Position numbers and translations under genes: made by a program
From: Elusimicrobiota bacterium
GTDB lineage: Bacteria; Elusimicrobiota; Elusimicrobia; Elusimicrobiales; Elusimicrobiaceae
Reading direction: 5' to 3'
DNA length: 64,000 nucleotides
Assembly (NCBI GenBank): GCA_029008615.1
Contig: JAQXJI010000007.1
Span: forward strand, 1 to 64,000
Shown here: one piece after another, positions 1 through 64,000 of the stretch
Numbering within the stretch: position 1 is the stretch's first letter
How the letters are laid out: the number at the start of each line of letters is the position of its first letter
The notes under the pieces: generated by a model
What the model was told of the DNA's origin: nothing
The model's database searches: none
The model's input: only the letters and a program-made list of their open reading frames with translations

Positions 1-156
1 TTTCGCAATATCGCTGTACGCCATCTCTTTGGATTTGCCTTCGCTCGCTAATACTTTCGTCAACGCTGCCGTTAACGTCGTCTTGCCGTGGTCTACGTGT
101 CCAATCGTCCCGACGTTCACGTGCGGCTTGCTTCTTGAAAACTTCTCCTTTGCCAT
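1..156 (-). CDS. tuf: Translation elongation factor EF-Tu, N-terminal part (runs off the window)
   Basis: The reverse strand encodes 52 residues beginning [20 protein letters not shown] and continuing VDHGKTT, the G1 P-loop of EF-Tu, the GTPase that brings aminoacyl-tRNA to the ribosome. The gene is cut by the left edge, so only the start of the GTPase domain is visible. The ATG at 154-156 is preceded by a GGAGA ribosome site. It lies just downstream of tRNA-Cys, tRNA-Gly and tRNA-Thr on the same strand, a tRNA-tufB arrangement common in bacteria, so it is probably cotranscribed with them. Confidence 0.97.
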
Positions 157-193
157 AATAATCGTCTCCTGTATGTTTTTAATTAAATTCAAA

Positions 194-266
194 AGCTGGG
201 AATGGGAATCGAACCCACGACCTTCTCCTTACCATGGAGATGCTCTACCAGCTGAGCTATCCCAGC
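194..266 (-). tRNA. tRNA-Thr (GGT)
   Basis: A 73-nt cloverleaf reads on the minus strand: acceptor GCTGGGA/TCCCAGC, anticodon stem TCTCC/GGAGA, loop ATGGTAA giving anticodon GGT, and T loop TTCGATT. CCA is not encoded. It lies 37 nt upstream of tuf. Confidence 0.97.
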
Positions 267-291
267 AAAATCTTAATTTACCAAAGTTCCA

Positions 292-362
292 AGCGGGCGA
301 AGGGAATCGAACCCTCGTCATCAGTTTGGAAAACTGAGGTTCTACCATTGAACTACGCCCGC
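292..362 (-). tRNA. tRNA-Gly (TCC)
   Basis: A 71-nt cloverleaf on the minus strand has acceptor GCGGGCG/CGCCCGC, anticodon stem TCAGT/ACTGA and loop TTTCCAA, giving anticodon TCC. It is the middle tRNA of the Cys-Gly-Thr-tuf unit. CCA is not encoded. Confidence 0.97.
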
Positions 363-436
363 GTGGGCATATCTCATTATATCAAATTTTAATCGGCAAA
401 AATACCTTCGCGCCTTTGCCGCGGCGTTTAAAATGC

Positions 437-508
437 AGGCGCGAGGGAGAATCGAACTCCCGAATAGCAGTTTTGCAGACTGCCGCCTTACCACTTGGCC
501 ATCGCGCC
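437..508 (-). tRNA. tRNA-Cys (GCA)
   Basis: A 72-nt cloverleaf on the minus strand has acceptor GGCGCGA/TCGCGCC, anticodon stem GCAGT/ACTGC and loop CTGCAAA, giving anticodon GCA. It is the first gene of the tRNA-tuf unit, downstream of a good promoter at 535-564. Confidence 0.96.
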
Positions 509-534
509 GTGCATATAAAAATTCTTTCTTATTA

Positions 535-564
535 ATTATAATAAAATTTGCCCTTTATTGTAAA
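535..564 (-). promoter_or_regulatory. Promoter of the tRNA-Cys/Gly/Thr-tuf unit
   Basis: On the minus strand TTTACA (559-564) is separated by 18 nt from a perfect TATAAT (535-540), 26 nt before the mature 5' end of tRNA-Cys. No terminator is obvious after galM, so some read-through from galM is possible. Confidence 0.7.
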
Positions 565-570
565 CAGTTT

Positions 571-1632
571 TTAAATATCGGATATTTTATAGACAGTTAA
601 AGCCGTAAAATCTTCCCCGGGTTTTATTGCCGTTGAGGGGAAACCGGAATGGTTTGGACTATCGGGGAAGTGCTGCGTTTCCAAACAAAACGCGCCGAAG
701 CGTTTATAAACCGCGCCGCCTTTACCGTTATCCTTGCCGTTGAAAAAATTACAGGAGTAAAAATGCACCGAAGGCTGTGTGGTAAGCACTTCCAACTTAA
801 TCCCGCTCATACAGTTAATGGCCGCCGCGCCAAGAAACAGACTGCGGCCGTTGTAATTATCGCATACGAAGCTGTGATCGTATCCGCCGCAATATTTAAG
901 CTGAGTATCATCCGCATTAAGTTCTGCGCCGATTTTTTTAAAAGAAGTAAAATCAAAAGGAGTGTTTTTGACTTCCGCCATATCTCCTTCGGGAATTAAA
1001 TTTTTATTAACGGGCAAATAACGCGTCGCGTTGATAAAAAGCTTATGTTCCAAAACATTTTTTGAATGATCGCCCAAATTAAAAAAAGCGTGGTTGGTAA
1101 TATTAAGGATGCTTTCTTCCGAGCATTGCGCGTGAACTTCAAACATAAGAGCGTTTTCATCCGTAAGAGTATAACGAACCTTTACGGAAAAATCCCCGGG
1201 GTAGCCGTCCAGGCCCGACGGCAAAAAACAAGATAATTCAGCGGAATCGGAAGAAACGTCACATATCTTCCAAACCTGCTCGTTGAGCCCTTTAAATCCG
1301 CCGTGCAAATGATTTGGGGGATTATTGAGGCTTAAAGAATATTCACGCCCGCCGAGTTTAAATTTTCCGTTTGCTATTCTGCCCGCATATCGCCCGACGA
1401 CGGCATTAAAATAACGCTCGGAAGCGTTTTTGTAACCGTCCAGAGAAGCGGGGCCTATTACTATATCGTGCAAAAGACCCTCTTTATCCGGAACAATAAA
1501 AGAAACTATCCTTGCGCCGTAATTGCTAAGCTGAACCAAAGCGCCCTTAGTATTGGCTAAATTTATCAGCACGCATTTATCTGCGCCGACGTATCCTTCA
1601 AAATCTTGTTCTTTAAGGCGAATATTCTCCAT
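571..1632 (-). CDS. galM: Aldose 1-epimerase (mutarotase)
   Basis: A 353-residue protein of the usual GalM length. It interconverts alpha and beta anomers of hexoses such as galactose or glucose in the cytoplasm. Recognisable family segments are NYGARIVSFIVPD near the N-terminus, the NxPNHLHGG motif with its substrate-binding histidine (about residue 108), ITNHAFFNLG with the catalytic histidine, and GYDHSF. There is no signal peptide. The start is preceded by a strong GGGGGGA site, with a promoter at 1658-1685. It appears to be a single-gene unit; no other sugar-catabolism gene lies beside it. Confidence 0.93.
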   Translation of the reverse strand: MENIRLKEQDFEGYVGADKCVLINLANTKGALVQLSNYGARIVSFIVPDKEGLLHDIVIGPASLDGYKNASERYFNAVVGRYAGRIANGKFKLGGREYSLSLNNPPNHLHGGFKGLNEQVWKICDVSSDSAELSCFLPSGLDGYPGDFSVKVRYTLTDENALMFEVHAQCSEESILNITNHAFFNLGDHSKNVLEHKLFINATRYLPVNKNLIPEGDMAEVKNTPFDFTSFKKIGAELNADDTQLKYCGGYDHSFVCDNYNGRSLFLGAAAINCMSGIKLEVLTTQPSVHFYSCNFFNGKDNGKGGAVYKRFGAFCLETQHFPDSPNHSGFPSTAIKPGEDFTALTVYKISDI

Positions 1633-1657
1633 AATCCCCCCATAACGCTATAAGGCC

Positions 1658-1685
1658 ATTGTATAAAAATAAAACCTTTTTGCAA
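1658..1685 (-). promoter_or_regulatory. Promoter of galM
   Basis: On the minus strand TTGCAA (1680-1685), 16 nt spacer, TACAAT (1658-1663), ending 25 nt before the galM start codon. Confidence 0.55.
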
Positions 1686-1739
1686 TAAAAGAAGAACAAA
1701 CAATCTTCCCCGTCGGGAAAAATATTTTTTACCCGGGCC

Positions 1740-1767
1740 TTGACATTTGCCGGTTTAATCGTATTAT
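1740..1767 (+). promoter_or_regulatory. Strong promoter of the structured RNA
   Basis: Consensus TTGACA (1740-1745), 16 nt spacer, TATTAT (1762-1767). The predicted start, around 1774, coincides with the first base of the 9-bp stem that opens the structured RNA. It is one of the two best -35 boxes I saw in the window (the other is at 8374-8403), which suggests high constitutive expression. Confidence 0.7.
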
Positions 1768-1773
1768 ATTGAT

Positions 1774-2160
1774 ACGGGCAGCAAAAACAGGGGGTTCTGA
1801 AAAAATAGAACCAGGTCCCGCTCCTACATAAGGAGGCTGCCCGTTTTGAAAATTTGAAACGGTTGGGCCGAATGGTGTTTTCCGGCGGTGCGGTGTTATG
1901 AATGTAGACGCCGCGTGACGTGAGGACGCCGGATGCGGACAAAAAATTCCCTTGGGTGGGTGTTCGCAGTATTAGGCCGAACTGAGGGCCGGATGTCCGG
2001 ATGGGTACTTGTCCGTCGTTATGGGCGGCGAACCGGTTGTTTAGGATGTCTGCGCCGAGGAGAAGGTATGGAGGAAAGCTCCAGTTGTAGAAGCGGGCGT
2101 TAGCTTGTTACGAAAGGTAATGGATAATTACAGGTGTAACAGTTAAGGCCCGCTTTTTTA
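1774..2160 (+). ncRNA. Unassigned structured non-coding RNA, about 387 nt
   Basis: No protein-coding gene covers this segment on either strand. It starts at a strong promoter and ends in a GC stem followed by TTTTTT. Visible helices include ACGGGCAGC (1774-1782) with GCTGCCCGT (1836-1844). That stem encloses two hairpins, GGTTCT/AGAACC and CTCCT/AGGAG. Further on are a CCGGCG/CGCCGG stem enclosing GCGGTG/CGCCGC, then GCGGACA/TGTTCGC, CCGG-ATGT-CCGG and TGGAG-GAAAG-CTCCA. The last is GCGGGC/GCCCGC enclosing a nested stem-loop. I looked for landmarks of RNase P RNA, tmRNA, SRP RNA, 6S RNA and group I/II introns; none fits. The fragments GAGGAAAG (about 2081) and GTGTAACAG (about 2134) resemble RNase P conserved regions CR-I and CR-II, but the rest does not follow. 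A plain structured RNA is well supported; its identity is open. Confidence 0.75.
2093..2160 (+). terminator. Terminator-like 3' domain of the structured RNA
   Basis: GCGGGC (2093-2098) pairs with GCCCGC (2148-2153), followed by six T. The 49-nt loop is itself folded (TTGTTAC/GTGTAACA, then GTAAT/ATTAC), so the terminator is probably also the last structural domain of the RNA. Confidence 0.6.
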
Positions 2161-2210
2161 TTGCCCAGAATTACAATACGTCAACAATTTCCGCAAGTAT
2201 ACTTTTAATG

Positions 2211-2240
2211 ATAAAAAGCCCCGGGTTTAAGCCCGGGGCT
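2211..2240 (-). terminator. Terminator of the efflux operon
   Basis: On the minus strand AGCCCCGGG, 5-nt loop, CCCGGGGCT followed by TTTT, 25 nt after the RND pump stop codon. Confidence 0.85.
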
Positions 2241-2264
2241 GTTGGTTCGTGAAGTAAGACCGGC

Positions 2265-5200
2265 CTAAGCCGAAGCTTCGTCCGAATCTTGCTTTTGGCG
2301 GAAAATCACTCTTTTTACCCAGTTGCCGAAATCATCAAACAACGAATAGGCAACCGGCGCCATAAGCAGCGTAATAAGCAAGGATAAAGTTTGTCCGCCG
2401 ATAATTACGATGGCCAAACTGCGCCTTAATCCCGAGCCTGCGCCCGTACCCAAAGCCGTAGGTATCATACCTGCGATAATTGTTACGGTGGTCATCAAAA
2501 TAGGGCGCAACCTTACTTTATTGGCTTCCATAATGGCGTTATATTTGTCATAACCCGCGTGGCGCATAGTGTTGGTATAGTCCACCTGCAAAATGGCGTT
2601 TTTACTTACTATACCCATTAACATAAATATGCCCAACAAGCTGAAGATATTAAGCGTTTCGCCGGTAAGAACAAGCGATATAAGCGCAAAAGGTATCGTC
2701 AGCGGTATGGCGGTAAGAATAACGAACGGGTGAACGTAACTTTCAAACTGGGAGGCCAAAATCATATAGATGAACAATATCGCCAAAGAAAAAGCCATAG
2801 CAAAGCTTGACAACATTTTGCCCATTTCGTTTGACTGGCCGTCCAACGCCGACGTATAGTTGGCGGGAGCGTTAAGTTCTTTAAACGCGGCGTCAATAAT
2901 ATTAATTGCGCGGTTCATATCCATTTTGCCGGAAGTATTGGCCTGAATCGTAATTTTTCTCTGGCGGTTCATTCTGTTAATCTGAGAAGGGCCAAACCCC
3001 TGTTCTATCGTGGATAAACTGTCCAAACGCACAAGCGTATTTTTGCCGTTTTGCACCGCGGGTATCATTATAGCCGATATTACGTCTTTGTTGTTTCTGT
3101 AATCTTCATCGGCGCGGACGCGGATTTCGTAAAGTTCATTCCCCTCTTTGTATTTGGATATATCTTCTTCCCCGCCAACCAAAGTGCGCAAAGTGCTTGC
3201 GATATCGCTTACTTTTACGCCGAGGTCATGCGCTTTGTCGCGGTCAATGGAAACCCTGTATTCGGGTTTGGCGAAGTCAAAATCCAAATCCAAGTCTATA
3301 ATGCCGGGGACATCTTTGATTTTGTCATACACGGCATTGGCATATCCCAAAAGCTCGTTCATATCAGGGCCGGAAATTACATACTCGATTTTCGTAGTTC
3401 CTTCCCCAGGAGAACCGCTGATAATAAACACCTGGCTTTTTACTTCATCGTATTTGGCTAGGATATTCCTGGTAGCGTCAATATACTCAAAGAGAGAATA
3501 GCCCTTACCTCTCTTTTTTAAATCCTCAAGCTCCAATATAAAATAGCCTCTGTTGGTGGAAGAGCCGGTATTGACGATACTGTCGGCGGAAACACCGACG
3601 CCGGTAAACAATTTGTCAATATAAGGCATTTGTTTAAGTTCTTTTTCAACCTGCCTCATAAATACCGACATTTGCTGATAGCTGGTACCGTCTGGCGCTT
3701 TGAGGTTTATCTGATACTTGCCCGAATCGTCTTCAGGCATAAAGTCAACACCGATTAAGCCGCTGCCCAAAATAAATATTGAAGAAACGGCCAATAATAA
3801 AGAGAGCACCACCATTAAAAACTTATGGCCCATAGCGAATTTCAAACAAACCATATAAACTTTATTAATGGCGTTGTTTACTCCGTCCACCATTTTGTCG
3901 GCTCTGGATTTTTTGCGTTCGGCCTTTAAGAACTTGCTGCAAAGCATAGGGGTTAAAGTCAAAGCGATTAAACCGCTGATACTGATTGCGTAAGCTACCG
4001 TAAGACCGTAACTTTTTACGAAGCGGCCCACAATACCGCTCATAAAAGCCAAAGGTACGAAGATTACCACCAAAGAAGCCGTAGTCGCCACTACCGCGAA
4101 GGAAATTTCCTTCGCGCCGTCTATGGCGGCCTGCATAGCCGTCTTGCCGTATTCTTCCATATGTCTGTGGATATTTTCAAGCATAATGATGGCGTCGTCA
4201 ATAACGATACCAACCGCCACCGTAAGGCCCAAAAGCGTCATATTGTTTAAAGTGAAATCGCTCAAATACATCAAGAAGAAAGTGCCTATAATTGACGTAG
4301 GTATGGCCATAGCGGAAATAACCGTGGAGCGCAAATCACCCATAAACATAAATACAACGATAGCGGCCAAAAGTGCGCCGACGACCAAGTGTTCCATTAC
4401 CGCAAAGAAAGATTCTTCAATATAACCGGAAGTATCGGATATAGTGTAAATCTCAACGCCTTTGGGCAAGAGCGGTTTTATTCTTTCAAGTCTTTCTTTT
4501 ATTGAGCTGATTACGGCCAAAGTATTGGTGCCCGATTGCTTTTTGATGTTTAAAGACACGCTCCTTTTGCCGTTGATGAAAGTGGCGGCCCTTTCGTATT
4601 CGCCGTCGTCTTCCACGCGGCCGATATCGGATATTTTTATAGGCACTCCGTTTACCGTAGCGACTACGATATCGTCAAAACTTTTTACGCTGTCTATACG
4701 GCCCAAAACGCGCAAATTAAAATCGTTGGCGACGTTTTCCACGCGGCCGCCGGGGATTTCAATATTTTGCTCCATAATGGCCGCTTTTACGTCGCTTACC
4801 GGAATGCCCAAAGACGCCAGTTTAAGAGGATTTACCACTACGTGTATTTCCCTTTCCCTGCCGCCGACGATATCCACAGAGCCTATACCGCTTACGTTTT
4901 CAATATTTTCTTTAACTTGCTTTTTGGCGAGTTCGGTAAGTTCGATAATATCCATATCGCCTGTTACGACTACGTTTAAAATGGCCGAGGCGCCTATATC
5001 CAATTTGGAAATTATCGGAGAGTCAATCCCGTCGGGCAAATCATTTTCTATTTTGTTCACGTTGTCGCGGACTTCCTGCGCGGCGACGTCCGGGTCTTTT
5101 TCCAGTTCGAATTTAATCATTACGAAAGACGCGCCTTCCATAGTTTGGGAAGTCATAGTGTCAATGCCGGAAATTACGTTTACGGCTTCTTCAACCTCTT

Positions 5201-5447
5201 TGGTGATGGAAGTTTCGATTTCTTCCGGGCTGGACCCCTGCAAAGTGGTTTGCACCGTTACGTAAGGGAAGTCCACGTTAGGGTACATATCCACACCCAT
5301 ACGGCTGTAACCGATAAGACCCAAAACTATCAAAATCAAAGAGAACATCACGGTTGTTACCGGCCTTCTGATAAAAAGGGCCGATATACCGCCGCCCCCG
5401 CTTTGGGTTTCTTTTTCCTGTTTAATTTTTTCTTGATTTTCTTGCAT
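2265..5447 (-). CDS. RND-family multidrug efflux pump, inner-membrane subunit (AcrB/MexB type)
   Basis: A 1060-residue HAE-type RND pump that uses the proton gradient to export hydrophobic compounds through a TolC channel. After a cytoplasmic N-terminus, TM1 starts near residue 25, followed by a large periplasmic loop, TM2-6, TM7, a second periplasmic loop and TM8-12. The proton-relay pair is D417-D418 in GIVIDDAIIMLEN, and the relay lysine is K949 in GIVSKNAIL, matching AcrB D407/D408/K940. It is the last gene of a four-gene operon, 11 nt after the membrane-fusion gene and followed by a terminator. The substrate cannot be read from sequence; bile salts or antibiotics would be typical for a gut anaerobe. 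Confidence 0.96.
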   Translation of the reverse strand: MQENQEKIKQEKETQSGGGGISALFIRRPVTTVMFSLILIVLGLIGYSRMGVDMYPNVDFPYVTVQTTLQGSSPEEIETSITKEVEEAVNVISGIDTMTSQTMEGASFVMIKFELEKDPDVAAQEVRDNVNKIENDLPDGIDSPIISKLDIGASAILNVVVTGDMDIIELTELAKKQVKENIENVSGIGSVDIVGGREREIHVVVNPLKLASLGIPVSDVKAAIMEQNIEIPGGRVENVANDFNLRVLGRIDSVKSFDDIVVATVNGVPIKISDIGRVEDDGEYERAATFINGKRSVSLNIKKQSGTNTLAVISSIKERLERIKPLLPKGVEIYTISDTSGYIEESFFAVMEHLVVGALLAAIVVFMFMGDLRSTVISAMAIPTSIIGTFFLMYLSDFTLNNMTLLGLTVAVGIVIDDAIIMLENIHRHMEEYGKTAMQAAIDGAKEISFAVVATTASLVVIFVPLAFMSGIVGRFVKSYGLTVAYAISISGLIALTLTPMLCSKFLKAERKKSRADKMVDGVNNAINKVYMVCLKFAMGHKFLMVVLSLLLAVSSIFILGSGLIGVDFMPEDDSGKYQINLKAPDGTSYQQMSVFMRQVEKELKQMPYIDKLFTGVGVSADSIVNTGSSTNRGYFILELEDLKKRGKGYSLFEYIDATRNILAKYDEVKSQVFIISGSPGEGTTKIEYVISGPDMNELLGYANAVYDKIKDVPGIIDLDLDFDFAKPEYRVSIDRDKAHDLGVKVSDIASTLRTLVGGEEDISKYKEGNELYEIRVRADEDYRNNKDVISAIMIPAVQNGKNTLVRLDSLSTIEQGFGPSQINRMNRQRKITIQANTSGKMDMNRAINIIDAAFKELNAPANYTSALDGQSNEMGKMLSSFAMAFSLAILFIYMILASQFESYVHPFVILTAIPLTIPFALISLVLTGETLNIFSLLGIFMLMGIVSKNAILQVDYTNTMRHAGYDKYNAIMEANKVRLRPILMTTVTIIAGMIPTALGTGAGSGLRRSLAIVIIGGQTLSLLITLLMAPVAYSLFDDFGNWVKRVIFRQKQDSDEASA

Positions 5448-5458
5448 AATTATAAGCC

Positions 5459-6355
5459 TTATTTGTTTTCGACCTTGATTTTGCTTCCGTCTTTAATACC
5501 GAAAACGATTTTGATTATCTCGTCCCCGGTGTTTACGCCGCCAAGGACTTCGTAATCGGACGTTGATTTAAGGCCGATTTCAACCGCTTTTTTGCTTACG
5601 GTTGAGCCGTCGGCGTTTACGATATATACATAATTTTGGACGGAACCGTCTTCGGCGGTTTCGCTCTGCACACTGGTTAAATTGACCGCAGGAATATTTT
5701 TCTTTTCTTCCAAAACAAGTTTCACTTTGGCGAACATTCCAGATTTAAGAGAACCCTCGGAATTATCGGCTTTCAATTCCACCGTAACCACGCGGCTTTG
5801 CGCGTCCACCACCGGGCTGATTTTATAAACTTGGGCTTTAAATTCCCTGTTTCCGAAAGCCTCCACCGTAAAAGAAGCCTCTTGGCCCAAACGGATCTTG
5901 CCGATATATCTTTCGGGTACGTCGATAACGACGCGAACATTCTCTTGATTGACAACCATAGCGACGGGAGTGCTTCTGGTAACGTTTGCGCCGGGGTCAA
6001 GATAAGTTTTGCCGATGACGCCGTTAATGGTGGAAGGGACCAAAACAGGTTCATACACCGCGCCGACTTCGTCGCGCTCAATCAAAGCCAAGCTTTGGTT
6101 GCGTTTTACTTTATCGCCTTCTTTTAAAACATTTTCCAAGAGCTTGCCGTCAACCCTGGGGAAGATTATCGCTTCCTCCCAGGCTTTTATGCTGCCCGTA
6201 ATCAATAAATCCAATTTTACGTCGCGAAGGCTGACCGTTTCGGTTTCCACCGCGAAGGTGTCGGTTTCAATCTGTTCCAGTTTGCTCTTTTCGCCCTTGC
6301 CGGAGCAAGCGCATAAAACAAAAACCGACAATATTAACATTGATAGTTTTTTCAT
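5459..6355 (-). CDS. RND efflux periplasmic adaptor lipoprotein (membrane fusion protein)
   Basis: A 298-residue HlyD/AcrA-type adaptor that links the RND pump to the TolC channel. The N-terminus is a lipoprotein signal with lipobox LCAC, so it is predicted to be anchored in the inner membrane. The order is lipoyl-like half, a very short hairpin, second lipoyl half (NGVIGKTYLDPGANV), beta-barrel domain and membrane-proximal domain. At under 300 residues it is much shorter than AcrA (about 397), because the alpha-helical hairpin is nearly absent. Its ATG overlaps the tolC-like stop as ATGA, showing translational coupling. Confidence 0.93.
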   Translation of the reverse strand: MKKLSMLILSVFVLCACSGKGEKSKLEQIETDTFAVETETVSLRDVKLDLLITGSIKAWEEAIIFPRVDGKLLENVLKEGDKVKRNQSLALIERDEVGAVYEPVLVPSTINGVIGKTYLDPGANVTRSTPVAMVVNQENVRVVIDVPERYIGKIRLGQEASFTVEAFGNREFKAQVYKISPVVDAQSRVVTVELKADNSEGSLKSGMFAKVKLVLEEKKNIPAVNLTSVQSETAEDGSVQNYVYIVNADGSTVSKKAVEIGLKSTSDYEVLGGVNTGDEIIKIVFGIKDGSKIKVENK

Positions 6356-7749
6356 TTTTGCGTAACCTCTTTACCTACTGCATAATTCAAATTGGACATC
6401 GCCGTAAAGGCGTCGTGTACGGCTTGAACGTATTGGAGTTCCGCGTCGTGTAAAAGCAGGGCGGAATCATCCAAGTCAAGCCTGCTGGCAAGGCCGTTTC
6501 TGTAACGGATATTTGTCCTTTCCAAGTTTTTCCTGGCTTCTTCTATGGTGCCTTTAGTAGCCATAATTCTTTTTTTGGCTTCATTGAAGTTAAGCCAACT
6601 TCTTTTAACTTCAATCCTTATATTGCGTTCCGTGTCGCGGGCCTGCAAAAGGGCTTGGTCATAAGCCAATTTGCGTTGTTTTACCAAAGAATCAACCCTG
6701 AAACCCTCAAACAAAGGAATACTGACCCTTAAGCCAACATTGCTGCCCCAAGAGGAATTATTGCTTTCCACCGGTATCATAATATGATCGGAAGTGCCGC
6801 TGTAAGTTAAATTTGCGAAAGCGGCTATGCTGCCGTAGTGATCGGCTTTGGCTATTTTTACCTGCTCTTCCGCAGCTTTTACGTTTAATGCGGAGATGAC
6901 AAGTTCGGGGCGGTTTTCTTCCGCCATTTTATAAAGTTCTTCCAAGCCGGGTACTTTTATTTTAAGAACATCCTGAAGCTGCCACACAAGCGAAAGCGGA
7001 TCCTGAGGATCTTTATTAAGGACGCGTCGCAAAGTTAAGAGGCCCAAGTCATAACTGTTTAAAGCCTGTATCAAAGGCGGCTCGCTGTTGGATACTTTCA
7101 CCTTTTGGTTCAGAACGTCCAAATCACTGGCCAAGCCTTGTTTGTATTTGGAATTGATTTCTTTAAGGTGGTCTTTCGCGATATTAAGATTTTCCTGCTG
7201 AACCTGTATCAAAGCGTGAGATAAAATTATCCCAAAGCACAAAGTGGTAACCGTATCTTTTATTTTGTTTTGGGTTTCCTCAAGCTGCAGATATCCGCTT
7301 TGGGAAGCCAATTCCGCCGCTTTTATGCCGGCTCTTACGGCCCCGCCTTTCCATAAAACCAATGTGCCTTCCACAGAAGCACTGGCGGAATTATCCAAAC
7401 TCATCTTAAAAGAACCCATAGAAGTAATCACTTCCTGCCCTCTTAAAGCGCGGGTATAACTGCCGCTGGCAACTATCTGCGGATATACCGAAGACCAATA
7501 CTGCCTTACCTGCTGGGCGTAAATTTCCGCGTTTTTGCGCGCCACTTGGATAGTGGTATTATCTTGCATAGCCAAGGATACGGCCTCTTCCATAGTAATC
7601 GCGCCTTCTTGATTAGTATCTTTGAGGGCGAACAAATCTATCCCGCCGGATTGTTTTTTTTGCGTTTTGCTCTGCGCCGCCGCAGCGGGCGTCACAAACA
7701 TATTAAGAACCATACCGAATGTAAGCGCAAGGCTGAGAATTTTCTTCAT
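6352..7749 (-). CDS. TolC-family outer-membrane efflux channel
   Basis: A 465-residue protein with a Sec signal peptide (about residues 1-25, ending in AAAA) and two tandem outer-membrane efflux (OEP) repeats of long heptad-rich helices. The repeat starts are recognisable at EEAVSLAMQDNTTIQVARKN and around YKMAEENRPELVIS. It forms the trimeric exit duct for the RND pump encoded next to it. There is no lipobox, so it is TolC-like rather than an OprM-type lipoprotein. It lies 4 nt after the tetR-like gene and overlaps the adaptor gene by 4 nt. Confidence 0.93.
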   Translation of the reverse strand: MKKILSLALTFGMVLNMFVTPAAAAQSKTQKKQSGGIDLFALKDTNQEGAITMEEAVSLAMQDNTTIQVARKNAEIYAQQVRQYWSSVYPQIVASGSYTRALRGQEVITSMGSFKMSLDNSASASVEGTLVLWKGGAVRAGIKAAELASQSGYLQLEETQNKIKDTVTTLCFGIILSHALIQVQQENLNIAKDHLKEINSKYKQGLASDLDVLNQKVKVSNSEPPLIQALNSYDLGLLTLRRVLNKDPQDPLSLVWQLQDVLKIKVPGLEELYKMAEENRPELVISALNVKAAEEQVKIAKADHYGSIAAFANLTYSGTSDHIMIPVESNNSSWGSNVGLRVSIPLFEGFRVDSLVKQRKLAYDQALLQARDTERNIRIEVKRSWLNFNEAKKRIMATKGTIEEARKNLERTNIRYRNGLASRLDLDDSALLLHDAELQYVQAVHDAFTAMSNLNYAVGKEVTQK

Positions 7750-7753
7750 TTAA

Positions 7754-8350
7754 TTATTTCTCCCTATAATCTATCGCCTTTAATATGGCTTGCGCCATAT
7801 CCTTAGGATAAGTAGGCGAAAATTTTATATTGTGTTCGCAGCTGTTTAAAATTAAATGCGCGATATTGGCGAGAATCAACTGTAAGCCGATCTCTTTCCC
7901 TTTTTTGGTAATAAAACCTTTTTTATATTCCTTTTCCAAAATTTCCGAAAGCACCGCGAAATTTTGATCTCTTACTACTTGAAACCTCTTTCCGAGTTCC
8001 GGATTGGATAAAAGATAACTGCTGACGTGAACCACGAACGGGAAAACATCTTTATGGCTGATGTCCTTCACAAATTCCGAAAAAATAAAAACAAGAATTT
8101 CTTTTAAAGAAGAGGCCGATGCGGCGAATTTTTTTAAGTTCTCGTTGCTTACAATATTTTTTTCAACTATTAAGCTGTAACAAAGATCTTCCTTATCTTT
8201 GAAATAATAGTAGAGAACCGGCTTGGTGACGCCGCAGGCTTCCGCGATTTCCCTCATCGAGATATCCTTAAGCCCTTTCTTCGCCATTAAAGAAAAGGCC
8301 TTGTTCTTAATTTTTTCCTTCATTAAATTTTCGTTCGTTTTATCTTTCAT
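7754..8350 (-). CDS. TetR/AcrR-family transcriptional repressor of the efflux operon
   Basis: A 198-residue regulator. The N-terminal helix-turn-helix (about residues 10-55) contains the characteristic MAKKGLKDISMREIAEACG and TKPVLYYYFKDKEDL. The C-terminal two-thirds is the variable ligand-binding and dimerisation domain. It is the first gene of the operon with the TolC, adaptor and pump genes. An ACCTACCGGTAAGT-type inverted repeat lies between the -10 box and the start codon, so it most likely represses its own operon and is released by a pump substrate. M10 is an alternative start. Confidence 0.92.
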   Translation of the reverse strand: MKDKTNENLMKEKIKNKAFSLMAKKGLKDISMREIAEACGVTKPVLYYYFKDKEDLCYSLIVEKNIVSNENLKKFAASASSLKEILVFIFSEFVKDISHKDVFPFVVHVSSYLLSNPELGKRFQVVRDQNFAVLSEILEKEYKKGFITKKGKEIGLQLILANIAHLILNSCEHNIKFSPTYPKDMAQAILKAIDYREK

Positions 8351-8355
8351 TTTAT

Positions 8356-8403
8356 TTACCTACCGGTAAGTATATTTTAACACAAAATAAAAATCTCTGT
8401 CAA
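8356..8403 (-). promoter_or_regulatory. Promoter and TetR-type operator of the efflux operon
   Basis: On the minus strand TTGACA (8398-8403), 18 nt, TAAAAT (8374-8379). An imperfect 18-bp palindrome centred on ACCGGT (8362-8367) covers 8356-8373, immediately downstream of the -10 box and over the expected start site. The sequence resembles operators bound by AcrR/NemR-type TetR repressors, so steric repression is expected. Confidence 0.75.
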
Positions 8404-8410
8404 AGGTTTC

Positions 8411-8448
8411 GCAAAAAAATTAAGCCCCGCTCTTATGAAGCGGGGCTT
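8411..8448 (-). terminator. Terminator of glyA-mtnP
   Basis: AAGCCCCGCT (8422-8431) pairs with AGCGGGGCTT (8439-8448). On the minus strand the stem is followed by TTAATTTTTTT, 34 nt after the mtnP stop. Confidence 0.85.
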
Positions 8449-8481
8449 CTTAAACATTAAACCGAAATTTGTTTTCGGTAG

Positions 8482-9327
8482 CTATTTAAGTATAAGTTCA
8501 ATCTTTTTGAGCTGAGTTTTATTGACTTTTTTATGAGGCGCGGCTACGGAATTGTACATAGTTTCGTTACACGCCGCGCAGCGTTTTAGCGCCGCTATCG
8601 CAGGCACCGCCGATAAAATAAGCTTCTTTGCGGAAACTTCATTACTTTTCATCGTTTCGTTTACTTTTGCGGCGGTAACTTCTTCGCCCTCTTTCCAAGA
8701 ATCAAAATCGGTAACCATTGCGCAAAAGCCGTAAGCCAAGCCCGCTTCCCGGGCCAGTTTCGCTTCCGGGCAGCTGGTCATACCGATTAAAGACCAACCC
8801 ATTTTGCGGTGGAAATCGCTTTCGGCCTTCGTGGAAAAAGCCGGGCCTTCCATACAAACCAAAACGCCGCCCTGCGCCGATTGGATTTTTAATTTTTTCG
8901 CCTGTTTGTAAAGTTCATTTTGTACGCAGGTGCAAAAAGGATGAGCGAAAGACACGTGCCCCACTATTCCGTTACCGAAAAATGTTTGGACGCGCCCAAC
9001 GGTTTTATCCACGATTTGATCGGGAAAAACCAAAGTTTTGGGGGGCAGTTTTTCTTTTAAAGACCCAACCGCGCTGAAAGACAAAATTATTTTTGCGCCG
9101 AGCTTTTTTAAAGCGTAAATATTGGCGCGGTACGGAACTTCGGACGGAAGATAAATGTGATGCCTGTTATGACGGGCCAAAAAACCCACTTTTACCCCGC
9201 CTATTTCGCCCGTAATAATTTTGTCGGACGGGTCGCCGAAAGGCGTTTTTACGGAAACTTCTTTTTTATTTTTCATCTCCGCAAGATTATAAAGGCCGCT
9301 GCCGCCGATTATCGCTATATCTATCAT
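8482..9327 (-). CDS. mtnP: S-methyl-5'-thioadenosine phosphorylase
   Basis: A 281-residue member of the purine nucleoside phosphorylase/MTAP family. It cleaves methylthioadenosine with phosphate to adenine and methylthioribose-1-phosphate, recycling the by-product of polyamine and other SAM reactions. Motifs are IIGGSGLY at the N-terminus (phosphate site), RHNRHH, and [25 protein letters not shown] carries the aspartates expected to contact 6-aminopurines, which favours MTA over inosine or guanosine. Its start overlaps the glyA stop by 4 nt. Confidence 0.92.
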
Positions 9328-10571
9328 ATTAAACCTCCGTAAAGCGGAAATTGTTTTAAAAAGTCTTTTACTCTTTCGGCTTCCGCAAAAAGTTTTGCGT
9401 CGTCTTCGTGATTATTGACGGCTTCGTCTATAAAAGCGGCGATTTTAAGCATATCAGACTCTTTCATACCGCGAGTCGTTACCGCCGGGGTTCCAAGCCT
9501 TACGCCGCTGGTTATCATAGGTTTTTGCGGGTCGTAAGGAATGGTGTTTTTATTGCAGGTAATCCCGGCTTTGTCCAAAGCAGCCTCGGCCTGTTTGCCC
9601 GTAATGTTTTTGCTTCTCAAATCCACGCTGAAAACGTGGCAGTCAGTGCCGCCAGCAACTATGCGGTAGCCCAAATCTTTAAGAGCCCGGCAAAGAGCTT
9701 GAGCATTTAATTTGACTTGATGTTGATATGTTTTAAATTCGGGTTTTAAAGCTTCCCCAAAACAGACGGCTTTGGCCGCGATAATATGCATTAAAGGGCC
9801 GCCCTGTGTACCGGGGAAAACCGTTGAATTAACTTTTTTAAGATATTGCTCTTTGCACAAAATCAAACCGCCGCGCGGGCCGCGCAAAGTTTTATGCGTG
9901 GTTGTGGTAACCAAATCAGCATAAGGAACCGGGGACGGATATTCCCCCGCGGCTACAAGGCCGGCATAATGGGCGATGTCGCAAACCAAATACGCACCGA
10001 CGGAATCGGCAATTTTCCTTAAATAAGCCCAATCAAAAATGCGGGAATAGTTGGAAGCCCCCGCCATAATAAGTTTTGGTTTTGCCTCAAGTGCGGTTTT
10101 TGCGGCTTCGTCATAGTCTATTTCTTCGGTGTCTTTGCGGACATTCATTTCCACAATTTTGAAATACTTTCCGCTGAAATTAAGAGGGTGTCCGTGCGTC
10201 AAATGACCGCCGTGGGAAAGATTCAAACCCAATACCGTGTCGCCCGGTTCAATAAGGGAAAGATAAGCCGCTATATTTGCTTGCGTACCGCTGTGAGGCT
10301 GGACGTTCGCGCCTTCAGCTTTAAAAAGTTCTTTGGCTCTTTCTATCGCCAAAGTTTCGATTTTATCCACATATTCGCATCCGCCGTAATATCTTTTGGA
10401 AGGATAACCTTCCGCGTATTTGTTTGTTAAAATCGAACCCTGCGCCTGCATAACTGCGGGCGAAGCGAAGTTTTCAGAAGCGATAAGTTCTATTCTGTTT
10501 TGCTGGCGGGAAAATTCCTCCATTATCGCGTTATAGACGGAAGGATCTTCTTTTTTGACAGCGTCGTACAT
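9324..10571 (-). CDS. glyA: Serine hydroxymethyltransferase
   Basis: A 415-residue PLP enzyme that converts serine and tetrahydrofolate to glycine and 5,10-methylene-THF, the main one-carbon source. The PLP lysine lies in [14 protein letters not shown]. Other family signatures are [25 protein letters not shown] and QPHSGTQAN. Length is typical. A GGAGG site lies 4 nt before the ATG. It is first of a two-gene unit with mtnP and diverges from the DHS-like gene, with 86 bp between them. No glycine or SAM riboswitch is visible there. Confidence 0.97.
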
Positions 10572-10586
10572 AAAACCTCCAAAAAT

Positions 10587-10615
10587 TTTACAAGTTTTCT
10601 AAGATTATTTAATAT
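10587..10615 (+). promoter_or_regulatory. Candidate promoter of the DHS-like gene
   Basis: TTTACA (10587-10592), 17 nt, TAATAT (10610-10615), in the AT-rich gap between glyA and the DHS-like gene. An overlapping TATAAT-like sequence gives an alternative -10. Confidence 0.45.
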
Positions 10616-10657
10616 AATTATATATAAGAAATTATAGCATAGGAGAGTGAGAAAAAA

Positions 10658-11740
10658 ATGGAAAAAAAGACGCAAAAAAGTTTCCTAAACGAAACCATAA
10701 AACATATAGACATCAAAAAACACAATGTAGTTAAGTTAGTTGACGATATGGCCAATATGGCGTATACCTCCAGAGATTTAAACCGCGCCGCAAATATTTA
10801 CGACAAAATGCTCAAAGATAAAAATTGCTGCATTTTCGTTTGCATCGCGGGTTCGCTTATTTCCGCCGGCCTTAAAAAAATGATTGTTGATATGATTGAT
10901 AACAATATGGTTGACGCCATCGTTTCCAACGGCGCTAACATCGTAGATCAGGACTTTTTTGAAGCTTTGGGTTACAAACACTATAAAGGCGATCAGCACT
11001 ATGCGGATGACAACCTCCTGCGCGATTTGCACATCGACAGAATTTATGACACCTACATCAACGAAGACGAACTTAAAGTTTGCGACGAAACCGTAAAAAT
11101 CATCGCCGACAGCCTTGAACCCAGGCCTTATTCCTCAAGAGAATTTATTTACGAAATGGGCAAATGGCTTGATAAAAACAACAAAGGCAAAGACAGCGTT
11201 ATTTATCACGCTTACAAAAAAGGCGTGCCTATATTCGTACCGGCTTTCTCCGATTGCTCCGCCGGATTCGGCTTTGTGGCCCATCAAACGGAACACCCGG
11301 AAGCCCACGTTTCCTTGGACAGCGCAAAAGACTTTTTGGAACTTACCAAAATTAAAATCAACTCCAAAGACAGCGGCCTTTTAATGTTCGCCGGCGGCGT
11401 GCCGAAGAACTTTGTGCAGGATACCGTAGTCGCGGCCGAAATACTCGGCGCGGATACGCCTATGCATAAATACGCCGTACAAATCACCGTTGCGGACGAA
11501 AGGGACGGTGCGCTTTCCGGCTCCACCCTTAAAGAAGCTTCCAGCTGGGGCAAGGTTTCAACCTCCCTCGAACAAATGGTTTACAGCGAAGTAACCCTCG
11601 CCGCTCCGTTGATAGTCGGTTACGGATACCATAAGAAAAACTGGAAAAACAGAAAACCCAAAAACTACGCGAAATTCTTGCAAGACGAAGATAAAAAGAA
11701 TGCGGCTAAAAGTAAAAAATGCTGCACCTGCAAAAAATAA
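10658..11740 (+). CDS. Deoxyhypusine synthase-like protein (possible homospermidine synthase)
   Basis: A 360-residue member of the deoxyhypusine synthase fold. Visible are the NAD-binding region (CCIFVCIAGSLISAGLKKM, then VDAIVSNGANIVDQDFFE), PIFVPAFSDCSAGFGF, and EASSWGK with the aminobutyl-accepting lysine K299, matching human K329. Bacteria lack eIF5A, so the classical substrate is absent. Family members can transfer an aminobutyl group to putrescine, giving homospermidine, and plant homospermidine synthase arose from DHS. Putrescine-making genes (59.6-61.1 kb) support a polyamine role, but this is inference. The C-terminus is a lysine-rich tail with CCTCKK. A GGAGAG site precedes the ATG. 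Confidence 0.85.
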   Translation: MEKKTQKSFLNETIKHIDIKKHNVVKLVDDMANMAYTSRDLNRAANIYDKMLKDKNCCIFVCIAGSLISAGLKKMIVDMIDNNMVDAIVSNGANIVDQDFFEALGYKHYKGDQHYADDNLLRDLHIDRIYDTYINEDELKVCDETVKIIADSLEPRPYSSREFIYEMGKWLDKNNKGKDSVIYHAYKKGVPIFVPAFSDCSAGFGFVAHQTEHPEAHVSLDSAKDFLELTKIKINSKDSGLLMFAGGVPKNFVQDTVVAAEILGADTPMHKYAVQITVADERDGALSGSTLKEASSWGKVSTSLEQMVYSEVTLAAPLIVGYGYHKKNWKNRKPKNYAKFLQDEDKKNAAKSKKCCTCKK

Positions 11741-11745
11741 AACGT

Positions 11746-12564
11746 ATGAAGAAATTACTTCTCAGCTTAGTTTTGCTCACCTGCCCGATAGCTTTCAGCT
11801 TCGGGCAGGTGAGCGTTTCGGGCGTTACAGGCAATAATGATTATTCCGCCGTAAGGGCAAGTTATAATCTTTCTATGCCGTTAATGCCGCTGTCCATAAC
11901 GCCGAAGTTTGCTATGTACGAACAAGACGGTATGGATACTATGTATCAGTACGGCATAGGCGCAAATATGAATGTGCCTTTCTACGATTTGCTTGAAGTT
12001 GGCGCGGATGCGGCTTATACGCCTAAGGCCAATGAATATTCCAATTATTTGTGGGATGCTCACGCCGCTTTGAACATACAAAATTTGTTCTTTAGGATTT
12101 TGCCGTTGGACGAGCTTAAAGCCGGCTTGGGATACAGGACGATTTATCACACTTTCCACGCGACAGATACCGACGTAACGGAACAGGATATTTATATGTT
12201 CCTTTATCAAAAAACGGGCGGCTTTGATACAAAAATAACCTATACCAAAGCTTTAGATTTTTCCCAAGATAAAACCGGCACGCCGCTTTGGCTGGACATA
12301 CCCGGTTTTACCGCGGTGTATCAAGGTTATTTGGATTATTCTTTAAGCGTTGACGCGGGTTACACTTATAAATTTATTCGCCCGTATGCGGGATACACCT
12401 TCATCAAAACGGACAATGCGCCGTCCTCAGACGACGCAAGACTAGGTTTGATTCTTAAGGTTATGATGATTAACTTTAACGCTTCCGTGGAATGGTTCAA
12501 CTTTACGCAGAATACCGCGGACAGGCAGACTTTCTTCTCCTTCACGGCGGGTATTTCAATATGA
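11746..12564 (+). CDS. Secreted, probable outer-membrane beta-barrel protein of unknown function
   Basis: A 272-residue protein with a Sec signal (MKKLLLSLVLLTCPIAFSFG, cleavage near residue 20). The mature part alternates polar and hydrophobic residues with many Tyr/Phe/Gly, as in small outer-membrane barrels. The last strand ends [10 protein letters not shown] with no terminal F/W. I chose the ATG at 11746, since it begins the signal peptide and avoids overlap with the upstream gene; an upstream ATG at 11719 is possible. Its stop overlaps the next ATG (ATGA). I do not recognise a named family. Confidence 0.7.
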   Translation: MKKLLLSLVLLTCPIAFSFGQVSVSGVTGNNDYSAVRASYNLSMPLMPLSITPKFAMYEQDGMDTMYQYGIGANMNVPFYDLLEVGADAAYTPKANEYSNYLWDAHAALNIQNLFFRILPLDELKAGLGYRTIYHTFHATDTDVTEQDIYMFLYQKTGGFDTKITYTKALDFSQDKTGTPLWLDIPGFTAVYQGYLDYSLSVDAGYTYKFIRPYAGYTFIKTDNAPSSDDARLGLILKVMMINFNASVEWFNFTQNTADRQTFFSFTAGISI

Positions 12565-12998
12565 TGAGAACGGCGGAACAGAGCAAAATTCTCTCGCTGA
12601 CGGCGCTTATACAACGCGTTATAGTGGCTTTGGCTTTCGCTTTTTTGGCGGCGGGGGAAACCCTACACATTAACGCTTTTGTGCAAAACGGTATAGATAT
12701 AGGCTTGCCTTATTCCAGAGTTTTATGTACGGCCGCGGTAATAATTACTTTTATTTCCGCTATCGGAATATCGCTGGGCCTTTTCTTCCGCACTTTAAGC
12801 GCGGCGGCCGCCGTTATAACTTTGTTTTCCGGATTTTTCTTCTTCGCCGGGAGCTTTAACAAAGTAAACGTAGTCGGGACTTTGTTCGCCCTGGCTCTTT
12901 TGGCCGGCTTTATAATGTGCGGGCCGGGCAAATACAGTTTGGATTATCGACTAAGAAAAAAGAAAGAGAGAGAAAATAAAAGAATCTTATTCCGCTAA
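12561..12998 (+). CDS. DoxX-like inner-membrane protein
   Basis: A 145-residue protein with four predicted transmembrane segments (about residues 12-32, 50-72, 75-95, 100-120). It ends in [11 protein letters not shown], a tail typical of DoxX/TQO-small-subunit-like proteins. The start is taken at the ATG overlapping the previous stop (ATGATGA, so M1 or M2). It is coupled to the beta-barrel gene and ends in a very basic tail. The biochemical role of most DoxX proteins is unknown; a link to quinone or thiol redox is only a family-level suggestion. Confidence 0.75.
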
Positions 12999-13002
12999 AC
13001 AT

Positions 13003-13030
13003 TCCCCCGGGCAAAACCGGGGGATTTTAT
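13003..13030 (+). terminator. Terminator after the DoxX-like gene
   Basis: CCCCCGG, 6-nt loop, CCGGGGG followed by ATTTTATT. Confidence 0.8.
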
Positions 13031-13116
13031 TCTCCGGGGAAAGCCCCTTTTTAAGGACGCATAATTTCCCCCTTTACTTATTATATTTTAAGGCTATCCT
13101 TATATCTGGGGGATTT

Positions 13117-13863
13117 ATGAAGAAAATAGTTTTAATAAGACACGGACAAAGCGAATATAATCTTAAAAATCTTTTTACGGGTTGGTACGATTGCCCTTTA
13201 AGCGAAAACGGATTTAAAGAAGCGCAACAGGCCGGGAAATTATTAAAAGAAAACGGATTTTTGTTTGACGCGGCGTATACTTCCGTACTTAAAAGAGCAA
13301 TAGACACTCTTAACATTATTTTAAATGAAATCGGGCAGGATTGGGTGCCGGTTGAAAAGACTTGGCGTTTAAACGAAAAGCACTACGGCGCTTTGCAAGG
13401 CCTCAACAAAAAACAAACCGCTGAAAAATACGGGGAAAAGCAAGTGCTGCTTTGGCGCAGAGGGTTTGACGTACGGCCCGCGGCTTTAGACAAAGACGAC
13501 GACCGCTCCCCTTACCGCGACAGGCGTTACGATAATATTCCCAGGCAATATCTGCCTTTGACGGAGTCTTTGAAAGACGCCGTACAACGCTGTTTGCCTT
13601 ATTGGCAGGAAGTTATTTTTCCCGCGCTTAAAAACAAAAATCAAATTTTGGTGGCGGCGCACGGCAACAGCCTTAGAGGAATAATAAAATATCTTAAAAA
13701 CATCTCTGACAGCGACATATCTTCCTTTAACCTTCCCACAGCCGTGCCTTATGTGTTTGAATTTGACGAAGACTTAAATTATGTCAAAGATTACTTTTTA
13801 GGCAACCCGGAAGAAATAAAAGAACTTATGCGCCAAGTGGCGGAACAGGGCAAAGCATCTTAA
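13117..13863 (+). CDS. gpmA: 2,3-bisphosphoglycerate-dependent phosphoglycerate mutase
   Basis: A 248-residue cofactor-dependent mutase that interconverts 3- and 2-phosphoglycerate in glycolysis. The catalytic histidine lies in IRHGQSEYN at the N-terminus, and the second histidine in [10 protein letters not shown]. Substrate-binding segments are [10 protein letters not shown] and [11 protein letters not shown]. Length matches GpmA. A GGGGG site precedes the ATG. It appears to be a single-gene unit. Confidence 0.96.
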
Positions 13864-13894
13864 ACAAAAAATAGCTTTTTGTTTTCATAAAATG

Positions 13895-13942
13895 GGTCTT
13901 TTGGCCCTTGTTTGCTCGGTCATATTTATATAATTTATAAAT
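13895..13942 (+). repeat. 48-bp leader repeat, copy 1, containing a leaderless-type promoter
   Basis: This 48-bp block ends directly at the metzincin-1 ATG and matches 47 of 48 bases of the block at 15531-15578. It contains GGTCTTTTGGCCCTTG and, near its end, TATAAT (13929-13934) followed by 8 nt and the ATG. No Shine-Dalgarno is present, so transcription would start at or next to the start codon. Confidence 0.85.
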
Positions 13943-15478
13943 ATGAAGAAATTGCTCTGCCTGATAACAATTATATTGGCGGTATGCGTCCAAAGCATAT
14001 CTTTATATGCCAATGAGCACGCCTTGGCAGATGAGTCAGCCCCAGGCCGTACATACGCCATTGATATTTTGGCACAGAAAACGAAACTGAAATTCTATAT
14101 CGAAAACTGCAATCAAGAAAACGCCGATATAATTATATCAAGCTATCAAAAATGGTTTAAAAATACTCTTAATTTAATAAAAGAAGAAAATACCGATATC
14201 ACAGATTATAAGGATATAATAAAGTTCGGAGCCGATGAAACATCTTATATTTGCACTGCCGATCCGAAAGAAGCAGATATAAATTTCTACTTTGTTTATA
14301 AAAATGAATATGAAAAATATTACGGACCGACAAATTCGGCGGGCGTTTTTAAATTCAGAGATGGCAAAATGCTTGTAGCTGTAAGGAAAGACAATATAAA
14401 TGTAAGAGAAAACAAGGTTTTAATTCACGAAATAGGCCACTCGCTGAGAATGCAAGATTTGTACGACGGACAGTTTTATGACGATTCGGGAGATTACGGC
14501 TCGGGAGCGCAATGGTCCATAATGCATCATTCCGATACGCTTACCTGCGATGACGCCGACGCAATATTAAATGTTTTATATCTTACAAAAAAACTTGCCG
14601 GCAAAAATCCGGCCGATTTGACTTTTAACTCCTTATGCCGTTGGAGGGCTGATTCTTCTTACAAAAACGCTAGGCTTACAAACAGGCCTCCGCTTGTAAT
14701 AGATTATAAAGGACACAGAACCGTTTATACTTATTGCAAGGACGGGAAACCGCACAATATTATTAAAATTAATCCCTCAAATTACGATAAACTTTATGAC
14801 GAACTCCAAGCGCCGCTTAACTGCGACTATACGCCCCTGCCGGAACCCCGCATTGACGCTGCCAAAGGGTATTATACCGCCAATTTTAAAACAGGTAAAA
14901 TATATCCGTTAAAAGGTGCAGAGCTTTTTACTGAGAAAAATATTCTTATGTCCTTGCCCGGCTCGGGAGGATTTCTTTTACAAGTAAGCACTGACGGAAA
15001 AGTGCCCGGTTATATAAAAATAACGGATGAAACCGACACAGTAATATACGCTATGGCATATTTATATGAAGGCTATAATTTTGTTTATGACGCATACATA
15101 GCCGGCAAATCAAAGTTTTATCCCACAATGTTTGTATACAACAGGAAAGACCCCTCTAAAAATTACCTATATACCCCCAATGACAAAGAAAAAGCCATCT
15201 GCAAAGCGGAGGCTTTGGAATGCAAGGAAATGGAAACTTTGCTCAATAAAACTTTGCCTTTGATTAAGAGCAGTTCCAGAATAATATTGCCACGGCACAG
15301 CGGATGGGGATATTATTCGCAGAGGCAGCATATAGCCAATGCTCAAAGTTGGGAAAATTATTTACTGAAGAATTTTCCGCCGCTAAGCATTTCTGCGGAA
15401 AAGTTCAACAAAAAACTTTTAAAACAGCTGAAAACACTCAGCCCAGAACAAATAAAATTAAAAATGCCGACAAAATAA
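13943..15478 (+). CDS. Secreted metzincin-like zinc metallopeptidase, paralogue 1
   Basis: A 511-residue protein with a Sec signal peptide (cleavage probably after SLYA, residue 23). The zinc-site candidate is HEIGHSLRMQD (H162, E163, H166, D172), an HExxHxxxxxD spacing like metzincins but with Arg in place of the usual Gly. It is followed by SIMHH, a plausible Met-turn. The rest matches no family I know. A second, closely similar copy lies 100 bp downstream with the same leader. Several paired cysteines suggest an oxidised, exported enzyme. The substrate is unknown. There is no ribosome site; see the leader repeat. Confidence 0.75.
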   Translation: MKKLLCLITIILAVCVQSISLYANEHALADESAPGRTYAIDILAQKTKLKFYIENCNQENADIIISSYQKWFKNTLNLIKEENTDITDYKDIIKFGADETSYICTADPKEADINFYFVYKNEYEKYYGPTNSAGVFKFRDGKMLVAVRKDNINVRENKVLIHEIGHSLRMQDLYDGQFYDDSGDYGSGAQWSIMHHSDTLTCDDADAILNVLYLTKKLAGKNPADLTFNSLCRWRADSSYKNARLTNRPPLVIDYKGHRTVYTYCKDGKPHNIIKINPSNYDKLYDELQAPLNCDYTPLPEPRIDAAKGYYTANFKTGKIYPLKGAELFTEKNILMSLPGSGGFLLQVSTDGKVPGYIKITDETDTVIYAMAYLYEGYNFVYDAYIAGKSKFYPTMFVYNRKDPSKNYLYTPNDKEKAICKAEALECKEMETLLNKTLPLIKSSSRIILPRHSGWGYYSQRQHIANAQSWENYLLKNFPPLSISAEKFNKKLLKQLKTLSPEQIKLKMPTK

Positions 15479-15530
15479 ATTTTATATCCATAAAAACAAA
15501 AACTGGGAACTGGATTGAGTGTTTTATATA

Positions 15531-15578
15531 GGTCTTTTGGCCCTTGTTTGCCCGGTCATATTTATATAATTTATAAAT
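15531..15578 (+). repeat. 48-bp leader repeat, copy 2
   Basis: It differs from copy 1 by a single T-to-C change. TATAAT at 15565-15570 is followed by 8 nt and the metzincin-2 ATG. Conservation of a non-coding block, while the flanking sequence has diverged, suggests selection or recent duplication. Confidence 0.85.
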
Positions 15579-17138
15579 ATGAGAATATTACCGTTTTTTA
15601 TGACTTTTATATTGGCGTCGTATATACCCGCATCTTTGTATGCGGTTCCTCACGCTTTGGCAGAAGAGGTTAATCCTAAAAGGCCTTTTGCCATTGATAT
15701 TTTGGTGCGGAAAGAACCGCTGAAATATTATTTTGAGGATTGCTCTCACCCGTATGCGGCACAAATCGCAAAAAGCTATCAGGAATGGTTTAGCAACGCC
15801 AATTCCTATTTATATGGAGAAATCTCCAATAATTTCAAAGAGTATAAAAAAATACTGGATTTCGGTGCCAGTGCAGACGCTTATCTTTGCACGGAAGAAG
15901 ATAAAGCAGATATAAAGTTTTATGTAAAAGACGGATATGAGGACCTTAGATATGGACCACGCAATGTGCAAGGAGTTTTTACATATCATTTAGGTAAAAT
16001 GATAATAGCAATAAAACAAAACCCGATGCAGGCAACAGATCACTTTGGAAACAAAACTTATAAAACATTAATCCATGAAATAGGGCACTCTCTCAGGATG
16101 CATGATTTATATGAAGGGCAGTTTTATTCCTCTTCAGGCAAGTACGGTTCAGGCTCGAAAGATTCTATAATGCAAAATTCCAGTTATCTGACTTGTGACG
16201 ACGCCGACGCGATATTAAACGCTCTGTATCTTACAAAAAAACTAACAGGCACAAATCCTCCAGATTTGCGATTTGATTCTTTTTGCAACTATTTGAAAAG
16301 CCCAAAAATAACTTATAAAAACGCTATGATTTTAAACAGAACGCCGCTCGTTATAGACTATAAAGGGAGCAGAACCGTTTATACTTATTGCAAAGAAGGC
16401 GCACCGCATAAAATTATAAAAATAAATCCCAATAATTATGACGCCCTTTATGAAGAAACCCAAGCTCCGGCCAAATGTGAGTACACTCCTTTGCAAGAGG
16501 AGGAGTTAAAGCCTGACACTAAAGACGGTTATGCTATCGCCGATTTTAAAACCGGGAAAATATTATCTTCAAAAGCGGCAACCGATTTAAAAGGAAGAAA
16601 TATCTTTATGGCTTTGCCAGAGTCCGGCGGGCTTGTTTTACAAATCAGCACCGACGGGAAATTGCCCGGCTATATAAAAATAACTGATAAGGATAACACG
16701 GCAATATATATTATGGCCTATTTGCAGGAAGGCTATAACTTTGTTTACGACGCTTATCTTGAAGGGAGCCGCAGTTATTATCCGGCAATGTTCATCTATA
16801 ACAGGGAAAATCCTTCAAAGACTTACGTCTACGGCCCTAAAGAAAAACGCGGCCCCAGCTGCAAAGCGGAATCGCAGGAATGTGAAAAAATGGAAAGCCT
16901 GCTTAACAAAACCTTGTGTTTGGTAAGAGGCAATTCAGAAATTGTATTGCCGTATTTCGGAGGATTTGGACAGTATTCCGCAAAACAGCACATCCAAAAT
17001 GCGCAAAGCTGGGAAAATTATTTGTTAAAGAACTTTCCGCCTATGTCGGTAATCGGCAAAAAACTAAAAGCGGAACTTAATTTCCCGGTTAAACAGCTTA
17101 ATCCAAGCGATATTAAAATAAAACTGCCGGTAAAATAG
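15579..17138 (+). CDS. Secreted metzincin-like zinc metallopeptidase, paralogue 2
   Basis: A 519-residue paralogue of the preceding gene, with a signal peptide ending PASLYA. The zinc-site candidate is HEIGHSLRMHD (H166, E167, H170, D176), followed by YEGQFY and the SIMQN Met-turn. Similarity to paralogue 1 runs along the whole length (shared blocks include LTCDDADAIL, LYLTKKL, VIDYKG, RTVYTYCK and AQSWENYLLKNFPP). This indicates tandem duplication followed by divergence. Nothing identifies a substrate or inhibitor. It is followed by a strong terminator. Confidence 0.75.
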   Translation: MRILPFFMTFILASYIPASLYAVPHALAEEVNPKRPFAIDILVRKEPLKYYFEDCSHPYAAQIAKSYQEWFSNANSYLYGEISNNFKEYKKILDFGASADAYLCTEEDKADIKFYVKDGYEDLRYGPRNVQGVFTYHLGKMIIAIKQNPMQATDHFGNKTYKTLIHEIGHSLRMHDLYEGQFYSSSGKYGSGSKDSIMQNSSYLTCDDADAILNALYLTKKLTGTNPPDLRFDSFCNYLKSPKITYKNAMILNRTPLVIDYKGSRTVYTYCKEGAPHKIIKINPNNYDALYEETQAPAKCEYTPLQEEELKPDTKDGYAIADFKTGKILSSKAATDLKGRNIFMALPESGGLVLQISTDGKLPGYIKITDKDNTAIYIMAYLQEGYNFVYDAYLEGSRSYYPAMFIYNRENPSKTYVYGPKEKRGPSCKAESQECEKMESLLNKTLCLVRGNSEIVLPYFGGFGQYSAKQHIQNAQSWENYLLKNFPPMSVIGKKLKAELNFPVKQLNPSDIKIKLPVK

Positions 17139-17154
17139 TTTTTACAGCATATAA

Positions 17155-17180
17155 AAACGCCCCTTTTAAAAGGGGCGTTT
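17155..17180. terminator. Bidirectional terminator between metzincin 2 and the prohibitin-like gene
   Basis: A perfect stem AAACGCCCCTTTT/AAAAGGGGCGTTT with T-rich flanks on both sides, serving two convergent genes. Confidence 0.85.
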
Positions 17181-17200
17181 ATTTTTGTTCCGCAAAAACT

Positions 17201-18007
17201 TTATTTGGCCATTATAAACGGCATATCGCCGGCCATATAATGCGGCATTACACCGTTCCATTTTTCAATGGCTTTAAGCTGTGCTTCAACCTGTCTGAGC
17301 TTAATCAAATCCGGCGTTACGGCCTGGCGCTGAAGTTTTAAAGATTCCGCTTCCGCCTTGGCTTTTAAAACCTGCTGTTCAGCTTCTTTTTTAACTTTTT
17401 CCACCAAGTTCGTGGCGCGTTTGGCTTCCTGCTCGGCGATTTGTTTTTCTTCAACGGCTTTTAAAAATTGGGAAGAAAAATCAAAATCAACTATAGCTAT
17501 ATCCGATACTATAACCTGCTTTTGGCCCATCTTTTCCTTAAGGACGGCGTCAAGCTCTTTGGCGACTTCCACCCTGTTGGAAATCAAACTTTCGGCCGAA
17601 TATTTGGCCACAATGGCTTTTATCCACTCTTCCGCCATAGGCGCAAGCACCGTAGTAACGTAATCTATCCCCAAATTTCTGTAAATGGAAATTACGGTAT
17701 CGGGCTGGATTCTGTGGTTTATAGCCAAGCCTACTTTGACCGTCTGCAAATCTTTGGAAAAAGCCTCCGTAGAAACTATATCCTTTTTTATGCGTATGGA
17801 GAATTTTTCTATCCTGTCTATAAAAGGAATCTTAAGATGCAATCCCTCTTCGTAAGAGCCTACAACCTTCCCGAAACGCAATTTGATTGCCGAAGTGCCC
17901 GCCGACACCGTAAAATAAGAATCAAACGCTATAAAAGCCAATAAAACTACAATAATTGCAGTAATAACGGCTCCGCCGCCGATTTTCCCATAATTGATTT
18001 CTTTCAT
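17201..18007 (-). CDS. SPFH/prohibitin-like membrane protein
   Basis: A 268-residue protein with one N-terminal transmembrane helix (about residues 10-32). It is followed by an SPFH domain (AIKLRFGKVVGSYEEGLHLK, then IPFIDRIEKF) and a C-terminal coiled coil rich in Ala, Glu and Lys (about residues 185-235). This is the architecture of prohibitins, HflC and HflK. Such proteins form ring assemblies in the inner membrane that modulate proteases like FtsH. Only one gene is present, not an hflK-hflC pair, so a prohibitin-type homo-oligomer is likely. A GGAGGA site precedes the ATG. Confidence 0.9.
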   Translation of the reverse strand: MKEINYGKIGGGAVITAIIVVLLAFIAFDSYFTVSAGTSAIKLRFGKVVGSYEEGLHLKIPFIDRIEKFSIRIKKDIVSTEAFSKDLQTVKVGLAINHRIQPDTVISIYRNLGIDYVTTVLAPMAEEWIKAIVAKYSAESLISNRVEVAKELDAVLKEKMGQKQVIVSDIAIVDFDFSSQFLKAVEEKQIAEQEAKRATNLVEKVKKEAEQQVLKAKAEAESLKLQRQAVTPDLIKLRQVEAQLKAIEKWNGVMPHYMAGDMPFIMAK

Positions 18008-18034
18008 CGTTCCTCCTTTTTCTAATTAATTATA

Positions 18035-19885
18035 TCAAAATAGTTCACCGTCTTTTTTGTAATTCTTCATTGAAGCCGAAAACTCATAACCGCCGTAAGA
18101 AAAACTTAAAGAATCTTTCTTTGCCAATCTGCGAGCCTCCGGCGAAGAGTACCAAGCATCTTCCGCTTTTACTCCGCAATAAGTTCCGCCGGGTTCAAGC
18201 AAGTGTATGCGCGCGCCGGAAGATTCAACCAGTTTCCGGCTTTCTGCGGAAAGCGGAGCGGCAGGAACATAAATATTTTTTATTCTTATTCCGGCCAAAT
18301 CTTTTAAGGCGTAAGCCGCACTTTTGTAAACAGAAGCGACAAAAAGGCAGTCTATACTTTTTGAACCGGCGGCAAGCGTCGCCGATTTTATAGTTTTTCC
18401 TTCAATGCCTGCGCCTATTACAATAATTTTGCCGTTTTCTTTCACAAATAAAGCCCGGCTGTATCTGCCTTCAAGAAGCTCGGTAAAATCTTTATTGATA
18501 AAAACACCGCCAAGCAAAAAGAATATGGTCAGAGCAAAACTTAAACCCAGAAAAAGCTTCTTGTTTTTAAACAAAGGGAAATTAAACAAAGCAAACAAAG
18601 CCGTATAATACGCCGCAATTAAACCGAAGTTCCACGCGCTTATCTCAATCCCGGCAAGCGGAGTGGCGGCAAAAGCTTCCACCAAAAAATTAAAGATGTA
18701 CAGCAATATTTTTATTATAAAAAGAACCCCCTCAAAAGGAAAAGAAAAGGGCAAAAAACTAAGCGTCCACAACAAAAAAGCCCCGCCCATAAGAACGCCG
18801 CTTAAAGGCACTAAAAATATATTGGATATTATCGCCGCAAACGATATTCTGTTAAAATAATTCGCAAACACCGGTATAAGCGCAAGCTGCGCGCTGAAAG
18901 AAATAAAAAACAATCCCGCCGCCCAAGCCGCCGTTTTGGGCAAGCGCGAAACAAAATCAAAATTGCAAACAAAATAAATTATGGCTAAAGTCGCCAAGAA
19001 GGACATTTGAAACCCGGCGTCAAATATGCTTTGCGGATTAAAGACAAGTATCAAAAAAGCCGCCGTCAGAAAACCCTGCAGAACTCCGCTTTTGCGCCCC
19101 AACAAAAGCCCGCAGGTGGCGCAAAGCGTCATAATATAAGCCCTTATCAAAGGCGCGTCCGCACCGGCGATTAAAGTATAAAACAAAGCACAGCCGAGCG
19201 CGGCGGCCGCAGGCAAATATCTGCCCATAAAACACAAAGAACATAAGAAGTAAACAATCAAAGTTACAAAGCCTACATTCCCGCCCGAAGCCACCAATAA
19301 ATGTATTGCCCCGCTGTCTTGAAAAGCGGAGTAAAGACCTTTGTCCATATCGCCCTTTTCGCCGATCGAAACTCCGCTTAAAACCGCGGCTGAATCGGCG
19401 GGGAGATTTTCCTCAAATACTTTAAGCATACCAGCGCGAGTTTTTGAAAGAACAAGCCAAAACAAAGAGCCGCTTTTTACGGAAATGACTTCCGAAATTT
19501 CCATTCGGCTGAAAATATGCCTGCGGGCCAAATATTTACGCCAACTGAAAGAACCGTAATTTTCCGCAGAAAAAACGGGCTCCAAAATCCCTGTTAATTT
19601 TACTTCGTCCCCGCGGGAAAGATTTTGACACGAAGAACATTGGATATAACTTTTCCCGCTGACCGATTTGCCAACCACGGAAATAACTTCCGCCGTAAAA
19701 ACAAGGCCCGTTTTGCGTTTGGCGGGATAAGAAATCACTTGAAGCGTAATTTCCTGAGGATAAGGTTTTACAAAGAAAGATGCGTCATCGGTTTTGGGTT
19801 TGGGAACAGGCAAAAATAAAGCTAAACACAAAGAATAGATTATTAAAATTAAGAAAAGAGGCCTTTTATAGAAATCGGACGTCAT
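18035..19885 (-). CDS. comEC: ComEC/Rec2-family DNA uptake channel
   Basis: A 616-residue polytopic membrane protein. It has an N-terminal ComEC_N-type region with two TMs and an OB-like periplasmic segment (SYIQCSSCQNLSRGDEVKL). The competence core begins at GAIHLLVASGGNVGF (compare HLLAISGLH in ComEC) and is followed by about eight TMs. The C-terminal part resembles a degenerate metallo-beta-lactamase-like domain but lacks the full HxHxDH motif, so nuclease function is doubtful. ComEC carries single-stranded DNA across the inner membrane in natural transformation. Its ATG overlaps the recR stop (TGATG), so it is coupled to DNA-repair genes. Confidence 0.85.
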   Translation of the reverse strand: MTSDFYKRPLFLILIIYSLCLALFLPVPKPKTDDASFFVKPYPQEITLQVISYPAKRKTGLVFTAEVISVVGKSVSGKSYIQCSSCQNLSRGDEVKLTGILEPVFSAENYGSFSWRKYLARRHIFSRMEISEVISVKSGSLFWLVLSKTRAGMLKVFEENLPADSAAVLSGVSIGEKGDMDKGLYSAFQDSGAIHLLVASGGNVGFVTLIVYFLCSLCFMGRYLPAAAALGCALFYTLIAGADAPLIRAYIMTLCATCGLLLGRKSGVLQGFLTAAFLILVFNPQSIFDAGFQMSFLATLAIIYFVCNFDFVSRLPKTAAWAAGLFFISFSAQLALIPVFANYFNRISFAAIISNIFLVPLSGVLMGGAFLLWTLSFLPFSFPFEGVLFIIKILLYIFNFLVEAFAATPLAGIEISAWNFGLIAAYYTALFALFNFPLFKNKKLFLGLSFALTIFFLLGGVFINKDFTELLEGRYSRALFVKENGKIIVIGAGIEGKTIKSATLAAGSKSIDCLFVASVYKSAAYALKDLAGIRIKNIYVPAAPLSAESRKLVESSGARIHLLEPGGTYCGVKAEDAWYSSPEARRLAKKDSLSFSYGGYEFSASMKNYKKDGELF

Positions 19886-20478
19886 CAGATTTTAGTGCGG
19901 CCCTTTAAAGAGTGGGAAAGCGTCATTTCGTCAATATAATCTATATGTCCGCCGAGCGGCATTCCATATCCTATGCGCGTTATTTTGCCGACCAAGCCGC
20001 GCAGAACATCGGCTATATACAGGGAGGTGCTTTCACCTTCCGTATCCGGGTTGGTGGCGATAATGACTTCCCTTATTTCCCGCTCGGAATTTTGTACGCG
20101 CTCAACAAGTTCTTTTATTTTTAAATCGTCCGCACCGCGCCCGTCCAAAGGGGAAATGGAACCGTGCAAGACGTGGTAAAGACCGTTGTAACTGCCGGTT
20201 TTTTCTATGGCTTCGATATCTTTAGGCTCTTCAACTACGCATAAAAGGCCGGGGTCGCGGGTATCGTCGGAACAAATTTCGCACAAACTGCCCTCGCTGT
20301 AAGAAAAACAAATAGGACAGTAATGGACATTTGCCCTCATTTTTAAAAGGGCTTCCGTAAATTCCGCCACTTCGCTTTCGGGCGCTCTCAAAAAGTGCAG
20401 AGCAAAGCGTTCCGCCTGACGCGGGCCGACGCCTTGCAATCTTCTGAAGCACTTTATAAGCCTGTCTAAACTTTTCAT
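19885..20478 (-). CDS. recR: Recombination protein RecR
   Basis: A 197-residue protein of typical length, acting with RecF/RecO to load RecA at gaps. Order: N-terminal helix-hairpin-helix (RLQGVGPRQAERFALH), a four-cysteine zinc motif (CPICFSYSEGSLCEIC), then a Toprim domain (LLCVVEEPKDIEAIE, ATNPDTEGE). Walker-B-like GYGMPLGGHIDYID follows. The ATG lies 5 nt after the dnaX stop without a Shine-Dalgarno, so coupling to dnaX translation is expected. dnaX-recR adjacency is widespread in bacteria. Confidence 0.97.
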   Translation of the reverse strand: MKSLDRLIKCFRRLQGVGPRQAERFALHFLRAPESEVAEFTEALLKMRANVHYCPICFSYSEGSLCEICSDDTRDPGLLCVVEEPKDIEAIEKTGSYNGLYHVLHGSISPLDGRGADDLKIKELVERVQNSEREIREVIIATNPDTEGESTSLYIADVLRGLVGKITRIGYGMPLGGHIDYIDEMTLSHSLKGRTKI

Positions 20479-20483
20479 AAATA

Positions 20484-22427
20484 TTAACCGACGATATGAC
20501 CGTCAAATATATCTAAAATTTCCTGCGTCTTGGGGCCTGCGTCTTTAGCCTCTTCCGATGGGATTGATTCGCTCTGCACATACGCGCTGAAATCACCCTT
20601 TGCAAAAGGTTCTTCCGCACTGATAACGGGGGCAGCAGCCTTAGAGGCCGAGTTTGCCGATGTGGCCGCCGTGCGAGCAAAAGGTTTGGGCGACGGAGTT
20701 TTGTAAGAAGAAAAATCCCCTTTAGCCGCCCCGCCCGCTACTTTAAAGCTGAATTTAATTCTTTGACCGCAAACTTTTAAAGCGGCTTTTTCCAAATCCG
20801 CTATACGGCGCTGCAAGGTATCTTTGAAAAAGTCATCTTTGGGTTTAAAGGTAAATTCCCATTCGTCTTTTGCCGGGAAAGAGGCCGAGGCGGACAAAAT
20901 GCCTTCGTAAAGGAAAGGATAATTTTTATCAAGTTCCTGCTTAAACAAAGGCCAAACTTCCATAGCGGAAGAAAAACTTATATTATTTGCCGGGACCTCG
21001 TTTTTTTGCTCCTGTTTTTCTTGCGCCTCGGAAACGGTTTTCACAGGAGGAACTTCAGCCGGAGCGAAAACTTCTGACTTAGCCCCCGCCCTTAAAACTT
21101 TGGCCGCTTCGGGCATAGCCGGAGCATCGGCTTTAAACATCTCTTTTTTAATTTCTTCAAAACTTTTTACGGCCGGTTTTGCCGCTGATTGAACGGGCTC
21201 CGTAGGGACGGGTTGCTTATTCAGGCTTTTTTTTTCCGCGGAAGGAGCATTTGAAGGCGTAAAAGAAGAATTTTCCAAAGCTTCCAAACGCGAAATTAAT
21301 CCGTCTATGTCAACGCTGTTCTGCATAATCGTAAACAGGCCGACTTCCGCCGCCAATGCCGGCGTATCGGAGAATTTAACTTCGTCAGTCAATTTGGAAA
21401 TCTTACGCGTTAAAGCCGCAATATGGCCGGGAGTACATTCCGCCAAAATTTCTTTTGCGCCGGGGTAAGGCTCTTTGCCGGAATTGAGGGAAAGATAGAA
21501 AATTTCCCCGAAAGCGTTTTTCAAATCTTTAAGAAGGCTTAAAGAATCAAAACCCTCGTTTTTTACTTTTTCAAAAACGCCGTGCAGGCGCGCGCCGTCT
21601 TTGCGGATTACGGCCTCGACGGAATCTTTTACAAGCTCCTGCGGCAATATACCCAACATTTGGGAAACCAAAGCTTTATCCACTTTTCCGTTGGAAAAGG
21701 AAATAGCTCTGTCAAAAATAGTAAGGGCGTCCCTCAAAGCCCCGCCCGCGCTTTTGGCGATGACGGCGGCGGCGGCTTCTTCCAAATCAATATTTTCCGC
21801 GCCTGCTAAATCTAACAAATGGGAAGTGATTTCTTCTTCCGTTATAGGTTTAAAACGGAAAGTTTGGCAGCGGGAGGAAATGGTTAAAGGCACTTTATGA
21901 AGTTCCGTCGTAGCCAAAATAAATACGACGTGAGCGGGCGGTTCTTCAATGGTTTTAAGCAAAGCGTTGAAAGAGGAAGTTGAAAGCATATGAACTTCGT
22001 CCAAAATGAAAACTTTGTATCTGTCCCTGCCGGAAGCTAAAGCCACGGTATCTATAATGGCTTCGCGGACTCTTTCCACTTGTGTGTTACTTGCCGCGTC
22101 CAGTTCCAATACGTCCATATCGCTTGAGGACGCTATTTCCAAGCATTGCGGGCATTTGCCGCAAGGGCTCGCCGTCGGCTTGTCATTACCGCCGCCGGTA
22201 CAGTTTAAAGCTTTTGCCAAAAGCCTGGCCGTTGTAGTTTTACCGCAGCCGCGCGGGCCGTAAAACAAATAGGCGTGCGCTATCCTGCCGGATTTAATCG
22301 CGTTCATAAGCGTTTTAGAAACGCTTTCCTGCCCGACGACTTCCTCAAAAGTCTGCGGGCGGTACTTGTTCGCCAAGCTTACATAGGCCTTTTGGGCCGG
22401 AGCAGAAGAATCCTCAAACATTTCCAT
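20484..22427 (-). CDS. dnaX: DNA polymerase III subunit tau (with probable gamma form)
   Basis: A 647-residue clamp-loader ATPase. Domain I has Walker A GPRGCGKTTTAR, a zinc module (CTGGG...CGKCPQC) and the SRC sensor (SSRCQTF). Domains II-III follow to about residue 365, then a low-complexity linker and a tau-specific tail. In the linker, nine consecutive A residues (minus strand, genomic T run 21227-21235) encode E398-K-K. Slippage by one base either way hits a stop within a few codons, giving a roughly 400-residue gamma-like product, as known for Thermus and E. coli dnaX. No clear Shine-Dalgarno precedes the ATG. Confidence 0.96.
   Translation of the reverse strand: MEMFEDSSAPAQKAYVSLANKYRPQTFEEVVGQESVSKTLMNAIKSGRIAHAYLFYGPRGCGKTTTARLLAKALNCTGGGNDKPTASPCGKCPQCLEIASSSDMDVLELDAASNTQVERVREAIIDTVALASGRDRYKVFILDEVHMLSTSSFNALLKTIEEPPAHVVFILATTELHKVPLTISSRCQTFRFKPITEEEITSHLLDLAGAENIDLEEAAAAVIAKSAGGALRDALTIFDRAISFSNGKVDKALVSQMLGILPQELVKDSVEAVIRKDGARLHGVFEKVKNEGFDSLSLLKDLKNAFGEIFYLSLNSGKEPYPGAKEILAECTPGHIAALTRKISKLTDEVKFSDTPALAAEVGLFTIMQNSVDIDGLISRLEALENSSFTPSNAPSAEKKSLNKQPVPTEPVQSAAKPAVKSFEEIKKEMFKADAPAMPEAAKVLRAGAKSEVFAPAEVPPVKTVSEAQEKQEQKNEVPANNISFSSAMEVWPLFKQELDKNYPFLYEGILSASASFPAKDEWEFTFKPKDDFFKDTLQRRIADLEKAALKVCGQRIKFSFKVAGGAAKGDFSSYKTPSPKPFARTAATSANSASKAAAPVISAEEPFAKGDFSAYVQSESIPSEEAKDAGPKTQEILDIFDGHIVG
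21227..21235 (-). promoter_or_regulatory. A9 slippage site in dnaX
   Basis: The coding strand reads GCG GAA AAA AAA AGC CTG AAT AAG. A -1 shift or one added A gives AAG CCT GAA TAA. Loss of one A gives GCC TGA. Both alternative frames therefore stop at once, just after the clamp-loader core. Confidence 0.6.
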
Positions 22428-22576
22428 AAGATTATGATAATAAATTAATAGCTTTAGCGCAAAAGGGTTGGGCAGAGCTAAAAGACCTAGGGCAATATGG
22501 GCCTTTTTACCCTTGTGAGTTTATATTCCTTGGTTCTACTATTAATATATAGTCCGTCATATTGAGGTATAAAACT

Positions 22577-24373
22577 ATGAAAATATTTTTTAGTTTACTG
22601 CTTGCCCTATCTTTTACAATAAATTACCCGGCATTTTGCTTTGCAAAAAGCAAATCCGCTCCGAAAGATTATTACGGCGTACCCGTAGGCGCGCAAACTA
22701 CAAAGCTTGCGGCGGTATATCCCTACCATAAAGAAATTTCGATAAGTAAACAGTTTGTAGAAAAGCAAAAAGCCGCCGACCCGGTAAGATACGAATTAAA
22801 CACAATAGACAGAAAGATTGAAAAGTTTGAAGATAAAAAAAGAAGGGAAACATATAGAAAAAATTTTTTGGAAAAAGCCGCGCCGCAGGATAATACCCGC
22901 ATCGCACGTTCCTTTATACCCGAAAGAATCATAAAAAAATCCAAAGGGCTTGACCAAGCTTTGCACCACTCCAGGCAATCGCAGGAAGAAAAGGAAATCG
23001 CCGCCTTAAAAAAACGCCGCGCGTAACTGATAAAACAACTTAACTCCTACGGCGTATCGCGCAGCCCTTCGGGCGATAAAAACTTCAATAAATTAAGTGC
23101 ACAGGCTAAGATAAACAAAGCTTACGAACCATACGAAAAAACAGAAAGGACTCTAGACAGTGAATTCTTAACAATTAAAAATGACTGGATAGAAACTAAC
23201 TATGAAGAATCTGCAACAATAAAAAACACACACCAAGATTTGCCGGATTTTGGGAAATCACCCAAGCAGGTGCAACAATTAATAGCGGAAGAGCTAAAAA
23301 AATTTAATTTCCAATTACAAGAAAGCCCCGCTTATAAAAGTTTTGTGTCGCTTCAAAAAGAGATTGACCGCATCAATAAAAATAAACACGACGACGCCAT
23401 TTTAATGTCCATATTCACTTTAGTAGCTTTGAGGAATTTTAACGGAGTTTCAATCGCCGCGCCTTCTTCGGCTTTGGCTTTTTGGTCGCTTCCCAGATTT
23501 GTCTATTACGGCAAAAAAATATTGAACTTCATAGGTGTTGTGGCGATATATTCCGCAATCGACAAAGCCAATTTGGACGCCGTAAATATTTCCTTTGAAG
23601 AAATGCTGACAAGGTTTACCGCTTTGGAAGACAATATGGCCTTTTTGCAAAAACTTATCAAAGACGGCGAAACAAACGTCTTCGGCAATTCGCAAGATCC
23701 TCTTCCCTCCGCTTGGAGCAAAGATCCTGAGGATGAAACCCATATGAAAGCTTTAAGAAGGCTCTACGGATTGCGTGTCGTCAACACCTATTTACAACTT
23801 TCAACGGTGCATTATAAGTTTGACTTAGCTATGCTTGATGTATTTAATTTGTTTTCCGATCAGCAAAACGTCATATTTGACGTCAGCGTATTTGACCAAT
23901 ATCAAGCGCAGGAAGGCAAATCGGTAAAAGTCCCCGGTAAAAGCAATTCCCTAAAAATAGAAACTTCCGCTTCTTTAGTAGACAGGGGAACAAAAAAACA
24001 AACTTCCCGCTTAATACAGAACTTAAGCAAGCTGCCGGCTTTTGTGTATTACAGAAAGACTTATTACAAGAACGTAGGAAACAAAAATGCGCCTATTATG
24101 AAAAAGGTAAACCCGGGCGGTATAGTACGCACCGAAAACGGAACCCTTATGGACTGTAACTATGATACCGGAAATATTAAAATAAGCAGATCCGGCGAAA
24201 CCCGCGGAAACCATATGGAATTTATTTTGGACGGCGACTATTATATGAGGATTGAGCCCGTAACAAAAATATACAACGAAGGATACAGAGATAAACCGAA
24301 AACATATGTTTTTGAAGATATCAACACCAAAGATCATTCCTGCGAAGGAGACAGCGTAGGCATATGGACCTAA
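22577..24373 (+). pseudogene. Secreted protein gene interrupted by one in-frame TAA
   Basis: An ATG at 22577 with a TTGAGG site begins a Sec signal peptide (LLLALSFTINYPAFCFA) and 149 codons that end at TAA 23024-23026. The same frame then stays open without interruption from 23027 to the TAA at 24371-24373, about 448 codons. No frameshift is needed. Joined, this is a roughly 598-codon secreted protein, Lys/Asn-rich with helical stretches and a central membrane-like segment. I recognise no family. A TTG-started downstream gene at 23240 is the alternative. The upstream region carries GGGCCTTTTTACCCTTGT, resembling the metzincin leader element. Confidence 0.7.
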
Positions 24374-24400
24374 TAAGCTCTTATCATTAAATGGTTATAC

Positions 24401-24430
24401 AAAAGGCCCGGTTTAAAACCGGGCCTTTTT
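24401..24430. terminator. Bidirectional terminator
   Basis: AAAAGGCCCGGTTT pairs with AAACCGGGCCTTTT, with T runs on both strands, between convergent genes. Confidence 0.85.
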
Positions 24431-24450
24431 AATGTTGAAATCAGGATTTA

Positions 24451-25128
24451 TCAGGAATGGACATAGGCGGGATCTATAAGCCCCGGTATAAGCTGGGCTA
24501 TGCCCTGCACAACAAATTGCACCGCTATCGCGCAAAGTATCAAACCCATAGTTCTGGAAACTATCTGCATACCGTTGTTCTTAAGTATCCTGAAAAGCCA
24601 CCTGGAAAGATATAAAACAAGCCCGATAACCGCACAGGCCGCCGCCAAAGCGAAAACCATACCTATCATCGTAAGGAAATTATTTGGCTTTTGCGCGTAT
24701 AAAATAACTGTGGCTATTGCGCCCGGGCCGGCAAAAATAGGCATTGCCAAAGGCACTATAAGGCTGCTTAAACGCTCCGTAGCCTGTTTAAACGCGCTCA
24801 CGCTGGAAGCGTTTGTTTCAAGGCCTTCGTTTTCAAATTTGGGCTTACCGTGAAGCATACGGAAACCTATCGTCATAATCAATATACCGCCCGCTATCCT
24901 GAAAGCCGGTATGCTTATGCCGAACAGGCTCAAAAACGGCTGTCCTATAAAAAAGAAAAACGTACAAATTATAAAAATGGACAAAGCCAACAGCTTGGCG
25001 ATGTTTTTTTGTACGTCCGTTGAATCTTGGTTTACGTGTTCAAGAAAAATTGGTACGTTGCCGATAGGGTTTAAGATGGCCACCACAGCAATAAAGAAGT
25101 TTAATATTAAAGGAAAATCAATAGACAT
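24451..25128 (-). CDS. MarC-family (UPF0056) integral membrane protein
   Basis: A 225-residue protein with six predicted transmembrane helices. Family hallmarks are LNPIGNVPIFLEH in the first half and IVPLAMPIFAGPGAIATVI in the second, each placing a Pro/Gly-rich re-entrant-like segment in the membrane. MarC proteins were once linked to multiple antibiotic resistance, but that role was not upheld and their function is unknown. A weak AAAGG site precedes the ATG. It lies between tRNA-Val and a terminator and appears to be a lone gene. Confidence 0.9.
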   Translation of the reverse strand: MSIDFPLILNFFIAVVAILNPIGNVPIFLEHVNQDSTDVQKNIAKLLALSIFIICTFFFFIGQPFLSLFGISIPAFRIAGGILIMTIGFRMLHGKPKFENEGLETNASSVSAFKQATERLSSLIVPLAMPIFAGPGAIATVILYAQKPNNFLTMIGMVFALAAACAVIGLVLYLSRWLFRILKNNGMQIVSRTMGLILCAIAVQFVVQGIAQLIPGLIDPAYVHS

Positions 25129-25148
25129 TTTTTTGCCTTTTATAAAAA

Positions 25149-25220
25149 TGGGCAGTACAGGGTTCGAACCTGTGACCTTCCGCGTGTGAGGCGGACGCGC
25201 TACCGCTGCGCCAACTGCCC
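25149..25220 (-). tRNA. tRNA-Val (CAC)
   Basis: A 72-nt cloverleaf on the minus strand has acceptor GGGCAGT/ACTGCCC, anticodon stem TCCGC/GCGGA and loop CTCACAC, giving anticodon CAC. The T loop is TTCGAAC and CCA is not encoded. It lies 20 nt upstream of marC and may share its transcript. Confidence 0.96.
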
Positions 25221-25338
25221 GTGCTTACTTTTAAAGCTGTAAGTTCTTAGTATATTTTACCATAAATATAAGCCGCGCGGTACAGAGGCTTTTAAAACCC
25301 GTCAAAACGGGCGGCTTTTACCAAGGCGCGCTTATTTA

Positions 25339-25350
25339 TATAATTAATAT
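25339..25350 (+). promoter_or_regulatory. -10 box placing the uvrB transcript start at its ATG
   Basis: TATAAT (25339-25344) is followed by TAATAT and the ATG. A 6-nt gap puts transcription start at the A of ATG. There is no Shine-Dalgarno. Confidence 0.65.
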
Positions 25351-27369
25351 ATGGGCATATTCAAGTTACATTCCCCTTTTAAACCTTCCGGCGATCAGCC
25401 TAAAGCCATAGAAAAGCTCGCCGCAAACATTCAAAGCGGCAAGACGAGGCAAACTCTGCTCGGCGTAACAGGCTCCGGCAAGACTTTTACTATGGCAAAT
25501 GTTATAGAGAAGCTTGAAAGGCCGGTTTTGATAATGTCCCCAAATAAAGTTTTGGCCGCACAGCTTTACAGCGAGTTTAAACAGTTCTTCCCGGAAAACG
25601 CCGTGGAATATTTTATTTCCTATTACGACTATTATCAGCCGGAAGCTTATATACCGCAGACGGATTCCTACATAGAAAAAGACGCCGCCATCAACGACCA
25701 CATAGAAAAGCTGCGTCTTAAAGCCACAAACTCCCTTTTAAGCAGGAAGGACACCATAGTGGTGGCTTCGGTATCTTCCATTTACAATATAGGTTCGCCG
25801 GAAAGTTTCCAGAAAATGAGGATACATCTTAAAACCGGGGAAATGCTGACCAGAAGCGATTTTACCGCACATTTGATAAAAATCCTTTATGAACGCAACG
25901 AAACGGAATTTGCGCCCGGCAACTTCCGCGTGCGCGGGCCTTTTATAGACGTTTTCCCGCCGTATTCCCAAAACGCTTTAAGGGTGCGTATTGAGGGCAA
26001 GACCATAGCCGCAATACAGGAAGTGCACCCCATTACCAATGACGTCGTCCACGAAATTGACGAAGTTTGGCTTTCGCCCGCAAAGCAGTTTGTATCGGAA
26101 GACGAAAAAATGGAAGAAGCTTTAAGTTCCATAAAAAAAGAATGTGCGGACAGGGTAAAGTTCTTTGAAGACGCGGGGAAACTTGTGGAAGCCCAACGCA
26201 TAAAACAGCGCACCGCCTATGATATGGAAATGCTGGAACAGACTGGTTTTTGCCCCGGGATAGAAAACTATTCCCGTCAGCTGGAACTGCGTGCGCCGGG
26301 CAGCCGCCCCAACTGTTTGTTTGATTACTTTAAGCGTTATGAAGATTTTATAGTTTTTATAGACGAATCACACGTAGCTGTGCCGCAAATACGCGGTATG
26401 TACAACGGCGACAGAGCAAGAAAACAAATGCTTATAGACTTCGGCTTCCGCCTGCCGAGCGCACTGGATAACAGACCTTTAAAATTTGAGGAGTTTGAAA
26501 AACTTTTGCCTTCGGCCGTCTTCGTTTCCGCAACGCCGGGGCCTTACGAACTTACCGTAAGCGGCAATAATATAGTTGAACAAATTATCCGCCCTACGGG
26601 CCTTGTAGACCCCCCCGTAAAAGTGCTGCCCGCCGAGGGGCAAATAAATGATTTGCTGTTAAGAATACAGGCCAAGACCGAAAAGCGTCAGCGCAGTTTG
26701 GTGCTTGCTTTAACCAAAAAGACGGCGGAAGATTTATCTTCTTTCTTATTGGAAAAAGGAGTAAAGGCAAGATATTTGCACAGCGATATAGATTCCTTGG
26801 AAAGAATAGAGATACTTAAGGATTTTTCCCGCGGAGTATTTGACGTTTTGGTCGGCATAAATCTTTTAAGGGAAGGTATCGACATTCCGCAAGTGGGGCT
26901 TGTGGCCATACTTGAAGCCGACAATGAAGGCTTTTTGCGAAACCAAACCACTTTGATACAGATAGCCGGGCGCGCGGCCAGAAACGTCGAAGGGGAAGTG
27001 CTGCTTTACGCACAACGGCAAACGCCATCCATAAAATATGCTTTAAACGAAATGGACCGCCGCCGCGCCATACAACAAGCTTATAATAAAGAGCATAATA
27101 TCCGCCCCAAGACCATAGAAAAGGCAGAAGTGGAATTAAAGGAATTTGAACAACAAAGCAAATCTTCCGGCATATCTATGATACATACTTTAAGCGACGT
27201 TCTGCCGCAGGCAAAGAACCTGCCCGCCCTGATAAAACAGACCGAAGAGCAAATGCTTGAAGCGGCGGACAACCTTGATTTCGAACTTGCCGCGGAGCTG
27301 CGCGATAGGTTGTTTGAACTTAAGGATATGGCGGTAAAATCCCCCAAAAAACGTAAACAAAAAAGGTAA
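25351..27369 (+). CDS. uvrB: Excinuclease ABC subunit B
   Basis: A 672-residue UvrB of normal length. It is the damage-verifying helicase-like subunit of nucleotide excision repair. Walker A is GVTGSGKTF, the beta-hairpin region is YYDYYQPEAYIPQTD, motif II lies in FIDESH, and motifs V/VI are NLLREGIDIPQ and QIAGRAARN. A C-terminal UVR domain (about residues 625-660, DNLDFELAAELRDRLFELK) contacts UvrC. uvrA and uvrC are not in the window. The start has no ribosome site and fits a leaderless mRNA. Confidence 0.98.
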   Translation: MGIFKLHSPFKPSGDQPKAIEKLAANIQSGKTRQTLLGVTGSGKTFTMANVIEKLERPVLIMSPNKVLAAQLYSEFKQFFPENAVEYFISYYDYYQPEAYIPQTDSYIEKDAAINDHIEKLRLKATNSLLSRKDTIVVASVSSIYNIGSPESFQKMRIHLKTGEMLTRSDFTAHLIKILYERNETEFAPGNFRVRGPFIDVFPPYSQNALRVRIEGKTIAAIQEVHPITNDVVHEIDEVWLSPAKQFVSEDEKMEEALSSIKKECADRVKFFEDAGKLVEAQRIKQRTAYDMEMLEQTGFCPGIENYSRQLELRAPGSRPNCLFDYFKRYEDFIVFIDESHVAVPQIRGMYNGDRARKQMLIDFGFRLPSALDNRPLKFEEFEKLLPSAVFVSATPGPYELTVSGNNIVEQIIRPTGLVDPPVKVLPAEGQINDLLLRIQAKTEKRQRSLVLALTKKTAEDLSSFLLEKGVKARYLHSDIDSLERIEILKDFSRGVFDVLVGINLLREGIDIPQVGLVAILEADNEGFLRNQTTLIQIAGRAARNVEGEVLLYAQRQTPSIKYALNEMDRRRAIQQAYNKEHNIRPKTIEKAEVELKEFEQQSKSSGISMIHTLSDVLPQAKNLPALIKQTEEQMLEAADNLDFELAAELRDRLFELKDMAVKSPKKRKQKR

Positions 27370-27378
27370 AATTTATAT

Positions 27379-27942
27379 ATGGATTTTAATTTTAGAATAA
27401 ACAGAACCATAAATTTGGATCAGGCGTCTTCCACGCAAGACGTCGCCAAAGAAACCGCCGCCCTTTTTAAAGAAGACGGCGTTTTGATAGTGGCAAAAAC
27501 CCAGACTGCCGGCAGAGGCAGATTTGAAAGACAATGGGAATCAAAAGAAGGGGGGCTTTATTTCAGTATAATTTTACGCCCCAACAAAAAGACTATGCCG
27601 CTTGAAGAGTTAAGCGTAAAAGCGGGCCGTGCCGTGGCGCAGACGCTTAAAAACCTTTACGGAATAAAAACAAAAATAAAACTGCCCAATGACGTTTTGG
27701 CCTATGACGGCAAAGATTTTAAAAAAATCTCCGGCATTTTAATAGAAACTTCGGCGGGGATTGACGGACATTTGGACTGGATCGCGCTGGGCATAGGGAT
27801 AGACACCAACAATATTCCTTCCAAAAATTTACCTGCCGTAAGTTTAAAACAAATTATCGGCAAACAGGTAAACAATGAAGAACTGCTCCGGAATTTTTTG
27901 CAAAACTTCGCAAAAGAATACATCAGCTGGAATATAGCTTAA
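27379..27942 (+). CDS. birA: Biotin--[acetyl-CoA-carboxylase] ligase
   Basis: A 187-residue catalytic-domain-only ligase that makes biotinyl-AMP and transfers biotin to carrier lysines. Visible are DQASSTQDVAKE, the biotin/ATP loop QTAGRGRFERQWES, GGLYFSI and the KLPNDVLAYDGKKISGILIE-like core (split here by KDF). It lacks the N-terminal HTH and the C-terminal SH3-like domain of E. coli BirA, so it is not a repressor. It starts 9 nt after uvrB. TAAAAT and 6 nt before the ATG could give a leaderless start, but a distant AAGG makes this ambiguous. Confidence 0.92.
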   Translation: MDFNFRINRTINLDQASSTQDVAKETAALFKEDGVLIVAKTQTAGRGRFERQWESKEGGLYFSIILRPNKKTMPLEELSVKAGRAVAQTLKNLYGIKTKIKLPNDVLAYDGKDFKKISGILIETSAGIDGHLDWIALGIGIDTNNIPSKNLPAVSLKQIIGKQVNNEELLRNFLQNFAKEYISWNIA

Positions 27943-27960
27943 TTTTATAAAACAACAATT

Positions 27961-27997
27961 AAAAAAGACGCTTGCCATTACCGGTAAGCGTCTTTTT
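27961..27997. terminator. Bidirectional terminator
   Basis: GACGCTTGCC pairs with GGTAAGCGTC (one wobble), flanked by A6 and T5. It serves birA and the convergent receiver gene. Confidence 0.8.
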
Positions 27998-28017
27998 ATA
28001 TTTTAAAAGCGGCAAAT

Positions 28018-28395
28018 TTAGGCGTCGCCCATAATTTTTTTGACTTTATCAAGCAAAACCGCCGTTCTGAAAGGTTTTAAACAGAAATCCTTTACCTGCG
28101 GATTGCCCGTAAACATTTTGGAAGATTCCTCCAAAGCGGATACTATCATAATTGACGCGCCTTGAAGTTCCTCGTCATTGGCCATTGCCGAGGCTATGGC
28201 TTTGCCGTCCTTGCCGGGAAGCATAACGTCCAACAAAACCAAATGAGGATGAGTCTTCCTGATTAAATCAAGAGCGTTGCGGCCGTTATCGCAGAGATAA
28301 ACTTCATAGCCGCTGCGGCTTAAAATCATATTAAGAAGTTCAAGTATATCCGCTTCGTCTTCAACAATGACAATTCTTTTTTTAAGTTCCGCCAT
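28018..28395 (-). CDS. Stand-alone CheY-like response-regulator receiver
   Basis: A 125-residue single receiver domain. Acidic pocket VEDEAD, phosphoacceptor aspartate in LVLLDVMLPGKDG (about D56), Thr/Ser switch position in IMIVSA, and conserved lysine in FCLKPF. There is no output domain, so it acts by protein-protein contact like CheY, Spo0F or DivK. No histidine kinase is adjacent, so its partner is elsewhere. A GGGGGA site lies before the ATG. Confidence 0.92.
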   Translation of the reverse strand: MAELKKRIVIVEDEADILELLNMILSRSGYEVYLCDNGRNALDLIRKTHPHLVLLDVMLPGKDGKAIASAMANDEELQGASIMIVSALEESSKMFTGNPQVKDFCLKPFRTAVLLDKVKKIMGDA

Positions 28396-28449
28396 ATTTC
28401 CCCCACAGTGTTAAATTTATATAATCTATTAAATAAATTATACTTTTTT

Positions 28450-28461
28450 TACAATATTTTT
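28450..28461 (+). promoter_or_regulatory. -10 box placing the tilS transcript start at its ATG
   Basis: TACAAT (28450-28455) and ATTTTT directly precede the ATG. There is no Shine-Dalgarno. Confidence 0.55.
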
Positions 28462-29190
28462 ATGGATAAAAATAATTTCCAAGCCGCAACTTGGCAAACC
28501 CTTATTAAATTTGAAAAACAAAACGCTTTTTTTAAACCCAAAATCGGTGTTTTGGTTGGGCTTTCCGGCGGAGCAGATTCGGTAGCTTTGGCGCATTTCG
28601 TTAAACAATTAAGCCTTAAAAAACAATTCCCCGTTTATGCCTGCCACGTGCACCACGGCCTTAGAGAAATGGCGGACCGCGACGCGGCATTTGCAAAAAA
28701 AACCGCAAAAGAACTGGGAATAACTTTCATCTTAAAAAAAGTAAACGTAAAAGCTTTGGCTAAAAAAGAAAACTTAAGCATAGAACACGCCGCAAGAAAA
28801 GCCCGCTACCTGGCTTTGACGGAAGCTGCGGAAAAATACGGCTGCAAAAAAATAGCTTTGGCGCATCACTTGGATGACAATGCCGAAACTTTTTTGCTCA
28901 ACCTGCTTAGGGGGACAAAAGCCAAAGGCCTTTTGGGCATACCCGTAAAAAGGCCTTTGGGCAAACTGGAAATTATACGCCCTTTTATGTGTATTACGCG
29001 CGCGGAAGTCAACGATTACGTCAAAGAACATAAACTTGATTTTATTACCGATGAAACCAATTTCGAACAGGTTTATACGCGCAACTGGGTGCGCGGAACG
29101 CTGCTGCCCCTGTTGGAAGAAAAACAACCGCAAATCCGCAAACACATCAATGACATCGCACAAGACTTATATAAATATATAAAGCCTTAA
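28462..29190 (+). CDS. tilS: tRNA(Ile)-lysidine synthetase, catalytic domain only
   Basis: A 242-residue TilS. The PP-loop is GLSGGADSVAL, and family segments HVHHGLREMADRDAAF and LAHHLDDNAETFLLNLLRGT follow. It modifies C34 of tRNA-Ile2 to lysidine so that it reads AUA. It ends at DIAQDLYKYIKP and lacks the C-terminal tRNA-binding domains of the E. coli enzyme (432 residues); short forms are known. I place the start at 28462 because upstream codons read into the promoter region. Its stop overlaps the convergent Yip1-like stop by 4 nt. Confidence 0.93.
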   Translation: MDKNNFQAATWQTLIKFEKQNAFFKPKIGVLVGLSGGADSVALAHFVKQLSLKKQFPVYACHVHHGLREMADRDAAFAKKTAKELGITFILKKVNVKALAKKENLSIEHAARKARYLALTEAAEKYGCKKIALAHHLDDNAETFLLNLLRGTKAKGLLGIPVKRPLGKLEIIRPFMCITRAEVNDYVKEHKLDFITDETNFEQVYTRNWVRGTLLPLLEEKQPQIRKHINDIAQDLYKYIKP

Positions 29191-29750
29191 AATATCATCC
29201 AAAACAGAAGAAAGAAAAATGCTCCGCAGGCCGCAAACAAACTTAAAACGGCGGGAGCAAGCGACAAAATCAAAGTAAAGAAAGTTCTTACTTTTGAAAG
29301 GCCGTAAGCTTTGTTCATCATATAAAGAATAAAACAAATCTGTAAAACGGCTACGATAAACAAAGCAAAAAACTTAAGTGCGGCAAGCGCCGGCGCGGCG
29401 GCCTGAATAAGCGCAAAACTTACCAAAAGCGTTAGGCAAAACTGAGAAAGCCCTATAAGCGTAAAAAGACCCAAAGCACTGCCTTTGCCGGTAGAAATTT
29501 CAAGCAGCAAATGCGCGCTTGAAGCCACAAAAAAGCCTATGCACAAATTTACGAACAAAACCGCAAAGAAACCGAAGGTAAAAGCAAAGTTGCCCATACC
29601 TCCACCGCTTAAAGCCCACATTATCATTATGCTTAAAGAACCCGCCGCATATCCCAAAAAAGCCAAAGCCAAGGAGCGGGATTTAATTATTCCGTCAACC
29701 GCTTTGGAAGGTTCTGTTACAAAATTATAAAGCGCATTTATAAAACCCAT
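29187..29750 (-). CDS. Yip1/YIP-like membrane protein
   Basis: A 187-residue protein with about five transmembrane helices and an N-terminal amphipathic segment (MGFINALYNFVTEPSKAVDG) typical of bacterial Yip1-domain proteins. The function of these proteins is unknown. It lies 9 nt after sppA and appears to be cotranscribed with it; an AAGGAGC site precedes the ATG. Its stop overlaps the stop of convergent tilS. Confidence 0.75.
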   Translation of the reverse strand: MGFINALYNFVTEPSKAVDGIIKSRSLALAFLGYAAGSLSIMIMWALSGGGMGNFAFTFGFFAVLFVNLCIGFFVASSAHLLLEISTGKGSALGLFTLIGLSQFCLTLLVSFALIQAAAPALAALKFFALFIVAVLQICFILYMMNKAYGLSKVRTFFTLILSLAPAVLSLFAACGAFFFLLFWMIF

Positions 29751-29759
29751 AAAAGCTCC

Positions 29760-30827
29760 TTAATAAGCCCACAGGTAAGAAACTTTCGGCGTGGTAAAAT
29801 CTTCTATTTTGGAAGATAAACCAAGTTTGCTTTCCATAGAAGCGCCGCCCATATAGAGCATTTCCATAAAATTGTTCGGCCGCGGAGAAATAAGTTTTAT
29901 GTCTTTTACGCCGGTAAGCTCGGCAAGCTGCTGTTTGGCGGTTTCTTCCCCGCCCAATGCGTCAATAAGGCCGATTTCTTTGGCACGCGCGCCGGTAAAG
30001 ACGCGTCCGTCGGCGTATATCGCCAGCATTTCCGCATTCACGTTAGGGCGGCCTTTTTGTACGGCTTGGAAAAATTGCTGATAGGTTTCGTTAATCATTT
30101 CCTGCAAGAGGGCGACTTCCTCCTCCGTCATCGGGCGGTAGGCCGAGCCTATGTCTTTATGCTTGCCGGATTTTACGGGCATAACTTTTATGCCGAGTTT
30201 ATCAAACAAACCTTCCACATTATTGGCCTGCATTATTACGCCGATAGAACCCGTCATAGTGCCTGGCTGAGCCACAATTCTGTCAGCCGCCATAGCTATA
30301 TAAAAACCGCCGCTGGCCGCAACATCCCTAAACAAAGCCACCACCGGCTTTTTCTTGGATTTAAAAAATAAAATGGCATTGTAAATATCCTGTACGGAAG
30401 CAACCGTACCGCCGGGGGAATTGATATCCAACAAAAGGGCTTTTACTTCTTTTTTATCGGCCAAATCCCTTATTCTTTTTGCTATTGAAGAAGCGCTGTT
30501 CTGGCGGGCCATAAAACCGCTTTCGCCGCCTTCCTGTATTACGCCGCGCACTTTAATTACGGCTGCACCTTCCTCTTTTGAAAGCTTCTTAAGCAAAGAA
30601 GAGGCTTCCGCCACATTGTCCGTCACGGAAGTATCGGCGATTTCTTCCTTTTCTTTAGGCGAGGCGGAAGGCGTTAAAGCCAAGTAGAGCCCGCTGGCCA
30701 TAGAAACCGTAAATACGGCCGTCAGCAAAACGAGCCAAAATTTTACGCCGGAAATTTGTTTTTCTTCTTTTGAAGGGCTTTCCTCCAACACCGGTTCTTG
30801 TGCCGGATTTTCGTTGTTTTCTTCCAT
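29760..30827 (-). CDS. sppA: Signal peptide peptidase SppA (36K type)
   Basis: A 355-residue membrane-anchored serine protease (S49) that degrades cleaved signal peptides. One TM helix (about residues 30-50) follows a charged N-terminus. The protease core has LLLDINSPGGTV, the nucleophile serine in VAASGGFYIAMAADRI, GSIGVIMQ, and the general-base lysine in KSGKHKDIGS. The length is that of the short SppA with one protease domain. An AGAGGAG site precedes the ATG. It is first of a two-gene unit with the Yip1-like gene. Confidence 0.94.
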   Translation of the reverse strand: MEENNENPAQEPVLEESPSKEEKQISGVKFWLVLLTAVFTVSMASGLYLALTPSASPKEKEEIADTSVTDNVAEASSLLKKLSKEEGAAVIKVRGVIQEGGESGFMARQNSASSIAKRIRDLADKKEVKALLLDINSPGGTVASVQDIYNAILFFKSKKKPVVALFRDVAASGGFYIAMAADRIVAQPGTMTGSIGVIMQANNVEGLFDKLGIKVMPVKSGKHKDIGSAYRPMTEEEVALLQEMINETYQQFFQAVQKGRPNVNAEMLAIYADGRVFTGARAKEIGLIDALGGEETAKQQLAELTGVKDIKLISPRPNNFMEMLYMGGASMESKLGLSSKIEDFTTPKVSYLWAY

Positions 30828-30916
30828 TTGAAACTCCTCTGAAAATCGTTGTATCGCTTTAAAATAATTATATCAATAAAATGATACAATTTATTTAAAC
30901 CAAAGCGGAGGCATTT

Positions 30917-31801
30917 ATGTTTAAAGGAATTTATACCGCGCTTATAACGCCTTTTAAAGATTCAAAGACGGATTTTGACGCCCTTGGAACTTTGATTGAC
31001 AGACAAATCAAAGCCGGCGTTGAAGGATTTGTACTGCTTGGCACAACGGCGGAAACGCCCGCGCTCTCTTTTGAAGAAAAGAAGGAAATTTTGGATTTTG
31101 CCTGCGCGCATATCGGGAAAAGAGCAAAAATCGTTATAGGCGCCGGCTCAAACAACACTCAAACGACTCTTAAAAACATTGAACTGGCCTCCCGCTATAA
31201 TCCCAACGGACTTTTAATAGTTACGCCTTATTACAACAAACCCAACCTTAACGGAATGATAAAGCATTTTTCTTTGGCGGCAGAAGCCGGCAAACCCATT
31301 ATTCTTTATCACATACCCGGCAGAACGGGCCAAAAATTGAATCAGGATTTTTTGACGCATTTACTTGAAGCCGTCCCGCAAATTAAAGGAGTAAAAGAAT
31401 CCGACTACGATATAAACCATATAACGCAAACCGCGGTAAAATTCGGCGCGGACAGGATTGACTATATTTGCGGCAACGATGATTTATGGCCGGTATTTTT
31501 AGGGCTCGGGTCGCGCTGCCTTATAACTGCCGCGGGCAATACTATGGCCCCGGCTATGGTAAAAATTTATAAACTTTTTGAGCAAGGCCAGACTGCGGAA
31601 GCTATGAATGTTTTTCGTAAAGCGTGGCCCGTAATTACAGGCAGTTTTATTGAAGTCAATCCGACTTGCCCCAAATATTTGCTTTCGAAACTGGGGTTAT
31701 GCTCCGAAGAAGTAAGGCTTCCGCTGGGCGAACTTACACCTAAAACAAAAGAAACTTTGGACAACATTTTTGAAACTTATCCCAAGGAATTTTTTATATG
31801 A
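30917..31801 (+). CDS. dapA: 4-hydroxy-tetrahydrodipicolinate synthase
   Basis: A 294-residue class I aldolase that condenses pyruvate and aspartate semialdehyde, the first committed step to DAP and lysine. GTTAETPAL holds the substrate-binding threonines, VTPYYNKP the catalytic tyrosine, and QIKGVKESDYD the Schiff-base lysine (about K160). A GGAGG site precedes the ATG. It opens a tightly overlapped operon with lysC-like, asd, dapB and murC genes. No lysine riboswitch is evident in the short 5' region. Confidence 0.97.
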   Translation: MFKGIYTALITPFKDSKTDFDALGTLIDRQIKAGVEGFVLLGTTAETPALSFEEKKEILDFACAHIGKRAKIVIGAGSNNTQTTLKNIELASRYNPNGLLIVTPYYNKPNLNGMIKHFSLAAEAGKPIILYHIPGRTGQKLNQDFLTHLLEAVPQIKGVKESDYDINHITQTAVKFGADRIDYICGNDDLWPVFLGLGSRCLITAAGNTMAPAMVKIYKLFEQGQTAEAMNVFRKAWPVITGSFIEVNPTCPKYLLSKLGLCSEEVRLPLGELTPKTKETLDNIFETYPKEFFI

Positions 31802-32526
31802 AGAAAATTTCCGTATTGAAATTCGGCGGAAACACTTTAGCCAACAAAGAGAAAATTTTATTAGCCGTCAACCTTATCAAAAAAAGAGTTGAACAGGGCA
31901 TTTTGCCCGTGGTGGTGGCTTCCGCCAACGGCAATATGACCGATATCCTTTTGGATAACGCTTATTCCTTAAGTAAAAATCCCAATAAGCGCGAACTTGA
32001 TATGCTTATAACCACCGGCGAACGCATAAGCGTGGCTTTGCTTTCCATAGCTTTAAACGACATTAATCTGCCGGCGGTTTCTTTGACAGGATCGCAAATA
32101 GGCCTTACTACAACGCCCGAACACGCCGGGGCGGATATTAAAGGCATTACAGGGGACAGACTTCAAAAGGAACTTGATAAAGGACACATCCCAATAATAG
32201 CCGGTTTTCAGGGCATAGGGGAAAACAAGGAAATCACCACTTTAAAACGCGGCGGGAGTGATGTTTCGGCGGTATTTATAGCTAGCCAGTTGGGCGCGGA
32301 TCACGTGGAAATGATAAAAGACGTCGACGGCGTTTACACAAAAGATCCGAACAAAAACAAAGACGCCGAAAAGCTTAACCTTATGGATTTTGACGTTATG
32401 TACAAACTGGCGCTTGAAGGCGCGAATGTTCTTCATCCCGACGCAATAAAGCTTGCCAAGGAAAAGAATGTGGAAATAAGAATCATCTATTATAAAACAG
32501 GCGAAGTGGGGACTATTATAAAATGA
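31798..32526 (+). CDS. Aspartate kinase, catalytic domain only (no ACT domain)
   Basis: A 242-residue amino-acid kinase that phosphorylates aspartate at the head of the lysine/DAP pathway. Motifs KFGGNTLANKEKI (ATP site), ITTGERISVAL, LTGSQIGLTTTP, LKRGGSDVSAVFIA and DVDGVYTKDPN are clear. It ends at EVGTIIK, where full-length aspartokinases (about 400-450 residues) continue into two ACT domains that bind lysine or threonine. It is therefore predicted to be insensitive to that feedback. It overlaps dapA and asd by 4 nt each, which supports a dedicated DAP role. Confidence 0.88.
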   Translation: MKKISVLKFGGNTLANKEKILLAVNLIKKRVEQGILPVVVASANGNMTDILLDNAYSLSKNPNKRELDMLITTGERISVALLSIALNDINLPAVSLTGSQIGLTTTPEHAGADIKGITGDRLQKELDKGHIPIIAGFQGIGENKEITTLKRGGSDVSAVFIASQLGADHVEMIKDVDGVYTKDPNKNKDAEKLNLMDFDVMYKLALEGANVLHPDAIKLAKEKNVEIRIIYYKTGEVGTIIK

Positions 32527-33398
32527 AAAAGATTGCAGTTTTGGGCGCGGCGGGGAAAGTCGGCCAACTAATGTTAAAAGAACTGGCCCGTATGAAAACA
32601 CCGGCCGAAATTGAAGCTTACGGACGGAATGAAAAACCGCTTTCCTGCGATATAGCGATTTTATGCACGGACGACCCGGTCAGCGAGGTTTTGGCAAAGG
32701 AATTAAAAGACAAAGCCGGGTTTATAATTGATATGTCGGCCAAGTTTAGAAATAACCCCGAAGTGCCTTTGGTTATCCCGGAAATCAACGCCGACGCCAT
32801 TACCAAAGAAACCCGCCTTATAGCCAGCCCCAACTGCACCACTACGGGCTTGGTTATGGCTTTAAACCCTTTAAAAAAGAAATATACGCTTGAGGAAGTT
32901 TTCTTCTGTTCTTATCAGGCGATAAGCGGCGGCGGCAAAAAACTGATTGAAGATTTTAATACGGAAGGCTCTTTCTATCAAGCCAACTGCGTGCCTTTGA
33001 TAGGCTCCGTACAACCAAACGGTTTCACTTCGGAAGAGATGAAAGGCCTCAACGAAACCAGAAAAATCCTGCGCCTGCCTTCCATAAAAGTGCGTCCGCA
33101 TACCGTGCGCGTGCCGGTTATGGTAAGCCACAGCCTGGGGGTAACGCTCAAAGCCAAAGAAGATTTTGATATGACGGATATACAGGCTTTGTTCGCTTCC
33201 CAGCCCGGCGTAATATGCGACGGCAAAATCTACACCCCTAAAGAAGCCGAAGGCAAAGACGAGGTTTTCATAAGCAGAATAAGAAGAGATTTTGAAGACA
33301 AAAACATTCTGCATTTCTGGATTACTTTTGACAATCTTCTTAAAGGGGCCGCTCTTAACGGCAGACAGATAGCGGAATATCTTTTGGAGAATTTTTAA
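32523..33398 (+). CDS. asd: Aspartate-semialdehyde dehydrogenase
   Basis: A 291-residue NADPH enzyme that reduces aspartyl phosphate to the semialdehyde used by DapA. N-terminal dinucleotide site VLGAAGKVGQLMLKEL, active-site cysteine in IASPNCTTTGLV, catalytic histidine region VRPHTVRVPVMVSHS. It is shorter than typical enzymes (about 330-370); the GAAGKVGQ loop and the IDMSAKFR segment place it in the Asd/ArgC-like superfamily. Position between aspartokinase and dapB makes Asd more likely than ArgC. Confidence 0.9.
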   Translation: MKKIAVLGAAGKVGQLMLKELARMKTPAEIEAYGRNEKPLSCDIAILCTDDPVSEVLAKELKDKAGFIIDMSAKFRNNPEVPLVIPEINADAITKETRLIASPNCTTTGLVMALNPLKKKYTLEEVFFCSYQAISGGGKKLIEDFNTEGSFYQANCVPLIGSVQPNGFTSEEMKGLNETRKILRLPSIKVRPHTVRVPVMVSHSLGVTLKAKEDFDMTDIQALFASQPGVICDGKIYTPKEAEGKDEVFISRIRRDFEDKNILHFWITFDNLLKGAALNGRQIAEYLLENF

Positions 33399-34066
33399 TG
33401 ATAGACGTAATAATAAACGGCGCGAAAGGGAAAATGGGGGCACTGATAAAAAATATCCTGGAAACGGAATATAAAGATACGGCCCGTATAGTTCAGCTTA
33501 GAGATTTTGACACTAAAGAACCCGCTCCTAAAGCTGACATAATAATAGATTTTTCCCTGCCGGACGGAGCAAAGCAGGCTTATAAAACCGCCAAACAAAT
33601 ACACGCCGCTTTTTTATGCGGCACCACCAACCTTGACGAAGATTTTTTGGCCGAGCTTAAAGCCGAAAAAGATATCCCCGTATTTTATTCAGCAAACGTC
33701 AGCATAGGGGTATTTTTGTTTGGGAAGCTTGTAAAACAGGCAAGTGAACTTTTTAAAGATTATATTCCGCAAATGCACGAAGCGCACCACGCGCAAAAAA
33801 AGGACGCACCGAGCGGAACGGCCAAAACTTTGGCCAAACTTATAGATTTTCCTCAGGAAAAAATAACCTTTGAGCGCACCGGCACAGTTCCCGGGACGCA
33901 TATATTAAACTTAGAATCAAAAAACGGCGACGAAATCATTTCCGTAACGCACAAAGCTTTGGACAGGCGGCTGTTTGCCTCCTCCGCAGTTAAAATAGCT
34001 TTGTGGCTGGCGGGCAGAAAGCCCGGTTTTTACGATATGGCTTCGTTCACGGAGAATTTATTATGA
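33398..34066 (+). CDS. dapB: 4-hydroxy-tetrahydrodipicolinate reductase
   Basis: A 222-residue reductase producing tetrahydrodipicolinate. N-terminal Rossmann site VIINGAKGKMGALI, cofactor-ribose region DFSLPDGA, CGTTNLDE, and catalytic HEAHHAQKKDAPSGTAK. A little shorter than the 240-270 typical length. It starts on the last base of the asd stop (TAATG). The enzyme for the next DAP steps is not in this window. Confidence 0.95.
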   Translation: MIDVIINGAKGKMGALIKNILETEYKDTARIVQLRDFDTKEPAPKADIIIDFSLPDGAKQAYKTAKQIHAAFLCGTTNLDEDFLAELKAEKDIPVFYSANVSIGVFLFGKLVKQASELFKDYIPQMHEAHHAQKKDAPSGTAKTLAKLIDFPQEKITFERTGTVPGTHILNLESKNGDEIISVTHKALDRRLFASSAVKIALWLAGRKPGFYDMASFTENLL

Positions 34067-35469
34067 AAATACATTTTGTAGGAATCGGCGGCATAGGAAT
34101 GAGTGCGCTAGCCCAATTACACGCTATGGCAGGCGACGAAGTTACAGGATCGGACAGACTTATCAACAAAGGCTTTACGGATTTGCCGATATGGAAAGAA
34201 CTTAAAAAACTAGGCGTAAGGATTTATCCGCAGGACGGAAGCGGCATAGCCGAAGACACCGACGCCGTAATTTTGACTTCCGCCATAGAACCCGACAATG
34301 TGGAAATACAAGCCGCAAAAAAATATTCCATACCGATATTGCACCGCTCGGACTTGCTGGCAAAACACGTTAAAGAATCAAAAACGGTAGCCATTTCCGG
34401 CACAAGCGGCAAAAGCACCACCACCGCTATGCTTTTTGAAATTTTAAGAAAAGCCGGCAAAGAACCGTCTTTAATTACCGGCGGGGTATTGCTTTCTTTG
34501 CAGCAGGAAGGGTACTTCGGAAACGTCTACAAAGGCAAAAGTGACATACTTGTCATAGAAGCCGACGAATCCGACGGCACTTTGGTAAACTATCACCCAA
34601 AAATCGGCGTAATGCTGAACTTGGCCAAAGACCATAAAGAACTGGATATTCTTAAAGGATATTTTAAAAAATTCAGTATCAACTGCGACAAATTTATAAT
34701 AAACGCCGAAGAAGAAAACTTAAAAGAAATCGGCGGAAAATGTAAGACCTTCGGCCTTAAAACCGGGGATTTGACGGCGGAAAATTTGAAATTGGACGGT
34801 TTCGGTTCAAATTTTACAGTACAAGGGCAAGCCTTCCGCATAAATTTGCCGGGCGAGCATTATGTTAAAGACGCGCTCGGCGCGATTTCCGCCGCGCTTG
34901 AACTGGGTGTAACTCTTGAACAATGCGCCAAGGCTTTGGAAGAATTTAAAGGCGTTTACAGACGCTTCAACACCATAGGCAAGACCGACGGGATTGAAGT
35001 TGTAGATGACTTCGCCCATAACCCTCACAAGCTAGCCGCCACTTTAAAAGCCGCGCATTTAAGAGGGAAAAGAGTTTTGGCGTTTTTTCAACCTCACGCT
35101 TTTACTTCCGTGCAGCTGCTGCTTAAAGAGTTTATTGAAGAATTTACGCGCCAAATCAAAAAAGACGATATCCTTTGGCTCAGCGAGATTTATTATGCGG
35201 GCGGAACCATCCCCGAGCATATTTCCAGCAAGCTGATTTACGAAGGACTGAAACATAACGGCGTACCGGTAAAATTTATACCTTGCAGGAATGAAACCGC
35301 CGCCGATATCGCCGCTTCCGCGAAACCGGGCGACGTCATACTTGTAATGGGGGCCAGAGATCCGACATTGACCGACTTCGCAAAGCAAATCTTTAGAGCC
35401 ATAAAGGATAAAGATTACTCCCAAAAGCCGTGCAGACAATGCCTGATGAACGTGGATAAAAAGTTCTGA
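34063..35469 (+). CDS. murC: UDP-N-acetylmuramate--L-alanine ligase family (MurC)
   Basis: A 468-residue Mur ligase. N-terminal Rossmann HFVGIGGIGMSALAQLH, P-loop GTSGKSTTTAML, EADESDGTL, VDDFAHNPHKL and FQPHAFTSV support MurC, which adds L-Ala to UDP-MurNAc. Mpl, which recycles UDP-MurNAc with murein tripeptide, has the same fold; the sequence LNLAKDHKELD differs somewhat from classical MurC, so Mpl cannot be fully excluded. The ATG at 34063 overlaps the dapB stop (ATGA) and has GGAG upstream. It closes the DAP operon, tying precursor supply to peptidoglycan synthesis. Confidence 0.85.
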   Translation: MKIHFVGIGGIGMSALAQLHAMAGDEVTGSDRLINKGFTDLPIWKELKKLGVRIYPQDGSGIAEDTDAVILTSAIEPDNVEIQAAKKYSIPILHRSDLLAKHVKESKTVAISGTSGKSTTTAMLFEILRKAGKEPSLITGGVLLSLQQEGYFGNVYKGKSDILVIEADESDGTLVNYHPKIGVMLNLAKDHKELDILKGYFKKFSINCDKFIINAEEENLKEIGGKCKTFGLKTGDLTAENLKLDGFGSNFTVQGQAFRINLPGEHYVKDALGAISAALELGVTLEQCAKALEEFKGVYRRFNTIGKTDGIEVVDDFAHNPHKLAATLKAAHLRGKRVLAFFQPHAFTSVQLLLKEFIEEFTRQIKKDDILWLSEIYYAGGTIPEHISSKLIYEGLKHNGVPVKFIPCRNETAADIAASAKPGDVILVMGARDPTLTDFAKQIFRAIKDKDYSQKPCRQCLMNVDKKF

Positions 35470-35470
35470 T

Positions 35471-35499
35471 AAAAACCGGCCCTCAGAAGGCCGGTTTTT
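35471..35499 (+). terminator. Terminator of the dap-murC operon
   Basis: AAAAACCGGCC, 7-nt loop, GGCCGGTTTTT directly after the murC stop. Confidence 0.85.
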
Positions 35500-35555
35500 A
35501 AGTGTGATATTTTTAACTTTTATGCGTAGTATTAATGAGGGGCGCAAGAATATTT

Positions 35556-36065
35556 ATGGATTTTGACGATACTTACAGAGAACTGTTTAAACCGGTATAC
35601 GCTTATATCCTACTGCGCGCCCAAGATAAAAATCTGGCCGAAGATTTGGCCGCGCGGACTTGGCAGAAAGTTTTTGACAAACAAAATTCTTTCAATCCCG
35701 CAAAAGGCAATTTAAGGCAATGGATTTTTACCATAGCCAGAAACGAGATTAACAGCTATTTCCGTTTATATTATGTAAGGAAAGTGTTTTCCCTCTCGGA
35801 TTTTGAAGATGATTTGGCAAGCGGAGCGGAAGCGGAAAACGTGGAAGCTTCCGCGGAAAAGAAGCAAACCGAAGAAACTCTTAAAAACGCTATGGGCAAA
35901 CTGAAAGCCAATTACAGAGATATACTGGCTTTGAAATTTTATTCCGGTATGAGTAATGTACAAATAGCGCAAACTTTGAAAATAAGCGAAAGCAACGCCG
36001 GAACTTTAATCAACAGAGCTTTAAACAAATTAAAGCTTTTATTGGAGGCTGAAAATGTCGCCTGA
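35556..36065 (+). CDS. ECF-type RNA polymerase sigma factor
   Basis: A 169-residue sigma-70 family protein. Region 2 (about residues 10-75) contains YAYILLRAQDKNLAEDLAAR and GNLRQWIFTIARNEINSYFR. Region 4 (about 105-160) contains NYRDILALKFYSGMSNVQIA and the recognition helix ISESNAGTLINRALNKLK. It lacks regions 1 and 3, as ECF sigmas do. An in-frame ATG at 35535 lies upstream; I chose 35556 because GAGGGG precedes it. It overlaps the downstream membrane gene by 11 nt, as usual for sigma/anti-sigma pairs. Its target genes are unknown. Confidence 0.88.
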   Translation: MDFDDTYRELFKPVYAYILLRAQDKNLAEDLAARTWQKVFDKQNSFNPAKGNLRQWIFTIARNEINSYFRLYYVRKVFSLSDFEDDLASGAEAENVEASAEKKQTEETLKNAMGKLKANYRDILALKFYSGMSNVQIAQTLKISESNAGTLINRALNKLKLLLEAENVA

Positions 36066-36537
36066 AGAAGAAATAATAAAACTGTACCGACAAACAGATT
36101 TTGACAAAGACAAAACCTCGCAAAACAGGGTGTACGCCAAAATCAACAAGAAAGGCAAAAGTTTTAAAGCCGCTTGGCTTTTACTTCCGGCCGCAGCAGT
36201 ATCGGCGGCTTTGCTGTTTTGGCCGATGACGCATAATCCCGTTTTAAATCCCGCGCCGCATCAGCACGAAGACGCCGCGCTTACGCAGGAAGAATGCGCC
36301 GATCTTTCAACAAGATATTGGTTCGAGCAGGCCGCGGAAAAGGGCAAATTGATTATGGCGAAATGCCCGAAAGAAGTTCTAAACGATTATAATAACAATT
36401 TGATTTTCCGCTTAAGCCAAAGATTTGAAGAAAGCAATCAAAAACTTTCCCAAGACGAAAAGAAGAAGCTGGACGATTGCGGAGAAAAATTTAAAACGAA
36501 TGTGCATCCCGTTATGTCTTTTGACGTAAGGTGCTAG
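36055..36537 (+). CDS. Membrane protein coupled to the ECF sigma factor; probable anti-sigma factor
   Basis: A 160-residue protein with a short cytoplasmic N-terminus (residues 1-37, acidic then basic), one transmembrane helix (about 38-57) and a periplasmic tail. The tail contains four cysteines, C81, C104, C142 and the last residue C160. No ZAS (HxxxCxxC) motif is present. Position and topology match a membrane anti-sigma; the sequence belongs to no family I can name. The cysteines, with the thioredoxin-CcdA gene downstream, suggest a thiol-state sensor. This is inference. Confidence 0.6.
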   Translation: MSPEEEIIKLYRQTDFDKDKTSQNRVYAKINKKGKSFKAAWLLLPAAAVSAALLFWPMTHNPVLNPAPHQHEDAALTQEECADLSTRYWFEQAAEKGKLIMAKCPKEVLNDYNNNLIFRLSQRFEESNQKLSQDEKKKLDDCGEKFKTNVHPVMSFDVRC

Positions 36538-36552
36538 TGCAAGGAGATATAA

Positions 36553-37794
36553 ATGTTAAAAAAACTGTTGGTTTTAACCTTAGCTTTTGTAGGCTTTGCC
36601 GGCGCTTCGGCCTATGCCGAACAGAAACAGCCGCTTGAAGCCGCTTTGTTTACCGCGCCTTGGTGCGGACACTGCCAAAGGCTTAAAAAAGAATATTTAA
36701 ACGAGTTTAAAACTCTCTATAAAGATACTGTAAAACTCGTAGAATACGACGTAAGCCAAGCAGGCGTAAATATAATATTTAACGACACATTGGCCGAATA
36801 TAACGTGGAATCTGCGGGTGTGCCGTGCTTGGTGGTGGGGGAAAGCGTGCTTATGGGCTACCCGGACGAAATCAAAACAGGCGCAGACGCGGCCATACAT
36901 AAAGCTTTGGATAACAATGAAAGGACATACTTCGGCACAAAAGCATATATAGCCGAATGTAAAGCCAATATCCAAAACGCCGCGGCGGAAGAAGAAGCCT
37001 CCTGCGAGAACAATCAAATAGCCCCGGGCGTCAGCAAAGAAGAAACTTTAAATATGTTTGAACAAATAACATTCTGGGCGATAATAGCCGCGGGGTTAAT
37101 AGACGGCATCAATCCGTGCGCTTTTGCCGTAATAGTGTTCTTTGTTTCTTTCTTGGCGGTATATAAATACGACAGAAAAGAAGTTCTCTTAGTAGGGGCA
37201 GCTTATTGCTTGGCGGTGTTTTTGGCTTATATAGCCATAGGGTTGGGGTTGTTTAACTTCCTTTATGCGATGAGTTCTTTCTACTATGTAATGATGATTT
37301 TTAAATGGCTTACCATAGCCTTATGCGCATTGTTCTTATTGTTAAGCCTATACGACTTTTTAATTTACCAAAAGACGAAAGACCACAATAAAATTCTTTT
37401 GCAGCTGCCCAAAAGCTATAAAGAATACATACACAAAGTAATGCGCTTCTTTTTAAGAGATAAACAAAAAAGCACCTTTAGGCTGGTATTGGCCGCTTTG
37501 GCCGTGGGCTTTATAGTTTCCTTGGTGGAAGCCGTATGCACGGGCCAGGTATATCTGCCGACTATCGCCCTGATACTTAAAGAAGCCGACGCGCATTTTA
37601 TAAGAGCGATATTATATCTTGTGCTTTACAATTTGATGTTCATAGTACCGTTGGTAATAATATTGGCCCTTAGCGTTATGGGTTATGAATCAAAAGGATT
37701 TAACGATTTCCTTAAAAAGCATTTGGGGCTTACCAAATTGGCTTTGTGCCTACTCTTTTTAGGTTTATTGATACTGCTTTTGATGAATATGTAA
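36553..37794 (+). CDS. Thioredoxin-like domain fused to CcdA/DsbD-type transmembrane electron carrier
   Basis: A 413-residue protein. After a signal peptide (cleavage near SAYA, residue 22) comes a thioredoxin-like domain with FTAPWCGHC (C38 and C41), extending to about residue 130. A short Cys-containing linker leads to a six-helix CcdA-like domain with INPCAFAVI and EAVCTGQVYLP, the intramembrane cysteine pair that carries electrons from cytoplasmic thioredoxin. Domain order is reversed relative to DsbD, which has the thioredoxin domain at its C-terminus. It should supply reductant to periplasmic thiols. An AAGGAG site precedes the ATG; it is last in the sigma operon. Confidence 0.88.
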   Translation: MLKKLLVLTLAFVGFAGASAYAEQKQPLEAALFTAPWCGHCQRLKKEYLNEFKTLYKDTVKLVEYDVSQAGVNIIFNDTLAEYNVESAGVPCLVVGESVLMGYPDEIKTGADAAIHKALDNNERTYFGTKAYIAECKANIQNAAAEEEASCENNQIAPGVSKEETLNMFEQITFWAIIAAGLIDGINPCAFAVIVFFVSFLAVYKYDRKEVLLVGAAYCLAVFLAYIAIGLGLFNFLYAMSSFYYVMMIFKWLTIALCALFLLLSLYDFLIYQKTKDHNKILLQLPKSYKEYIHKVMRFFLRDKQKSTFRLVLAALAVGFIVSLVEAVCTGQVYLPTIALILKEADAHFIRAILYLVLYNLMFIVPLVIILALSVMGYESKGFNDFLKKHLGLTKLALCLLFLGLLILLLMNM

Positions 37795-37810
37795 TTTACT
37801 CCCAAAATAT

Positions 37811-37843
37811 AAAAGCCCCGGGTTTCTCATTCCCGGGGCTTTT
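37811..37843. terminator. Bidirectional terminator
   Basis: AAAAGCCCCGGG pairs with CCCGGGGCTTTT around a 9-nt loop, between convergent genes. Confidence 0.85.
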
Positions 37844-37860
37844 GTTTTGGAACTTTAAAA

Positions 37861-38631
37861 TTAAATGTTTTCCAAATCTTTTTCGCTCATATCGTCCCTG
37901 ATTCCAAAGCGCGTTAAGCAAAAATCGTATTTTACCGGGTCTTCCGGGCAGAGCTTGGCGAAAGAGGCGGAAATATCTACGGCGGTTTTCATATCGGCCT
38001 GATTGCGCTTTGTAAGGCCAAGCATACGCGCCACGCGGTGCATATGCACATCCAAAGGAACTATAAGGCAACTGGAAGGTATTTTTGACCAACACCCCGG
38101 ATCTACTTCGTCTTTGCGGATACACCAACGCAAACATAAATTTAAACGCTTTAAAGCGCTGTTTTTTGCGGGATTGGGCATAAGCGTATCTATTTTGCCG
38201 TAACTCCTCAATTTGGCCGCAAAAGCGCGTTGCGCGGCAAGATAATCTTTACCGGGTTCATAGAAAGATAAAAACATATTTTCCAAACTGCCGTATTCCA
38301 GCAAAACGGCTTTTATAGCACAAAGCAGATTTATCAATTCTTCCTCAACCGTAAAGCGGTATTTGAACCCGGCGAAAAGCTTTTCCATTTCGGAGCGATC
38401 TGTATTTAGTATAAAAGATTTTGGGGAGGGGCCTAAAATTGATAAAATTTTATCAACGGTTTTTATTATTTGCTTTACGTTGCCGTAAGCGAAACTTGAA
38501 GCTATTAAAGCCGTTATTTCCTTATCCGCGTTGTTTTTGTAAAGATGTACGAACTGAAGAGGATCGGGAAATATTAAATTAAATTTATTGTATTTAAGAT
38601 AGATATTATCCAAACATTTTTTTGTAATCAT
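37861..38631 (-). CDS. TIGR02757 family protein (DUF2400)
   Basis: A 256-residue protein matching the TIGR02757 family by segments such as ITALIASSFAYGNVKQI, FKYRFTVEEELINLLCAI, LCLRWCIRKDEVDPGCW and IVPLDVHMHRVARMLGLT. The last resembles the helix-hairpin-helix and GPD-like loop of base-excision glycosylases, so a nucleic-acid role is plausible, but no function is established. It diverges from murE across 36 bp. TAGAAT (38638-38643 minus) and 6 nt precede the ATG, with no Shine-Dalgarno, so a leaderless start is predicted. Confidence 0.85.
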   Translation of the reverse strand: MITKKCLDNIYLKYNKFNLIFPDPLQFVHLYKNNADKEITALIASSFAYGNVKQIIKTVDKILSILGPSPKSFILNTDRSEMEKLFAGFKYRFTVEEELINLLCAIKAVLLEYGSLENMFLSFYEPGKDYLAAQRAFAAKLRSYGKIDTLMPNPAKNSALKRLNLCLRWCIRKDEVDPGCWSKIPSSCLIVPLDVHMHRVARMLGLTKRNQADMKTAVDISASFAKLCPEDPVKYDFCLTRFGIRDDMSEKDLENI

Positions 38632-38667
38632 AAATAAATTCTAGCAATTTGTTACTATAATAAATAT
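38632..38667. promoter_or_regulatory. 36-bp divergent region with two overlapping leaderless-type promoters
   Basis: Plus strand: TATAAT (38656-38661), AAATAT, then murE ATG. Minus strand: TAGAAT (38638-38643), TTATTT, then the TIGR02757 ATG. Each -35 region would lie at or inside the start of the opposite gene, so the two promoters cannot be occupied together. Confidence 0.6.
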
Positions 38668-40140
38668 ATGACACTTAATCAAATCTTCGGCCGTTATAAA
38701 GAAAATTTGCCGCAAATCGAAGTTAAAGGTTTAAGCCAAAATTCTAAAGAAATACAAAAGGACTGGGTCTTTTTCGCAGTCAAAGGGCACACCGTTGACG
38801 GGCACGAATATATACCCTCGGCTTTGTTAAAAGGAGCCTGCGCGATAGTAACGCAGGAAGACTTGGAAGAAGTTTATCCCGTTCCCGTAATTAAAGTACA
38901 GGATATAGACGAAGCTATGGCGGACGCCGCCTGTATGTTTTACGGCAATCCTTCAAATTCTTTAAATATGATTGGCATTACCGGCACAAAAGGCAAAACT
39001 AGCATTTCTTATCTTATTGAGAGCATTTTGTTCGAAGCCAAACGCAAGCCCGCCGTTATGGGCACCATAAACTACCGCGTAAACGGCAAAATGATAAGCA
39101 AAGCCCCCAACACAACACCCGCGCCGCTGCTGCTGCAAAACATCATTTATCAGGCCAAAGAAGCCGGCTGCGAAGATGTAGTTATGGAAGTGTCTTCCCA
39201 CGCGCTTGAATATCAGCGCGTAAGGGGAATAGATTTCAATATAGCCGTATTTACCAATTTGCAAAGAGATCATTTGGATTTCCATTCCACATTTGACAAT
39301 TACTTCAATGCCAAGAAAAAGCTTTTTGAGAATTTAATTTCCCCGGATAACACCAAACAAAAGAAAAGCGCTATTATCAATATAGACGATCCTTACGGAG
39401 AGAAACTGGCCGAAATGCTCAAAAACAAAGTTAAACTGATAACGTACAGTTTAAGCAAACCGGCAGATTTTACCGCGACGGATATAAAAACTTCGCTTGA
39501 AGGAGTAACTTTTAAAGTAAACGGCGAAAGTGCAAAACTTAACCTTTTGGGCGCACATAACGTATATAACGCTTTGGCCGCAATAGCCGCAGCCAGCCGC
39601 TTGGGCATACACATAAAAACGGCGATAAAAGGATTAGCCTCTTTAAAAGGCGTACCCGGCAGAATGGAAAGAGTGGATAAAGGGCAGGATTTTTATTTAT
39701 TTGTAGATTTCGCCTATACCAACGAAGCCCTGCTTAGAGCTTATGACGCAGTGGCTCCGTTTAAAAGAGGACGGATTATAACCGTCTTCGGCTGCGGCGG
39801 GCAGCGCGACACAACAAAACGCCCTTTAATGGGGGCAAGCGCGGCAAAAAACAGCGATTTGGTTCTTATTACAAAAGATAATCCCAGGAAAGAAGACCCC
39901 AATAAAATTTTTGCCGATATCCTTAACGGTATGCCTTTTGCCGATAATTTTAATATTATCCCGGACAGACGCCAAGCCATTTGCGAAGCCGTCCGCCTGG
40001 CCCGCAAAGACGATATCGTGATAATAGCCGGCAAAGGCCACGAAGATTATCAAATACTGCCAAACGGCGTTATACATTTTTCCGACAGGGAGGAAGCCGA
40101 AAAGGCTTTGAATGAATATGTTTTCACCAAAAAAATTTAA
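38668..40140 (+). CDS. murE: UDP-MurNAc-L-alanyl-D-glutamate--2,6-diaminopimelate ligase
   Basis: A 490-residue Mur ligase. P-loop GTKGKTSISYL, MEVSSHALEYQRV, NLQRDHLDFH, and AYTNEALLRAY are present. The substrate-selecting motif is DNPRKEDP, the DNPR signature of meso-DAP-adding enzymes, so the peptidoglycan stem should contain meso-DAP. GHEDYQ near the C-terminus is typical. It overlaps murD by 29 nt. The rest of a division/cell-wall cluster (mraY, murF, ftsW, murG) is not adjacent. Confidence 0.96.
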   Translation: MTLNQIFGRYKENLPQIEVKGLSQNSKEIQKDWVFFAVKGHTVDGHEYIPSALLKGACAIVTQEDLEEVYPVPVIKVQDIDEAMADAACMFYGNPSNSLNMIGITGTKGKTSISYLIESILFEAKRKPAVMGTINYRVNGKMISKAPNTTPAPLLLQNIIYQAKEAGCEDVVMEVSSHALEYQRVRGIDFNIAVFTNLQRDHLDFHSTFDNYFNAKKKLFENLISPDNTKQKKSAIINIDDPYGEKLAEMLKNKVKLITYSLSKPADFTATDIKTSLEGVTFKVNGESAKLNLLGAHNVYNALAAIAAASRLGIHIKTAIKGLASLKGVPGRMERVDKGQDFYLFVDFAYTNEALLRAYDAVAPFKRGRIITVFGCGGQRDTTKRPLMGASAAKNSDLVLITKDNPRKEDPNKIFADILNGMPFADNFNIIPDRRQAICEAVRLARKDDIVIIAGKGHEDYQILPNGVIHFSDREEAEKALNEYVFTKKI

Positions 40141-41488
40141 AGGCAAAAAGGCTTGCGTACTGGGAATGGGCAAAAGCGGCATAAGCTGCGCCCGCCTTTT
40201 GAAAAGACAGGGCTTTGACGTGCTTATAAGCGAAAGCGGCATTATGCCGGTGCCAACGGGCCTTGAAGGCATAGAAACGGAAACCGGCGGACATTCCGAA
40301 AAAGTTTTTGAATGCGACTTCGCCGTAAAAAGCCCCGGGATATCCCCAAGACATCCTGTTTTAGCCAAGTTTAAAAAACTTAAAAAGCCAGTCTTCAGCG
40401 AACTGGAAACGGCCTGCGCTTTTATACCAAAAAACTGCAAAATATTTGCGATAACCGGCACAAACGGCAAAACCACCACCACTGTAATGTTAAGCGAAAT
40501 TATGAAAGCGCACTGCCTCAGCGAAAAGAAAAACCGTAAAGTTTACACCGTCGGCAATATCGGCAAACCGTTTTCTTCCGTCGCGGATTCCATAGAGCCG
40601 GGCAGCATTGTAGTAATTGAAGTTTCCAGCTATCAGCTGGAAGACAGCACCTATTTTAAACCTTATGTAAGCGCATTGCTTAATATCACGCCCGACCACG
40701 AAGAGCATCACGGCAGTTTTAAAAAATATATAGAAGCAAAAGGCAAGATTTTTAAGGACCAAACTTCTAACTGTTCTTTTATTTCCAACGGGGCCGACGG
40801 ACACTGCGTAAAATTTATGAAGAAAGCGCCCTGCAAAGTATTTGCTTTTTCTTCCACGCCGCGCCACAGCGTAAAAGTTGACGCTTTTTTTGACGGGGAC
40901 GAGATGATATTTTCCGACGGATATCACATAAAACCGCCAAAACTTATGCTGGGAATACACAATATAGAAAACGCTATGGCGGCCTCCTTAATGGCTTTTG
41001 CCGCAAAGGTAAAGCAAAAAGACGTGCAAACGGGATTTAACACTTTTAACTGCCCCGAACATAGAATAGAATTTTTCTGCGAGTACAAAGGCGTCAAATG
41101 CTATAACGATTCAAAAGCCACAAATATAGATTCCACTCTGACCGCTTTAAAGACTTTGCAAAGCGAAAATAAAATTTGGATTATTTTGGGCGGACGCGGT
41201 AAAGGCGCACCTTATAAACCCTTACTGCCCTTTTTAAACCGCTTTTGCAAACACGCCGTATTGATAGGGGAAGATTCACAAAACATAAAGCAACAGCTTT
41301 CCGGCCGCTTCCCCGCGACGGAAAAAGGCGATTTGGAACACGCCGTAGAATATATATTTTCCAAAGCACAGAAAGGCGATATTATGTTGCTTTCGCCGGC
41401 TTGCGCTTCCTTTGACCAGTTTAAAGATTTTGAACACCGCGGGCAAGTTTTTAAGCAAATAGTCAAAGACTACGCAAAAAAACATTAG
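40112..41488 (+). CDS. murD: UDP-N-acetylmuramoylalanine--D-glutamate ligase
   Basis: A 458-residue ligase that adds D-Glu to UDP-MurNAc-L-Ala. N-terminal VLGMGKSGISCARLL, P-loop TGTNGKTTTTVML, VIEVSSYQLED, NITPDHEEHHG, and the NDSKATNIDST motif near the C-terminal domain identify MurD. AAGG lies 6 nt before the chosen ATG, inside the end of murE; an ATG 6 nt later is possible. Confidence 0.95.
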   Translation: MNMFSPKKFKGKKACVLGMGKSGISCARLLKRQGFDVLISESGIMPVPTGLEGIETETGGHSEKVFECDFAVKSPGISPRHPVLAKFKKLKKPVFSELETACAFIPKNCKIFAITGTNGKTTTTVMLSEIMKAHCLSEKKNRKVYTVGNIGKPFSSVADSIEPGSIVVIEVSSYQLEDSTYFKPYVSALLNITPDHEEHHGSFKKYIEAKGKIFKDQTSNCSFISNGADGHCVKFMKKAPCKVFAFSSTPRHSVKVDAFFDGDEMIFSDGYHIKPPKLMLGIHNIENAMAASLMAFAAKVKQKDVQTGFNTFNCPEHRIEFFCEYKGVKCYNDSKATNIDSTLTALKTLQSENKIWIILGGRGKGAPYKPLLPFLNRFCKHAVLIGEDSQNIKQQLSGRFPATEKGDLEHAVEYIFSKAQKGDIMLLSPACASFDQFKDFEHRGQVFKQIVKDYAKKH

Positions 41489-41510
41489 CCGTTAACAAGT
41501 TAAAGTTTTA

Positions 41511-41619
41511 TTTTACGGCAGTTTATATTTCCGAAAAAAAACGGGCGGGGAACGATATTCCCCGCCCGTACTGTTTAAACTTATTTCCTTTATTATCGAT
41601 AAATAGTCCTGCCGTAAAA
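41511..41619. repeat. Small inverted-repeat element enclosing a strong hairpin
   Basis: TTTTACGGCAG (41511-41521) and CTGCCGTAAAA (41609-41619) form perfect 11-bp inverted ends around 87 bp. Inside, ACGGGCGGGGAA (41541-41552) pairs with TTCCCCGCCCGT (41558-41569). On the minus strand the stem is followed by TTTTTTT, a strong terminator. No gene lies inside. It may be a small RNA with its terminator, a second terminator for tRNA-Gly, or a tiny mobile-element relic. Confidence 0.5.
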
Positions 41620-41648
41620 CAACGGCCATAGACATATACTATACAAAT

Positions 41649-41672
41649 AAAAAAGGCCTCCGTACGGAGGCC
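41649..41672 (-). terminator. Terminator of tRNA-Gly (GCC)
   Basis: A perfect palindrome GGCCTCCGTACGGAGGCC (41655-41672) followed on the minus strand by TTTTTT, 9 nt past the tRNA 3' end. Confidence 0.85.
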
Positions 41673-41681
41673 GTTAAATGG

Positions 41682-41752
41682 AGCGGGCGAAGAGAATCGA
41701 ACTCTCGTCTCAACCTTGGCAAGGTCGCGTTCTACCATTGAACCACGCCCGC
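41682..41752 (-). tRNA. tRNA-Gly (GCC)
   Basis: A 71-nt cloverleaf on the minus strand has acceptor GCGGGCG/CGCCCGC, anticodon stem CGACC/GGTTG and loop TTGCCAA, giving anticodon GCC. CCA is not encoded. It complements the TCC isoacceptor at 292-362. Confidence 0.96.
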
Positions 41753-41804
41753 ATAAATCTTGTATAAATATTATAACATAACAAAAAAACTTTTGCAAAG
41801 TTTT

Positions 41805-42563
41805 TTAATCAAATACTTGCGCGGCGGCGTTTCTCGTCGCCGGGATTTCCGAGAGAATCTTCTTAAGACTTTGGTTTTTTAAATAAGGAGCCAAAGTTTG
41901 ATTGTTTGCAATAAGCTGTTTTGCTTTTGCCGGATTGCTTAAATAGTATTTTGCCGCCGGCGTAGAAAAAACATAAGTCATAATCTTACTTTTAAGAAGG
42001 TTTCTTAAAAGCCTTTCATTTTTAAGCACACCCTGTACCGCCGGATTGTTTACAAATTTATCTACGGCGTAATCTTGGGAAGAAACCAACTCATAAATTT
42101 TAAGATAATTTGACGTTATCTCATACACGTCTTTGCGGGTTGAAAAACCTTTTAAAACGTCCTCATTATCAAAAACAACTTCTATAACCTGCGGCATATT
42201 TAAGTTGGTCATAACGGTGTTCATTAAGGAAAACGGCGTCGCGCCGACACTTTCAAATTCGGCCGGGGTCATCATAACGATATTGTTGATATTGACCGAA
42301 ACTATCGCCGAACCTATATTGCTGAACTTGCCGCGCATACCGCCGCCGGCGGGATTATTGTCAGCCAAATCGTTATAGGAAAATTCGTCCCTTTCGACGA
42401 ATTCCGCGGTATCCGATTCAAAAGATTTAAGCTGTTCCGCGGTAATATAGCCTTCCGGCGACTGCGCTTTTTTTGCATACCACATTACCGGCAGCAACAA
42501 TAAAAGCGCAAATACCGCCACCCCTGCAACTTGTAAAATATATGTCTGTTTTTCTTTATCCAT
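41805..42563 (-). CDS. Single-pass membrane protein of unknown function
   Basis: A 252-residue protein with one N-terminal transmembrane helix (about residues 12-30) and a soluble, probably periplasmic domain. I recognise no family. The C-terminal 100 residues show repeated helical pieces such as VNNPAVQGVLKN, LSNPAKAKQLIANN and LKNQSLKKILSEI, suggesting short helical repeats. TAAAAT (42570-42575 minus) and 6 nt precede the ATG with no Shine-Dalgarno, so a leaderless start is predicted. It stands alone between tRNA-Gly and divergent yjbQ. Confidence 0.65.
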   Translation of the reverse strand: MDKEKQTYILQVAGVAVFALLLLLPVMWYAKKAQSPEGYITAEQLKSFESDTAEFVERDEFSYNDLADNNPAGGGMRGKFSNIGSAIVSVNINNIVMMTPAEFESVGATPFSLMNTVMTNLNMPQVIEVVFDNEDVLKGFSTRKDVYEITSNYLKIYELVSSQDYAVDKFVNNPAVQGVLKNERLLRNLLKSKIMTYVFSTPAAKYYLSNPAKAKQLIANNQTLAPYLKNQSLKKILSEIPATRNAAAQVFD

Positions 42564-42620
42564 AACATTATTTTAACATAAAATGATATTATTTTTTAAA
42601 CGCCGAAAGGAGCTTTAAAA

Positions 42621-43037
42621 ATGAAATCTCATACCGAATATCTTACATTAAGAACGCCGGAAAGATATCAAATAGTAAATATTACGGATAAAGTGCGGGA
42701 AGCTTTGGCAAAAAGCGGCATACAAGAGGGCCTTTGCCTTGTAAATTCTATGCATATAACTTCCAGCGTGTTTATCAACGACAATGAACGCGGACTTCAT
42801 CAGGATTTTATCCGCTGGGTGGAAAAGTTGGCCCCTTATGACATAAACGGATATCAGCATAATCTTACCGGGGAAGACAACGGCGACGCTCACTTAAAAC
42901 GCACCATTATGGGAAGAGAAGTCGTCATCGCCGTAACCCAAGGCGAATTGGATTTCGGCCCGTGGGAAGAAATTTTTTACGGGGAATTTGACGGACAAAG
43001 AAACAAAAGAATCCTCATAAAAATTATAGGAGAATAA
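42621..43037 (+). CDS. yjbQ: YjbQ/UPF0047 family protein
   Basis: A 138-residue protein of the YjbQ family. [41 protein letters not shown] and [20 protein letters not shown] are the family hallmarks, with conserved histidines and aspartates forming a metal-like pocket. Weak thiamine-phosphate-synthase activity has been reported for the E. coli member, but the physiological role is uncertain. A GGAG site precedes the ATG. It is first of a three-gene unit with ybgC and a lipoprotein. Confidence 0.92.
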
Positions 43038-43038
43038 A

Positions 43039-43449
43039 GTGAAAAGAAAAGTTTATTATCACGACACCGACTGCGGAGGGGTTGTATATTACGCAAATTA
43101 CCTTAAATTTTTTGAAGAGGGCCGCACAGATTTTATGGAGCAGGCCGGATTTAAAGTGCCGGATTTGGCCGAAAGAGGCTGCTTAATGATGGTTCATCAC
43201 CAGGAAGTTTGGTACAAACACCCGGCAAAGTACGGCGACGTTTTGGAAGTGGAAACACACGCGGTGGAACTTTCCCCGGTAAGAATAGTTTTTGAATGCT
43301 TCGTAAAGAAAGAGGACGGCACTTTGTTGGTACAGGGCGTAACGGACGTAGTAAGCGTAAGCAAAGAGGGAACTCTCTCCAACTGGCCGCAGGACGTTAT
43401 GCAGGCGATAAAAATATCGCCCAGGCAAATAAAAGTCAGGAGGTTCTGA
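43039..43449 (+). CDS. ybgC: Acyl-CoA thioesterase, YbgC/4HBT family
   Basis: A 136-residue hotdog-fold thioesterase. The N-terminal YYHDTDCGGVVYYANYLKFFEEGRTDF contains the catalytic aspartate region of 4-hydroxybenzoyl-CoA-thioesterase-like enzymes (shown here as YYHDTDCGGVVYYANYLKF). It begins with GTG, supported by AGGAG 6 nt upstream in the end of yjbQ. YbgC often neighbours the Tol-Pal genes, which are absent here. The acyl substrate is unknown. Confidence 0.92.
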   Translation: MKRKVYYHDTDCGGVVYYANYLKFFEEGRTDFMEQAGFKVPDLAERGCLMMVHHQEVWYKHPAKYGDVLEVETHAVELSPVRIVFECFVKKEDGTLLVQGVTDVVSVSKEGTLSNWPQDVMQAIKISPRQIKVRRF

Positions 43450-43865
43450 TGAGATATTTATTTTTAACCGTTTTGTTTTTTGCCGCCTTGGCGTGTACAA
43501 CGCCGAACGGAAACAAATTAAGCTTCAGCAGTTTAAATCCGCAGACGGATATTTCCCCCACCGCCGCAACAGCTTCCTATGAAATGTACTCTTGGTACAA
43601 TGGGCAGAACTGGGCTTACGCCATAATTGAAAACGGAGCGAAACTGACTTCCTCATTCAAGCAAATTACGGAAGACGATAATATTATAGTCGGCTCGGAC
43701 TATGTAAAAGACAAATTGCTTGAAATGCCGCGCGGTACAAAAATTTATTGGAATCTTAAAAGAATAAAGGGCTTTCAAATGCCGGAGGAAAAAACCGTAG
43801 AAAGCATTGTAGGCTCGGCCAAAAAAGCGGGCGTTAACGTTGAAGTCATCGCTTGGCCCAATTAA
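43449..43865 (+). CDS. Small lipoprotein of unknown function
   Basis: A 138-residue protein with a lipoprotein signal (MRYLFLTVLFFAALAC, lipobox ALAC, lipidated C16). The mature part has EMYSWYNGQNWAYAIIENG and a helical C-terminus. I recognise no family. Its ATG overlaps the ybgC stop (TGATG), so it is translationally coupled, and a terminator follows. Confidence 0.75.
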   Translation: MRYLFLTVLFFAALACTTPNGNKLSFSSLNPQTDISPTAATASYEMYSWYNGQNWAYAIIENGAKLTSSFKQITEDDNIIVGSDYVKDKLLEMPRGTKIYWNLKRIKGFQMPEEKTVESIVGSAKKAGVNVEVIAWPN

Positions 43866-43892
43866 AGCAAATTATAAGATATTGCCTGACAT

Positions 43893-43922
43893 AAAAAAGC
43901 CCCGGCTGAACCGGGGCTTTTT
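43893..43922. terminator. Bidirectional terminator after the lipoprotein gene and atpC
   Basis: AAAAAGCCCCGG, 5-nt loop, CCGGGGCTTTTT, with T runs on both strands. Confidence 0.85.
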
Positions 43923-43925
43923 ATT

Positions 43926-44342
43926 TTAAAACTTCGGCTGCTGCTTTTTAACTTTCAACATCAGCAAAGCTTTCTTTATTTCCATTTCGGCCAATTCTAT
44001 GTCTATATCGGCATCGTGTTTGGATAAAGAAGCTTTTGCCTGTGCAAGCTTCTGCTTGGCGGCGGCTTCGTCGATTTCACCGGCTAAAGCGGCGTCCTCG
44101 GCGAAAACGCTGATTTTATCGTTTTCGATTTCAGCCAAACCGCCCATTACGGCGAAAGTTTCTTCCTTACCGTCATCCTTATAACGCAAAACGCCGTAAT
44201 TTAATTTGGCTACATACTGCACGTGCCCGGGGAGCACGCCCATTTCGCCGTTATAAGCGGGCAGAGCGACAAAATCAACCTCTTTGTCCAAAACCTGCCT
44301 TTCAGGCGTTATGATTTGCAGTTTAAGTTTCTTTCCGGCCAT
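43926..44342 (-). CDS. atpC: ATP synthase epsilon subunit
   Basis: A 138-residue F1 central-stalk subunit. The N-terminal beta-sandwich shows PERQVLDKEVDFVALPAYNGEMGVLPGH, typical of the family, and a C-terminal helical hairpin (about residues 90-135) can inhibit ATP hydrolysis. It is the last gene of the atp operon, 2 nt after atpD, with a terminator just past its stop. Confidence 0.96.
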   Translation of the reverse strand: MAGKKLKLQIITPERQVLDKEVDFVALPAYNGEMGVLPGHVQYVAKLNYGVLRYKDDGKEETFAVMGGLAEIENDKISVFAEDAALAGEIDEAAAKQKLAQAKASLSKHDADIDIELAEMEIKKALLMLKVKKQQPKF

Positions 44343-44344
44343 AA

Positions 44345-45775
<1,431 letters not shown>

Positions 45776-45784
45776 TTAATCCTC

Positions 45785-46684
45785 TTAATTGTTAAGGGCG
45801 TTGGCGCCGCTTACAATCTCCGTAATTTCATTGGTAATGGTCGCCTGCCTTACCTTATTAAGTTTCACGCTTAAATTATCCGCGATTTCGCCGGCGTTTT
45901 TGCTGGCGGCCTCCATAGCGTTCATACGGGCCGCAAGTTCCGCCGCCTGCGATTCCAGCAAATAACGGTATATGCTTGAACTTAAATAGCGCGGTATAAG
46001 CGTTAAGAAAATTTCCATCATATTAGGCTCAAATATAAAATCGGAAACGTCCTCTTCCCCCGGGATTTCATCGAAATCAAAAGGCAGGAAGCGCTTGCTT
46101 ACAAGCGTCTGGGAAGCCATTGATTTAAAATCATTGTAAATCAAATCAACGGTGCTGATATTATATTTTTGACTAAGCTCCGCAAAATTATCTTTAATCA
46201 TTGCGGCGTGGGCGTAAGAAGCCCGCGGGAATATCCCTATAAGTTCCCCTACGATATGCAGCCTGGGTATTTTAAGGCGACGCATAAAATCGCGCCCTTT
46301 TTTACCGACGACAAAGACGTATTTTTCCTTATCGTTGTTATCTCTGACCCATTTCAAAGCCGCCCTTAAAGCAACCGCGTTGAAAGCTCCGCATAAACCT
46401 TTGTCGGCAGTAATTAAAAGCAGAGCGACGCTGTTTTTATCTGCGGAGCTGTTATCAAAAAAGCGGTAAGCGGGGAGAGCGTGAATCTCGCTTGAAGGAT
46501 TTTGGATATCCTTGCGCAAATTATCTATCATTACCGCCATCTTTTTTGCGAAAGGACGCCCCTCTTCCATTTGCTGTTGAGCCTTTTTTATGCGCGCGGA
46601 GGAAATCATCTTCATCGTAAGCATCATCTGCTTAGTCGATTTAATGGCTTTTATTTCCTGCCTGATATCACGAAGAGATTCCAT
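45785..46684 (-). CDS. atpG: ATP synthase gamma subunit
   Basis: A 299-residue rotor shaft. The N-terminal helix SLRDIRQEIKAIKSTKQM and the C-terminal coiled-coil helix (AARMNAMEAASKNAGEIADN, then VRQATITNEITEIVSGA) are diagnostic. The Rossmann-like middle has ADKGLCGAFN. Unusually, the gene follows hldD rather than atpA; the gap to hldD is 12 nt. Confidence 0.96.
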   Translation of the reverse strand: MESLRDIRQEIKAIKSTKQMMLTMKMISSARIKKAQQQMEEGRPFAKKMAVMIDNLRKDIQNPSSEIHALPAYRFFDNSSADKNSVALLLITADKGLCGAFNAVALRAALKWVRDNNDKEKYVFVVGKKGRDFMRRLKIPRLHIVGELIGIFPRASYAHAAMIKDNFAELSQKYNISTVDLIYNDFKSMASQTLVSKRFLPFDFDEIPGEEDVSDFIFEPNMMEIFLTLIPRYLSSSIYRYLLESQAAELAARMNAMEAASKNAGEIADNLSVKLNKVRQATITNEITEIVSGANALNN

Positions 46685-46696
46685 ATTTCCGCCTTA

Positions 46697-47623
46697 TTAT
46701 TTGGCCGATCTGGCCTCAAGCACTTTAACGTAATCGGCTATGCCTTTTTCCAAGGTGTAATCCGGAGTATAACCGATTTTTTCCGTGGTAAGGCTGATAT
46801 CGGCCTGCGTCTTCATCTGATAGAAGCTGTAAGGATTATCAATATAATCCGGCGCAAGGTTCAGCCTGAGTTCATTATTAAGGCATTTTACGATATCGTT
46901 AAAGTTGCGGGATATGCCCGTACCGACGTTGACTACGCAGGATTCTTTTGCGTTGTTAAGCGCGCACATATTGGCTTTTACAACGTCTTTGATATAGACA
47001 AAGTCCCTTTCCTGTTCGCCCATTTTGAAAATTTTGGGACGGTAGCCCTGCTTCATCTGATTGTAAAGCTGATACATCATACTGGCAGTTTTGCCTTTAA
47101 AATATTCGCCCGGGCCGTATACGTTAAAATACCTTAAGCCCACGATTACCATATCTCTGTTCTCGGCGGCAAATTCTCTGGCGACATTATCCATAATGGC
47201 TTTGGAAAAGCCGTAAATATTTTCCGGTTTGGGAGTCTGGCCAACGCTCATCGGGCATTCCCCGTTGCCGTAAGTGGCCGCGGAGGAAGCGTAAACGACG
47301 CGTTTAATATCGTTGGCGGCGGCGTAATAAAGTACGTTTTTAAATGCTTCAACATTCATTTGCATCATAAGCTTCTGATCGTGAATATTGGTGTCGGTTA
47401 TGGCCGCTTCGTGGAAAATACCGTCAAAATAATCTTCCTCGGGCATTTCCTCAAAAACATTGGCGGCGACGACGTCGCCTTTAAAACCTATAAGATTTTT
47501 AAAATGGCCGGATGAAAAATCATCCACTATCGTTACGCTGTGGCCTTGATTTTGCAATTCAAAAGCCAAGTTGCTGCCGATAAAACCGGCCCCGCCCGTA
47601 ATTAAATATTTTTTTTGAGTCAT
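46697..47623 (-). CDS. hldD: ADP-L-glycero-D-manno-heptose 6-epimerase-like (NAD-dependent SDR epimerase)
   Basis: A 308-residue extended SDR. NAD site ITGGAGFIGSNLAFEL, catalytic YGFSK (YxxxK) and SSAATYG. HldD-type landmarks are RYFNVYGPGEYFKGKTASM, LYNQMKQGYRPKIF and ERDFVYIKDVVKAN. HldD makes the L,D-heptose precursor of LPS inner core. It sits inside the atp operon between atpA (abutting stop and start) and atpG (12 nt), in the same direction. This insertion is odd; expression would be tied to ATP synthase. A GalE-like substrate is less likely. Confidence 0.85.
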   Translation of the reverse strand: MTQKKYLITGGAGFIGSNLAFELQNQGHSVTIVDDFSSGHFKNLIGFKGDVVAANVFEEMPEEDYFDGIFHEAAITDTNIHDQKLMMQMNVEAFKNVLYYAAANDIKRVVYASSAATYGNGECPMSVGQTPKPENIYGFSKAIMDNVAREFAAENRDMVIVGLRYFNVYGPGEYFKGKTASMMYQLYNQMKQGYRPKIFKMGEQERDFVYIKDVVKANMCALNNAKESCVVNVGTGISRNFNDIVKCLNNELRLNLAPDYIDNPYSFYQMKTQADISLTTEKIGYTPDYTLEKGIADYVKVLEARSAK

Positions 47624-49150
47624 TTATTTGCTCTCCTTAAACAGAGGTTTAAATTCTTCCAATACGGCAATTATCTTCTTTTCAAGATCTTCGCCTATTC
47701 CTTCCCCGCCGGCAGCGGCTATATCTTTTAAAAGCTCCGGGTGGGAAGATTTCACAAAAGCCAAAAGTTCGTTTTGATAGTCAAGAACTTTATTTACGGA
47801 TACACCGTCCACATAACCCCTGACGCCGGCAAACAATGTTAAAACCTGTTCCGGCACCAACATAGGGCTGTATTGCGGCTGTTTTAAAAGTTCTTTCATT
47901 CTTTGGCCTCTGGCAAGCTGGAATTGGGATTCCTTATCCAATTCCGAACCGAACTGGGCAAAAGATTCAAGTTCTTGGTATTGCGCCAAGTCTATCCTTA
48001 AAGTACCGGAGACTTTGCGCATAGTTTTCTTTTGGGCGCTTCCGCCGACGCGCGAAACCGAAAAACCTACGTCGATAGCCGGTTTTACGCCGGAGCGGAA
48101 CAAGTTTGCGTCCAAATAGATTTGGCCGTCGGTAATTGAAATTACGTTAGTAGGAATATAGGCCGAAATGTCGTTGGCCTGCGTTTCAATAATCGGCAAA
48201 GCCGTAAGAGAACCCCCGCCGTTTTCCTTGCTGAGTTTGCAAGCCCTTTCCAAAAGCCTTGAGTGCAAGTAGAAAACGTCGCCCGGGTAAGCTTCGCGGC
48301 CCGGCGGACGCCTGAGCAGCAAAGACATCTCCCTGTAAGCCTGGGCGTGTTTGGAAAGGTCATCGTAGACGATAAGAACATCTTTACCTTTCCACATAAA
48401 ATATTCTCCCATCGCGCACCCCGCATAAGGAGCGGCGTACAAAAGGGAAGCAGGATCGGAGGCGTTGGCCGAAACCACTATCGTATAAGGCATCGCCCCG
48501 TAGTCCGTCAAAGTCTGTACGACTTGGGCGACGGTGCTCTGCTTTTGCCCGATAGCAACGTAAATGCAGATTACGCCTTCGTTCTGTTGTTTTTGGTTGA
48601 TAATAGTATCAATGGCGATAGCCGTTTTCCCGGTTTGTCTGTCGCCGATGATAAGCTCCCTCTGCCCTTTGCCTATCGGCACCATAGCGTCAACGGCTTT
48701 AAGGCCGGTTTGCAAAGGTTCTTTTACCGGCTGACGTTCAACAACGCCCGGAGCAACTACTTCCATAGGGCGCGTTTCGGTGGTGTTGACCGGGCCTTTT
48801 CCGTCAAGAGGAATCCCGAGCGGATTGACCACGCGGCCCAACAGGGCTTCGCCTACCGGGATACTGATTACTTTGCCCGTCCTTTTTACGCTGTCCCCTT
48901 CTTTTACTTCGGTGTCGGGCCCCATAAGTACGCAACCGATATTGTCGTATTCAAGGTTCATAGCAAGCCCTTTTACACCGCTTTGAAAATCCAAAAGCTC
49001 TCCCGACACAGCCTTATTAAGCCCGTATATTCTGGCGATGCCGTCGCCTACGCTTATTACGGTGCCGACTTCGTCGGTTTGGGTTTGGGGTACAAAGTTT
49101 TCTATTTTTTCTTTGATGATTGATGTTATCTCATCAGGTCTTATACCCAT
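47624..49150 (-). CDS. atpA: ATP synthase alpha subunit
   Basis: A 508-residue F1 subunit with non-catalytic nucleotide sites. P-loop [46 protein letters not shown] and the alpha signature [17 protein letters not shown] are present. Length is standard. GGTAATT precedes the ATG closely, 4 nt after the atpH stop. Confidence 0.98.
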
Positions 49151-49154
49151 ATAA

Positions 49155-49688
49155 TTACCTTTCCGTTAAAATTTTCGTCATCTGTTTAAGCCTGCCTTCC
49201 GCGCTGGCGTCTATACGCAAATCGCCGCAACGGATAACGACCCCGCTTAAAAGGGAGGCGTCAAGCTTATAATCCAAGGCAAGCGCGCTGTTAAAATATT
49301 GGCTTAAAGACTCGCTTAAACCGCGTTTGGCGCTTTCGTCAAGTTCCCCGGCGGAAAATACCGTTACCCTTTTTATGCCGAGGCGCGCGTCAAGCAGGTT
49401 CTGCAATTCTTTTGCTATTTCCCCGGCCAGGTAATACCTGCCTGAAGAAATCAACAGTTTGACAAAGGCCGCCGCCGAATCAGCCTTATCATAAGCCTTT
49501 GAAGCCACTTCCAACTTTACCGAGGGGGATATAGTAGGATTGTTGATATACTCCTCCACGGGTTTAAGCGAAGACAATGCCTTTTTAAAAAGCTCATAAT
49601 TTTTTTGCGCGGCGGCATTGTCGCTTTTGGCGACCAAATCATAAGCTTTGGCGTATCTCTGCGCTAAAACAGACATATTCGCTTTCAT
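49155..49688 (-). CDS. atpH: ATP synthase delta subunit
   Basis: A 177-residue peripheral-stalk protein (OSCP homologue). N-terminal helical domain [16 protein letters not shown] and C-terminal region with [14 protein letters not shown] and [20 protein letters not shown] are typical. It joins the b subunits to the top of F1. Overlaps atpF by 4 nt. Confidence 0.93.
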
Positions 49689-50179
49689 TTGACTTTTATA
49701 TCCTTCAGCAAATCTTCAATCAGCTTTTCATTGGCGGCTTTATCGGCTTCTTTGCCGATTACTTTTCTGGCGGCAAGCATAGTGGTGTCCACAACTTCTT
49801 TTTTGACCGCTTCTATGGCTTTTTGCGTTTCCGCCTCTATTTCCGCTTTGGCCTGATTGATAAGATTTTGAGCTTCGTCTTTAGCTTGGGCTATTATGGC
49901 TTGCCTCTGCTGCTCGCCGGCCTGCGACGCTTCTTTTATTCTGTTTGAGCTTTCCTTGGCGGTATCGGCCAAAGTCTTCTCAAGTTGTTTTTTGATAGTT
50001 TCAGCGTCTTCTTTCGCTTTATGCGCGCCGGCGACGTCTTCCGCTATTTGCTTTTCCCTGGAGTCAAGCGCGTTCATTAAAGGTTTCCACGCGAACTTAG
50101 CCAGCAGAAAAGCCAACAGCAGAAAGTTGACTATCGTCCAAAACATCAACCCTATATCGGGTTTTAACAATGAATCCAT
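49685..50179 (-). CDS. atpF: ATP synthase b subunit
   Basis: A 164-residue peripheral stalk with one N-terminal membrane helix (MFWTIVNFLLLAFLLAKFAW) and a long charged coiled coil (about residues 35-150) rich in Ala, Glu, Lys and Gln. Only one b gene is seen, so a homodimer is expected. Confidence 0.94.
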   Translation of the reverse strand: MDSLLKPDIGLMFWTIVNFLLLAFLLAKFAWKPLMNALDSREKQIAEDVAGAHKAKEDAETIKKQLEKTLADTAKESSNRIKEASQAGEQQRQAIIAQAKDEAQNLINQAKAEIEAETQKAIEAVKKEVVDTTMLAARKVIGKEADKAANEKLIEDLLKDIKVK

Positions 50180-50194
50180 ACTGTCCTTTAAGGT

Positions 50195-50419
50195 TTATAA
50201 AACCATCATCAAGCAGATTACCAGAGCGAAGAACGTCGCACCTTCTACCAAAGCGGCGGCGATAATCATCGTTATCCTGGCTACGGCGGCTACTTCCGGC
50301 TGGCGGCCTGAAGCTTCCAAAGCCGCAGCACCGATTTTGCCGATACCCAAAGCGGCGCCTATTACGGATAAACCCGCGCCAAAACCTGCACCGATATATT
50401 TAAGCACTTCAAGTTCCAT
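50195..50419 (-). CDS. atpE: ATP synthase c subunit (rotor ring)
   Basis: A 74-residue double-helix protein. The polar loop RQPE (39-42) and the ion-binding carboxylate E59 in ALVEGATFF are clear. Sodium-type c subunits carry a Gln in helix 1 and Ser/Thr after the glutamate. Here the aligned positions are I26 and G60, so proton coupling is predicted. The start is set at 50419, the ATG after a GGAG site; upstream codons belong to atpB's end and the gap. Helix 1 carries K28, unusual in this membrane segment. Confidence 0.95.
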   Translation of the reverse strand: MELEVLKYIGAGFGAGLSVIGAALGIGKIGAAALEASGRQPEVAAVARITMIIAAALVEGATFFALVICLMMVL

Positions 50420-50438
50420 AGTTTTACTCCTCCGTGAG

Positions 50439-51188
50439 TTAATGTGAATGCATTTGCAGCCCGGCGAAAATGGCCGTAAGCAAAGTAAAAACATAAGCCT
50501 GTATCGCCGCCACAAGCAATTCAAGTATACTTACAAAAAGCGTCATACCGAGCACCGGCCCGGCTGTTCCGTAACCGTAGGCAATGCCCCTTTCACCCAT
50601 AATGAAGATAAAAGAAAACAAACCTATCAGTATGATATGGCCTGCCGTCATATTTGCAAAAAGACGGACGGCCAAAACAAAAACTTTTATGATTAAACTT
50701 AAAACTTCCAAAGGGAACAAAAGCGGAACAAGCCACTTGGGAACACCGCCGGGGACGAAAGTTTTAATACAGCCTATCGGGCCGTTTTCTTTAATGCTGA
50801 GGCCCAAAATTAAAATCAAGCTGAGAATCGCCATACCGCCGGTTACGGAAATATTGGAGGTTACCGTCCTCGCACCGGGCAGCATACCGACATAATTTGC
50901 CGTAAGCAGAAAAATCAAAAGCGAACAAAAAAACGGCGTAAGCTTGCGGCCTTCTTTCTCCCCAAGGTTCGGCACAACGATTTCGTCGCGCACGAAGGTT
51001 ACAAACATCTCTAAAAACGTTTTTACGCGGCCGCCTTTCTTTTTGGCGAAAATTAACAAAAGCACAAAAAGAAGTACGCTGATGCCGAACATATAAACTG
51101 AATGTTGGGTTATGGGCAAATTAAAACCCCAAAGGCTTATATTAAAACTGTGATCCAATATATGATGAGCAAGAAGTTCTTCTATCAT
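50439..51188 (-). CDS. atpB: ATP synthase a subunit
   Basis: A 249-residue membrane stator with five to six helices. The essential arginine is in AVRLFANMTAGHIILI (E. coli R210), and the C-terminal helix LVAAIQAYVFTLLTAIFAG supplies the glutamine (E. coli Q252). FFCSLLIFLLTANYVGMLPG is the family's TM2-3. Proton half-channels lie between this subunit and the c ring. Overlaps atpI by 4 nt. Confidence 0.96.
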   Translation of the reverse strand: MIEELLAHHILDHSFNISLWGFNLPITQHSVYMFGISVLLFVLLLIFAKKKGGRVKTFLEMFVTFVRDEIVVPNLGEKEGRKLTPFFCSLLIFLLTANYVGMLPGARTVTSNISVTGGMAILSLILILGLSIKENGPIGCIKTFVPGGVPKWLVPLLFPLEVLSLIIKVFVLAVRLFANMTAGHIILIGLFSFIFIMGERGIAYGYGTAGPVLGMTLFVSILELLVAAIQAYVFTLLTAIFAGLQMHSH

Positions 51189-51400
51189 TTCTTTTTATCC
51201 TTATAAACATAGGCTTTTGCGGAGCGCACCATTATGTATATCGCCAAAGAAAAAGCCGCCGCGCTGCAAGAAAGTATAAATACCGGCAATGTACCGAATT
51301 TTTTATCAAGCCAGTACCCCCCGAAAGCGCCTATGCACATTATTACGGCAAACTGTATGCCCAAACCGGCTATTAAGATATGGTCTTGTTTTGATATCAT
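51185..51400 (-). CDS. AtpZ/AtpI-like small membrane protein
   Basis: A 71-residue protein with two membrane helices (about residues 8-28 and 38-60) and a GGYWLDKKFGTLP loop, typical of the small gene at the head of atp operons that helps c-ring assembly or magnesium supply. I choose the ATG at 51400, preceded by GGGGCAG. An upstream ATG at 51439, overlapping the GT4 stop (TAATG), would add 13 atypical residues. Confidence 0.78.
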   Translation of the reverse strand: MISKQDHILIAGLGIQFAVIMCIGAFGGYWLDKKFGTLPVFILSCSAAAFSLAIYIMVRSAKAYVYKDKKK

Positions 51401-51438
51401 ATTCTGCCCCGGCCCGGCGAAACAGAGCCTTATTTCCA

Positions 51439-52617
51439 TTATACTATCTTTTTGAAAATTTCTGTATGGTTTTTAAGTTCGCGCGTAATGAGGAATTTTT
51501 CCGTTACCAACCGTTTACCTTCCGCAGCAAGCCTTTTCGCCAGAGATTTATCATAAAGCAGCCTTGTTACGGCGAGGGCGAAGTCTTCATTATCACGGCA
51601 TAAAAGGCCGGTTTTGTTGTTGATGATTTGAAGCCTTATTCCGCCGACGTCGCTTGCGGCTACGGGCTTACCCTTCCATAGAGCTTCCGTTACAGAAAGG
51701 CCGAAACTTTCGCTGAAACTTTTTTGCACCACTACGTCAGCCGCGCTTTGCAAAGCGGCGATTTCATAATTATGACGATTAATGGAAAGGAGAACTATAT
51801 CCCGCCGTCCCGCGGCATATTTTTTAAGCTCTTCGTAAAGAGCGGAAGCGTTGACGTCATCGGGCGCGAAGCCGCCGGCATAGACCAATACCGACGGAAC
51901 AGATTTGCTAACTTCTTTAAAAACATCTATCAGGCCGAAAGGATCTTTGACTCTGTCAAACCTGGACACCTGCAAAACCAAAGGAACATTCGACGGGATA
52001 TTAAAATTTCTTAAAACTTTTTCGCGCTCGGGCTTATCCACAAAAGTGTTTTTTACGGAGCACGGATCTATCGAAGGCAAAATATAATTTACGCGGCGGC
52101 CTAACGGCGGGTGACTTTCGGGCGAGGTAAAAATAATGCCGTCGCAGGCTTCTATATAAGGTTTCAGAAAATTCCAAACTTCGGCGTTGGCGCGCGAAAT
52201 ATCAAAATGGCAGCGATAAACTTTTTTTACGTTTTTAATTTTTTCCGCCGCGATTAAAGCGTGGAAATCGTGCATATATAAAATATCGCAGTCTGAGGGA
52301 ACTTTCAAAGAGTATGAAAGGTTTTTAAATTCTTCCAGTTCCTCCCGAGTAATCGAGTTAAAACTAAGCGAAAGAGCTTCCGTCATTTTTTTGCTCAGCA
52401 CAAAAAAACGCTGCTCGGCCTCAATCGCGGCCCAACGGCTTTTCAGGCCGAGTTCCAGGAAATACTCGTTAAGCGTGGAAGCCAATTCCGTTACGCCGCT
52501 GCCGTATAAAGACGGCGTTATCATATTGACTTTTAAAGCGCCGAGCCGCGCGTATTCCGCGCGCAAATCAGCTACGGGCAAACCGTATGCTGCGCTTAAG
52601 AAATCAAGCTTATTCAT
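51439..52617 (-). CDS. Glycosyltransferase family 4 (GT-B), trehalose/sucrose-synthase-like
   Basis: A 392-residue GT-B enzyme. N-terminal half contains NMITPSLYGSGVTELASTLN and CDILYMHDFHALI. The C-terminal donor half contains VLQVSRFDRVKDPFGLIDVF and the E-x7-E-like motif in SFSESFGLSVTEALWKGKPV with DVGGIRLQI. The closest relatives I can think of are trehalose phosphorylase/synthase-type GT4 enzymes, but acceptor and donor are uncertain. TACAAT and 6 nt precede the ATG without a Shine-Dalgarno. It overlaps or abuts the atp operon head and diverges from the GH13 gene. Confidence 0.85.
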   Translation of the reverse strand: MNKLDFLSAAYGLPVADLRAEYARLGALKVNMITPSLYGSGVTELASTLNEYFLELGLKSRWAAIEAEQRFFVLSKKMTEALSLSFNSITREELEEFKNLSYSLKVPSDCDILYMHDFHALIAAEKIKNVKKVYRCHFDISRANAEVWNFLKPYIEACDGIIFTSPESHPPLGRRVNYILPSIDPCSVKNTFVDKPEREKVLRNFNIPSNVPLVLQVSRFDRVKDPFGLIDVFKEVSKSVPSVLVYAGGFAPDDVNASALYEELKKYAAGRRDIVLLSINRHNYEIAALQSAADVVVQKSFSESFGLSVTEALWKGKPVAASDVGGIRLQIINNKTGLLCRDNEDFALAVTRLLYDKSLAKRLAAEGKRLVTEKFLITRELKNHTEIFKKIV

Positions 52618-52629
52618 AAAGAGATTGTA
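52618..52629 (-). promoter_or_regulatory. -10 box placing the GT4 (and atp) transcript start at the ATG
   Basis: On the minus strand TACAAT (52624-52629) and CTCTTT directly precede the ATG at 52617. No Shine-Dalgarno is present. Confidence 0.55.
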
Positions 52630-52680
52630 GAAATTTTTGGCTGATTTTGCTTAATTTATGGACTTTTTCCAATAAAGTGA

Positions 52681-52686
52681 TATAAT
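52681..52686 (+). promoter_or_regulatory. -10 box of the GH13 gene
   Basis: TATAAT, with ATGGAC 17 nt upstream as a weak -35 box. Unlike its neighbours this transcript has a leader with AGAGG ahead of the ATG at 52708. Confidence 0.55.
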
Positions 52687-52707
52687 TATAAATGTCAGAG
52701 GTTTTTT

Positions 52708-54174
52708 ATGCGCACAAATCCCCATATTTTAGAAATCAACGCCCGTAATTGGCTTAAACAAATCAGAGCCGATTTAAAGCAGGAAAACATTACTTTGGCC
52801 GATGTGCCGGAGCAAGATCTTTTTGAAATTAAATCCCACGGCTTCGACGCGCTTTGGCTTATGGGAGTATGGAAGGAAAGCCCCGCATCCCGCGCTATCG
52901 CGAGAGAGGACAAGGCTATAAACGATTATCTTTCCAAAGCGGCTCCCGGCTATGACAAGGCCGATATTGTGGGATCGCAATACGCAATTTACGATTATAC
53001 GGTAAATGAAACTTTCGGCGGGAATGAAGCCTTGCTGAAATTAAAGAAAAGATTAAACGATTTCGGCATAAAACTTATTTTGGATTTTGCCGGCAATCAC
53101 TTGGCAAAAGACAACCCTCTGACTTTAACCGATAAAGATATTTTTGTTTTTTCCGACGAAGAACCCAAAGCAAAGGAATTATTCTTCCAAACGCAAAACG
53201 GCTATTGGCTGGCCCACGGGAAGGACCCTTATTTCCCCTCTTGGACGGACACCGTACAGATAAATCATTTCAACCCCAAAGCCAGAAAATTTTTAAAAGA
53301 TACTTTAATGAAAATCGTCCCTTTATGCGACGGTCTGCGCTGCGATATGGTAATGCTGATGCTGAATAAAGTATTTCACGACACTTGGGGTAACTTCGTT
53401 AAAGATGAAATGCCGACGGAAGAATTTTGGCCGCAAGTTATAAGCGAAGTTCGCAACCAATATCCCGGATTTACTTTTTTGGCGGAGGTTTATTGGGGAC
53501 TTGAATGGGAAGTACAGGAACTCGGCTTTGATTACACCTACGATAAAACCCTTTACGACCGACTGCGCATTTCCACAGCGCAAGATATACAGGGGCATTT
53601 GAATGCCGAACATCTTTATCAAAAAAGATCTTTAAGATTTATCGCCAATCACGATGAAGAATCGCCTTTACTGGCTTTTGGCAGGGAAAAATCGAAAGCC
53701 GCGGCGGTCGCCGCATATACCTTGATAGGGGCAAGGCTTTTTACTATGCCGCAAATTTACGGCGAGGAAAAACGCCTGCCGATACAATATACTCATTGTT
53801 TTAAAAATATAGACCAAGAAATTTGGGAGTTTTACAAAAGCTTTTTGGATATCATAGACCACCCTTGCTTCCACGGCGGACAATGGACTATCAAAAACCC
53901 CAAACCGGCAAACGACGAAGATTTTTCTTTTAAAAATATTCTTTGTTGGGCTTGGACGCAGCAAAACACACAAAAAATCATAATAATAAATTACAGCGAC
54001 GTCACTTCAACCTGTATAATGCCGGTGGATAAAGTTCCGTCTTCGGAAAACCTGATTTTGAAAGAACATTTCAAACAAAACGAAACTATTTTACCCAGCG
54101 CACAGGCAAAAAAAGACGGCGTACTTTTACAGCTGCAGCCTTTTGAAACAAAAATCTTTTCCGTGGATTTTTAA
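52708..54174 (+). CDS. Alpha-amylase family glycoside hydrolase (GH13)
   Basis: A 488-residue (beta/alpha)8 enzyme with all four GH13 regions: I DFAGNH, II GLRCDMVM with nucleophile D213, III FLAEVYW with acid/base E260, IV FIANHDEE with D316. There is no signal peptide, so it acts on internal alpha-glucans such as glycogen or on alpha-glucosides. It lacks obvious carbohydrate-binding modules. The activity subtype cannot be read from sequence. The next gene starts immediately after its stop. It is divergent from the GT4 gene, which hints at a shared alpha-glucan or trehalose theme. Confidence 0.9.
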   Translation: MRTNPHILEINARNWLKQIRADLKQENITLADVPEQDLFEIKSHGFDALWLMGVWKESPASRAIAREDKAINDYLSKAAPGYDKADIVGSQYAIYDYTVNETFGGNEALLKLKKRLNDFGIKLILDFAGNHLAKDNPLTLTDKDIFVFSDEEPKAKELFFQTQNGYWLAHGKDPYFPSWTDTVQINHFNPKARKFLKDTLMKIVPLCDGLRCDMVMLMLNKVFHDTWGNFVKDEMPTEEFWPQVISEVRNQYPGFTFLAEVYWGLEWEVQELGFDYTYDKTLYDRLRISTAQDIQGHLNAEHLYQKRSLRFIANHDEESPLLAFGREKSKAAAVAAYTLIGARLFTMPQIYGEEKRLPIQYTHCFKNIDQEIWEFYKSFLDIIDHPCFHGGQWTIKNPKPANDEDFSFKNILCWAWTQQNTQKIIIINYSDVTSTCIMPVDKVPSSENLILKEHFKQNETILPSAQAKKDGVLLQLQPFETKIFSVDF

Positions 54175-55122
54175 ATGCAGTCCCAGCAAAAGAAACCCCT
54201 TGCCGTAGTGATGGCAACCGACGACAAAGCCGCTTTCGCCGCCGGTTGCGCGCTTTTAAGCTTAAAAGCCAACTCCCCGCTTTTGTTTAAAAAAGCCGAC
54301 ATAATAATTTACTATCAAAATCTTTCCCAGCGAAACAGAAAGGCGCTGCGTTCGATAGGCAGAGTATTCTTTAAAGAGTACAAATTAAATTTTTCCACCG
54401 CGGATATAAAAACCATACGACGTTACAGCCAACTTACTTTGGCAAGGTACGAGTGTTTTTTCCTGCTGAAAGAATACAAACAGCTGCTTTGGCTGGATTT
54501 GGATATTTTGGTTAAAAAAGAACTAATCAATATTTTGAAATTCAAAAAATCCGGCTTTGCTATGGCCCACGATGACAATATCGTAGCATCAAACTTTTTA
54601 AAACCGATAAAAGGCTTTGATCTGCTGAAGAGAAACTTTAACGCCGGCGTGATAGTTTTCAGCGAAAATATGGCAAATCCGGTAAAAGTAGGCGCTTGGT
54701 GCTATCAGCAAACAAAGGCTTTGGCGAATAAATTATTTTGGATTGACCAAGGCATACTTAATTTGGCTTTGCAGAAATTCTCCATAAAGCCGGCCGTCTT
54801 GCCCCGGAAGTTCAATTCCCACCCGGTATTATCCCCTATAAAAACCGATAACGCACTTATTCTGCACGCTATGGGCAATTATAAGTTTTGGGATAATTAT
54901 CCTTTCAAAGAATGGGATAAATTTTACAGCGAATGGCTTGGCCTCGGAGGAGCGGAAGTTACCATACAAAATTACGACAAAAAATATCTTTTAATGTTCA
55001 AATTTAAGTTGTTTTTGGAAAAAGTCCCGTTTATATGGGGTTTTTTCCAAAAAACACTTAGTTTTAAGTTTGCTTTGCTTAACAATAAAACCCTTAAGAC
55101 GCAGGGCTTAAAAGGACGATAA
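54175..55122 (+). CDS. Glycosyltransferase family 8
   Basis: A 315-residue GT-A enzyme. The metal-binding DxD is in LLWLDLDILVKK, with the family's NAGVIVFSE and HAMGNYKFWDNYPF further on. It resembles LPS galactosyl/glucosyltransferases (RfaJ type) of GT8. It begins directly after the GH13 stop. The C-terminal tail is hydrophobic and basic, so membrane association is plausible. Possible roles are LPS core or capsule assembly. Confidence 0.85.
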   Translation: MQSQQKKPLAVVMATDDKAAFAAGCALLSLKANSPLLFKKADIIIYYQNLSQRNRKALRSIGRVFFKEYKLNFSTADIKTIRRYSQLTLARYECFFLLKEYKQLLWLDLDILVKKELINILKFKKSGFAMAHDDNIVASNFLKPIKGFDLLKRNFNAGVIVFSENMANPVKVGAWCYQQTKALANKLFWIDQGILNLALQKFSIKPAVLPRKFNSHPVLSPIKTDNALILHAMGNYKFWDNYPFKEWDKFYSEWLGLGGAEVTIQNYDKKYLLMFKFKLFLEKVPFIWGFFQKTLSFKFALLNNKTLKTQGLKGR

Positions 55123-55125
55123 TTT

Positions 55126-56097
55126 ATGGAACTTACTTTACTTATAACAGGTATTATCGCATTTGCTTATGCGAAAATATCAAAACTGATGAACAAAAGG
55201 AAAATTTTTGATAATAAAACTGTTTTCTCGGTTTGGAATTCTTCTTTTGCTTTAATAGCCGGCATCCTGATAATATATATTTTTAATTTTATGGCAAAAA
55301 ACGGGATACAGGGAGGGCTTGAACCGAGAACATTTGCTTTTATTACCACTGCAGCCATAGCTTTTGCGGTGTATAATTTTATTGCCGCGGGCAAAGCAGA
55401 CAAGAAGAAAAGCGAAAAGATTTTTGCCTTTAATCTTGAATGGGCCGAAACCGTATATTTTGCGGCCTTCTTCGCCGCAGTCGTGATGTTCCTTTTCTTA
55501 CAGGCTTTCAAGATACCTTCCGCTTCTATGAGGAATACCCTTTTGGAAGGTGATAACCTTTTTGTAAATAAAATAACTTATGGCGTAAGGCTGCCTTTTA
55601 TGAAAGACAGGATTATAAAATTTAATGATATAAAAAGGGGCGATATCATAGTATTCCGTTTCCCTGCGGAAAATAAAGAACAGGTTAATTGCGGTGAACC
55701 GCAATACGGAAGAGATTTTGTAAAACGCGTTATAGGTATGCCGGGCGATACCGTGGAAATGAAGGATAAACAAGTTTTTATCAATGGGGAATTAATGCCT
55801 GCCCAACCCTATGAAGTCTATCAAGATATACAAAGATTTAAACAAGAAGATTTGTCTTTCAGCCAAGAAGAATACCAAAAGCTTTGGGAAGAACGCAAAT
55901 TGGAAAAGCATTTGGGAATGTATTTAAGGGACAACTTCGGCCCGGTTACCATACCGCAAGGCACATATTTAGGCATTGGGGATAACAGAGATTATTCCTG
56001 CGATTCCCGCTTTTGGGGCCCGATTCCTGAAGAAAATATTAAAGGCAAAGCTTGGTTTATACACTGGCCTTTAAAACGTATCGGCCTTGTAAAGTAA
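55126..56097 (+). CDS. lepB: Signal peptidase I
   Basis: A 323-residue inner-membrane protease that removes Sec signal peptides. Three or four N-terminal membrane helices lead to the catalytic domain. The nucleophile is S134 in IPSASMRNTL and the general base K200 in RDFVKRVIGMPGD. The C-terminal box GDNRDYSCDSRFWGPIP is conserved. The N-terminal membrane region (about 125 residues) is longer than in E. coli. AAGGA precedes the ATG. It follows GT8 by 3 nt and ends at a terminator. Confidence 0.95.
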   Translation: MELTLLITGIIAFAYAKISKLMNKRKIFDNKTVFSVWNSSFALIAGILIIYIFNFMAKNGIQGGLEPRTFAFITTAAIAFAVYNFIAAGKADKKKSEKIFAFNLEWAETVYFAAFFAAVVMFLFLQAFKIPSASMRNTLLEGDNLFVNKITYGVRLPFMKDRIIKFNDIKRGDIIVFRFPAENKEQVNCGEPQYGRDFVKRVIGMPGDTVEMKDKQVFINGELMPAQPYEVYQDIQRFKQEDLSFSQEEYQKLWEERKLEKHLGMYLRDNFGPVTIPQGTYLGIGDNRDYSCDSRFWGPIPEENIKGKAWFIHWPLKRIGLVK

Positions 56098-56106
56098 TTT
56101 TTGATT

Positions 56107-56134
56107 ATCCCCCGGTTTTAAAACCGGGGGTTTT
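56107..56134. terminator. Terminator after lepB
   Basis: CCCCCGG, TTTTAAAA loop, CCGGGGG followed by TTTTAATTT. Confidence 0.8.
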
Positions 56135-56259
56135 AATTTATACACACTTTAGAAGAATCTCTACCGCAATACAATTCTTTCCTGTTTATCCGTTTGCTTC
56201 TGCTAAGATATTTAAAATAGCCGGGGAATAACTAAAAATCATTTGCTTAACAGATTATT

Positions 56260-56275
56260 GTTTTCACGTGGAAAC
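56260..56275. promoter_or_regulatory. parS-like site 1
   Basis: GTTTTCACGTGGAAAC, one mismatch to the perfect palindrome at 56937-56952. The widely conserved bacterial parS is TGTTTCACGTGAAACA. Confidence 0.7.
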
Positions 56276-56289
56276 TGCAATTACAAATA

Positions 56290-56817
56290 CTATTTAACGG
56301 AAAAATTACTTATATACCATTTCACCGCTTGCATTTCCGATTTATCTATAAAAGCACTTTTCCCTATGGAATAAGCTTCTATATCCTCAGGAAATTGCTC
56401 TGCTAAAGCTTGTTTAACTTCCCCGTAGAAAGAAGCCTTTTCGGGATATTTCCGCAAATAATCCCTAAAAGCCAAAAACCTAATAATATCCTTTTCATTA
56501 TATATATCAAATATACGTAAAGAACAAGGGCAGACAGAAGATTGTTTGCGGTAATATCTGCACCCTGGCAATCCGAACTCCCCCAAACATTCATAGCCAA
56601 TGTTTTCTAAAGCGTCTTCATAGTCTTCAACAGCATTAATATTCTTTACTACCGCCATTATATCTATAATGGGCCTTGAAGCCAGCCCTTTAACAGCTGT
56701 TCCACCTATATGATAGATATCAACAAACAAATCCTTTAAGATGCCCTTTAGTAAAGAGGATTCTTTTTTATAGGATTCATTCCAAGCACTGTCATAAGGC
56801 AATATTGTTATAGTCAT
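56290..56817 (-). CDS. GrpB/UPF0157-family nucleotidyltransferase-like protein
   Basis: A 175-residue protein of the GrpB family, related to the nucleotidyltransferase fold. VDIYHIGGTAVKGLASRPIID carries the GS-like and Asp-x-Asp-like motif region, and the LRKYPEKASFYGEVKQALAE tail is typical. Function is unknown; some members resemble dephospho-CoA-kinase-linked domains. The ATG at 56817 is preceded by GGAGAAG, so I prefer it to one at 56850. It sits inside the parS cluster, opposite to parA. Confidence 0.85.
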   Translation of the reverse strand: MTITILPYDSAWNESYKKESSLLKGILKDLFVDIYHIGGTAVKGLASRPIIDIMAVVKNINAVEDYEDALENIGYECLGEFGLPGCRYYRKQSSVCPCSLRIFDIYNEKDIIRFLAFRDYLRKYPEKASFYGEVKQALAEQFPEDIEAYSIGKSAFIDKSEMQAVKWYISNFSVK

Positions 56818-56856
56818 ATACTTCTCCGATAAATTATTATAGCACATCAAAGGATA

Positions 56857-56872
56857 GTTTTCATATGAAAAC
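56857..56872. promoter_or_regulatory. parS-like site 2 (CATATG core)
   Basis: GTTTTCATATGAAAAC is a perfect 16-bp palindrome, but its core is CATATG instead of CACGTG. ParB normally reads the central CG, so this site may be weak or decoy. Confidence 0.5.
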
Positions 56873-56891
56873 TATTTTCATACTTTTAATT

Positions 56892-56907
56892 GTTTTCACG
56901 TGAAATC
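56892..56907. promoter_or_regulatory. parS-like site 3
   Basis: GTTTTCACGTGAAATC, one base from the perfect palindrome, 107 bp before the parA start. Confidence 0.72.
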
Positions 56908-56936
56908 TTTAAGCGAATAAAATAACTATTAAATAC

Positions 56937-56952
56937 GTTTTCACGTGAAAAC
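56937..56952. promoter_or_regulatory. parS-like site 4 (perfect palindrome)
   Basis: GTTTTCACGTGAAAAC is a perfect 16-bp palindrome with the parS core CACGTG, 62 bp upstream of the parA start codon. It is the best candidate for the ParB nucleation site and may also autoregulate the parAB promoter. Confidence 0.82.
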
Positions 56953-57014
56953 AATACAAACAAGCATTGACTTACCCCTAAATTTTATATTAAATATTTT
57001 TATAGGAGAATATA

Positions 57015-57848
57015 ATGGGTGAAATAGTTTGCATTGCCAATCAAAAAGGTGGTGTAGGTAAAACTACTACCGCCGTAAATCTATCCTATGCCCTTGCCTA
57101 CCTAGGCCAAGAGGTGCTGCTTGTGGATTTTGATCCTCAGGGTAATGCCACTTCCGGATTGGGCATAGAAGTAAAAGATGACGATAAAACCGTTTACAAC
57201 TTCCTTACAAAAACCGCCTCTTTCAAAGAGGTTGTAAGGCAAACCAGCAATGAAATGTTGGATATATTGCCCGCAAATAAAGATTTAGCCGGGGCGGAAG
57301 TGGAACTTGTAAACATAAACGGCAGGGAAAAGTTCCTTAAAGAACAGCTTACCACCATAAGGAAAATGTATAATTTTATAATTATAGATTGCCCCCCGTC
57401 TTTAAGTTTACTCACAATAAACGCTCTTGTTGCCGCAGACAATGTACTTACCGCAATACAATGCGAATACTACGCTATGGAAGGCCTTGCCAGGTTTATC
57501 AATACCACAAGCAAAGTAAAACAATTTTTAAGCCCTCAGCTTAAAATAGACGGCGGAATACTTACGATGTTTGACGGCAGAATGAATTTAGCTAATCAGG
57601 TTAAAGAAGAAGTTTCTAAATTCTACGGAGATAAGGTTTATAAAACTCCTATTCCGCGTAATATACGCTTGGCGGAAGCGCCGGGATTTGGACAAAGCAT
57701 TTTTGAATATGACCCTTCCTGCCGCGGCACCAAAGCATATATGGATTTAGCCGTTGAGTTCCTTATAAGGAGAGGCGCCAAAGCCGAAGATTTTGAAAAT
57801 TTTAAATACGGCGCGCCCAAAGGAACCGATTTTGATTTCGGAGGATAA
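57015..57848 (+). CDS. parA: Chromosome partitioning ATPase ParA (Soj)
   Basis: A 277-residue deviant-Walker ATPase. P-loop NQKGGVGKTTTAVNL, A' region VDFDPQGNAT, Walker B IIDCPPSLSLL, and RNIRLAEAPGFGQSI. There is no N-terminal HTH, as in chromosomal Soj rather than plasmid ParA. It forms ATP-dependent gradients on the nucleoid that move ParB-parS. GGAG precedes the ATG; parB follows after 8 nt. Confidence 0.96.
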   Translation: MGEIVCIANQKGGVGKTTTAVNLSYALAYLGQEVLLVDFDPQGNATSGLGIEVKDDDKTVYNFLTKTASFKEVVRQTSNEMLDILPANKDLAGAEVELVNINGREKFLKEQLTTIRKMYNFIIIDCPPSLSLLTINALVAADNVLTAIQCEYYAMEGLARFINTTSKVKQFLSPQLKIDGGILTMFDGRMNLANQVKEEVSKFYGDKVYKTPIPRNIRLAEAPGFGQSIFEYDPSCRGTKAYMDLAVEFLIRRGAKAEDFENFKYGAPKGTDFDFGG

Positions 57849-57856
57849 TTAGTAAT

Positions 57857-58732
57857 ATGAGGAAAGCTTTAGGCAAAGGTTTAGACGCTTTATTAAGCGG
57901 CGGTGTTAATGATTCTTATGAAACGGAAGGGGGGAACTCTTCCGGAGTACAAAAAATACCGCTTGATAAAATTATCCCCAACAGATATCAGCCCAGAAAA
58001 ACTTTTAATGAAGAATCATTGCAGGGATTGGCCGAATCTTTAAAACAGCACGGTTTAACGCAACCTATCGTAGTAGTTTACGATCCCGGAATGGATAAAT
58101 ATGAACTTGTCGTAGGCGAAAGACGTTTCCGCGCATCTCAGTTAGCCGGTTTTACCGAAATAGACTGCATAATACATTCAAAACTTGATGACAAACAAAT
58201 GTGCGCTTTAGCGCTTATTGAGAACATTCAAAGAGAGGATTTAAACCCCATAGAAACAGCTCTAGGCTATAAAAGTTTAATGCAGAAGTTTATGATATCC
58301 CAGACGGAACTGGGGGAATATTGCGGCAAATCCAAAGCGGCTGTCTCCAACTCCTTAAGATTACTTAATCTGGAGCCGGAAATACAAGAAGCCATTAAAA
58401 ACGGCGATATCAGCGAAGGCCACGGCCGGGCTTTATTGATGGTATCGGACGAGAAGAAAAGAGAAATCTTATTTAAGAAAATCATTTCTTCAAAAATGTC
58501 CGTACGCCAAGCCGAAGAAGCTGCGAAAAACTCTATGGACGAAACCGTAAAACAAAAGCCTCAAAAGACCCCTGATACCCTTGCTTTTGAATCTTCACTC
58601 CAGGAAGCGTTAGGAACTAAAGTAGAACTTAAATATGGCAGTAAACCCAGCAAAGGGAAGTTGATACTTCATTATAATTCTTTGGAAGAATTGGAACTTA
58701 TTTCCCAAAGATTAAAAAATAAAATGCTGTAA
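57857..58732 (+). CDS. parB: Chromosome partitioning protein ParB (Spo0J)
   Basis: A 291-residue CTP-dependent clamp. The opening RKALGKGLDALLSG (with an AlgK-like N-terminal arginine that stimulates ParA) is typical. The CTPase domain holds NRYQPRKTF, GLTQPIVV, GERRFRASQLAG and ENIQREDLNPIE, the last two contacting CTP. A central HTH (about residues 140-170) reads parS, and a C-terminal dimerisation domain ends RLKNKML. Nearby parS-like sites support the call. Confidence 0.96.
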   Translation: MRKALGKGLDALLSGGVNDSYETEGGNSSGVQKIPLDKIIPNRYQPRKTFNEESLQGLAESLKQHGLTQPIVVVYDPGMDKYELVVGERRFRASQLAGFTEIDCIIHSKLDDKQMCALALIENIQREDLNPIETALGYKSLMQKFMISQTELGEYCGKSKAAVSNSLRLLNLEPEIQEAIKNGDISEGHGRALLMVSDEKKREILFKKIISSKMSVRQAEEAAKNSMDETVKQKPQKTPDTLAFESSLQEALGTKVELKYGSKPSKGKLILHYNSLEELELISQRLKNKML

Positions 58733-58780
58733 AAGTTCTTACAACTAAGTTATAATTCATCCTTTGTATTTTCCTCCTTT

Positions 58781-58817
58781 AATCCCCTGAGATAGCAATC
58801 AGGGGATTTTATTTTTT
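58781..58817 (+). terminator. Terminator of parAB
   Basis: AATCCCCTGA, 8-nt loop, TCAGGGGATT followed by TTATTTTTT. Confidence 0.85.
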
Positions 58818-59551
58818 CCGATAAAAATTTTTTCAACTAAATAATTTTTAATATTTTCGAATTTACAAAAAATATCGTTAAATATCACAATGCGGATTTT
58901 TTATATTTCCAATAATAGAGCCTTCTTTAGTTTAAACAAAAAATTTTATTTTAAGTTTATGTTTTCACATGAAAACATAAATCTAATACAAAAGAATTAT
59001 ATTTTATTAAATTAGCCGGGATTTTGACAAAAACTCTCGTCGATAAATTTTAAAATCGCTCGTATTTGAATTATAAAAGATTTTTATTTGCAAATCGACC
59101 AGCTGCTGCCGAGAAGTATAAAAATTTTAAAATGATATATTTTTGTGCAAAATTTACCTTTTTTAATATTATCAGGTAATATTTTAAGACGATATCTTTT
59201 ATTTCTTAGAAAAATATATAATTTTTATGAAATCTAACTTCAAAATTTAATTTTTTCAATATTCAAAAAACTTTTAATAAATCCCATTTTAAAAACAAAT
59301 ATCATTTAATATAATTCCCCAAAAATATTAGATGAAGTTTTTGCAGATTAATGATTAAGAGCCGCAAACACTTGCCGTATTTCAATTTAACAACAACTTT
59401 TAACCGGCAACCCTGTTTCGCTCAACGGAATACTTATTTTTGTCTACATATTATAATTTTTATAAATATCCTATTTTACGTTATGTAAAAGTATTATTGT
59501 TTTCAATCGGCAAATTACAAATTTTACCGTGCCTTTACATTAAAAGAGCAT
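58818..59551. other. AT-rich intergenic region, no gene found
   Basis: About 730 bp, visibly much richer in A and T than its surroundings, with frequent stops in all frames. It holds a fifth parS-like palindrome (58961-58976). I searched for DnaA boxes (TTATCCACA and near variants) and found none. It may be spacer, an origin-related AT-rich element, or an unrecognised regulator. dnaA is not in the window. Confidence 0.6.
58961..58976. promoter_or_regulatory. parS-like site 5 (CACATG core)
   Basis: GTTTTCACATGAAAAC differs from the perfect palindrome at one core base and lies in a longer inverted repeat (TTTATG...CATAAA flanks). It lies 230 bp after parB. Confidence 0.6.
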
Positions 59552-59579
59552 AAAAAAAGAGGAGATTTTTAATCCCCTC
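59552..59579 (-). terminator. Terminator of the arginine-decarboxylase/agmatinase unit
   Basis: On the minus strand GAGGGGATT, short A loop, AATCTCCTC (one wobble) followed by TTTTTTT, 47 nt after the speB stop. Confidence 0.75.
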
Positions 59580-59625
59580 TCTTAATTAAAAACATTAAGA
59601 AAACAATTTTTCTTAATTTTTAAAT

Positions 59626-60510
59626 TTATTTATTTTTCTTGCTTACCGTCAAATAGCCCATAAGGCGATAAACCATTTTGGAAACGTTAAACTCCGATAT
59701 ATGACTGCCTTTTATCGGGGCAGTTTCCACAACGTCTATCGCGGCTATTTTCTTGTTCAAACAAACCGCTTTGAACAAATACATCGCGTCATACCAGGTA
59801 AAACCGCCCGGCTGCGGAGTGCCCGTCCCCGGGACGACCGAAGGATCAAATCCGTCGACGTCTATCGTGATATAAACCAAATCGGTAAGGCTTTTTAAAA
59901 CTTTATCCGTAAGTTTTTTAATATCAAGATTGTCGTGCATAAAATACGTCGTAACATTGCCGCTGTTGACGTTTTGCTTTTCTTCGCTGCCGACGGAACG
60001 TATACCTACCTGCACTACTTTAACCTCTTTGGAAGCAGGATATAAAGCACAAGCGTGGGAGCGTTCGTCACCGAAATAAGATTCCCTCAAATCGGCGTGA
60101 GCGTCAAAATGCAATACCGAAAGTTTTTTGCCGTATTTCCTGATATAGGGCGCTATCAAAGCCTGTGAAATCGAATGTTCCCCGCCGAGATAAAACGGAA
60201 AAGCTTTATGATTGGCTATATAATCTTCCACATATTTTTCTATGCGGTCGAATACGGCCTTTTCACTGCCTTTGCAATTTATAGGGGGAAGAGTATGTAT
60301 ACCCTCTTTATAAGTTTCTATACCGAGTTCTTCGTCCCAAAACTCAATTTGGGGAGAAGCCTCAATAATAGCGGTGGGGCCGAATTTCGTCCCACCGCCA
60401 TAAGAAACCGTACGTTCATAAGGTACTGAAATAACTGCAAATCGGCTGTCTTCTAGGGAAGGCTGTCCTTCTTCAACCGCCAAAAAATGCTTTGCGTGTT
60501 CAGGATGCAT
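59626..60510 (-). CDS. speB: Agmatinase (agmatine ureohydrolase)
   Basis: A 294-residue ureohydrolase. Manganese-binding and catalytic motifs are GGEHSISQ, HFDAHADLRESY and ITIDVDGFDPSVVPGTGTPQPGG. It hydrolyses agmatine to putrescine and urea. It is directly downstream of a pyruvoyl arginine decarboxylase, which supplies agmatine, so agmatine rather than arginine is the likely substrate. The start is put at the ATG at 60510 because the AAGG and stop of the upstream gene lie just before it; upstream codons belong to another frame. Confidence 0.92.
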   Translation of the reverse strand: MHPEHAKHFLAVEEGQPSLEDSRFAVISVPYERTVSYGGGTKFGPTAIIEASPQIEFWDEELGIETYKEGIHTLPPINCKGSEKAVFDRIEKYVEDYIANHKAFPFYLGGEHSISQALIAPYIRKYGKKLSVLHFDAHADLRESYFGDERSHACALYPASKEVKVVQVGIRSVGSEEKQNVNSGNVTTYFMHDNLDIKKLTDKVLKSLTDLVYITIDVDGFDPSVVPGTGTPQPGGFTWYDAMYLFKAVCLNKKIAAIDVVETAPIKGSHISEFNVSKMVYRLMGYLTVSKKNK

Positions 60511-60512
60511 AA

Positions 60513-61064
60513 TTACCTTACAAACACCGCCGCCGCGACAACCGTGGTCCACACGCCGTCGACGCAGATGGCCGACTGGGTTACGTTGGTACTCTTTACG
60601 ATTTTGCCGCTCATTTTCCAGATTTCTTCTTTCTGGTTCCACGTGGTGTTATTATCAAATTCAATACCCAAAGTGGTGGAAAGCATCATAGCCGCCAAGT
60701 CTTCCGCGTAATCTCCGGCTTTTTGGTCGGCTTCGCCGAAGCTGTGATGCTCGGAAATATAACCGTGCGTATTTTTATCCTTCGGTATGGCCAAGCCTAC
60801 GGAAGCGGAAATCAAGCGCCTGTTTTCATTGCTGGTATTTCTGCTGATTACGCAGTGAAGTATCTGCCCGGCGTGCAAATGTTCAAGACCTTTGCTTACC
60901 GAAACGACTTTGCATTTCGGCGGGAAAATGCTGGATACCGGCACCAAATTAAATTTCGCTATTTTAGCGTCTCTCAAAGCTTCTTCAAAGCTTGCGAGTT
61001 TTTCTTTGTGTCTGCCTACGCCTTTGGTAAGGAATATCTCCTTTGCAACAAATGGTTCGTACAT
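60513..61064 (-). CDS. pdaD: Pyruvoyl-dependent arginine decarboxylase
   Basis: A 183-residue PvlArgDC, typical of archaea, chlamydiae and some bacteria. The pro-enzyme self-cleaves in VSSIFPP, expected between S44 and S45, leaving a pyruvoyl group on S45. Supporting motifs are GVGRHKEKLASFEEAL, GQILHCVISRNTSNENR and SASVGLAIPKDK. It converts arginine to agmatine. It is unrelated to PLP-dependent SpeA. It lies 2 nt from speB in the same direction, forming an agmatine-to-putrescine unit. Confidence 0.93.
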   Translation of the reverse strand: MYEPFVAKEIFLTKGVGRHKEKLASFEEALRDAKIAKFNLVPVSSIFPPKCKVVSVSKGLEHLHAGQILHCVISRNTSNENRRLISASVGLAIPKDKNTHGYISEHHSFGEADQKAGDYAEDLAAMMLSTTLGIEFDNNTTWNQKEEIWKMSGKIVKSTNVTQSAICVDGVWTTVVAAAVFVR

Positions 61065-61165
61065 TTTTTATTCTCTCTGTTAAGTGATATTACCCTGAAA
61101 ACAGGGGCATTATTTTATAGAATAAATTATAACAAAAAATATGGAGCATTGTGTAAAAGATTATT

Positions 61166-63214
61166 ATGAAATCAACATTATTTCTTATACCATTGATTTT
61201 CCTGACGATAAACTTATCAGCGGCGGAGGATATTATGCCTTATAATATGTTCAACGAAAACGGTGTTTTGCACTTTAATTATAAAGCGGAGGATTTGGCC
61301 CCGCGGGAAAAGACCGCAAGAATCAATCTTGAAAAAGACTTGCAAGCTATAATAGCTATACCGAAAGAAGAAAGAACTTTTGAAAATACTTATTTGGCTT
61401 ATGACAAAGCTTTTGACGCTTATTCCGAATCTCTCGGTCAGGCCGGTTTTTTAGCTTATGTTTCAGACGATGAAAAGTTAAGAAACGCAGCCCTTGCGCT
61501 TGAACAGGAAGTAAGCAATTATTTAATAGAAGTCGCAACCAGACGCGATATTTATCAAGCCTTTAAAGATTACGCCGACACCAACCCCAAACTCGGCCCG
61601 ATTGAAGCCAAAATGCTTAAAGACACTATGATAGGCTTTAAGAAAAGCGGATTAACACTCAACGACGAAGATTTAAAAACTTTTAAGGAATTAAATAAAC
61701 AAAAAGCAAAAAATTCCATAGAGTTTTCAAAGAATATCCGCGAGTATAAAGATTCTTTGGAAGTTACAAGAGAACAGCTTGAGGGTATGGGCGAGGATTA
61801 TATAAACAAACTGGCGCGCACCCCGGAAGGCAAGTATATTATTACGCTTGATTATCCCGACTATGTGCCTTTTATGTTAAACGCCAAAGACGAAGATGCC
61901 AGAAAAGCTTTGGAATTTAAATATTCCAGGCGCGGCGGAGCGGAAAACATCAAATTGTTTGAAGACACTTTAAATTTAAGATATAAAACAGCAAAACTTT
62001 TGGGCTATAAAAACCACGCCGAAAACCGCCTGGACACCCGTATGGCAAAAACGCCCGAAAACGTGGAAAAATTCTTAAAAGATTTGGAAAAGAAATTAAG
62101 AAAACCCGCCAAAGCGGAGGAAAAAGAACTGCTTAAACTTAAAGAGGAAAAGACGGGCATAAAATCAAATCACTTCAACGCTTGGGAAACTGGATATTGG
62201 AACAATCTTCATAAAAAACTTTATTACGATATTGATTCCGAAAAAATAAAAGAATATTTCCAAACGGATATAGTAATAGCGAATATGTTTGAAATTTTCG
62301 GCAATTTATTCGGTGTAAAATTTGAAATCGTTGATATTCCGACTTGGCACAAAGACGTTAAAAGCTATAAAGTTTCCGACGAAGAAACCGGCAAAACCAT
62401 AGGCTATATTTATATGGATTTATATCCCAGGGACGGAAAATACAAACACGCCGCCTGTTTTGATCTTATCGACGGAGAACTTAAAGAAGACGGCACTTAT
62501 CAGCAGCCTTTTACGGCAATAGTCGCCAATTTAAATCCGCCCAGTAAAGATACTCCTTCCCTTTTAAAACACGACGAGGTTGAAACTTTATTTCACGAGT
62601 TCGGCCACGTTTTGCATAACGTGCTTACCGAAGCGAAATATTCCTCAATTTCCGGCACGTCGGTAAGCAGGGATTTTGTTGAAGTTCCTTCCCAAATACT
62701 TGAAAATTGGGCTTGGGATCCTTCGGTAATAAAAAAGATTTCCAAACATTACAAAACCGGCCAACCGCTTGACGATGAAACCATTAAAAAGATGATTGCT
62801 GCCAAAAATCACGGTGCAGGAAATTTCTATATAAGGCAAAACTTTTTGGCTCAAATCGATATGATTTATCACACCTCGGAAAAACCCGTTGACAGCACAA
62901 AATTGTGGGAAAAATATTCCGACAAAATCAGAATGGTGCCGATGACTAAAGATACTTACCCTCAAGCCAGTTTTGACCACTTGATGGGCGGTTACGACGC
63001 AGGTTATTACGGTTATTTGTGGGCGGAAGTTATTGCGTTGGATTTCTTTTCGGAATTCCAAAAACACGGTTTGTTTAACCCAGAAATAGGCAAAAAATTC
63101 CGTAAAGAAATTTTAGCCCCCGGCGGAAGTTACGAAGAAGAAGATTTGGTAAAAAACTTCCTGGGCAGAAAAGTATCAAACGAACCTTTCTTAAAGAATA
63201 TCGGATTGAAATAA
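61166..63214 (+). CDS. Secreted M3-family oligopeptidase (thimet/Dcp-like)
   Basis: A 682-residue zinc peptidase with a signal peptide (MKSTLFLIPLIFLTINLSAA). The zinc site is HEFGH (H477, H481) with E478 as catalytic base, and E506 in VEVPSQILENW as third ligand. The length matches M3A enzymes. M3 enzymes cleave short peptides and are usually cytoplasmic, so export is notable. No Shine-Dalgarno is evident before the ATG; TAAAAG 6 nt upstream is a weak -10-like match, so I do not list a promoter. It diverges from the polyamine genes. Confidence 0.92.
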   Translation: MKSTLFLIPLIFLTINLSAAEDIMPYNMFNENGVLHFNYKAEDLAPREKTARINLEKDLQAIIAIPKEERTFENTYLAYDKAFDAYSESLGQAGFLAYVSDDEKLRNAALALEQEVSNYLIEVATRRDIYQAFKDYADTNPKLGPIEAKMLKDTMIGFKKSGLTLNDEDLKTFKELNKQKAKNSIEFSKNIREYKDSLEVTREQLEGMGEDYINKLARTPEGKYIITLDYPDYVPFMLNAKDEDARKALEFKYSRRGGAENIKLFEDTLNLRYKTAKLLGYKNHAENRLDTRMAKTPENVEKFLKDLEKKLRKPAKAEEKELLKLKEEKTGIKSNHFNAWETGYWNNLHKKLYYDIDSEKIKEYFQTDIVIANMFEIFGNLFGVKFEIVDIPTWHKDVKSYKVSDEETGKTIGYIYMDLYPRDGKYKHAACFDLIDGELKEDGTYQQPFTAIVANLNPPSKDTPSLLKHDEVETLFHEFGHVLHNVLTEAKYSSISGTSVSRDFVEVPSQILENWAWDPSVIKKISKHYKTGQPLDDETIKKMIAAKNHGAGNFYIRQNFLAQIDMIYHTSEKPVDSTKLWEKYSDKIRMVPMTKDTYPQASFDHLMGGYDAGYYGYLWAEVIALDFFSEFQKHGLFNPEIGKKFRKEILAPGGSYEEEDLVKNFLGRKVSNEPFLKNIGLK

Positions 63215-63230
63215 AAAACAATCATAAAAC

Positions 63231-63262
63231 AAAAGGGCCGAGAAAAATATCGGCCCTTTTTT
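63231..63262 (+). terminator. Terminator of the M3 peptidase gene
   Basis: AAAAGGGCCGA, 8-nt loop, TCGGCCCTTTT followed by TT. Confidence 0.85.
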
Positions 63263-63301
63263 ACGGCTTAAAATTAATTTAAAATTATTCCGCAAAATTA
63301 A

Positions 63302-63325
63302 AAAGCCTCCTTTGCAGGAGGCTTT
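63302..63325 (-). terminator. Terminator of the rubredoxin unit
   Basis: AAAGCCTCC, TTTGCA loop, GGAGGCTTT. On the minus strand the stem is followed by TTAATTTT. It starts 3 nt after the rubredoxin stop. Confidence 0.8.
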
Positions 63326-63328
63326 AAA

Positions 63329-63484
63329 TTACTGAGCGGAGAATTGGTCCTTGCCTACGCCGCAAACAGGGCAAACCCAGCTTTCGGCTACGTCGGCCCA
63401 TTTGGTTCCGGCGGCTATTCCGTTATCCGGATCGCCCAATTCTTCGTCATAAACATATCCGCAGACATTACATACGTATTTCAT
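63329..63484 (-). CDS. Rubredoxin
   Basis: A 51-residue iron protein, too short to stand out by length alone. The four iron-binding cysteines are in [13 protein letters not shown] (C5, C8) and [13 protein letters not shown] (C38, C41). It is a small electron carrier common in anaerobes, often serving peroxide and superoxide reductases. An AAGGAGGAG site lies before the ATG. It is 12 nt downstream of the flavin reductase gene, in the same direction. Confidence 0.96.
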
Positions 63485-63496
63485 TATTACTCCTCC

Positions 63497-64000
63497 TTAA
63501 GCGTCTTTAAAAGTTGTGGCTCCTTTAGGGGTTTTCCCTTTAAGAACCGTTTGATAATAATCATAAGTTAAAGGTTTGCAGTCATCGCATAAAACTTCAG
63601 CGGCCGTTATAGGCCCGATAAACATTGTATGCGTACCCAAATTTATGGACTGTTTGACTTCCGCCGACAATACCGCCAGTACGTTTTCCGTAACTGTGGG
63701 CAAACCGCAATCGTTTAATTTATATTTTACCTTGGAAAATTTATCAAAATTCCTTCCGCTTCTAAAGCCGAATATCCCTATAAAAGGCATTTGCGCGCTT
63801 TGCATTAAAGGCTGTACGCAAAACTTGCCGGAAGCTTTTATATATTCGCAAGTAAGCGAATTATTGTTTAAAGCCACGGCAATTTGGGGCGGTTCGGCCG
63901 TTACCTGAAAAACGGAATTGGCTATTAATCCGTTATATTTTCCGTCTTTAATACTGCTGACTATAAAAAGGCCGTAAGATAAATCAGCTAAAGCTTTATT
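63497..64000 (-). CDS. Flavin reductase-like protein (partial, N-terminus outside the window)
   Basis: At least 168 codons are visible; the reading frame continues past the right edge. The segment LSYGLFIVSSIKDGKYNGLI, then NSVFQVTAEPPQIAV, is the FMN-binding core of the flavin reductase/FlRd family. Paired with rubredoxin, it resembles NAD(P)H:rubredoxin oxidoreductase or Hrb systems. In some clostridia these two domains are fused; here they are separate genes. HTMFIGPITAAEVLCDD is typical of the family. Confidence 0.9.
   Translation of the reverse strand, partial: NKALADLSYGLFIVSSIKDGKYNGLIANSVFQVTAEPPQIAVALNNNSLTCEYIKASGKFCVQPLMQSAQMPFIGIFGFRSGRNFDKFSKVKYKLNDCGLPTVTENVLAVLSAEVKQSINLGTHTMFIGPITAAEVLCDDCKPLTYDYYQTVLKGKTPKGATTFKDA

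What the first reader, a model, noticed from the sequence alone, without database searches (positions are those of the whole stretch)
1740..2160. Unassigned structured RNA with strong promoter and terminator
A roughly 387-nt non-coding segment opens at a near-consensus promoter (TTGACA-16-TATTAT) and ends in a stem plus T6, with at least eight stems readable by eye. No landmark of RNase P, tmRNA, SRP, 6S, group I/II or known riboswitches fits, apart from faint GAGGAAAG and GTGTAACAG echoes of RNase P. Two fragments inside are compact domains: a 71-nt three-helix unit at the 5' end and a stacked terminal stem.
Basis: partly seen in the sequence, partly recalled or inferred. Interest (0 to 1): 0.8.

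Follow-up and report, generated by a model that had tools for sequence, protein, structure and literature searches.

The report
Structured RNA with terminal micro-gene
This is a real, previously uncatalogued RNA gene of gut Elusimicrobia: a strongly promoted, elaborately folded RNA of about 385 bases that ends in a tiny 4-12-codon reading frame butted against its terminator, a layout that is kept across many species although the encoded peptide is not, which suggests that being read by ribosomes is part of what the RNA does.

Summary
A 1773-2159 (+) RNA with an 11/12-match promoter folds far better than shuffles and matches no Rfam family. RNase P and tmRNA exist elsewhere in the genome. The promoter, 5' three-way junction and 3' end are conserved in 16 of 18 genomes of the genus, with compensatory base changes in the 5' junction. 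There is no conserved downstream gene, so it is a stand-alone RNA. Just before the terminator lies a Shine-Dalgarno site, AUG, 4-12 codons and a stop that overlaps or abuts the terminator stem (window: AGGAG-N5-AUG, MEESSSCRSGR, UAG at 2101). RNAs with the same layout and the same two internal motifs occur in a second genus and in a complete genome whose size fits Elusimicrobium minutum. Their peptides differ (METSR, MKVHS, MTPSN, MSSCKIEQ, MSKLTN), all three stop codons are used, and in many an in-frame stop sits just upstream of the AUG. Conserved start, frame and stop with a changing peptide points to ribosome engagement rather than to a peptide product. I propose a trans-acting, ribosome-engaged structured RNA. 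Anatomy and conservation are well supported. Translation is inferred and function is unknown. No RNA-seq or Ribo-seq was available.

The parts
1740..1767 (+). sigma-70-type promoter, TTGACA-16-TATTAT
   Evidence: 11 of 12 matches; kept in every full-length genus homologue; start of transcription inferred about 1773-1775
1773..2159 (+). the RNA (predicted transcript, about 385 nt)
   Evidence: z -6.75; conserved at 75-81% in four close relatives while the flanks are diverged
1774..1844 (+). 5' three-way junction: P1 (1775-1782 with 1836-1843), P2 with a 4-nt bulge, P3 (CUCCUACAUAAGGAG)
   Evidence: covariation (10 pairs changed on both sides; cells paired 92.8% against at most 47% for slid controls)
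1890..1914 (+). M1 hairpin GCGGUGUUAUGAAUGUAGACGCCGC; counterpart GGUUGAUGU..UUCGGCC in the second genus
1935..1967 (+). M2 hairpin with an asymmetric A-rich internal loop and CCC/GGG inner stem (GNRA loop in many relatives); counterpart GGCAUAAGUCCCGG in the second genus
2058..2062 (+). Shine-Dalgarno-like site AGGAG, 5 nt before the AUG
   Evidence: GGAG, or a close purine-rich variant, in the homologues examined at 5-8 nt; predicted more accessible than the rest of the RNA (0.61 against 0.35 unpaired)
2068..2103 (+). micro-ORF AUG..UAG, MEESSSCRSGR, stop inside the 5' arm of the terminator
2090..2159 (+). intrinsic terminator with a nested hairpin whose loop GGAUA (2122-2126) is shared with many relatives, then U6

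Best explanation
The segment encodes a new family of stand-alone, strongly transcribed, structured RNA found in the family Elusimicrobiaceae. Shown by comparison: a constant promoter, a folded body, and a 3' end made of a Shine-Dalgarno site, AUG, a frame of 4-12 codons and a stop that overlaps or abuts the intrinsic terminator. Inferred: ribosomes initiate on the finished RNA, read a few codons and terminate in or beside the terminator stem, so each round briefly opens the 3' hairpin. Because the peptide changes while start, frame and stop persist, the act of ribosome engagement is what is selected and not the peptide. Most likely the RNA is a trans-acting, ribosome-associated regulatory RNA (a ribosome tether, sponge or sensor of translation state), whose structured body is the effector and whose micro-ORF couples its stability or activity to translation.
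For: Conserved RNA. No Rfam family. Stand-alone: downstream genes differ by clade (convergent acrB, tRNA-Cys, radC, antisense mutL, pilin; in the second genus mostly a convergent neighbour). Micro-ORF: 44 RNAs, with more than 25 different peptides and UAA, UAG and UGA all used. In group D the GGAG/CUCC hairpin is lost yet M-(E/D)-A-S-S-S remains with different Ser codons. SD-AUG spacing is 5-8 nt despite indels. Many have an in-frame stop 0-3 codons upstream of the AUG. Frame length in 16 clade representatives under a random model: joint log10 P about -8, assuming independence. An architecture scan of a complete 1.64 Mb relative gave one weak hit, while all nine tested homologues with an intact layout scored or were read by eye.
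Against: No transcript or ribosome footprint data. Part of the constancy around the AUG within the window's own subgroup can be explained by the hairpin GGAG-GAWAR-CUCC alone. Some relatives have weaker SD sites (AAGGAAGG) or a predicted paired SD. Homology between the window's genus and the other two genera rests on shared layout and short motifs, not on a significant alignment of the whole RNA. Nothing tests the proposed role in trans.
Confidence: 0.5

Rival explanations
1. A structured RNA that works without being translated (an ornate RNA or RNA-protein particle, in the manner of OLE, GOLLD or ROOL); the SD, AUG and stop are incidental to a purine-rich protein-binding element and the terminator.
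For: Strong structure and covariation. Invariant hairpin GGAG-GAWAR-CUCC in most of the genus, and a GGAUA terminator loop shared between genera. Location near tRNA genes in several members.
Against: In group D the hairpin is gone but SD, AUG and stop remain. In the second genus the codons between AUG and stop vary freely while AUG and an in-frame UAA, UAG or UGA persist.
Confidence: 0.25
2. Translation-dependent control of the RNA's own 3' end: the ribosome at the stop codon melts the terminator stem and so controls read-through or 3' exonuclease decay of this RNA (a stand-alone attenuator).
For: The stop overlaps or abuts the terminator in every clade. Known attenuators use a leader peptide plus a terminator (general knowledge).
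Against: No conserved gene downstream to be controlled, and no conserved antiterminator helix was found. Decay control remains possible and overlaps with the best explanation.
Confidence: 0.15
3. A long-leader mRNA for a bioactive micro-peptide (pheromone or microcin-like precursor).
For: Within the window's genus the peptide keeps M-(E/D)-x-(S/N)-S-(S/N/T).
Against: The peptide is not conserved between clades (METSR, MKVHS, MTPSN, MYSCC, MSKLTN), and no neighbour is shared by all clades.
Confidence: 0.05
4. A diverged copy of a housekeeping RNA (RNase P, tmRNA, 6S or SRP RNA).
For: Faint GAGGAAAG and GTGTAACAG letters; 6S RNA (RF00013) was not detected in four genus genomes.
Against: Canonical RNase P and tmRNA are present. 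Size (about 220-575 nt) and fold do not fit 6S. No Rfam match for any homologue tested. SRP RNA was not searched for on its own.
Confidence: 0.03

Closest known systems
Dual-function small RNAs (SgrS/SgrT, RNAIII, RyhB/RyhP)
   Same: A regulatory RNA that also carries a short ORF with its own SD (general knowledge; RyhB/RyhP in PMC5331693, sRNA-encoded peptides in PMC5521070).
   Different: Here the ORF has 4-12 codons, its peptide is not conserved, and it is fused to the terminator; the body is larger and more structured, and no base-pairing target is known.
OLE, GOLLD and ROOL large ornate RNAs
   Same: Stand-alone, highly structured RNAs, some near tRNA genes; GOLLD is reported to bind ribosomes in pull-downs and OLE to bind RpsU (PMC12286853).
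   Different: No Rfam match to these families; no terminal micro-ORF is described for them in the passages read; this one is chromosomal and genus-wide, and a micro-ORF pattern scan of viral contigs found nothing.
Leader-peptide attenuators (trp, leu leaders)
   Same: Short ORF next to an intrinsic terminator.
   Different: No conserved downstream operon, a long structured body before the ORF, and no run of regulatory codons.
Minigenes (lambda bar; minigene in the axe-txe toxin-antitoxin operon, PMC8708949)
   Same: A few codons after an SD; translation itself can matter.
   Different: Those sit in operons or phage transcripts; here the minigene is a constant 3' module of a structured stand-alone RNA.

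Membership tests
RNase P RNA, type A (RF00010) | match to the family covariance model at or above the gathering score | tested here: not met
   no match in the region; the genome's own RNase P is on another contig, 190.7 bits
tmRNA (RF00023) | tRNA-like ends and match to the covariance model | tested here: not met
   negative; canonical tmRNA elsewhere, 125.7 bits
6S RNA (RF00013) | about 180-200 nt hairpin with a central bubble; model match | tested here: not met
   no match in the region or in four genus genomes; the model also misses 9 of 14 control genomes
ROOL, GOLLD, OLE | match to the Rfam models | tested here: not met
ROOL, GOLLD, OLE | homo-oligomeric particle | not testable with these tools
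   needs cryo-EM or native gels
Csr/Rsm sponge RNA | excess of GGA motifs in exposed loops | tested here: not met
   11 GGA against 9.5 +/- 2.1 in shuffles; only 4 positions conserved among five homologues
cis-acting attenuator or riboswitch | conserved gene downstream in the same direction | tested here: not met
   downstream genes differ among clades and are often convergent
Dual-function sRNA | translated ORF in the RNA | tested here: inconclusive
   comparative evidence for translation; no Ribo-seq
Dual-function sRNA | base-pairing regulation of target mRNAs | not tested
   no target search was made

The most novel reading that the evidence does not exclude
A family-wide class of structured bacterial RNA that recruits ribosomes to a built-in micro-ORF at its 3' end, with the peptide irrelevant, so that ribosome traffic over the terminator hairpin controls or constitutes the RNA's function.
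Probability: 0.4. Interest if true: 0.85.

Novelty: categorically new. Interest (0 to 1): 0.72.

Why it matters
It is an uncatalogued RNA family that is nearly universal in one gut genus and recurs in two others, with an architecture (SD, micro-ORF and terminator fused as one module on a structured RNA) that I do not know from any described family. If translation of the micro-ORF is required, it would be a new way to couple a non-coding RNA to ribosome activity. A cultured relative that appears to carry a copy would make this directly testable.

Tried and rejected
RNase P, tmRNA and 6S identity. CsrA sponge by GGA count. The sub-threshold AaHKsRNA41 match. A riboswitch or attenuator for a neighbour, since there is no conserved downstream gene. 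A longer protein: the 56-codon ORF at 1933-2103 in the window is not kept in relatives, where the open frame upstream of the AUG ranges from 0 to 74 codons. An SD/P3 switch helix: pairing does not covary across groups (read by eye). A pattern scan of viral contigs found nothing. Homologues outside the family were not found with models R1 and R2; the weak R2 hits inspected in other families were promoter-driven short RNAs. Three hits of the M1-M2 pattern outside the family are at the level of chance, since the reversed control pattern also hit a few genomes. Literature searches for Elusimicrobia small RNAs found nothing relevant.

Full report
Observation. Window 1740-2160 holds a near-consensus promoter (11 of 12 matches), a stretch that folds at -162 kcal/mol with z -6.75, and a long nested terminator stem followed by six T. 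Rfam finds only tRNAs in the window. With relaxed thresholds the only match worth naming is a chance hit far below its family's cut-off.

It is a conserved RNA gene. Four close relatives keep it at 75-81% identity between galM and a convergent acrB, with diverged flanks. A covariance model of the 3' domain (R1) and one of promoter plus 5' three-way junction (R2) were searched in 341 genomes of the phylum. Together they find it in 16 of 18 genomes of the same genus; the two misses are 83% and 64% complete. In the 5' junction 92.8% of cells pair, against 33-47% when partners are slid; 10 pairs change on both sides, and 30 such cells compare with 10.6 in shuffles. The alignment was fitted to the R2 structure, so the counts lean in its favour. 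Length varies from about 385 to 575 nt within the genus, with the extra sequence in the middle. Record titles of the close relatives name uncultured Elusimicrobiales and Elusimicrobium.

It is not a known housekeeping RNA. RNase P (190.7 bits) and tmRNA (125.7 bits) lie elsewhere in the genome. 6S RNA was not found with RF00013 in four genus genomes, but that model also misses most control genomes. Homologues have no Rfam match either. GGA motifs are at chance frequency.

The micro-ORF. In the window AGGAG (2058-2062), five bases, AUG (2068), MEESSSCRSGR, UAG (2101-2103), with the stop inside the terminator's 5' arm. Relatives read MEDSSSCRSGR, MEENSNRTSGR, MEENSSNAG, MEDNSSMQAGWL and MEDNSSCR. 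The spacing from SD to AUG shifts between 5 and 8 bases. In two members (L081, L082) the hairpin around the AUG is gone, but SD, AUG, M-(E/D)-A-S-S-S and the stop remain with other serine codons.

A second and third genus. R2 also led to long RNAs in genus g6. BLAST and an M1-M2 pattern extended them to about 30 genomes. Those inspected end in SD, AUG, 3-7 further codons and a stop, directly followed by a terminator stem, usually ACCCCTCGG. Peptides include METSR, METSN, METSK, MDTAR, MKVHS, MKEEK, MTPSN, MYSCC, MHSCK, MSSCKIEQ, MSNS and MKGRP; UGA, UAA and UAG all occur. G018, a single 1,643,562-bp contig that I take from memory of its size to be Elusimicrobium minutum, was fetched whole. A strict architecture scan gave one weak hit. 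Inspection of promoter-bearing gaps then showed an RNA at about 452,320 with TTGACA..TATACT, both internal motifs, then TGGAG-N5-AUG-AGT-AAA-CTA-ACG-AAC-UAA and a terminator; the M1-M2 pattern, which was designed with this sequence in view, hits there once. This copy was found by looking for the layout, so it is weaker evidence than the others.

Statistics and limits. In 16 clade representatives the frame length has a joint random probability of about 1e-8, if the clades are independent, which is optimistic because they share ancestry and were partly selected by layout. SD bases are predicted more accessible than the body (0.61 against 0.35). An in-frame stop lies 0-3 codons upstream of the AUG in many of the RNAs. 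Homology across genera rests on shared order of promoter, M1, M2, micro-ORF and terminator, including a GGAUA-type terminator loop in many, not on a significant full-length alignment.

Context. Downstream genes differ: convergent acrB, tRNA-Cys, radC, antisense mutL, a pilin; in g6 mostly convergent neighbours. So the RNA is stand-alone. Gene names here are my reading of the ORF translations.

Interpretation. Shown: the conserved structured RNA and the conserved layout. Strongly suggested: translation of the micro-ORF. Inferred: ribosome engagement, not the peptide, is the selected property, and the RNA acts in trans. The exact function (ribosome tether, sponge, translation sensor or 3'-end stability control) cannot be decided here. 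Dual-function sRNAs, ornate RNAs (PMC12286853) and minigenes (PMC8708949) each share one aspect, and none that I know shares the whole.

Noticed in passing
L083, L084, L088, L093 (genus g6), about 1500-1620 in RNA orientation: A separate ~75-85-nt RNA with a consensus promoter and terminator, foldable as a three-way junction, lies next to tRNA-Cys, tRNA-Gly and tRNA-Thr near tuf; its relation to the 5' domain of the long RNA is unclear.
   Followed up: partly
L090, L092 (other family of the order), about 1500-1580 in RNA orientation: Very short (~45-55-nt) promoter-plus-hairpin transcripts with strong TTGACA/TATACT promoters, picked up weakly by model R2.
   Followed up: no
window 2265-8350 (-): acrB-type pump (2265-5447), membrane fusion protein (5459-6355), TolC-like outer membrane factor (6352-7749) and a TetR-like regulator (7754-8350): a complete tripartite efflux operon, judged from the ORF translations, convergent with the RNA.
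   Followed up: no
genomes G000, G001, G007, G012: No match to the 6S RNA model RF00013 in four genomes of the genus; the group may lack 6S RNA or have a form too diverged for the model.
   Followed up: no
L043-L045, middle of the RNA: In one subgroup the RNA is about 190 nt longer, the extra sequence lying between M2 and the micro-ORF.
   Followed up: no
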